From: a virus
Direction: 5' to 3' (one strand)
Length of the DNA stretch: 20,518 bases
Virus record (IMG/VR): IMGVR_UViG_3300030104_005160
Location: 4,477 to 24,994 of that record
Below, in pieces: positions 1 to 20,518 of this stretch; the first letter of the stretch is position 1, and the number at the start of each line of letters is the position of its first letter. The notes under the pieces were generated by a model. The model saw nothing but the letters and a program-made list of their open reading frames with translations, had not been told where the DNA came from and did not search any database. A program made the translations under genes and the position numbers.

Positions 1-2
1 TC

Positions 3-122
3 AAACCTGAGCTACTAACAACAGCTCAAGGATTAGACAAAAGGTTAAGGCAACAAGAACAGGCAACAATGATTTTATTTTATTTGTTTGCTTGCACTCT
101 TTCAGCCTCACTCATCTTTTAA
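3..122 (+). CDS. 3' end of an unknown gene (partial, starts before the window)
   Basis: Frame 3 is open from the window edge to a TAA at 120-122 and encodes about 39 residues. The visible part begins with a charged, Gln/Arg-rich stretch (TTAQGLDKRLRQQEQ). It ends with a hydrophobic segment (MILFYLFACTLSASLIF) that looks like a C-terminal membrane anchor. The other two + frames are closed by stops within the first 20 bases, so this is the only possible reading-through gene. Function is not recognisable. An ATG at 69 could instead start a 17-residue peptide, but the charged-then-hydrophobic pattern fits the tail of a longer protein better. A small phage membrane protein is one possibility. Confidence is moderate because no start is visible. 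Confidence 0.45.
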   Translation, partial: KPELLTTAQGLDKRLRQQEQATMILFYLFACTLSASLIF

Positions 123-142
123 ATAATCACCATCACAGCATC

Positions 143-325
143 ATGGAAATTACAGTCGAAACAAAGGAAGTCTACGGGAACAAGCTTGTCTATTGCACTT
201 CAGAACATTCTGATTCAATACAAGCACTAACAAACCGCAAGACTCTCACACCCAAAGATTTGAAAGCATTATCTAATCTTGGTTTTTCTTTTAAAATGAA
301 AGCACAAGAGCTAGAGATTATTTAA
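143..325 (+). CDS. small hypothetical protein (60 aa)
   Basis: An unknown 60-residue protein. The frame is open from an ATG at 92, but the ATG at 143 is preferred: the upstream extension would overlap the gene ending at 122 and encodes a low-quality His/Asn-rich stretch. The protein is MEITVETKEV at the start and has a mixed, soluble composition with no membrane segment. Its C-terminal part (KTLTPKDLKALSNLGFSFK) could form a short helix pair. The stop TAA at 323-325 overlaps the next ATG by one base, so translational coupling with the downstream gene is likely. It lies at the left end of the early region, where T7-like phages keep small host-takeover genes. No family is recognised. Confidence 0.55.
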   Translation: MEITVETKEVYGNKLVYCTSEHSDSIQALTNRKTLTPKDLKALSNLGFSFKMKAQELEII

Positions 326-540
326 TGACTTACCCACAAACTGCTTTAACTCTTGAAGACCTCCCAATTCTTATAAAAAATAAGGATCAATGGATTTCTT
401 TCCAACAATACAAAGAAGAAGTGTTGAAGTTATCAGGAACAGGGAAAGTTGGATCATCAACACCGAACCCAACTCTTTCTGTTTTAGATGCAAGCCTTGA
501 GCTAAAACACTATTTAAAAAATGGATGGGTAATTAATTAA
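325..540 (+). CDS. small hypothetical protein (71 aa)
   Basis: An unknown 71-residue soluble protein. It starts at an ATG that shares its first base with the preceding stop codon (TAATG). The sequence has a helical, charged N-terminal half (ALTLEDLPILIKNKDQWISF) followed by a Ser/Thr/Pro/Gly linker near residues 38-50 and a C-terminal helix ending GWVIN. No catalytic motif, cysteine pair or signal peptide is visible. The next gene begins one base after its stop. The three consecutive small genes at 143-730 form a compact co-transcribed cluster closed by the terminator at 738-761. Function cannot be assigned. Confidence 0.6.
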   Translation: MTYPQTALTLEDLPILIKNKDQWISFQQYKEEVLKLSGTGKVGSSTPNPTLSVLDASLELKHYLKNGWVIN

Positions 541-541
541 A

Positions 542-730
542 ATGATTTCATTCTTAATCAAACAGCCAAGAAAATACTTTAAGTATAGGCTGACTTACAA
601 AACGATTTATACACACTATAAAGAGTTTGAAAGTCTTCAATCACTTAAGGACTGGCAAAAGATCGGATGTGACGAGGACAACTCCTTCAGCTCATACACA
701 ACATATGATGAGCTAGTCGAAAAGATCTAA
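542..730 (+). CDS. small basic hypothetical protein (62 aa)
   Basis: An unknown 62-residue protein with a strongly basic and aromatic N-terminal half (Lys, Arg and Tyr rich around residues 8-27) and an acidic Ser/Tyr-rich C-terminal half. The basic aromatic start could contact nucleic acid, but there is no recognisable domain. It begins one base after the previous stop and is the last gene before the terminator at 738-761, so it closes the first visible early operon. Small genes of this kind near the left end of podovirus genomes are usually host-interaction proteins and diverge quickly. Confidence 0.55.
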   Translation: MISFLIKQPRKYFKYRLTYKTIYTHYKEFESLQSLKDWQKIGCDEDNSFSSYTTYDELVEKI

Positions 731-737
731 CCAACTA

Positions 738-761
738 CCCAGCCTCAGAGCTGGGTTTTTT
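738..761 (+). terminator. rho-independent terminator closing the first early operon
   Basis: A perfect 6-bp GC-rich stem CCCAGC (738-743) / GCTGGG (750-755) with a 6-base loop is followed directly by a run of six T. It starts 7 bases after the stop of the 62-aa gene and just before a promoter, so it insulates the two early units. Confidence 0.85.
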
Positions 762-768
762 ATTGGTT

Positions 769-809
769 TGTTAACACAGTTGCATTAAGTACAAACGAGT
801 CTATATAAT
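769..809 (+). promoter_or_regulatory. sigma70-type early promoter P1 with an upstream palindrome
   Basis: A -35-like TTGCAT (780-785) and a consensus -10 TATAAT (804-809) are separated by 18 bases. They lie between a terminator and the GTG start of the ArdC-type gene at 882. The perfect 8-bp palindrome TGTTAACA (769-776) sits three bases upstream of the -35 box. In T7-like phages early genes are read by host RNA polymerase, so a host-type promoter is expected here. The predicted leader is about 65 bases. Confidence 0.7.
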
Positions 810-881
810 TAATAGTATTAATCCAATTTGAATTGCATCAAGTGGGATTAATAAAATAAACCACCATCACGAGGCACCACC

Positions 882-1841
882 GTGAAAAAACAAAAAACCT
901 ACAACGGACCAACGCAAGGCGAGAAGATTGTTGAACGCCTGATAACCCTTATGAAATCAGGTAAAGCAGTTTATCGCAAGCGATGGAATCCAACGTCTAC
1001 TTTAGGTAGACATAGAAACTTTATTACTGGTAAAGAATACCAAGGAGCAAACCCAGCACTATTAGAAATGGAGCTATGTCTTAGAGAGACTGAGTTGCCT
1101 TTATGGTGTGGGAGAGCGCAAGCAAAAGCAAAGGGATTTATCCCAAAGAAAGGCACACAAGGAGCCTATGTTCTAAGACCTAATTTAGTTAAGAAACCTG
1201 TACTAGATGAAAACGGAACCCAACAAAAGGACAAGGAAGGCAATCCAGAGTTCACAGCCTTTATGAGATATAAAGAAGTTTGTGTATTTAATGCTGATGA
1301 TTTAAGGGGAGTCGATGAGGAATCACAACTCGAATTAAACGGCCTTATAACAGCCGCAACTTGTAATATCACCATCACACCAGAACACGAAAGAATTGCT
1401 AAGGCCGAGGAAATAGCCAAAGCATGGCAAGAGAAAGTTGAGACTAAATGGGGAGGAGATAGAGCCTTCTATAGACCTTCAACCGATCACATCCAAATGC
1501 CACTACGTGAGCAATTCATAAGCGCTGATGCTTTATATGGTACGTGGTACCACGAAATGGTACACAGCTCTGGGCATGGCTCCAGACTTGGCCGTAAAAT
1601 AGCAAATAGAAAAGGAGACAAAAACTATGCCCGTGAAGAGCTAGTTGCAGAGCTAGGGAGCTTCCTAATATGTAATAGACTCTCTATTAGTAGCGATGAA
1701 AAATCCACAGCCGCATATTTAGAGGGATACATAGAAGTACTAAAGCAAGGGCCAAAAGTACTTTATAAGGTACTAGCCGATGCCAGCGCAGCCTCAAACC
1801 TCATATGTGGGCCTGAAGTAATCGAAGAGGACAAGGACTAA
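882..1841 (+). CDS. ardC: ArdC-type antirestriction protein (ssDNA-binding N-domain plus zincin-like metallopeptidase)
   Basis: This 319-residue protein resembles ArdC. The N-terminal ArdC_N-like (DUF1738) domain spans about residues 1-140 and includes RNFITGKEYQGANPALL (45-61) and a conserved-looking LWCGRAQAKAKGF...KKGTQG block (74-94). The C-terminal zincin-like half carries HEMVH at 224-228 followed by SSGHGSRLGR, and the third-ligand helix REELVAELGS at 251-260. This is the usual ArdC two-domain order. ArdC proteins bind single-stranded DNA and protect incoming DNA from restriction. The start is a GTG with a GAGG ribosome-binding site at 871-874, seven bases upstream. It is the first gene behind promoter P1, the position where T7 carries its own antirestriction gene (0.3, ocr), so an immediate-early anti-defence role is inferred. 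The stop overlaps the next start by one base. Confidence 0.88.
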   Translation: MKKQKTYNGPTQGEKIVERLITLMKSGKAVYRKRWNPTSTLGRHRNFITGKEYQGANPALLEMELCLRETELPLWCGRAQAKAKGFIPKKGTQGAYVLRPNLVKKPVLDENGTQQKDKEGNPEFTAFMRYKEVCVFNADDLRGVDEESQLELNGLITAATCNITITPEHERIAKAEEIAKAWQEKVETKWGGDRAFYRPSTDHIQMPLREQFISADALYGTWYHEMVHSSGHGSRLGRKIANRKGDKNYAREELVAELGSFLICNRLSISSDEKSTAAYLEGYIEVLKQGPKVLYKVLADASAASNLICGPEVIEEDKD

Positions 1842-2185
1842 TGGATTACTTAATAGACCTATTCAAGCGCCTTAAAAGTGGCGATGTAGTAGAAGTTAAA
1901 TTGAAAGATGGCTACCAAGGAACCATAACAACCAAAAGGAAAGTAGGCCGAAGAACTAAAGATAAGTATGGAAGGGAAAAACTATTTCTTAATTCAAATT
2001 TTAGGGGAATTAAATGTCTCCCCTATATTTTGTACCTTAAAAATGATGTGATTAATTTATGTCATGGAAATATGTATTGTCTATTACTTGAAATAACTTT
2101 GTTCGATAGCTCAGGAGATATTCAAGAGACAGTCTGTCTTAATCTATCCACTAAATCCACCATCACCGAGGGCTGCTTTAAATGA
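1841..2185 (+). CDS. hypothetical protein (114 aa)
   Basis: An unknown 114-residue protein whose ATG overlaps the ardC stop by one base (TAATG), so the two are probably translationally coupled. The N-terminal part (SGDVVEVKLKDGYQGTI, about residues 13-29) has the alternating pattern of a small beta-barrel, followed by a basic stretch (TKRKVGRRTKDKYGREK) that might bind nucleic acid. The C-terminal half is rich in beta-forming residues and contains two Cys with no clear metal motif. It overlaps the next gene by four bases. A role alongside ArdC in early host takeover is possible, but only from context. Confidence 0.65.
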   Translation: MDYLIDLFKRLKSGDVVEVKLKDGYQGTITTKRKVGRRTKDKYGREKLFLNSNFRGIKCLPYILYLKNDVINLCHGNMYCLLLEITLFDSSGDIQETVCLNLSTKSTITEGCFK

Positions 2186-2547
2186 AAAACTCAATTGCTA
2201 AATACTACGAGGAATACTGTCCATCTTTAAAAGATCTATGGATTAAATACCTTGAACATGATGATGTTATGGATGGTCATCATGCAGGCCCACAGAAACA
2301 AGCTAAAGACTATGATCCTAAAGAAGAACCATATTTCGGGTTTGAAGTAGCTGATTGGTCAATAAATAGATACGACAATCAATCCCGTATTTTATTTGAA
2401 TGTTATAGAGATAAAGTTCACCTTATTTATGGTTTTGAAGATAAATATAGAGAAGATCATTATATGACACATGAAAACTGCTTGAAATATTTAGCTCAAT
2501 TACCTAGAGGCTGGTACTCATTCACTACCGAGGGCTGCAAAACATAG
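2182..2547 (+). CDS. acidic hypothetical protein (121 aa)
   Basis: An unknown 121-residue acidic, aromatic-rich protein. It starts at an ATGA overlap with the previous stop. It contains many Tyr, Asp, Glu and His residues, with HDDVMDGHHAGPQKQAKDYD near residues 26-45. The His/Asp cluster could bind metal, but no known enzyme motif is present. Its last codons (TTEGC) and stop lie inside a GC-rich hairpin (2530-2552) that may end or attenuate the transcript. The same C-terminal word TEGCFK ends the preceding gene, and the DNA word ACCGAGGGCTGC is shared by both gene ends. Phage DNA-mimic proteins are acidic too, but this is only a loose analogy. Confidence 0.65.
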   Translation: MKNSIAKYYEEYCPSLKDLWIKYLEHDDVMDGHHAGPQKQAKDYDPKEEPYFGFEVADWSINRYDNQSRILFECYRDKVHLIYGFEDKYREDHYMTHENCLKYLAQLPRGWYSFTTEGCKT

Positions 2548-2552
2548 CCCTC
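2530..2552 (+). terminator. possible terminator or attenuator hairpin over a stop codon
   Basis: A perfect 7-bp stem GAGGGCT (2530-2536) / AGCCCTC (2546-2552) with a 9-base loop covers the TAG stop of the 121-aa gene. It is followed by CTTATTTAAT, which is T-rich but not a clean T run. It may be a weak terminator or an mRNA-stabilising hairpin before the 73-aa gene. Confidence 0.45.
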
Positions 2553-2585
2553 CTTATTTAATCAACTATTACTTATTTAATTAAA

Positions 2586-2807
2586 ATGGATTCTTTTTTC
2601 ATTGGGGATCTTGTATTCATTGATAGGAAGCATTTCGCAAATGTTCCTTATGAAATCAAGAGTATTAAAAAGGATCATCTTAATAGAGATCTTTATTGGC
2701 TCAAGAGTACAGAACAAGCCGAGTATCCTAGTACTCCAGCAATCACAATCACCAGGGACACTAGAGAGCTAATACATGCCATATGTCCGAGGCTTGTAAA
2801 GCATTAA
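2586..2807 (+). CDS. small hypothetical protein (73 aa)
   Basis: An unknown 73-residue protein. The N-terminal part (FFIGDLVFIDRK...YEIKSIKKDHLNRDLYWLKS) alternates hydrophobic and charged residues like a small SH3-like barrel of the kind often seen in tiny phage proteins. The C-terminal part is a short helix with an Arg/Lys/His tail. It is the last gene of the ardC transcription unit, followed by the terminator at 2844-2869. It is separated from the upstream gene by a 38-base AT-rich gap that contains part of the hairpin at 2530-2552. No function can be assigned. Confidence 0.55.
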   Translation: MDSFFIGDLVFIDRKHFANVPYEIKSIKKDHLNRDLYWLKSTEQAEYPSTPAITITRDTRELIHAICPRLVKH

Positions 2808-2843
2808 TTCTGGTAAGGTATCAACTACACTAAGACACTAAAT

Positions 2844-2869
2844 ACGCCCTTCAACCGAGGGCGTTTTTT
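2844..2869 (+). terminator. rho-independent terminator closing the ardC operon
   Basis: A perfect 7-bp stem ACGCCCT (2844-2850) / AGGGCGT (2858-2864) with a 7-base loop is followed by a run of T to 2869. It lies 36 bases after the stop of the 73-aa gene and immediately before promoter P2. Confidence 0.88.
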
Positions 2870-2895
2870 AGTATCACACTATGGGTGGTGCATTA

Positions 2896-2940
2896 TGTTC
2901 ACTTTGAACAGTTGCACATAGGACAATTTAGGTATATATT
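2896..2940 (+). promoter_or_regulatory. sigma70-type promoter P2 with a perfect inverted repeat at the -35
   Basis: A -35-like TTGCAC (2912-2917) and a -10-like TATATT (2935-2940) are separated by 17 bases. The 15-base perfect inverted repeat TGTTCA-CTT-TGAACA (2896-2910) ends one base before the -35 box and could be a regulator-binding site. The likely transcript starts near 2947, giving a leader of about 26 bases to the GTG at 2973. Downstream genes are the 170-aa unknown protein and the phage RNA polymerase. Confidence 0.7.
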
Positions 2941-2972
2941 ACACTTAGTTGAAATAGTATAGTAACTTCGAC

Positions 2973-3485
2973 GTGCTAACACTCAAAGACGCGCAAAAAT
3001 ATAAGGATCTATTAGCTAAACAATTTAGCAAAATAGATGCTGCATCAAATGATGAAAGATGGAATAATTTTCTAGAAATAAAAGAAGCTAAATTTATACC
3101 TAATGAAAATTTACCAGTTGTAAGAGGATTATTAGAAGGTAAAAATTGTTTAGCTATAAAAGATTTTAGAAATATTATTATTCAAAACTTAAAAAAGTTC
3201 AAATATTGCACAATTATACCAGTCCTCTTTGAAATGACCGAGGGCTATTTAATGCCAGAATTAATTACACATTATTTTAAAATTACATCAATTGTTTTAA
3301 GTGAAGAAGATATGTTAGACGCATACACAGTGAGATATAGAGACTCTAATCATTCATTAAGAGAGTTCTGTACATACGCAAGAAGTACAATAGATGCAAG
3401 GTTACAAGCTCTTGAATGTATTCAATATGTTGCCTCTAATCCTCGTTGTATAAATGACATAACACAAGAAAAGGTAAGTTTATAA
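2973..3485 (+). CDS. hypothetical protein upstream of the RNA polymerase (170 aa)
   Basis: An unknown 170-residue, mostly helical and basic protein. The start is a GTG at 2973, because the first in-frame ATG lies about 90 codons in and would delete half the protein. The GTG also sits a plausible distance behind promoter P2. The sequence shows helices with Lys-rich faces (LTLKDAQKYKDLLAKQ at the start, IIIQNLKKFKY in the middle) and no enzyme motif. Its base composition is very AT-rich and it uses many TTA and AGA codons, more so than the ardC unit. It is the first gene of the RNA polymerase transcription unit. An effect on host or phage transcription is a reasonable guess only. Confidence 0.7.
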   Translation: MLTLKDAQKYKDLLAKQFSKIDAASNDERWNNFLEIKEAKFIPNENLPVVRGLLEGKNCLAIKDFRNIIIQNLKKFKYCTIIPVLFEMTEGYLMPELITHYFKITSIVLSEEDMLDAYTVRYRDSNHSLREFCTYARSTIDARLQALECIQYVASNPRCINDITQEKVSL

Positions 3486-3528
3486 ATAGAAATCATTCAA
3501 TATCAATTACTACACCACTAAGTATTAA

Positions 3529-5862
3529 ATGGACGATCTAGCTTTATATCAAAGGCAACTCAACAGAGAACTAGGCCAAAGGACCGAGGCTAGAGACAGA
3601 TTAAAAAGGAATACATTAAAGGCAGAACAAAAAGGATACGCTAGTTCTGCTGTGTATAACCAAAAGATACTAAAGGATTCAACAGCAAAGATAGGTAACA
3701 GATTAGAGAAACGATTACATCATTTAAGAAGGGGTAATGCTGGAGTTGATGCAGTAATAATTGATAAGCATTTAAAAGATACAGATAAAAATGTAATAGC
3801 TCTATTAACTATGAAAGTAGCAATGGATGTATTAGGTAAAGAAAGCAAACCTAAGTTTGTTGAATTATCTATTGCAATAGGTAGAGCAATTGAAACAGAA
3901 TTAAGACTTAATCACTATCACAAGGAAGACCCTGAATTATATAGACGTGTAGAGGCTGGATTCCACCAAAGCACAGGGACAAGGCAAAAGGATACTGTAT
4001 TTAAAATTAGATTTAACGCCGAGGGATTAGAGTGGCATAGATGGAGTAATTCAACAGCACACAAAATAGGTGCCTGGTGCTTAGATGCTATTGGAGAAGA
4101 AACAGGGTGGTTAACCAAAGAAACTATTGTTGTAGGTAAAAGAAGTAAGAGAAGTATTATTAGATATAGTCAAGAATTTTTAAATTTAAAAGCTAATTTA
4201 TTAGAGCAAGCCGAGGGCTTGGCTTTCTTAGCTTGGCCGATGATATGTAAACCATTGATATGGAGCAATGAAGATCTAGGTGGATACATAACAGAAGCTA
4301 TCCATCGTATGCACCCTTTAGTTAGACAGAAAGGAGGATTGCAGCATATTAAACAGGGGGATATTCCCATCCAAACACTTAACAACATTAACCATGTTGC
4401 TTTTAGGATTAATCAACCTGTATTTCAAGTGCTTGACTGGGCTTTAACCACTAAACAAACTATTGGTAAGTTCAGAGTAGAAGAAGCAAAACCAGACCCT
4501 AATCCACCATCACCAGACTGCACACCAGAGCAGCTCAAAGCCTATAAAAAAGATAAAAGGCGCATTAAAGACAACAATGCTCAAATCGAACAAAAGAATT
4601 GGAGATCTATTGAACTACATTATGTAGCCAATAAGTTTAAGGATGAAAAAGCTATCTATTTTCCCCACTCGTTCGGGTACCGAGGACGGCTTTATTCTCA
4701 AACTACTTCTTTATCACCTCAAGGGACTGATACAGAAAAGGCACTTCTTTATTTTGTCGATGAAGGTCCAGTCAATGAATATTGGCTTGCATGGACCGTA
4801 GCAACAACTAAGGGTCTGGATAAGAAAACTCACCAAGAAAGGGTTAATTGGACTAGAGAAAACATTGAAAGAATCACAGCCATAGGGTCTGATCCTATTG
4901 GTGCATATGATCTTTGGGAAGATGCTGATGAGCCGTGGTGTCATCTTGCAGCCTGTATAGAGTATTTTTTATGCTGTATCAGTTGCACTAAGAGCCGAAG
5001 CGGTTTGCCCTGTGGACAGGACGCTACTGGAAGCGGGATTCAACATCTATCAGCTATGACTCTAGACGCTGAAAGCGCTTTAAAGTGCAATGTTTTACCA
5101 ACACAAATACCCTCTGATTGCTACAAAATAGTAGCTGATAATAGTCTTCAGTATATCTCTGATCAATCAGTCCATAAATACATCACACGGAAAATAACCA
5201 AAAAGGTTTGCATGTGCATACCTTACGGACTGACTAAAACAAGCGCTCGTACATATATACGAGAGGCATTAAAAGAAACATCAATCGACTTAAGCGTAAA
5301 GGGACGATTGACTGAGATTACTGAAGCTATTTACGACAAGTCAGTACCAGAAATATTTGCTGGTCCTGTCGAGGTTATGAAATGGATTCAAAAGGCAGCA
5401 AAAGAAATCATTAGTCAAACAGACACCATCACATGGACTACTGCTTCAGGGTTCAATGTTGTTCAAAACCTAAGACTAAGTTTATCTAGCCGAGTCCAAA
5501 CACGATTAATGGGAGCTGTTGTTAGTTGCCAGGTTGGTGAACGATGGGGTGGTCCTGATGTCAAACATCATGTCTCAGCATTAGCGCCAAATCTGACACA
5601 CAGCAACGATAGCTCGCTAATACACCTGACTTTTGCTTACTGGGATGACAAGCCTTTTCAATCAATACACGATTGCATACTTGTTAGGTCTTGTGATATG
5701 GATGAAGCTAAAGATGCAATTCGTATGCACTTTGTAGAAATCTATAAAGCACCAGTATTAGAAGATTGGGCCAATCAAGTAGGAGTCGAAGTTCCACAAG
5801 GTCTTATAAAAAACACCTTGGATTTGGAAAAAGTAAACGATTCTGATTATTTCTTTTGTTAG
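3529..5862 (+). CDS. T7-type single-subunit DNA-directed RNA polymerase
   Basis: This 777-residue protein (T7 gp1 is 883) transcribes the middle and late phage genes. The catalytic signature is complete. The first metal Asp is D498 in GQDATGSGIQHL. R554, K558 and Y566 in RKITKKVCMCIPYG have exactly the spacing of T7 R627, K631 and Y639. The second metal Asp is D715 in SIHDC. The block FPHSFGYRGRLYSQ matches the T7 FPYN-x-DWRGRVY region, and APNLTHSNDSS follows the probable promoter-specificity loop. The N-terminal domain is Lys/Arg-rich and helical, and is shorter than in T7. The first half is markedly more AT-rich than the second. The gene lies behind promoter P2 and the 170-aa protein. Its promoters in this genome are not evident to me. 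Confidence 0.97.
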   Translation: MDDLALYQRQLNRELGQRTEARDRLKRNTLKAEQKGYASSAVYNQKILKDSTAKIGNRLEKRLHHLRRGNAGVDAVIIDKHLKDTDKNVIALLTMKVAMDVLGKESKPKFVELSIAIGRAIETELRLNHYHKEDPELYRRVEAGFHQSTGTRQKDTVFKIRFNAEGLEWHRWSNSTAHKIGAWCLDAIGEETGWLTKETIVVGKRSKRSIIRYSQEFLNLKANLLEQAEGLAFLAWPMICKPLIWSNEDLGGYITEAIHRMHPLVRQKGGLQHIKQGDIPIQTLNNINHVAFRINQPVFQVLDWALTTKQTIGKFRVEEAKPDPNPPSPDCTPEQLKAYKKDKRRIKDNNAQIEQKNWRSIELHYVANKFKDEKAIYFPHSFGYRGRLYSQTTSLSPQGTDTEKALLYFVDEGPVNEYWLAWTVATTKGLDKKTHQERVNWTRENIERITAIGSDPIGAYDLWEDADEPWCHLAACIEYFLCCISCTKSRSGLPCGQDATGSGIQHLSAMTLDAESALKCNVLPTQIPSDCYKIVADNSLQYISDQSVHKYITRKITKKVCMCIPYGLTKTSARTYIREALKETSIDLSVKGRLTEITEAIYDKSVPEIFAGPVEVMKWIQKAAKEIISQTDTITWTTASGFNVVQNLRLSLSSRVQTRLMGAVVSCQVGERWGGPDVKHHVSALAPNLTHSNDSSLIHLTFAYWDDKPFQSIHDCILVRSCDMDEAKDAIRMHFVEIYKAPVLEDWANQVGVEVPQGLIKNTLDLEKVNDSDYFFC

Positions 5863-5874
5863 CTTTTATAAACA

Positions 5875-6027
5875 ATGAAGCCACCAGCCAATGCAACTTT
5901 GATCGAAAGATTGCAATTTTATGTTCGTACTGAGCAAAATGAAAAGGCAAAAGCCTTAGCTAGTATCGCTGACTACTTAGAAGAATGTTTCTGTTGGGAT
6001 ATTGACTTCCATCTTCCACATTTATAA
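5875..6027 (+). CDS. small hypothetical protein (50 aa)
   Basis: A micro-gene with ATG at 5875-5877 and TAA at 6025-6027. It encodes a predominantly helical 50-residue protein starting MKPPANATLIERL and ending FHLPHL. Two Cys lie close together (ECFCWD) but there is no second pair to complete a zinc site. It begins 12 bases after the RNA polymerase stop and has codon use like its neighbours, which supports real coding. Its 3' end overlaps the presumed regulatory region for the winged-helix gene. Function is unknown; by position it could be co-expressed with the polymerase. Confidence 0.6.
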   Translation: MKPPANATLIERLQFYVRTEQNEKAKALASIADYLEECFCWDIDFHLPHL

Positions 6028-6067
6028 GGGTAAAATATTAATATGTGAAGGTCCATTCCATTAAGGA
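6002..6067 (+). promoter_or_regulatory. possible regulatory region for the winged-helix/integrase pair
   Basis: Upstream of the winged-helix ATG (6083) lie a possible -10 TAAAAT (6031-6036) with a weak TTCCAT (6007-6012) 18 bases before it. There is also a perfect palindrome ATATTAATAT (6035-6044) and a GTCC (6051-6054) / GGAC (6064-6067) inverted pair. The palindrome overlapping a candidate -10 would suit autorepression by the downstream winged-helix protein. The promoter match is poor, so this is tentative. Confidence 0.3.
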
Positions 6068-6082
6068 CAATCCAGAGCTAAG

Positions 6083-6436
6083 ATGACAGCAAGAGTCACC
6101 AATGACAGCATGTTGCGAGCTTACTGGCTTGTTGAAGCACTACGCTCAACTGGAGAGCGTGAGTTTCCGATGCAACTAGCCTCAACCTTCTTCTATATTG
6201 CGGCCCATGAAGGCTGTTTACAGGAGGATGTGCAAGAGGCTACTGCTCAAACGTCTAGCTCTGTTTCCCGTAATGTGACTTGGCTTGGCCCAAGGCATAG
6301 AACAGGAAAGGATGGATTGAAGTTGGTCTATAGGGAGAGAGCAAAAGAAGATTATAAAAAGTATCGACTTTACTTAACCCCTAAAGGTCAGACTTTCAAA
6401 AATCTGATTGAACAACAACTCACTCGCAAAATCTAA
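6083..6436 (+). CDS. MarR-like winged-helix DNA-binding protein
   Basis: This 117-residue protein has the look of a MarR-type winged helix. A long N-terminal helix is followed by helices around LASTFFYIAAHEGCLQEDVQ (33-52). The probable recognition helix is about residues 54-68 (TAQTSSSVSRNVTWL). A two-stranded wing (GLKLVYRERAKEDYKKYRLYLTPKGQ, 78-103) ends in the LYLTPKG word typical of the MarR wing strand, and a C-terminal helix follows. It lies two bases upstream of the integrase start, so the two are co-transcribed. A site-specific recombinase paired with a small winged-helix regulator suggests control of integration or of early transcription, but repressor function is inferred from fold and context only. 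The sequence shows no ligand-binding or dimerisation residues that would confirm MarR family membership. Confidence 0.7.
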   Translation: MTARVTNDSMLRAYWLVEALRSTGEREFPMQLASTFFYIAAHEGCLQEDVQEATAQTSSSVSRNVTWLGPRHRTGKDGLKLVYRERAKEDYKKYRLYLTPKGQTFKNLIEQQLTRKI

Positions 6437-6438
6437 TT

Positions 6439-7290
6439 ATGCCGAGGACAGCCCAACTGAAACTCGACGGAATGTTCGAGTATTCAGTAAAGAACCACTT
6501 CAGAAAGCAAAAGTCTTTCAGAACCACAATGTCGAGAATCCATAGGATCTTACATTCTGCTTCACCATCAACTCCAGTCAGGAAGCTGGGGAGCCGTGGT
6601 TGGTGGATAAATGTACAAAACCACATTTTAGAAACCGAGCAAATCGCAAACGGGACAATCAATCGCACGTTATCGGTTTGTAGTAAGGCAATGAATTTCA
6701 CGCTCGATTGTCAGTTGCATGAAACCAAGTGTCCAAAATATCCAAGGCTTCCAGAACCAGAGTCAAGAATGTTCTACTTCCCTAAAGAAGGAGTAGAAAA
6801 GCTTAAGTTCTATGCAGTGGATATCTACAACGATCAATGCCTTGCAGAAGCAATTGAGTTTTCTGCTTATACAGGATTAAGGCAAGGGGAATTACTAAAA
6901 CTCAAGCCTGAAGATATTGATTGGAATCTTGGATGTATATGGGTAGGAGGAAAAAAACACCCAACAAAAGCTAACAATGTAAGACAGGTTGATATTCATC
7001 CAAAGCTAGAAGAAATGATCCGTAATCGATTAAGCAATGAGTATCTCTTTGGGGATGACTGGCTTAACAAAGATCATCTTTATAGATGTTTCGTAAAGGT
7101 TAGAAGATTAGCTGGCTTTAATGAAGATTATGTATGGCACTGTTTAAGACATAGCTATGGAACATGGTTGGGAGAAGTGACACACCCAAGACAGATCATG
7201 GCGTTAATGGGTCACAAAAATATTGAAACAACTTTAAAGTATTGCAAAATAACAGATAAGGCCCGTAAAGAGGCTGTTCTGAGTATATGA
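6439..7290 (+). CDS. int: tyrosine recombinase / phage integrase
   Basis: This 283-residue tyrosine recombinase would catalyse site-specific integration of the phage genome. The full catalytic set is visible: R148 in AYTGLRQGELLKL, a beta-hairpin Lys in GGKKHPTK (172, 173 or 177), H234 and R237 in HCLRHSYGTWL, H259 in LMGHKNIETTLKY and the nucleophile Y268. The N-terminal 110 residues hold the core-binding helices and a basic start. No separate arm-binding domain is obvious, and the length is at the short end for phage integrases. It sits two bases after the winged-helix gene and about 120 bases before a tRNA-Leu-like segment, the standard int-att arrangement. P-SSP7-type cyanopodoviruses are known to carry such an integrase and a tRNA-Leu match, though stable lysogeny in culture has been hard to show. 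Confidence 0.95.
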   Translation: MPRTAQLKLDGMFEYSVKNHFRKQKSFRTTMSRIHRILHSASPSTPVRKLGSRGWWINVQNHILETEQIANGTINRTLSVCSKAMNFTLDCQLHETKCPKYPRLPEPESRMFYFPKEGVEKLKFYAVDIYNDQCLAEAIEFSAYTGLRQGELLKLKPEDIDWNLGCIWVGGKKHPTKANNVRQVDIHPKLEEMIRNRLSNEYLFGDDWLNKDHLYRCFVKVRRLAGFNEDYVWHCLRHSYGTWLGEVTHPRQIMALMGHKNIETTLKYCKITDKARKEAVLSI

Positions 7291-7297
7291 AAAGTGT

Positions 7298-7402
7298 CAT
7301 CGGACTCGTCATATACCCTAATCCGATGCGTCTAACACCATCACTAAATGGGCTACTTTCTCTGTTAAAGTGGTAAACCAACTGTATCTCAATTGCTGAG
7401 AT
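7298..7402. repeat. two inverted repeats between int and the att core
   Basis: CATCGGA (7298-7304) pairs with TCCGATG (7322-7328) across 17 bases, and ATCTCA (7386-7391) pairs with TGAGAT (7397-7402) across 5 bases. Neither is followed by a T run, so they are unlikely to be terminators. Their place between int and the tRNA-like core makes accessory integrase-binding sites or an RNA structure possible. Confidence 0.4.
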
Positions 7403-7408
7403 CCCTTT

Positions 7409-7450
7409 GCCCACCTGGCGGAATTGGTAGACGCGCTGGTTTTAGGTTCC
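7409..7450 (+). other. attP: attP-like core: 5' half of tRNA-Leu(UAG)
   Basis: The segment starting GCCCACC reads as the 5' half of a tRNA-Leu. It has a 7-base acceptor strand (7409-7415), TG at positions 8-9, D-stem GCG (7418-7420) and CGC (7432-7434) around the loop GAATTGGTAGA, and the anticodon-stem strand CTGGT. The loop TTTAGGT (7441-7447) has anticodon TAG at 7443-7445. After about 7450 the sequence no longer pairs with the anticodon stem, and no variable arm, T-arm or acceptor 3' strand follows, so it is not a functional tRNA gene. A partial tRNA downstream of an integrase is the usual form of a phage attachment site. The crossover probably lies near the anticodon loop. Confidence 0.85.
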
Positions 7451-7489
7451 GACGAGTTTTTGTAGCATATAGACAATTGAATCCTTACT

Positions 7490-7513
7490 AAGCGGCCCAG
7501 AAGCCGCTTTTTT
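7490..7513 (+). terminator. rho-independent terminator after int/att
   Basis: A perfect 7-bp stem AAGCGGC (7490-7496) / GCCGCTT (7503-7509) with a 6-base loop runs into a stretch of six T (7508-7513). It separates the regulator/integrase unit from the replication genes that begin at 7554. Confidence 0.88.
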
Positions 7514-7553
7514 ATTGGCGTTTCATCAATCCCATTAAGGGTAAATAAACCAA

Positions 7554-7700
7554 ATGCACAATCTAACGCAGCCTGAAATTGAACGGCTTGATGCAGAGCA
7601 GTATTCAATGTTCCTTGCATATGGAGAAATTCAACCTGAAAACATTAAGGAAAGTGATTACGAAAGCTTTCTCAAATCTCAACGATTATTCGATCTTTAA
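7554..7700 (+). CDS. small acidic hypothetical protein (48 aa)
   Basis: A micro-gene with ATG at 7554-7556 and TAA at 7698-7700. It encodes a 48-residue acidic protein, MHNLTQPEIERL at the start and RLFDL at the end, with alternating short helices and no motif I recognise. It is the first gene after the int/att terminator and lies 20 bases before the single-stranded DNA-binding protein, so it probably leads the middle-gene operon. The upstream bases contain CCATTAAGGGTAAATA, a candidate transcription signal discussed as a finding. Coding status is supported by length, composition and tight packing rather than by homology. Confidence 0.55.
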   Translation: MHNLTQPEIERLDAEQYSMFLAYGEIQPENIKESDYESFLKSQRLFDL

Positions 7701-7720
7701 ATAAACACCAAAACACTCAC

Positions 7721-8302
7721 ATGACTAAAAACCAATACGTTTTTAATACAACTCTCGAAGGGTTTGTAAACGTCTTTGAACCATCAGGAAAATACAACAA
7801 TTGTGCTATGTCTTTCAGACTTCCAGCAGAAGTAATGGGACCAGCAGAGAAAGATAGAGAAGAGTTATTAGCGTGGGCTAAAACTAAAGTTGAAAATCCA
7901 AAAAGAATACAAATTAATAGACCAAAATGGGATGATGAAGGATTGGTTTCTTATAGCTTTCTAGGAGAAACTGGCCGAGGCAGACCCGTATTTGTTGACT
8001 GCAATGGAGACCCTGTTGAACCCTCTGTCTTAAAGAGCATCAGGAAAGGAACCAAAGTAAGGCTTGTTGTAAAACAAACCCCTTATACAAGGCCAAATCT
8101 AGGTACAACCCTCAAGGTATCGGGTGGAAAGATTCTTCAATTAGCAACAGGTAATGGGGCTACAGATTCAGGAGAACTATCAGTCGATGATCTCAATATA
8201 CTATTAGGAACAGATACAGATGGATACAAGCAAAGCTCACCAGTAGTAAAAGAAAGTACTGATACAGCTCCTTGTTCAGTTGAGCCTAACTACGATTTCT
8301 AA
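7721..8302 (+). CDS. single-stranded DNA-binding protein, T7 gp2.5-like
   Basis: This 193-residue protein (T7 gp2.5 is 232) is assigned as the phage single-stranded DNA-binding protein. It coats the lagging-strand template and coordinates polymerase and helicase. The region FRLPAEV...ELLAWAKTKV (about 31-57) and the strand-rich middle (VFVDCNGDPVEPSVL...GTKVRLVVKQTPY, 88-122) fit the OB-fold of the cyanopodovirus gp2.5 group. The C-terminal 35 residues are Asp/Ser-rich and end YDF, the acidic tail with a terminal Phe that gp2.5 uses to bind its partners. Its position directly before endonuclease I matches the T7 order 2.5-3-4-5. The next gene starts right after its stop. Confidence 0.88.
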   Translation: MTKNQYVFNTTLEGFVNVFEPSGKYNNCAMSFRLPAEVMGPAEKDREELLAWAKTKVENPKRIQINRPKWDDEGLVSYSFLGETGRGRPVFVDCNGDPVEPSVLKSIRKGTKVRLVVKQTPYTRPNLGTTLKVSGGKILQLATGNGATDSGELSVDDLNILLGTDTDGYKQSSPVVKESTDTAPCSVEPNYDF

Positions 8303-8665
8303 ATGAAGTTTCGCTCCCGTTTAGAGGAGTGCATAGCTAAGACATTTGATAAAAAAAATATACCTTACTTATATGAAAGTAGAAGACTTAGTTATGTGCT
8401 TACTAGTAATTATACCCCTGATTTCTTTATAAATGATTTAATAATTGAAGCCAAAGGTTTTTTTAAACCTAGTGACAGGCGCAAAATGCTGGCTATAAAA
8501 GATCAGCATCCAGAGTTAGACATACGTTTTATTTTTCAGCGCAATAATACGCTTTCTAAAAATAGCAAAACAACCTATGGAGACTGGGCTACTAAGCATG
8601 GATTTCCTTACTGTGTCTATCCAAACATTCCAGAATCATGGTTACAACAACCAACCAAAAATTGA
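8303..8665 (+). CDS. endonuclease I (Holliday-junction resolvase), T7 gp3-like
   Basis: This 120-residue nuclease (T7 gp3 is 149) cuts branched DNA and helps break down host DNA for recycling. The PD-(D/E)xK active site is visible: an acidic helix at residues 8-9 (RLEECIA), D40 in YTPDFFI, and E49 and K51 in IIEAKG. The spacing and flanking words match the T7 endonuclease I core. It starts immediately after the SSB stop, and its own stop overlaps the next ATG by one base (TGATG). T7 endonuclease I works as a domain-swapped dimer, and the short N-terminus here keeps less of the swapped segment. Confidence 0.93.
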   Translation: MKFRSRLEECIAKTFDKKNIPYLYESRRLSYVLTSNYTPDFFINDLIIEAKGFFKPSDRRKMLAIKDQHPELDIRFIFQRNNTLSKNSKTTYGDWATKHGFPYCVYPNIPESWLQQPTKN

Positions 8666-8787
8666 TGTCTACTTTTGATTCATTAGTCGTGAATTTACAA
8701 GAGGAAGGCTACCCAAATCAATTGATATTAGAAGTCCTACAAGAGTACACCGCAATCTTTGAGGAGTTAATCAACCATGAACCATGA
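8665..8787 (+). CDS. small hypothetical protein (40 aa)
   Basis: A micro-gene between endonuclease I and the primase. ATG at 8665 overlaps the previous stop, and TGA at 8785-8787 lies 11 bases inside the primase gene. The 40-residue product (MSTFDSLVVNLQEEGYPNQL at the start) is acidic and helical. The two-sided overlap, filling exactly the gap between two conserved genes, supports real coding and translational coupling. Function is unknown. Confidence 0.6.
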   Translation: MSTFDSLVVNLQEEGYPNQLILEVLQEYTAIFEELINHEP

Positions 8788-10372
8788 AGACTCTATCCCC
8801 GTTCAAAGTCACCAGCCATGTCCTAGTTGTCCAAGTAGTGATGCTTACAGCATTTACAGCGATGGACACGGCTTTTGTTTTAGTTGTGGGTATCACTCAC
8901 CATCTGACGGATCTAATCAAACACCATCATCAAAAGGTGTGGGGTTTTTTGAATATGAAGGCGAATTTGCAGCTATCAAATCAAGGCGAATCACCGAGGA
9001 AACTTGCAGAAAATTCAATGTCAGGGTCGAAGCTACTGGCCGAGCTATACGCTTCCCATATACCTCTTCATCCAACAAGGTCATTGCGTACAAGGAGAGG
9101 ACGAAGGAGAAGGAACACTATTGGAAAGGTAAAAACACTGATACGAGACTGTTTGGACAGAATCTTTTCGGTGGTGGAAAAACGCTGGTAATTACCGAAG
9201 GCGAACTCGACAGCCTATCGGTTTGGGAAGCAAGGCCAAAATGGCCAGTAATGAGCATTTGTAATGGGGCAAAAGGGGCATATAAAAACCTCTCTGCCCA
9301 GCTCCCACATCTACTCAAATTTGAGGAAATTATTCTCATGTTTGATACAGATGTAGCAGGGAAGGAAGCAGCCGAGGAATGTGCTTCTTTATTCCCTGCA
9401 GATCAGATATTCATTGCTGATCTTGGACAATATAAGGATGCAAGTGAAGCCCTACAAGCTAACGATGCTGAGGCAATTAGGCAGGCTATTTGGAACAAGA
9501 AGAGCTACTCCCCTAAAGCAATTATTGATGGAAGATCTTTATTTGATCTAGTCAATAAACCCCTTCATGGTAAGGATGCTGATTGGCCCTTTCCCTCTCT
9601 TAATGAGGTTACTGGAGGGCTAAGACTAGGAGAGCTGGTCGTATGGACCGCAGGCTCAGGAGCTGGTAAATCAACCGCAATTGGTGAGACTTGCCAGGCT
9701 TTAGTAGATCAAAATTTCACTTGCTGTTACATCGCTCTAGAAGAATCAGTTCAAAGGCAAGCTCTCCGATTGATGACAGTAAAGGCCAATAAACCTTTAC
9801 ACCTAAATAATGAAATACCAGATGATGAACTACGGAAAGCTTTTGATGCAAGTGTTGGTAGTGGAAAAGTTTATCTTCGCTCTGGGTTTGGAAGTGTTGA
9901 TCCCGATCATCTACTTAATGACATCCGCTTTGTTGTTAAAAATCACAACGCTCAATTCGTAATTATCGATCATCTTTCGATATTACTGAGTGGAAATGAG
10001 AATGATAACGAGCGAATAATGATAGATAAGGTGATGACCAGGCTTAGAAGCTTTGTCGAAGAAGTTGGCTGTGGAATGATTCTTATTTCACATTTAAGAA
10101 GGGCACAATCTGATAAAGGATTTGAAGATGGAGCTGCAATTAGTTTGTCAGCATTAAGAGGATCCAGTTCTATTGGTTGTCTTGCAGATATATGTATAGG
10201 ACTCCAAAGAAACATATCGGCTGGAGACAATATGAGCGAATTAGTAGTAATTAAGAACCGATTTAATGGTTCCTGTGGACCAGCAGGGATACTTAATTAC
10301 AGCAAAGAAACAGGAAGATTAACTGAAATCACTACACCACCAAAATCTACAGAAAACTATGGAGACTTCTAA
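8777..10372 (+). CDS. primase-helicase, T7 gp4-like
   Basis: This 531-residue bifunctional protein (T7 gp4 is 566) primes lagging-strand synthesis and unwinds the fork as a ring hexamer. The N-terminal zinc-binding domain has C15, C18, C34 and C37. The TOPRIM primase domain shows ITEGELDSL (139-147) and MFDTDVAGKEA (188-198). The RecA-type helicase domain begins near residue 265, with Walker A GSGAGKST (293-300), Walker B FVIID (394-398) and ISHL with H439 (motif H3). The C-terminus is acidic and ends YGDF, like the gp4 tail that binds the polymerase. The ATG at 8777 is chosen because it keeps the zinc domain intact. The gene overlaps the 40-aa gene upstream and the thioredoxin-like gene downstream (14 bases). 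Confidence 0.96.
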   Translation: MNHEDSIPVQSHQPCPSCPSSDAYSIYSDGHGFCFSCGYHSPSDGSNQTPSSKGVGFFEYEGEFAAIKSRRITEETCRKFNVRVEATGRAIRFPYTSSSNKVIAYKERTKEKEHYWKGKNTDTRLFGQNLFGGGKTLVITEGELDSLSVWEARPKWPVMSICNGAKGAYKNLSAQLPHLLKFEEIILMFDTDVAGKEAAEECASLFPADQIFIADLGQYKDASEALQANDAEAIRQAIWNKKSYSPKAIIDGRSLFDLVNKPLHGKDADWPFPSLNEVTGGLRLGELVVWTAGSGAGKSTAIGETCQALVDQNFTCCYIALEESVQRQALRLMTVKANKPLHLNNEIPDDELRKAFDASVGSGKVYLRSGFGSVDPDHLLNDIRFVVKNHNAQFVIIDHLSILLSGNENDNERIMIDKVMTRLRSFVEEVGCGMILISHLRRAQSDKGFEDGAAISLSALRGSSSIGCLADICIGLQRNISAGDNMSELVVIKNRFNGSCGPAGILNYSKETGRLTEITTPPKSTENYGDF

Positions 10373-10661
10373 GGCTCACAAGATTATCTTATTTAAAAAA
10401 AAAGATTGTAAACCTTGTGATATGGCTATTGAGTCCTTGGATTCAGTTCTTTATGCCTATAAAGAATATGAACCTTATATAACAGTTTTACAAAAAGAAA
10501 ATCATCCAGCTTTATTAGAAGCTTACAAAGTTAATTTATTTCCAACTGCCTTAGTTCTCGATTATGAATCCGAGGAAATTACAAGAGCTGTTGGCGGTAA
10601 AGTTTTAACTCCCCGATGGTTTCAAAGAGCCTTAAGAACTATCCACAATCATAGAAAATGA
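10359..10661 (+). CDS. thioredoxin/glutaredoxin-like protein
   Basis: This 100-residue protein has the thioredoxin fold signature. A beta strand (KIILFKKKD, 8-16) leads into the redox motif C17-K-P-C20 at the start of a helix, and the cis-proline loop is FPT at 61-63 followed by a strand (ALVLDYE). It ends with a basic helix. The gene overlaps the primase-helicase by 14 bases and the DNA polymerase by four (ATGA), so all three should be made together. In T7 the host thioredoxin is the polymerase processivity clamp. Here a phage-coded thioredoxin-like protein sits directly before the polymerase, so it could fill that role, or it could reduce the phage ribonucleotide reductase encoded downstream. 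CKPC, rather than the thioredoxin CGPC, leaves glutaredoxin-like activity open. Confidence 0.82.
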   Translation: METSKAHKIILFKKKDCKPCDMAIESLDSVLYAYKEYEPYITVLQKENHPALLEAYKVNLFPTALVLDYESEEITRAVGGKVLTPRWFQRALRTIHNHRK

Positions 10662-12442
10662 TGAGGTTAGCTTTTGATCTTGAAACCGATGGCTTGTTAA
10701 AAGATTTTACTTGTATTCATTGCCTTGTAACTAAAGATTTAGATACAGGTGAAGTCACTAGATATGACGATACAGGTAAACATCAAAGCATCGTAACTGG
10801 AGTACAAACTCTATTAGTTGCTGATGAACTTTGGGGTCACAATATTATTAACTTTGATATTGAAATCCTCAAGAATATCTACAATTTCTTTAAATATAAA
10901 GGGAAGGTTTATGACACTTTAATCCTCTCAAGAATGTTTTTTACAGACATGCTTGATAGGGATTTCAGGGCCAAACCCCCTAACATGCCAGCTCAACTCT
11001 ATTCACGTCATAGCCTTGAGAGCTGGGGATACAGGTTAGGTATTTTAAAGAGTGAATATGGAAAGCAATTAAAAGGGGATTGGACCAATTACACCCCTGA
11101 AATGCTTGAGTACTGTGTTCAGGATGTGGAAGTTTCTATAGCGTTGTGCAAACTATTTTTGCCAAAACTAGAGAAATATAAACAATCCATAGAAACAGAA
11201 CACGAAATAGCCAAGATCATGGCTTGGCAAGAAAGAGAAGGGTTCCCATTCAATATTAATAAGGCTCACAAACTAGAAGGAAAACTAAGACAAGAACTTG
11301 AACAGCTCTCAGACGAGATGCGATCTACATTTCTATTTGTAGATGGAGGTGAGTTCACTCCCAAACGCCCTAACAAAACAAAAGGGTATGTAGCGGGAGC
11401 AACTTTTAACCGCCTCAAAGAGTTCAATCCGACTAGTAGACATCACATAGCGTTCGCATTTCAAACCTTTAGAGGTTGGGAACCTATAGAGAAAACAGAT
11501 ACAGGTAAACCAAAGATTGATGAGAAAGTATTAATGGAAATTGATACTGAGGAATCAAAGAAGTTTGCTCGTATCTTGGAGTTACAAAAACATCTAGGTC
11601 AACTTAGTGAGGGTACTAATGCTTGGCTAAAGCAAGTACAAAAAGATGGACGTATTCATCACTCTTGTGTATTGAATACTAACACGGGTAGACAGGTTCA
11701 TTTGCGTCCAAATTTAGCCCAAACGCCTCAGAAAAAAGAATATCGAGAGTTATTTTATCCTGGTACTGATTATGTTCAATTAGGTGCTGACGCTTCCAGC
11801 TTAGAACTGAGATGTATGGGGCATTACTTAACAAGATATGACGGAGGATTATTTGCAAAAGAAGTAGTTGAAGGGGATATTCATACAACATTAGCAAACA
11901 TTTATTTTGGAAAAACTGACAATGAATCTCGTAAAAAAGGTAAGTCTTGTACTTATTGTCTCATCTACGGTGGGTCTGATTTTAGGTTGGGAACAACTGC
12001 AAAATTCAGTAAAGCAGAGGCTGGTAAAAGAGGCGCTGAAATCCGCAACAAAGTCCTTACCAATCTCAGAGGATACAAAGAACTTAATGAAGCGATTACC
12101 GAAAGGGCTAAACACGGGGTCATCACTGCCATTGATGGGAGGCCAATAAGACTATTAGGCAAGAAATACGCGGCCTTAAATTATCTTTTACAGAGCTGTG
12201 GTTCCGTAATTTGTAAGATGCACTTAATACGCTCCAATGTATTACTTAAGGAGGCGGGTATTGATTATAAACCCTTGGCATTTATCCATGATGAAATGCA
12301 ATTAGCGGTAAAGAAAGAGCAAACAGAGGACGCGGAGTTCTTAATAAAAGCAGCGATGAAAGATGTTCAAACAACTTTGCATTTTAGATGCGAACTGGAT
12401 TGCGATACAAAAATTGGGTCGAACTGGTCAGAGACCCACTAA
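10658..12442 (+). CDS. family A DNA polymerase with 3'-5' exonuclease, T7 gp5-like
   Basis: This 594-residue polymerase (T7 gp5 is 704) replicates the phage genome. The proofreading exonuclease has D7 and E9 in LAFDLETDG, D67 in HNIINFDIE and D156 in YCVQDVEVS. The polymerase domain has motif A D378 and E383 in GADASSLELR. Motif B has R425, K429 and Y433 in RKKGKSCTYCLIYGG, and motif C has HDE at 544-546. Y433 aligns with E. coli Pol I F762 and T7 Y526. The thumb insertion that binds thioredoxin in T7 is much shorter here, about 15 residues before YVAGA at 244. Either of two adjacent ATGs could start it; the first gives the ATGA overlap with the thioredoxin-like gene. Confidence 0.97.
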   Translation: MMRLAFDLETDGLLKDFTCIHCLVTKDLDTGEVTRYDDTGKHQSIVTGVQTLLVADELWGHNIINFDIEILKNIYNFFKYKGKVYDTLILSRMFFTDMLDRDFRAKPPNMPAQLYSRHSLESWGYRLGILKSEYGKQLKGDWTNYTPEMLEYCVQDVEVSIALCKLFLPKLEKYKQSIETEHEIAKIMAWQEREGFPFNINKAHKLEGKLRQELEQLSDEMRSTFLFVDGGEFTPKRPNKTKGYVAGATFNRLKEFNPTSRHHIAFAFQTFRGWEPIEKTDTGKPKIDEKVLMEIDTEESKKFARILELQKHLGQLSEGTNAWLKQVQKDGRIHHSCVLNTNTGRQVHLRPNLAQTPQKKEYRELFYPGTDYVQLGADASSLELRCMGHYLTRYDGGLFAKEVVEGDIHTTLANIYFGKTDNESRKKGKSCTYCLIYGGSDFRLGTTAKFSKAEAGKRGAEIRNKVLTNLRGYKELNEAITERAKHGVITAIDGRPIRLLGKKYAALNYLLQSCGSVICKMHLIRSNVLLKEAGIDYKPLAFIHDEMQLAVKKEQTEDAEFLIKAAMKDVQTTLHFRCELDCDTKIGSNWSETH

Positions 12443-12800
12443 ACAATGTAGGAAGTGTGGAAAGGTTAAAAAAGAAACAGACTTTCCATACTTCTCTACT
12501 TCAAAAGCTGGTCGGAAGAATACATGTAAAACATGCTCAAACGAATTAGCAAAAGTAAGAGCGAAACTAAGAAAACAAAATCCTGAACCACCATCAGGAA
12601 GTTGCCCCGCTTGCGGAAGATATACAACCTCTTGGGTATTAGATCATTGCCACAACGATGACACTTTCCGAGGGTATATATGCAATTCTTGTAATCTTGG
12701 ATTTGGAAAATTTAATGATGATCCAGAAATACTAAAGCGCTCAATCGATTACCTCATCAACTCCACTAAGACAGATGAAACCATTAAAAATAGTTCTTGA
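12363..12800 (+). CDS. endonuclease VII-like HNH protein with zinc-binding motifs
   Basis: This protein of up to 145 residues resembles recombination endonuclease VII, a junction-resolving nuclease. An N-terminal zinc ribbon has C29, C32 (QCRKCGK) and C55, C58 (CKTC). The HNH core has C81 and C84 (SCPACGR), then VLDHCH at 93-97 and RGYICNSCN at 103-111, with C107 and C110 completing the second zinc site. The ATG at 12363 gives an 80-base overlap with the polymerase. Homologues usually begin just before the first Cys pair, so a TTG at 12414 may be the true start. It overlaps the exonuclease by 26 bases. Many T7-like cyanophages carry a similar gene between polymerase and exonuclease. Its role overlaps with that of endonuclease I. 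Confidence 0.85.
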   Translation: MFKQLCILDANWIAIQKLGRTGQRPTKQCRKCGKVKKETDFPYFSTSKAGRKNTCKTCSNELAKVRAKLRKQNPEPPSGSCPACGRYTTSWVLDHCHNDDTFRGYICNSCNLGFGKFNDDPEILKRSIDYLINSTKTDETIKNSS

Positions 12801-13506
12801 TGCTGATTATTTTTGGTATCGAGCTGCTGAGGCAGCACAAGAAGAACATGATTACAGCCAAGATTTAACGGTTGTAATTGGAGATTTTAATGCTGGTAAA
12901 AAGATTATCAAGAATGAAATTTCTCATTTATTTGAGAGGTTTGATACTAAAGATATTCTTCTCACCTTCACAGATCAAACCAACTTTAGAAAAACTATTG
13001 ACCCTGAATACAAAGGCAATAGACGAAAACGTAAACCAGCAGGGTATTTAAAACTAAAGAAATGGGGCATGGAAACATACCCATCCTTAATGAAACCATC
13101 ACTAGAAGCAGATGATGTTTGCGGGATTATTTGTACTAATGGCAGTATTGACAATTTTGTATTAGTTAGCCCTGATAAAGATATGGAGCAAATACCTTGT
13201 AGGTTATACAACCTCAAGGAGGAGTGGACTCAAACCCCCGAAGCTGCATATAAAAAACTTTTTGAGCAGTGTTTAATGGGAGACAGTACAGACGGCTATA
13301 AAGGCTGTAAATCCGTAGGAAAAGTTAAAGCTCTAAAAATACTAGATAGTATTAAAGATAATAACTACTGGCCTACAGTCGTACAGACTTATATAGACAA
13401 CGATCAAACAGAAGAAGATGCCTTTAGAAATCTTAGGTTAGCTCGGATATTGCAAGCTGAGGACTGGGATTCAAAGAAACAAAAGCCAATACTCTATACA
13501 CCATGA
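12775..13506 (+). CDS. 5'-3' exonuclease, T7 gp6-like (FEN family)
   Basis: This 243-residue exonuclease removes RNA primers and digests host DNA. FEN-family acidic ligands are visible: D9 and D11 in VLDADYFWYR, E111, D113 and D114 in LEADDV, D134 and D136 in SPDKDM, and D170 and D173 in MGDSTDGYKG. The helix-turn region SVGKVKALKIL (180-190) binds duplex DNA. A basic arch region (YKGNRRKRKPAGY) lies at 79-91. The length is close to that of other cyanopodovirus homologues and shorter than T7 gp6 (300). The start overlaps the endonuclease VII-like gene, and the stop overlaps the next ATG (ATGA). Confidence 0.93.
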   Translation: MKPLKIVLDADYFWYRAAEAAQEEHDYSQDLTVVIGDFNAGKKIIKNEISHLFERFDTKDILLTFTDQTNFRKTIDPEYKGNRRKRKPAGYLKLKKWGMETYPSLMKPSLEADDVCGIICTNGSIDNFVLVSPDKDMEQIPCRLYNLKEEWTQTPEAAYKKLFEQCLMGDSTDGYKGCKSVGKVKALKILDSIKDNNYWPTVVQTYIDNDQTEEDAFRNLRLARILQAEDWDSKKQKPILYTP

Positions 13507-13658
13507 ATCTAACTCTCACCGAGCTTAAGTTCGTACATGACGTATTACTAAGAAGGCGCATGTATAGATACACAGATTGCCCATTAGGTAATCCGTGGAG
13601 TCCATTTATGGAAGACCTATTAACCAAAGTAGATCAAGAACTAGCACTAAATGACTAA
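13503..13658 (+). CDS. small hypothetical protein (51 aa)
   Basis: A micro-gene with ATG at 13503 overlapping the exonuclease stop (ATGA) and TAA at 13656-13658 overlapping the next start by eight bases. The 51-residue product is helical and basic in its first half (LKFVHDVLLRRRMYRYTD), with a PLGNPWSPF loop and an acidic C-terminal helix. The two overlaps and codon use support coding. I do not recognise the family. Confidence 0.6.
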   Translation: MNLTLTELKFVHDVLLRRRMYRYTDCPLGNPWSPFMEDLLTKVDQELALND

Positions 13659-13881
13659 ACACTCACCCGATCACTACAAAAGAGGAAGGATAGAAGTATG
13701 GGATTTCATAGCTGATAAAGACCTAGATTACTTTTTAGGTAATGCTATTAAATATATTTGTAGAGCTGGATTCAAAGACGGCGAAACAAGAGTAGATGAT
13801 CTTACAAAGGCCAGAGTTTATATCTCCAAAGCAATAGAACTAAAACCTCAACCTCCCTTATACCATGACGAATGTTCCTGA
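13651..13881 (+). CDS. DUF3310 protein, nucleotide-kinase-like (T7 gp1.7 relative)
   Basis: This 76-residue protein matches the DUF3310 pattern. It has SPDHYKRGRIEVWDFI near the start (4-19), then FLGNAIKYICRAGFKDG (29-45) and a C-terminal helix with KARVYISKAIE. Short DUF3310 proteins are common in phages, and the domain is related to the core of T7 gp1.7, described as a nucleotide kinase. This copy has only the core domain and may not be active alone. It overlaps both neighbours by a few bases and sits with mazG and the reductase genes, which supports a nucleotide-metabolism role. Confidence 0.8.
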   Translation: MTKHSPDHYKRGRIEVWDFIADKDLDYFLGNAIKYICRAGFKDGETRVDDLTKARVYISKAIELKPQPPLYHDECS

Positions 13882-14254
13882 TTTACTAGGTCAAGCGCTC
13901 CAATTCCGAGTAGCTAATGATCAACCCATAGGCCAATTTACTGGACCTAATATGTATCTCCAGAGAAAATTAATCTCTGAAGAATACAATGAATTTTTAG
14001 ATGCACATACCAAGTGTGCGTTATATCCAAACACTACTATATATAAAGAAGCCTTATTAAAAGAATTAGCTGATTTAGTCTATGTTGTTTTTCAATATGC
14101 AGCTACAGCAGGCTTTGAATTAGATGAAGCTCTAGACAGAGTTCATAATTCTAATATGAGTAAATTAGTTAAAGGTAAACCCGTAAAAGATGAGACTGGA
14201 AAAGTAATGAAAGGTCCAAATTATAAACCACCCTATCTAGAGGATATTGTTTAA
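13865..14254 (+). CDS. mazG: MazG-like nucleotide pyrophosphohydrolase
   Basis: This 129-residue protein is an all-alpha NTP pyrophosphohydrolase of the MazG type. The metal-binding helices show ISEEYNEFLDA with E39, E40 and E43, and KELADLVYVV with E67 and D70, the EExxE and ExxD pattern. The tail KGPNYKPP is common in phage versions. It would hydrolyse nucleotides to monophosphates and feed the reductase and polymerase. Cyanophage MazG was once thought to lower ppGpp, but published enzyme work points to dNTP hydrolysis instead. It overlaps the DUF3310 gene by 17 bases, and the reductase alpha gene begins one base after its stop. Confidence 0.88.
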   Translation: MTNVPDLLGQALQFRVANDQPIGQFTGPNMYLQRKLISEEYNEFLDAHTKCALYPNTTIYKEALLKELADLVYVVFQYAATAGFELDEALDRVHNSNMSKLVKGKPVKDETGKVMKGPNYKPPYLEDIV

Positions 14255-14255
14255 T

Positions 14256-15638
14256 ATGTCTAATTTAATAGCAAGAACAGGACGCGTTCAGAGCTGGATA
14301 GATAACCCTGAATCACGTCTTCCAGTCAGTTGTACTGTATTTAACGTATCTGACAGTATGGAAGGTCCAGAGGGTATTCAGGCTTCGTGGGTCTTCGCAA
14401 GTCACGCATTAAGATATGGGGCTGGGTGTGCAATTCATTTATCAGATTTAAGACCTCAAGGAACAGAAACCAAGAAAGGAAAAGATACTTTAGTTGCATC
14501 TGGGCCTGTATCATTTGCAAAAATATATTCTCAATTAAATGAGACATTAAGGCGTGGGGGCACATATCGCAACGGTGCAATTTGCTTGCATTTATCGCTG
14601 GGTCATGCGGATATTAATGAATACATTACAGCGCCAAGATCAGATCTCCCCTGGGCTAAAAGATGTGTAGATATCAATCAAGAGTTATGGAATCAAGCTT
14701 CAACTGAAACTAAAACTTTATTACTTAGAGGTATTCATAGCGGTGATATTTGGTTAAACAAGATACGCTATGATCGTAGTGGTAAACAAATATTTGGTAA
14801 TGTTTGCTTAGAAATTTTCATCAGGTCAAGGGGCACATGTTTGCTTGAGCATGTTCAATTAGGAGCTTGTACAATAGAAGATATTCCTAAAGCTTATGTA
14901 GAAGGAATGACTGAATTATGTGAGTTACATAGAACTACAGGAGTAGGAGATTCTGGAGAGTATTTAACACCCGAAGAGGATAGGCAAGTAGGTTTAGGAA
15001 TCTTAGGGTTAGCAAATTGTCTTAGATATCACAAGGTAACTTATAAAGAATTTGGTGAAGCATTAAGAGATCTAAATAACGGTATGGTAGTTTCACAGAC
15101 TACTGCTGGTTTATTAGCAAGAGCTTTTGATGTTGGTATTCAAAAAGCTAGTGTAATTGCTAGGACTCATGGTATGCAAAGAGCTTTCACAATAGCTCCT
15201 ACAGCATCATGTAGTTATAAATATAAAGACCTTAAAGGTTATACAACAACACCTGAAATAGCACCACCAATAGCGAGGACAGTAGACAGAGATAGCGGTA
15301 CTTTTGGAGTTACATCTTATGATTATGGAGATGTAGAAATAGCCTCAGAAGTTGGCTGGGATAATTATAAATTAGTAGCTGATGAATTAATGCGCCTCTA
15401 TAACAATAGCGGATTAATGCACGGTTATAGTTTTAACACTTGGTCGGATGTAGTTACATACGATGAGGCATTTATAGATGACTGGCTAAAGAGTCCACAA
15501 ACTTCAATGTATTACGCATTACAAGTTACACCTGAAACACAAAGAAAAGACGATGCCTCTGCCGTGTTGGATGAGGATTATAAAGACATCTTCGATTTAG
15601 AAGAGCCATCAATATTATGCGCTGGATGCGCTGAATAA
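14256..15638 (+). CDS. nrdA: ribonucleotide reductase alpha subunit (cyanopodovirus-type class I, minimal)
   Basis: This 460-residue catalytic subunit converts ribonucleotides to deoxyribonucleotides. By E. coli NrdA equivalence it has C26 (C225) in PVSCTVFN, N182, C184 and E186 (N437, C439, E441) in GNVCLEI, and C195 (C462). It also has FTIAPTAS, Y419 and Y420 (Y730/Y731) in TSMYYALQV, and the C-terminal redox pair C455 and C458. It lacks an ATP-cone and most of the N-terminal domain. Such short cyanopodovirus enzymes were first annotated as class II, but reannotation of the P-SSP7 protein placed it in class I. The tyrosine pair and the beta-like neighbour support class I here. The ATG at 14256 is preferred to a TTG at 14247 that would overlap mazG. 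Confidence 0.92.
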   Translation: MSNLIARTGRVQSWIDNPESRLPVSCTVFNVSDSMEGPEGIQASWVFASHALRYGAGCAIHLSDLRPQGTETKKGKDTLVASGPVSFAKIYSQLNETLRRGGTYRNGAICLHLSLGHADINEYITAPRSDLPWAKRCVDINQELWNQASTETKTLLLRGIHSGDIWLNKIRYDRSGKQIFGNVCLEIFIRSRGTCLLEHVQLGACTIEDIPKAYVEGMTELCELHRTTGVGDSGEYLTPEEDRQVGLGILGLANCLRYHKVTYKEFGEALRDLNNGMVVSQTTAGLLARAFDVGIQKASVIARTHGMQRAFTIAPTASCSYKYKDLKGYTTTPEIAPPIARTVDRDSGTFGVTSYDYGDVEIASEVGWDNYKLVADELMRLYNNSGLMHGYSFNTWSDVVTYDEAFIDDWLKSPQTSMYYALQVTPETQRKDDASAVLDEDYKDIFDLEEPSILCAGCAE

Positions 15639-15641
15639 ATA

Positions 15642-16361
15642 ATGTCAAGCTATTTAAAACTTATAGAAAGAAAAAGAAAATGGACCCCCCAGGCTTGTAA
15701 TAAAGGTGAGCTTAGAGCTGGAAGTGAAGATAGTATTTTTAGAGCGCTTGCTCTTAGGTGTTTAGAATTACCAGTTAAGGAATTACTACAGCAGGGATTA
15801 GAAAAAGATTTACCAGATAAACATGGAGTAATGGAGTCTTTAATCTCCAATCAAAAAGATGAAGATAAGCATGATCTTGGGTTTCAGTATGTTGTTGATG
15901 CTCACGGTACTATCGATAAGTATGAAAGAGAAGCCCAGAATATACTTAAAGTCTGGATGGAATCTCCAGAGCATCCCATTCTCAAAGCAGCCATATTAGA
16001 GAGGAGTGTATTCTTTGTACTCCTACCTTTCTATAGGTTTAATGGAGATATTGGCATGAGAGGGTTGTCTTCAGAAATTAGCCGTGATGAGGTCATCCAT
16101 GTTGGGATTCATGGGATGGTTGCCCATGACTTAGGTTTAAAGCAACCTGAACATTTAAACAAACTTAGAAGAGCAACTGTAGCTTGGGCTATGGATGGAT
16201 TAGGTAGTAATGAAAATAAATATATCGATAAAGACTTTTGGATGAATCAATCTGATTCTCTCTATCACAGAGGGAAAGCAGAAGGGTTAAAGGATACACA
16301 AAGAAGTCGTATGCCTTCTTTCTTTGAGACATCGAATGTAAATCTCCCGTCATATGGATGA
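15642..16361 (+). CDS. nrdB: ribonucleotide reductase beta-like subunit, Phe in place of the radical Tyr
   Basis: This 239-residue protein fits the class I small subunit, which generates the radical used by the alpha subunit. All six metal ligands can be placed: E42 in RCLELP, E74 and H77 in DEDKH, E120 in ILERSVFF, and E150 and H153 in ISRDEVIH, the typical RDExxH word. The residue four after H77, where E. coli has Y122, is F81. Phe at this site is also seen in class Ic enzymes, which use a Mn/Fe centre rather than a tyrosyl radical. At 239 residues it is much shorter than E. coli NrdB (376). It begins three bases after the alpha stop and overlaps the 62-aa gene by eight bases. The tail is Ser/Pro rich and ends with Tyr (LPSYG). 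Confidence 0.85.
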   Translation: MSSYLKLIERKRKWTPQACNKGELRAGSEDSIFRALALRCLELPVKELLQQGLEKDLPDKHGVMESLISNQKDEDKHDLGFQYVVDAHGTIDKYEREAQNILKVWMESPEHPILKAAILERSVFFVLLPFYRFNGDIGMRGLSSEISRDEVIHVGIHGMVAHDLGLKQPEHLNKLRRATVAWAMDGLGSNENKYIDKDFWMNQSDSLYHRGKAEGLKDTQRSRMPSFFETSNVNLPSYG

Positions 16362-16542
16362 ACTAACCAAGGATGATATTTTCTCAGGAGGATATCCCCA
16401 TCAATTAGATAAATTAATTGAAAATTTAGATGAAAACTTCCCACCATATTACCCATTACCAACTCATTCAATGAGTGATATTATGTTTCGTTCGGGACAG
16501 AGATCAGTTGTTGAGTACATAAAAGATAAATTGAATTACTGA
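16354..16542 (+). CDS. small hypothetical protein (62 aa)
   Basis: An unknown 62-residue acidic protein between the reductase and structural genes. It has an N-terminal helix (HQLDKLIENLDENF), a Pro/Tyr-rich turn (FPPYYPLPTHS) and a C-terminal helix SDIMFRSGQRSVVEYI. The last segment resembles short words seen in other small phage proteins encoded near replication genes, but I cannot name a family. It overlaps the beta gene by eight bases and ends one base before the next start. Confidence 0.65.
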   Translation: MDELTKDDIFSGGYPHQLDKLIENLDENFPPYYPLPTHSMSDIMFRSGQRSVVEYIKDKLNY

Positions 16543-16543
16543 T

Positions 16544-16906
16544 ATGTGTATGCCAAAACCGCCGAAGCTTCCCGAAGCTAAAGCGCCTGCTCCGCTTCCT
16601 ACACCTCAAAGGCTACCAACTCAAGCGCCTATTGCAGCCCCGCCGCCAATGGCAATACCAACGGTTCCACAAACCCCACAGCCGTTAGCAATAGCTCCTA
16701 CTCAAGATATAGATCTTAAACAAACGCCTCCTCCAGTCTTAACTAAAACGACTGATAATGAGCCGATAATTAAGAAAAGAAAATCAAAGAGAGCAGCATT
16801 ACAACAGGCTAGTAAAGGTACAAGTGCTTTAAGGATTGATAGAAATAAATCTATTGGTACTAATACTGGAGGTACGGGAAGTACTGGTTTAAATATTCCT
16901 CAATAA
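16544..16906 (+). CDS. proline-rich protein upstream of the portal (120 aa)
   Basis: This 120-residue protein has a Pro/Ala-rich, probably disordered N-terminal half (MCMPKPPKLPEAKAPAPLP at the start, with many PxxP words to about residue 65). A basic segment IIKKRKSKRAALQQASKG follows, and then a Gly/Thr-rich end ... GLNIPQ. Small proteins with a basic middle, an LRID word and a terminal GLNIP are widespread just before portal genes of tailed phages, and their role is unsettled. Gene position suggests a virion or assembly role. The portal begins five bases after its stop. Confidence 0.75.
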   Translation: MCMPKPPKLPEAKAPAPLPTPQRLPTQAPIAAPPPMAIPTVPQTPQPLAIAPTQDIDLKQTPPPVLTKTTDNEPIIKKRKSKRAALQQASKGTSALRIDRNKSIGTNTGGTGSTGLNIPQ

Positions 16907-16911
16907 TAATA

Positions 16912-18525
16912 ATGAAAGAGTTAGCACAGGTTCGGTATCAGTTCTTAGCAACTGATAGACGACCTTTTTTAGATGCAGCTAGAGAGGCTGCCACCTTAAC
17001 TCTGCCCTATGTCTTACCCGAAGAGGGGTTGTCAAATGGAGGTCCACTTCCAGTACCTTGGCAATCACTAGGCGCTCAAGGTACAAACGTGCTTGCGTCA
17101 AAGCTCATGTTATCCCTCTTCCCTATAACTACCAGTTTTTTTAAACTCCAAATAAACGATGCTGAAATAGCAGCAATACCAGAGGTAACACCAGAGGTAC
17201 GGTCAGAGATAGATCTTTCTCTGTCACAAATGGAGAAGATGATAATGCAACAGATTGCTGAATCTAGTGATCGTGTTGTACTCCACGGAGCAATGAAACA
17301 TCTAGTAATTACAGGTAATGTATTACTATTTGCTGGTAAAAAATCACTGAAGTTATTTTCACTTGATAAGTATGTTTGTAATAGGGATGGAGAAGGTAAT
17401 TTAATAGAGGTAATAACTAAAGAGAGTATCCATAGATCATTACTGCCTAAAGAGTTTCAAAAGCCTTTAATGAGTTCTAAAGACTCAAATGCTGTAGGAG
17501 AAGATGGTCCCAAGTTTGGTACTACAGGGATAACAACTACTGAGGAAGCCGAGGTTTATACTTGGGCTAAATTAGAAGATGGTCAATGGAAATGGCATCA
17601 AGAGATAGATCAACGAGTAGTTAGTGGATCTTCTTCTAGCGCTCCGAAGAAAATATCTCCTTGGCTTTGTCTCAAGTTTAATGAGTGCGAAGGTGAAAAT
17701 TATGGTCGTGGCAGAGTTGAAGAGTTTATAGGAGATCTAAAATCACTAGATGGTCTAATGCAAAGCCTTGTAGAAGGAAGTGCAGCAGCAGCAAAAGTTG
17801 TATTTTTAGTGAGTCCTAGTTCGACTTGCAAGGCTCAAAGTTTAGCCCGTGCCAGCAATGGGCAAGTGATTTCAGGACGAGCTGATGATGTCAGCGTTGT
17901 GCAAGTAGGCAAAACAGCCGACTTCAGAACCGTTCAGGAGATGATACAGAACCTAACGACTAGATTATCTAATGCTTTCTTAATTCTAAATGTACGTCAT
18001 AGCGAACGCACTACAAAGGGCGAAATCGAAATGGTACAACAGGAGTTAAACGAGCAACTTGGAAACATCTTTGGTAATCTCACCATCAGTTTGTTAACGC
18101 CTTACTTAAATAGAAAATTACATATACTAAGTAGAAACAAAGCAATACCTACCTTACCTAAAGGTTTAGTACTTCCTACTATTGTAGCTGGTCTAAATAG
18201 TGTAGGTAGAGGACAAGATAAACAAGCCTTAATGGAGTTTGTAACCATTGTTGGTCAAAGTATGGGACCAGAGGCATTAGCAACATACATCAACCCTCCA
18301 GAATTTCTAAAACGTCTAGCGGCTGCGTCAGGTATTGAGACAGTTGGATTAGTCAAAGACGAGCAGACTATACAAGCAGAAAGAGAAGAGGCACAACAAC
18401 AAGCCCAGCAACAAACATTATTAAATCAAGCTGGTCAACTTGCTAAATCACCCCTAGCAGAACAAGCAATCGAAAATGGACAACAACAACAACCCCCAAA
18501 CCCCGAAGAAGTCGAAGAGGGCTAG
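16912..18525 (+). CDS. portal / head-tail connector protein, T7 gp8-like
   Basis: This 537-residue protein (T7 gp8 is 536) would form the dodecameric portal through which DNA is packaged and to which the tail attaches. The N-terminal region contains RRPFLDAAREAATLTLPYV, then PWQSLGAQGTNVLASKLMLSLFP (about 48-70), a block characteristic of T7-like connectors. The middle region has FNECEGENYGRGRVEEFIGDL (about 257-277) and a long helical section with the SNAFLILNVRHSERTTKGE region. The C-terminal 50 residues are very Gln/Glu-rich and low in complexity. The last 50 bases overlap the next gene in another frame. It starts the structural module, as in T7 after gene 7. Confidence 0.95.
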   Translation: MKELAQVRYQFLATDRRPFLDAAREAATLTLPYVLPEEGLSNGGPLPVPWQSLGAQGTNVLASKLMLSLFPITTSFFKLQINDAEIAAIPEVTPEVRSEIDLSLSQMEKMIMQQIAESSDRVVLHGAMKHLVITGNVLLFAGKKSLKLFSLDKYVCNRDGEGNLIEVITKESIHRSLLPKEFQKPLMSSKDSNAVGEDGPKFGTTGITTTEEAEVYTWAKLEDGQWKWHQEIDQRVVSGSSSSAPKKISPWLCLKFNECEGENYGRGRVEEFIGDLKSLDGLMQSLVEGSAAAAKVVFLVSPSSTCKAQSLARASNGQVISGRADDVSVVQVGKTADFRTVQEMIQNLTTRLSNAFLILNVRHSERTTKGEIEMVQQELNEQLGNIFGNLTISLLTPYLNRKLHILSRNKAIPTLPKGLVLPTIVAGLNSVGRGQDKQALMEFVTIVGQSMGPEALATYINPPEFLKRLAAASGIETVGLVKDEQTIQAEREEAQQQAQQQTLLNQAGQLAKSPLAEQAIENGQQQQPPNPEEVEEG

Positions 18526-18727
18526 AAATTCAAACGGTACATATAAAAAGAAAAGCGAGACTATTGCTGTAGATGCAACTTTACTGGATAAACCAGCAGG
18601 GAAATATTCAGTTAAGAAGCAAGTTACAGGAACAACAGAAGGACAGGAAAGCGCTGGTGATTACTCAAATAACAAAAGAGAACCAGTACGTCCAAATCTC
18701 CAAGGAATTAAAACTATTTATCATTGA
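18476..18727 (+). CDS. basic hypothetical protein overlapping the portal end (83 aa)
   Basis: This 83-residue protein starts at an ATG inside the Gln-rich tail of the portal, in another frame, and overlaps it by 50 bases. It is basic, Asn/Lys/Ser-rich and probably flexible (KKSKRARNSNGTYKKKS near the N-terminus), ending PNLQGIKTIYH. It fills the whole gap between portal and scaffold, which would otherwise be a 205-base non-coding stretch in a genome with almost none. The scaffold begins three bases after its stop. An assembly or DNA-contact role is possible but not shown. No family is recognised. Confidence 0.65.
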   Translation: MDNNNNPQTPKKSKRARNSNGTYKKKSETIAVDATLLDKPAGKYSVKKQVTGTTEGQESAGDYSNNKREPVRPNLQGIKTIYH

Positions 18728-18730
18728 TTT

Positions 18731-19573
18731 ATGGCTACTACCACATTTGATCCAACACCAGATACACCATCACAAGAACAGCAACAGGCAGAAGCTGAGG
18801 CTTTAGCCCAAGGTGAGAAAATAGCTCAAGCTCAAGCAGAAGATAGAGAAAAAGTCTTTGAAAAGAATGAGAGCGAAAATGAAGATATTGAGCTAATAGG
18901 AGGAAAGTTCAAATCTCAAGAAGACCTACTAAAAGCCTATCAGGAGCTAGAGAAATCAAGGTCTAAGGAAAGCAGTGAAGAAGAGACAGAAGAGACCTCA
19001 GAGGAGCAACCAGAGGCTAAAGAAGAGCCTGCTGAGGAAGCTCCTAGTGAGACTGTTAAATATATGGGTGAGCTTAGTAAAGAGTTTGAAGAAAAAGGAG
19101 AGCTATCAGAAGATGCTATAGATAATCTTAGTAAGATGGAAACAAAAGATCTTATTAAAAATTATCTAGAATACTACGGTAAAGCTCAAGCTAATCAACA
19201 ACAACAAACAGTACAAGCTGAAGAGCTAACTAAAATCAAAGACTCAGTTGGAGGTGAAGAACAGTATTCAGAGCTAACACGCTGGGGTGCTGATAATTTA
19301 TCAGAAGCTGAAATAAATGATTTTAATGCTGTGACTAATAGTGGAAGTGTAGCTGCTATTAAATTTGCCGTAGAGTCTTTAAATAATAGATATAAAGCTT
19401 CAGAAGGCTATGAAGCTCCAATGGTTACTGGAGGTAAGGCATCTTCAAATGTTAAACCATATAGAAGCCAAGCTGAATTAGCTAGAGATATATCAAGTCC
19501 TTTATATCAATCTGACCCTGCTTTCAGAATGGATGTAGAACAAAGATTAGAAATAAGCTCAGATCTTTTATAG
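18731..19573 (+). CDS. scaffolding / capsid assembly protein, T7 gp9-like
   Basis: This 280-residue very acidic protein follows the portal, the usual place of the T7 gp9 scaffold. The N-terminal half is Glu/Gln/Ser-rich and low in complexity (residues 1-120), including the KFKSQEDLLKAYQELEKS word (58-75) found in many podovirus scaffolds. The C-terminal half is helical and ends with a compact segment (MDVEQRLEISSDLL) after a YRSQAELARDISSPLYQSDP block, typical of the capsid-binding end. It would be present in the procapsid and leave before or during packaging. A hairpin directly after the gene separates it from hli. Confidence 0.9.
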   Translation: MATTTFDPTPDTPSQEQQQAEAEALAQGEKIAQAQAEDREKVFEKNESENEDIELIGGKFKSQEDLLKAYQELEKSRSKESSEEETEETSEEQPEAKEEPAEEAPSETVKYMGELSKEFEEKGELSEDAIDNLSKMETKDLIKNYLEYYGKAQANQQQQTVQAEELTKIKDSVGGEEQYSELTRWGADNLSEAEINDFNAVTNSGSVAAIKFAVESLNNRYKASEGYEAPMVTGGKASSNVKPYRSQAELARDISSPLYQSDPAFRMDVEQRLEISSDLL

Positions 19574-19576
19574 ATA

Positions 19577-19620
19577 GACGAGGCGACCTGACCGATCATC
19601 CTCGCCTTACGTCAATTTTA
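19577..19620 (+). terminator. strong hairpin between scaffold and the photosynthesis-gene cassette
   Basis: GACGAGGCGA (19577-19586) pairs with TCGCCT-TA-CGTC (19602-19613): six plus four base pairs with a 2-base bulge and a 15-base loop. AATTTTATTT follows. It could be a terminator or an mRNA-processing site that sets levels of hli and psbA apart from the structural genes. The T run is interrupted, so termination is not certain. Confidence 0.6.
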
Positions 19621-19630
19621 TTTCTGATCA

Positions 19631-19795
19631 ATGACAGACAACGTATTCGCTAAAGAAGTTAAACCACAAGCTGTAGCACAAGAAAATTATCTAGAGCAGG
19701 CTGAACGTACAAACGGTCAATTAGCAATGATCGGTATTATTGCAGCTCTAGGAGCTTATGCAGTGACAGGTCAAATCATCCCTAATATTTTTTAA
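19631..19795 (+). CDS. hli: high-light-inducible protein (Hli)
   Basis: This 54-residue single-helix protein belongs to the Hli/LHC-like family, which binds chlorophyll and protects the host photosystems under excess light. The signature helix is AERTNGQLAMIGIIAALGAY with E25 and N28 as chlorophyll-site residues, followed by TGQIIPNIF, a near-standard cyanophage Hli ending. The start ATG is at 19631 and the stop at 19793-19795. It lies after a strong hairpin, and its stop is followed directly by the ATG of the barrel-like gene. Phage hli genes derive from the cyanobacterial host and are expressed with psbA during infection. Confidence 0.95.
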   Translation: MTDNVFAKEVKPQAVAQENYLEQAERTNGQLAMIGIIAALGAYAVTGQIIPNIF

Positions 19796-20152
19796 ATGAA
19801 AAAACTTTCAATAGCTTTAATAGCTTCTTTATTTTCAACCCCAGCATTTGCTGGACTTTATGTGAATGTAGAATCTAATGCTAATTACACTGGTTCAGAT
19901 TACACATCTAGAGCTACAGACCTACACGTAGGTTATGAAAATAATCTTGGAGATTTGGCTTTCTACGCTCAAGGCGGTAAAACAATTAATGCTGCTGATG
20001 GGCTTGATTCAGAGTCTAATTTCTCTGGGAAGTTTGGTGGTTCTATCTCTGCTACAGATAAACTTGGTGTCTATGGTGAAATCTCTTTCTCACAAGTTAA
20101 GGAAGACGATAACAACTATGGATCGAAATTAGGATTAAAATATTCTTTTTAA
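19796..20152 (+). CDS. signal-peptide, outer-membrane beta-barrel-like protein (118 aa)
   Basis: This 118-residue protein begins with a clear Sec signal peptide (MKKLSIALIASLFSTPAFA, cleavage after residue 19 before GLYVN). The mature part has alternating hydrophobic strands with Gly and aromatic residues, Asn/Asp/Ser turns, and words such as GDLAFYAQGGK, LGVYGEISFSQV and LGLKYSF. The C-terminal Phe after alternating hydrophobics fits the outer-membrane assembly signal. About four to six strands are visible, too few for a full porin unless it oligomerises. It starts directly after the hli stop (TAAATG), and psbA follows after four bases, so it is in one operon with photosynthesis genes. A host-envelope change during infection is the best guess. 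I do not recognise a named family. Confidence 0.8.
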   Translation: MKKLSIALIASLFSTPAFAGLYVNVESNANYTGSDYTSRATDLHVGYENNLGDLAFYAQGGKTINAADGLDSESNFSGKFGGSISATDKLGVYGEISFSQVKEDDNNYGSKLGLKYSF

Positions 20153-20156
20153 ATAA

Positions 20157-20518
20157 ATGACAGTATCAACCCTTAAACAACAATCTAATTGGAATAGTTT
20201 TTGCGACTGGGTTACATCTACTGATAATCGTCTATATGTTGGCTGGTTTGGGGTTCTTATGATCCCCTGCCTACTGGCAGCAACAACATGTTTTATTATT
20301 GCTTTTATAGCAGCCCCACCAGTGGATATAGACGGTATCAGGGAACCAGTAGCAGGCTCACTGATCTATGGAAACAACATCATATCGGGAGCGATTGTCC
20401 CGTCAAGCAACGCAATCGGATTGCATTTTTACCCAATATGGGAAGCTGCAAACCTTGATGAATGGCTCTACAACGGAGGGCCATACCAACTCATCGTCTT
20501 CCATTTCCTCATTGGTGT
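20157..20518 (+). CDS. psbA: photosystem II D1 protein (partial, runs off the window)
   Basis: The first 120 codons of the D1 reaction-centre protein are present, from ATG at 20157 to the window edge. Recognisable blocks are [18 protein letters not shown], the first membrane helix ([20 protein letters not shown]), [36 protein letters not shown] and [20 protein letters not shown]. The N-terminal segment before the conserved WNSFCDW is shorter than usual in cyanobacteria. The segment looks richer in GC than the hli and barrel-like genes before it. Phage psbA replaces the fast-turning-over host D1 during infection and keeps electron flow going. The catalytic Tyr161, the quinone site and the C-terminal processing site lie beyond the window. 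Confidence 0.98.

Follow-up and report, generated by a model that had tools for sequence, protein, structure and literature searches.

An integrase cassette with a MarR-family gene and a tRNA-Leu attachment site in an uncultured T7-like cyanopodovirus

T7-like cyanophages are known to carry an integrase gene (int) and an attP site matching tRNA-Leu; integration is transient, stable lysogens are absent and no repressor was identified (PMC8776855). P-SSP7 and S-TIP37 integrate at tRNA-Leu, and both int and attP are required in S-TIP37 (PMC8776855). Intact prophages have been stated to be absent from the hosts of these phages (PMC8776855). The MarR protein of P-SSP7 (gp0.7, pMarR) was studied by Lambrecht et al. 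(2022), who found it to be a dimer that binds DNA with multiple footprints (PMC9692554). It activates an alternative promoter of the host rne gene in a heterologous E. coli reporter, and the rne result is based on this reporter and on in vitro binding (PMC9692554). In a two-hybrid test, pMarR contacted host RNA polymerase alpha and not the phage RNA polymerase (RNAP) (PMC9692554). MarR proteins usually repress (introduction of PMC9692554), and the idea of a MarR repressor has been published for LUZ100-type phages, where it is credited to Boeckman 2022 (PMC10134795).

We analyzed a stretch of 20,518 nucleotides (the window), which comprises bases 4477–24994 of a 24,994-base IMG/VR record. Judged from its genes, this DNA comes from the contig of a T7-like cyanopodovirus; it encodes RNAP, SSB, endonuclease, primase/helicase, DNA polymerase, exonuclease, ribonucleotide reductase, portal and scaffold, with those past the primase/helicase assigned by eye or from their similarity to S-TIP28 or P-SSP7 rather than by family search. 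Sequences resembling hli and psbA lie near its end. Among the early genes, positions 882–1841 encode an ArdC-like anti-restriction protein (ArdcN and MPTase-PolyVal), a 49% identical relative of which is located near marR-int on a freshwater picocyanobacterial contig (L282, 397–1338). Ahead of the ArdC-like gene lies a 38-bp imperfect palindrome, TATTAATCCAATTTGA-attgca-TCAAGTGGGATTAATA (816–853), the strongest palindrome found in the window.

An earlier note on this DNA had described a module of regulator, integrase and att site. The module stood: marR, int, the tRNA-Leu half and the terminator are all where it had placed them, and the winged-helix ORF (117 aa) and the recombinase ORF (283 aa) are indeed two bases apart. 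The cassette is a further case of the kind known from P-SSP7, S-TIP37, SS120-1 and S-TIP28. The features of the region are as follows.

2888–2940, + strand: candidate control region of an RNAP-marR-int operon, a dyad over a sigma-70-like site (tentative)
3529–5862, + strand: T7-like RNA polymerase gene, directly 5' of the module (PF00940, E 4e-66; PHROG 414)
5875–6027, + strand: ORF50 (50 aa), a small conserved gene between RNAP and marR with no assigned function (PHROG 24878)
6035–6044, no strand: palindrome ATATTAATAT, present, not above chance
6056–6071, + strand: TTCCATTAAGGACAAT, a variant of the gene-start motif of the phage clade, before marR
6083–6436, + strand: marR, winged-helix regulator by PHROG, profile and fold, likely orthologue of P-SSP7 gp0.7/pMarR
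6439–7290, + strand: int, tyrosine recombinase (Phage_integrase PF00589, E 2e-19), predicted active site intact
7409–7447, + strand: attP core, bases 1–39 of tRNA-Leu(UAG), by identity to host tRNA genes
7490–7515, + strand: intrinsic terminator behind attP, stem 7490–7509 plus T run, by scan and by conserved position in relatives

By its sequence and predicted structure, the regulator belongs to the MarR family, with a winged-helix fold and flanking dimerisation helices. It matched PHROG 9665 ("transcriptional regulator") at E 1e-34, and a 13-member profile searched against the PDB returned MarR-family structures as all of its top matches (2eth, E 1.7e-8). The AlphaFold model reached a pLDDT of 91, and its best Foldseek matches were MepR, SlyA, MexR and MarR. 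The Pfam MarR_2 match was weak (17.2 bits against a cut-off of 27); the MarR-like winged-helix protein of the earlier note was borne out by the other three lines of evidence. The chain is shorter than a typical MarR and has a single C-terminal helix. It is a homologue of P-SSP7 gp0.7 (36% identity) and, by its position next to int, likely an orthologue. The functional residues S66, R67 and G106 of pMarR correspond to S62, R63 and G102 here and are invariant in 13 homologues. Dimeric DNA binding, shown for the P-SSP7 orthologue, may extend to the window protein, in which R63 and G102 are conserved. Since pMarR binds DNA, the DNA-binding test proposed earlier has in effect been passed by the orthologue, with a host gene as target; the targets of the window protein may differ, as the two share only 36% identity.

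In Int, the catalytic pattern of tyrosine recombinases (R..K..HxxR..H/W..Y) is complete, in agreement with the earlier description of a complete recombinase: R148, K177, H234, R237, H259 and Y268 are all present and are invariant in an alignment of 12 homologues. The single window sequence used as the Int query recovered one locus only; an alignment was used as the query for the wider homologue search.

The proposed attP-like tRNA-Leu half was confirmed by 39 bases of identity from base 1. Positions 7409–7447 are identical to bases 1–39 of tRNA-Leu(TAG) in Prochlorococcus AG-311-D23, AG-436-J02 and several Synechococcus, and flanking identity lengthens the match to 40–41 bases in RCC307 and BS30m-G31. 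An integrase followed by a perfect match, here of 39 bp, to part of a cyanobacterial tRNA-Leu gene is the hallmark of the int/attP module of T7-like cyanophages. A 28-base tRNA pattern was too short, matching many bacteria, and only extended matches in cyanobacteria were used. Half a gene should escape ARAGORN, and indeed this program detected no complete tRNA anywhere in the window. The tRNA-Leu identity ends at the end of the anticodon loop (TTTAGGT, 7441–7447), suggesting that crossover probably occurs within this loop. The terminator predicted after the tRNA half was also recovered by the scan, and the layout of int, tRNA 5' half and terminator is that of most relatives (half in 65 of 96, terminator in 47 of the 65). 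Judged from the sequences of the isolates inspected, which are part of all isolates, the att half is of the TAA type in P-SSP7 and P-SSP3, the CAA type in SS120-1 and the CAG type in S-TIP28, S-CBP1, S-CBP2, S-TIP37 and S-SRP01; among the sequences inspected, uncultured contigs were the sole source of the TAG type.

We compared the cassette with those of described phages. P-SSP7, likewise a T7-like cyanopodovirus, has marR directly before int, conserved S66, R67 and G106, and a tRNA-Leu 5' half as att; however, its cassette precedes the RNAP gene, whereas that of the window follows RNAP and ORF50, and its att is of the tRNA-Leu(UAA) type instead of tRNA-Leu(UAG). S-TIP28 and SS120-1 share the order RNAP - ORF50 - marR - int - SSB, with MarR 56% identical and Int 50% and 44% identical, respectively, but differ in att isoacceptor type (CAG and CAA). 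S-TIP37 has a MarR-like gene, int and a tRNA-Leu att, and its integration was shown experimentally (PMC8776855); unlike in the window, the cassette is upstream of RNAP, and its MarR is 28% identical and annotated only by the note "DNA-binding domain". Syn5 and S-CBP42 have the same site, RNAP - ORF50 - int, with integrases 37% and 50% identical, but no marR. Phages of the type of Pseudomonas phage LUZ100 and Rhizobium phage RHEph01 also have a MarR-like regulator and a tyrosine integrase beside a T7-like RNAP; their hosts differ, their MarR is about 34% identical, and in LUZ100 marR and int are separated by a complete tRNA-Leu.

The earlier note had asked whether the two genes are always inherited together. 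In phages this nearly held: marR was directly upstream of 88 of the 91 distinct integrases with enough upstream sequence, the exceptions being S-CBP42, Syn5 and L094, and int was right behind marR in all 30 viral contigs found by marR. These counts cover the homologues reachable with the alignments used. Among cyanopodovirus isolates listed by RNAP, 10 had marR and int, two had int only, none had marR only and 17 had neither at the thresholds used, counted regardless of relatedness among the isolates. Two gene orders were seen for the pair, RNAP-ORF50-marR-int-SSB (window) and marR-int-RNAP (P-SSP7). In picocyanobacterial genomes, joint inheritance did not hold, as MarR was mostly found there without a window-type integrase: the MarR family of the window was present in 33 of 400 genomes, the window-type integrase at E 1e-30 in five, and both side by side at those thresholds in one (G362); in three further genomes (G346, G051 and G148), marR lies near a weaker integrase. 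The occurrence of MarR independently of integrases, which had been named as evidence against a paired switch, was therefore observed in host genomes and not in phages.

Several loci in these host genomes deserve separate mention. Orphan chromosomal marR genes with no integrase nearby were found at G261:C2:179110-179466, G375:C1:672695-673048 and G079:C1:2077497-2077844 (L287, L297, L298); two of the three are 83% and 77% identical to P-SSP7 pMarR, and in both a gene of ~180–200 aa with no assigned function comes next. G029:C3 (L291, L279, L292) is a T7-like genome of ~42 kb in which marR (31250–31567, +) is divergent from RNAP (28419–30809, -), a layout that would suit a real switch; its sole recombinase-like ORF (33926–34492) is short, with a very weak match. 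G038:C1:920223-925874 and G127:C1:530340-535189 (L285, L286) combine a distant T7-like RNAP (24–26%) with an integrase (32–34%), and are possibly other integrative elements; that of G038 lies near tmRNA. T7-like RNAPs (PF00940) were present in 29 of the 400 genomes; most of them, 22–29% identical to cyanophage RNAP, were not counted as relatives.

The attL/attR junctions at tRNA-Leu that had been suggested as a check were found. Two of the 400 picocyanobacterial genomes (G281 and G362) contain true T7-like cyanophage prophages at tRNA-Leu, with att junctions and with empty sites in relatives. The first, G281, belongs to the genus of G326, which holds Synechococcus sp. BS30m-G31. Its 45,514-base prophage (G281:C12:2526-48124; L278, L289, L290) is inserted at tRNA-Leu(CAG), with both ends on one contig of 52,265 bases. 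The break in the phage genome falls precisely at attP, and the map reads SSB - endonuclease - primase/helicase - ... - capsid - ... - terminase - early genes - RNAP - ORF50 - int - complete tRNA-Leu(CAG). At the other end, the host genes murA and argD lie outside, followed by the tRNA 5' half, a terminator and SSB. A D-loop variant (AATCTGG) in the 5' half at attR is shared with L052 and L075, two contigs of free phages. In six relatives, the alignment of the murA flank continues into one tRNA-Leu(CAG) (the tRNA scan covered three of them); on the opposite side, the flank resembles host DNA and is not syntenic in those six. The main genes are full-length open frames (the one break, in ribonucleotide reductase, stems from the edge of a stretch read), and the prophage is apparently intact. 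It has the gene order of the window with no marR between ORF50 and int, and no marR was found elsewhere in the G281 genome at E 1e-8. One early protein resembles the ribbon-helix-helix domain RHH_5 (E 1e-4, below cut-off). ORF50 is retained in this prophage as in Syn5 and S-CBP42, all without marR.

The second genome, G362, belongs to the genus of Prochlorococcus AG-311-D23. Its prophage is of the P-SSP7 type, carries marR-int and psbA, and is inserted at tRNA-Leu(TAA), split over C8:20768-42998 and C25:3889-19196 (L313, L328, L277). C8 holds attL (pyrC - tRNA-Leu(TAA) 5' half - hairpin with T run - RNAP - SSB - ... - psbA - capsid) and C25 holds attR (terminase - talC - early genes - marR - int - complete tRNA-Leu(TAA) - short host ORF - trpA), where the short host ORF looks like ndhL. 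In all nine relatives compared, the two flanks join at a single tRNA-Leu with a 43-base overlap, and the flank alignment ends exactly at the core end in 16 of 25 genus-mates. These junctions bear out both the interpretation of the att site and the geometry expected of the window. Both prophages are evidence of integration and not of stable lysogeny. The regulator is present in the G362 prophage and missing from that of G281, contrary to what a classical switch demands; the absence from G281 indicates that MarR is dispensable for integration and for the integrated state being found.

We also searched for control sites. The palindrome at 6035–6044, which the earlier note had laid over a possible -10, exists; however, perfect 10-bp palindromes occur in the window at chance frequency (22 observed against 23.4 expected in shuffles), ~26% of shuffles of 5863–6082 hold one, the scan for sigma-70 sites found nothing on the + strand in its vicinity, and no conserved palindrome was seen at this position in relatives. 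We therefore rejected it as operator or -10. No shared palindromic operator was found upstream of RNAP or marR in relatives. Copies of CCATTAAGG at 6058 and 7532 were likewise rejected as MarR sites, being part of a directional gene-start motif that is spread over the genomes of this clade and not MarR-specific. A forward-oriented motif of about TTCCACTMARSCAA precedes many genes of the cyanophage clade (L001, L002, L016, L021, L029, L042) and occurs in the window at 6056–6071 and 12761–12776; it is a putative promoter or translation-start signal. At early promoters, the operator search gave no conserved palindrome and one non-conserved dyad, GTGCAttaTGTTCActtTGAACAgtTGCAC (2888–2917), which overlaps the sigma-70-like TTGCAC-17-TATATT (2912–2940). 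Promoter matches in this region are not above chance, and the control region is tentative because the dyad is not conserved in relatives. Nevertheless, the dyad is a better candidate operator than the palindrome at 6035–6044.

Taken together, we consider it probable that the locus is an integration cassette of a T7-like cyanopodovirus, in which MarR tunes early infection or integration rather than serving as a required lysogeny repressor. The anatomy and the att identity were observed directly, and the same geometry was seen in two real prophages. From its position, the RNAP-marR-int region would be transcribed by host RNA polymerase early in infection, with marR and int presumably co-transcribed. 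Int would recombine attP with the identical stretch of host tRNA-Leu(UAG), probably in the anticodon loop. Beside int, the phage would thereby contribute a fresh tRNA 5' half that makes up a full tRNA with the host 3' half (attR), and the old host promoter and 5' half would then face the phage terminator and, next to it, the replication genes (attL). The terminator, conserved in position, may insulate these genes from the host tRNA promoter. Int would integrate a small share of genomes at tRNA-Leu, as in S-TIP37 and P-SSP7 (PMC8776855). MarR would be a dimeric transcription factor that works via host RNA polymerase at promoters of the host, the phage or both. Among its possible roles, we rank a host target or a general early-phase role highest and a local controller of integration second, and consider a silencing repressor improbable; these roles are not exclusive and our confidences in them overlap.

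The first alternative is that MarR is purely a host-takeover factor, for example raising host RNase E, which stands beside int by chance, the linkage reflecting an early-gene position. The biochemistry of P-SSP7 pMarR (PMC9692554) and the marR copies in host chromosomes agree with it, but marR would then be expected in cyanopodoviruses lacking int too, and none of the 17 such isolates has it. We regard this explanation as possible but doubtful.

MarR could instead control the transcription of int, or how integration is balanced against excision, with no silencing of lytic genes. The 88/91 pairing also fits a regulator dedicated to integration, and the tight linkage to int in two gene orders looks as if the pair moves as a unit. 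However, host chromosomes hold orphan marR genes, three integrases work or persist without marR, and pMarR of P-SSP7 acts on host rne. A purely local role is rather unlikely.

The earlier note had gone further, reading the locus as a small lysogeny switch with MarR as the missing repressor. The module itself stands, but a switch is not established, given the G281 prophage without marR. In the model of LUZ100 and Boeckman, MarR would bind operators at an early or RNAP promoter, shut off the phage RNAP and silence the integrated phage. This would suit the usual action of MarR proteins (PMC9692554), the adjacency of marR to int and its absence from isolates without int, the finding that MarR and int are cotranscribed in LUZ100 (PMC10134795), the marR-int pair of the G362 prophage, and the dyad over a promoter-like site before the RNAP operon. 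Nevertheless, Syn5, S-CBP42 and L094 have int without marR, as does the integrated G281 prophage; the orthologue activates a host gene (PMC9692554); S-TIP37, which has a MarR homologue, yields no stable lysogens (PMC8776855); and the dyad is unconserved. A repressor role is unlikely, though it may still apply. We give slightly less weight to the broader view that T7-like cyanophages are truly temperate in nature, in which both prophages would be stable lysogens, MarR would aid silencing in marR-bearing lineages and other regulators, such as the RHH_5-like early protein of G281, would do so elsewhere. Finally, a decaying relic that has lost integration would fit relatives without stable lysogens in culture (PMC8776855), but is very improbable, as all reading frames and catalytic residues are intact, the att identity is exact and relatives are found integrated.

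The int/attP at tRNA-Leu (PMC8776855), the MarR repressor hypothesis (PMC10134795) and pMarR as a regulator of host rne (PMC9692554) were already known. The new elements are the linking of the "no repressor" phages to their own marR genes, the counts of marR-int co-inheritance, the tRNA-Leu(UAG) att type of the window contig, and the two integrated prophages, of which one has no marR, together with their empty sites in relatives. The clean att junctions of these prophages contrast with the published absence of intact prophages from the hosts (PMC8776855); we found no later report of an intact T7-like prophage in these hosts in the open-access literature. Because marR lies beside int in phages already tested (S-TIP37 and P-SSP7), an orthologue has a known host target and prophages exist with and without marR, the repressor question is directly testable with the genetics already available for S-TIP37 (REEP). 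The answer bears on whether dormancy is open to the T7-like phages that infect the most abundant photosynthetic organisms.

Follow-up and report, generated by a model that had tools for sequence, protein, structure and literature searches.

A clade Ø-type ribonucleotide reductase beta subunit without the radical tyrosine in a T7-like cyanophage

How can the beta subunit of a ribonucleotide reductase (RNR) initiate a radical when the site of the class Ia/Ib radical tyrosine is occupied by phenylalanine? The question is raised by a small gene in the window (the whole 20,518-nucleotide stretch of DNA analysed here, which belongs to a viral record of 24,994 bases). A preliminary description, made from the sequence, took the gene for an RNR beta subunit with complete metal ligands and proposed, with a reserve about the cofactor that proved justified, that it belongs to class Ic and uses Mn/Fe. 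Our analysis supports the first proposal and not the second. We read the protein, with a probability of about 0.88, as the clade Ø (Cyano SP) RNR beta of a T7-like cyanophage, which would bind two metals and keep its oxidant on the metal centre, with no tyrosine involved.

The beta gene and its alpha partner

The open reading frame runs from ATG to TGA and begins three bases past the stop codon of the alpha gene; the opposite strand is full of stops in the one frame translated. The genes and alpha residues that matter for its interpretation are as follows.

10359..10661, + strand: thioredoxin-like protein with a CKPC motif (PHROG 22 'thioredoxin domain', 1.9e-06; Pfam Thioredoxin_2, 2.6e-05, just under cut-off)
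13865..14254, + strand: MazG-like nucleotide pyrophosphohydrolase, next upstream in the cassette (Pfam PRA-PH, 1.5e-07, and MazG, 1.8e-04; PHROG 671, 2.4e-31)
14256..15638, + strand: RNR alpha, catalytic, 460 amino acids from the ATG at 14256 (463 from the TTG at 14247), without ATP-cone (7urg_A; Pfam Ribonuc_red_lgC)
14805..14807, + strand: alpha C187 (463-residue numbering), the thiyl-radical Cys in N-V-C-L-E, aligned with 7urg (87 of 87 alphas)
15510..15515, + strand: alpha Y422-Y423, the radical-transfer Tyr dyad (87/87, and 86/87 plus one X)
15618..15629, + strand: alpha C458-A-G-C461, the C-terminal CxxC redox pair (86/87 and 87/87, in a sample biased to long tails)
15642..16361, + strand: RNR beta, radical-initiating, ferritin-like, Cyano SP / clade Ø type, 239 amino acids (PHROG 6799, R2 fold, identity to Cyanophage SS120-1)

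In a PDB sequence search the alpha matched 7urg_A with an E-value of 2.4e-194 over residues 3-441, residue 3 of the 460-residue form pairing with residue 7 of 7urg, which is the alpha structure of Synechococcus phage S-CBP4. Clade (class) Ø has the S-CBP4 alpha, analysed by cryo-EM, as its reference structure (Burnim et al. 2022, eLife, PMC9531940, which we cite throughout from excerpts). The window alpha has the features of that clade: no ATP-cone, C187, Y422-Y423, the pair C29/C198 and the pair C458/C461. Since the set of 87 alphas was restricted to rows that extend almost to the C-terminus of the alpha in the window, and so favours CxxC, we draw no frequency of CxxC versus CxC from it. The thioredoxin-like protein may possibly be the reductant of the alpha tail.

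The order of the cassette is DUF3310, MazG, alpha, beta, small open reading frames and portal, and the genes around it are what a T7-like cyanophage would have, with a single-subunit RNA polymerase, a gp2.5-like protein, a primase-helicase, a DNA polymerase, an exonuclease, an integrase and a head-tail adaptor. Among named phages the closest is the Prochlorococcus phage Cyanophage SS120-1 (a Banchanvirus), which has the same gene order, with a gene in the MazG position followed by alpha, beta and portal. Several other genes of the window deserve mention in their own right. The integrase (6439-7290; PHROG 1, 1.1e-39) lies in a phage that is T7-like; a small protein with a signal-peptide-like start (19796-20152) matches the Pfam Phage_OMP beta-barrel (PF24653, 1.3e-42) and PHROG 417, a family of no known function; and 882-1841, near the start of the window, matches PHROG 7245 'anti-restriction protein' (3.2e-64). 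ARAGORN found no tRNA genes in the window.

From end to end the beta matches PHROG 6799 (E 1.1e-108), a family labelled 'ribonucleotide reductase class Ia beta subunit'; with the Pfam model of the class I small chain it reaches E 0.012, below cut-off. A tblastn search of 50,697 phage records gave any match in 111 and coverage of at least 80% in 56; the 56 listed with that coverage are cyanophages or uncultured marine phages. The SS120-1 homologue (AGG54544.1), 240 residues long, is 73.8% identical over 100% of the length, numbers H77 and F81 as the window beta does, and otherwise shows only residue differences. Identity to the P-SSP7 homologue is 48.3%, which, with the same ligand pattern (Harrison 2019, PMC6370689, likewise cited from excerpts), bears out the suggested kinship with the reannotated P-SSP7 reductase. 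The family spans 229-251 residues (139 distinct homologues, ends trimmed to match), so that the picture of a compact marine-phage reductase also holds. The claim of a size well below that of known class I betas holds when the protein is set against classical class I, for which Burnim et al. give a mean of 346 residues, but 239 residues is normal for the published family, whose mean is 240 (PMC9531940). The class Ia label of PHROG 6799 is misleading because the radical Tyr is missing and the second sphere differs; several alphas of the family are annotated as class II in RefSeq phage records.

AlphaFold2, run with an alignment of 66 of the 67 representatives (L179, which lacks the N-terminus, was omitted), predicts a helical bundle with a mean pLDDT of 89.5 and a pTM of 0.87. 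Helices 29-53, 63-88, 112-134 and 137-163 carry E42, E74/H77/F81, E120 and E150/H153, respectively, which is the R2-type arrangement of a Glu plus ExxH, twice over, that characterizes the class I beta fold. In the model F81 lies on the same helix as H77, one turn further on. At the level of predicted fold, helix position and conservation, none of the three outcomes that the preliminary description named as refuting it occurred. The best PDB match in Foldseek is the Mn/Fe R2 of Chlamydia (E 6.4e-4), with modest TM-scores of 0.53-0.62 for the three matches under E 0.001. When 997 chains were re-aligned with VIA, the best 50 were all RNR R2 proteins (Z 18.5-20.2, 215-230 residues, 3.0-3.4 Å; the best match has Z 20.2 with 217 residues aligned at 3.0 Å). 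Prediction and both comparisons, of which VIA was the clearer, agree on the ferritin-like, R2-type fold.

Sequence comparison with class I betas, by itself, is close to noise. Searching PDB sequences with the single beta, phmmer returned nothing at E 10; a profile of the beta alignment gave a meaningless result with E. coli NrdB and a non-significant one with NrdF, at probabilities under 1%. This, together with the term 'ferritin-like' that Burnim et al. still use in the excerpted text (PMC9531940), leaves some room for the idea that the protein is another ferritin-like di-metal protein, such as an oxidase or a metal store, that lies beside alpha by chance. We regard this as highly improbable, since, apart from the structural matches just given, an adjoining downstream beta was found in 78 of 80 loci collected with the alpha as bait (full in 73, partial in 5), the two others being contigs in which the alpha match is followed by only 165 and 3 bases; the Tyr dyad of alpha needs a beta partner; the Tyr near the beta C-terminus is present in all 194 homologues described below; and Microcystis phage Mic1 keeps both genes although they are far apart. 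In Mic1 (L083, MN013189.1, 61615-62385 and 74733-76055) about 12 kb separate beta from alpha, and its beta, 36% identical to that of the window, is the most divergent observed. Family, fold and alpha partner thus uphold the identification as an RNR beta subunit.

Metal ligands and position 81 across the family

Homologues were taken from 80 viral loci found with the beta as bait, 80 found with the family alignment (the contigs being partly shared), 16 genome loci and 7 named phage records. These gave 139 distinct full-length betas, including that of the window, after 13 partial rows (contig ends, frameshifts, an intron) had been dropped, and the 80 alpha-bait loci, of which the 2 without beta and the 5 with a partial one were left out of the counts, added 55 distinct betas, for a total of 194. 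The positions of interest in the window gene, with their state among these 194, are:

15681..15683, + strand: W14 codon, candidate equivalent of E. coli W48 (Trp in all; the sole invariant Trp before E42)
15765..15767, + strand: E42 codon, metal ligand 1 (Glu in all)
15858..15872, + strand: D73-E74-D75-K76-H77, second-sphere Asp73 and first ExxH (D73, E74 and H77 in all)
15882..15884, + strand: F81 codon TTT, site of the class Ia/Ib radical Tyr (Leu 149, Phe 45, Tyr 0)
15999..16001, + strand: E120 codon, metal ligand (in all)
16086..16100, + strand: D149-E150-V-I-H153, second-sphere Asp and second ExxH (D149 and E150 in all; H153 in 193, X in one)
16311..16358, + strand: C-terminal tail, residues 224-239, M-P-S-F-F-E..N..L-P-x-Y238-G, with Y238 the candidate equivalent of Y356 (low pLDDT, conserved)

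Translation places E42, E74, H77, E120, E150 and H153 where the preliminary description had them, and F81, encoded by TTT, four residues after H77. The complete ligand set that it reported is invariant throughout the family save for the one X at H153; D78, W105, W182, E229 and P236 are also invariant in all 194, along with W14, the two second-sphere Asp residues and Y238.

Position 81, by contrast with the ligands, alternates between Leu and Phe and is never Tyr. Among the 73 full betas from the alpha-bait loci, which had not been picked for likeness to beta, 68 have Leu and 5 Phe. Phe is encoded by TTT in 33 cases (the window included) and by TTC in 12, and a change of one base would turn either codon into one for Tyr. 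A quick maximum-likelihood tree, built from 108 rows with column 81 omitted and containing two long rows (L083 and L129), requires at least six changes between Phe and Leu, three of them forced by starred branches; it puts the window beta in a Phe branch and that of P-SSP7 in the Leu sub-branch. The simplest reading of these sequences is that the residue at position 81 would serve as a hydrophobic plug, with the oxidant staying on the metals.

A beta without its Tyr could also be degenerate and non-functional, the point in favour being the lack of a Tyr at the radical site. The ligands are, however, invariant, the entire family lacks the Tyr, and the gene is under purifying selection, as judged from dN/dS (NG86) of 0.03-0.12 in the five comparisons that yielded a value out of six with relatives L001, L003, L006, L007, L016 and L011 (dS was high for L007 and L016, near saturation for L007; L011 gave no value). 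We consider the chance of a degenerate protein negligible. A second Tyr that takes over the radical was likewise considered. None of the four metal helices carries a Tyr that is invariant in the 194 homologues, and the best kept, Y83 (176 of 194), is the sole well-kept candidate. We rejected it because Phe takes its place in 15 homologues and Leu in 3; one of these, L003, which is 90% identical to the window beta, has a Phe at 83 as well as at 81.

Neither Phe at position 81 nor the small size is new: both were published for the family in 2019 and 2022, and the window adds one more sequence. According to the excerpts of Harrison 2019 (PMC6370689), the overlooked beta of P-SSP7 (YP_214198.1) lacks Tyr122 and has a first sphere of E42, E71, H74, E117, E147 and H150 and a second sphere of D70 and D146, a pattern that fits no known subclass, so that a new one was suggested, labelled 'If' in Table 4; the window beta shares the first sphere (E, E, H, E, E, H), the two second-sphere Asp residues and the missing Tyr. 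Burnim et al. modelled a clade Ø relative (UniProt M1TVU9) with the identical F81 at i+4 from H77, and in the excerpts of their paper clade Ø betas have Phe or Leu at this site and a terminal Tyr without an alpha-binding extension (PMC9531940). In size, place directly after the minimal alpha, ligand motif, Phe/Leu at the residue four past the His and a chain that ends right after the C-terminal Tyr, the window beta is like these proteins, with no difference of substance.

Sixteen of the loci (L168-L183) come from genome contigs binned as Planctomycetota, Bacteroidetes, Chloroflexi, Euryarchaeota and others, and 15 of the 16 carry cyanophage portal or replication genes. All 16 have a full or partial beta; fourteen have the portal gene of the window phage, L172 has its DNA polymerase and exonuclease genes, and L171 has alpha alone; the full-length betas fall among phage rows of the tree. 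Because cyanophage genes adjoin in 15 of 16 loci, the 'cellular' clade Ø members of the present scan are probably phage contigs, and we suggest that the non-cyanophage bacterial members of Burnim et al. may be phage as well.

Some members of the family are interrupted. Group I introns (Rfam RF00028, 86.5 and 84 bits) were found in the betas of two different contigs:

L180 (= L295), 4145-4381: group I intron, RF00028
L324, 1152-1362 (Rfam span), minus strand: group I intron, RF00028

Both lie between the codons of D149 and E150, inside the metal-binding DExxH, and the L180 frame reads through once 237 bases are removed. They are in keeping with what is known, because RNR genes are the most often interrupted phage nucleotide-metabolism genes in the excerpted survey that we take to be Dwivedi et al. 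2013 (PMC3653736). Four further betas are frameshifted: those of S-CBP4 (KC310804, L085), P-GSP1 (L184), P-RSP2 (L088) and L252. All four breaks lie in runs of A or T, three of them at the same Lys-Lys-Phe-Trp codons. Because each fits a one-base difference in run length, homopolymer sequencing errors are the probable cause; slippery-site frameshifting was rejected in favour of this simpler explanation, though it is not disproved.

Class Ic or another cofactor

With the Tyr missing, the obvious comparison is class Ic, the reading favoured in the preliminary description, in which the subunit would, like that of Chlamydia trachomatis, depend on a Mn(IV)/Fe(III) cofactor. Several observations point this way. 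The window beta shares with C. trachomatis NrdB (1syy, 4d8f) the R2 fold (Z up to 19.9), a Glu as first ligand and, four residues past the His, a Phe in place of the radical Tyr. A Mn/Fe R2 of Chlamydia also ranks first in Foldseek. In PDB sequences, the only matches of a first family profile under E 0.05 were three Chlamydia R2 proteins (E 0.022-0.038), which fell to E 0.11-0.2 with a larger family profile; in this weak match (E 0.11), H77 and F81 lie, ungapped, under the His and Phe of the Chlamydia HTHTF segment. The first ligand is Glu in classes Ic and Id and Asp in Ia and Ib, according to the excerpted Table 3 of Harrison 2019 (PMC6370689), so that the first sphere of the window beta is the class Ic set but equally that of the Mn/Mn class Id.

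Other observations speak against class Ic. Class Ic has Glu followed by Asp in the second sphere (Tables 3 and 4 of the same excerpts), whereas the position of the Glu is taken by Asp73 in all 194 homologues. C. trachomatis NrdB has 346 residues against 239, a C-terminal extension that is absent after the terminal Tyr of the window beta, and a Tyr five residues before the Glu of the last ExxH, where all 194 homologues have Asp or Glu. We take this Chlamydia Tyr to belong to the activation relay. The excerpted published trees place Cyano SP apart from class Ic (PMC6370689). The fold does not decide the subclass, because entries of classes Ia, Ib, Ic, Id and Ie all lie within about 2 Z units in VIA. 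Class Ic membership was therefore set aside as unproven on account of the second sphere, and we think it unlikely; the fixed Asp73, the separate trees and the fact that Leu is commoner than Phe at position 81 all speak against the assignment proposed earlier. A Mn/Fe cofactor in the window beta is possible, but no more.

Alternatively, the family may form a separate subclass, in which a beta that lacks the Tyr uses another cofactor, be it the Mn/Mn of class Id, Fe/Fe or some new pair of metals. The first sphere fits class Id as well, the second sphere is unique (the 'If' row in the excerpted Table 4; PMC6370689), Phe and Leu interchange at position 81 to the exclusion of Tyr, and no NrdI-type flavodoxin appeared among the 17 of 50 window open reading frames scanned with Pfam and PHROG. 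On the other side, class Id enzymes retain the Tyr, as the same excerpts state. We offer this reading tentatively, the odds being somewhat against it. In the excerpts of Burnim et al. the radical mechanism is called unclassifiable without biochemical data, the label 'ferritin-like' is retained, and the metal was not assigned because the proteins can be unstable without it (PMC9531940); we found no activity, metal content or EPR signal for any member of the family in the open-access literature.

The further suggestion that the cofactor could suit iron-poor oceans is not borne out as something special to the window protein. A 2026 preprint (PMC12918982, excerpts) finds Cyano SP anti-correlated with iron and attributes this to host distribution and intracellular metal pools.

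A proposed radical path and what the family may mean

What does not depend on the choice of metals, a Tyr-free initiator with a metal-centred radical, is well supported, and Harrison 2019 and Burnim et al. arrive at a like picture. In the mechanism that we propose, E42, E74, H77, E120, E150 and H153 would hold two metal ions in a minimal R2-type bundle, and the oxidizing equivalent would reside on the oxidized metal centre instead of a tyrosyl radical, since the Phe at position 81, where most relatives have Leu, is redox-inert. From there the radical would travel through candidates that exist for each class I step, W14 and Y238 in beta and then Y423, Y422 and C187 in alpha. The beta candidates for Trp48, Asp237 and Tyr356, namely W14, D149 and Y238, were assigned by sequence and are each present in 194 of 194 homologues.

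The C-terminal tail, predicted with pLDDT below 50 at residues 224-231 and 234-239, would dock beta onto alpha. Its 16 residues rank 23 of 224 in conservation, and F227, F228, E229, L235, P236 and Y238 are nearly or fully invariant in the 194 homologues, while only one residue follows the terminal Tyr in 168 of them and two to five in the rest. The motif that docks to alpha may hence precede the transfer Tyr, the reverse of the class I order; the excerpts of Burnim et al. also hold that clade Ø subunits may interact differently (PMC9531940).

Taking these elements together, the clade Ø beta might be its own kind of initiator, one that combines a metal-only oxidant, a second-shell Asp, a pairing other than Mn/Fe, a reversed tail with an F-F-E..N..L-P grip before the near-last Tyr, and a wholly viral distribution in which the cellular members are phage contigs in bins. 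We put this combination forward as a doubtful proposal at present.

To the published description the present analysis adds the count over 194 sequences, in which the ligands are fixed, Phe and Leu are interchangeable and Tyr never occurs; the conserved motif that comes ahead of the terminal Tyr in the tail; and evidence for phage DNA as the source of the genome-bin members of our scan. The cofactor of clade Ø matters because this is the smallest RNR architecture reported and has been argued, in the excerpted text of Burnim et al., to be basal to classes I and II (PMC9531940). It bears on which metal the host has to provide for a lytic cyanophage, and on the origin of oxygen-dependent synthesis of DNA precursors.
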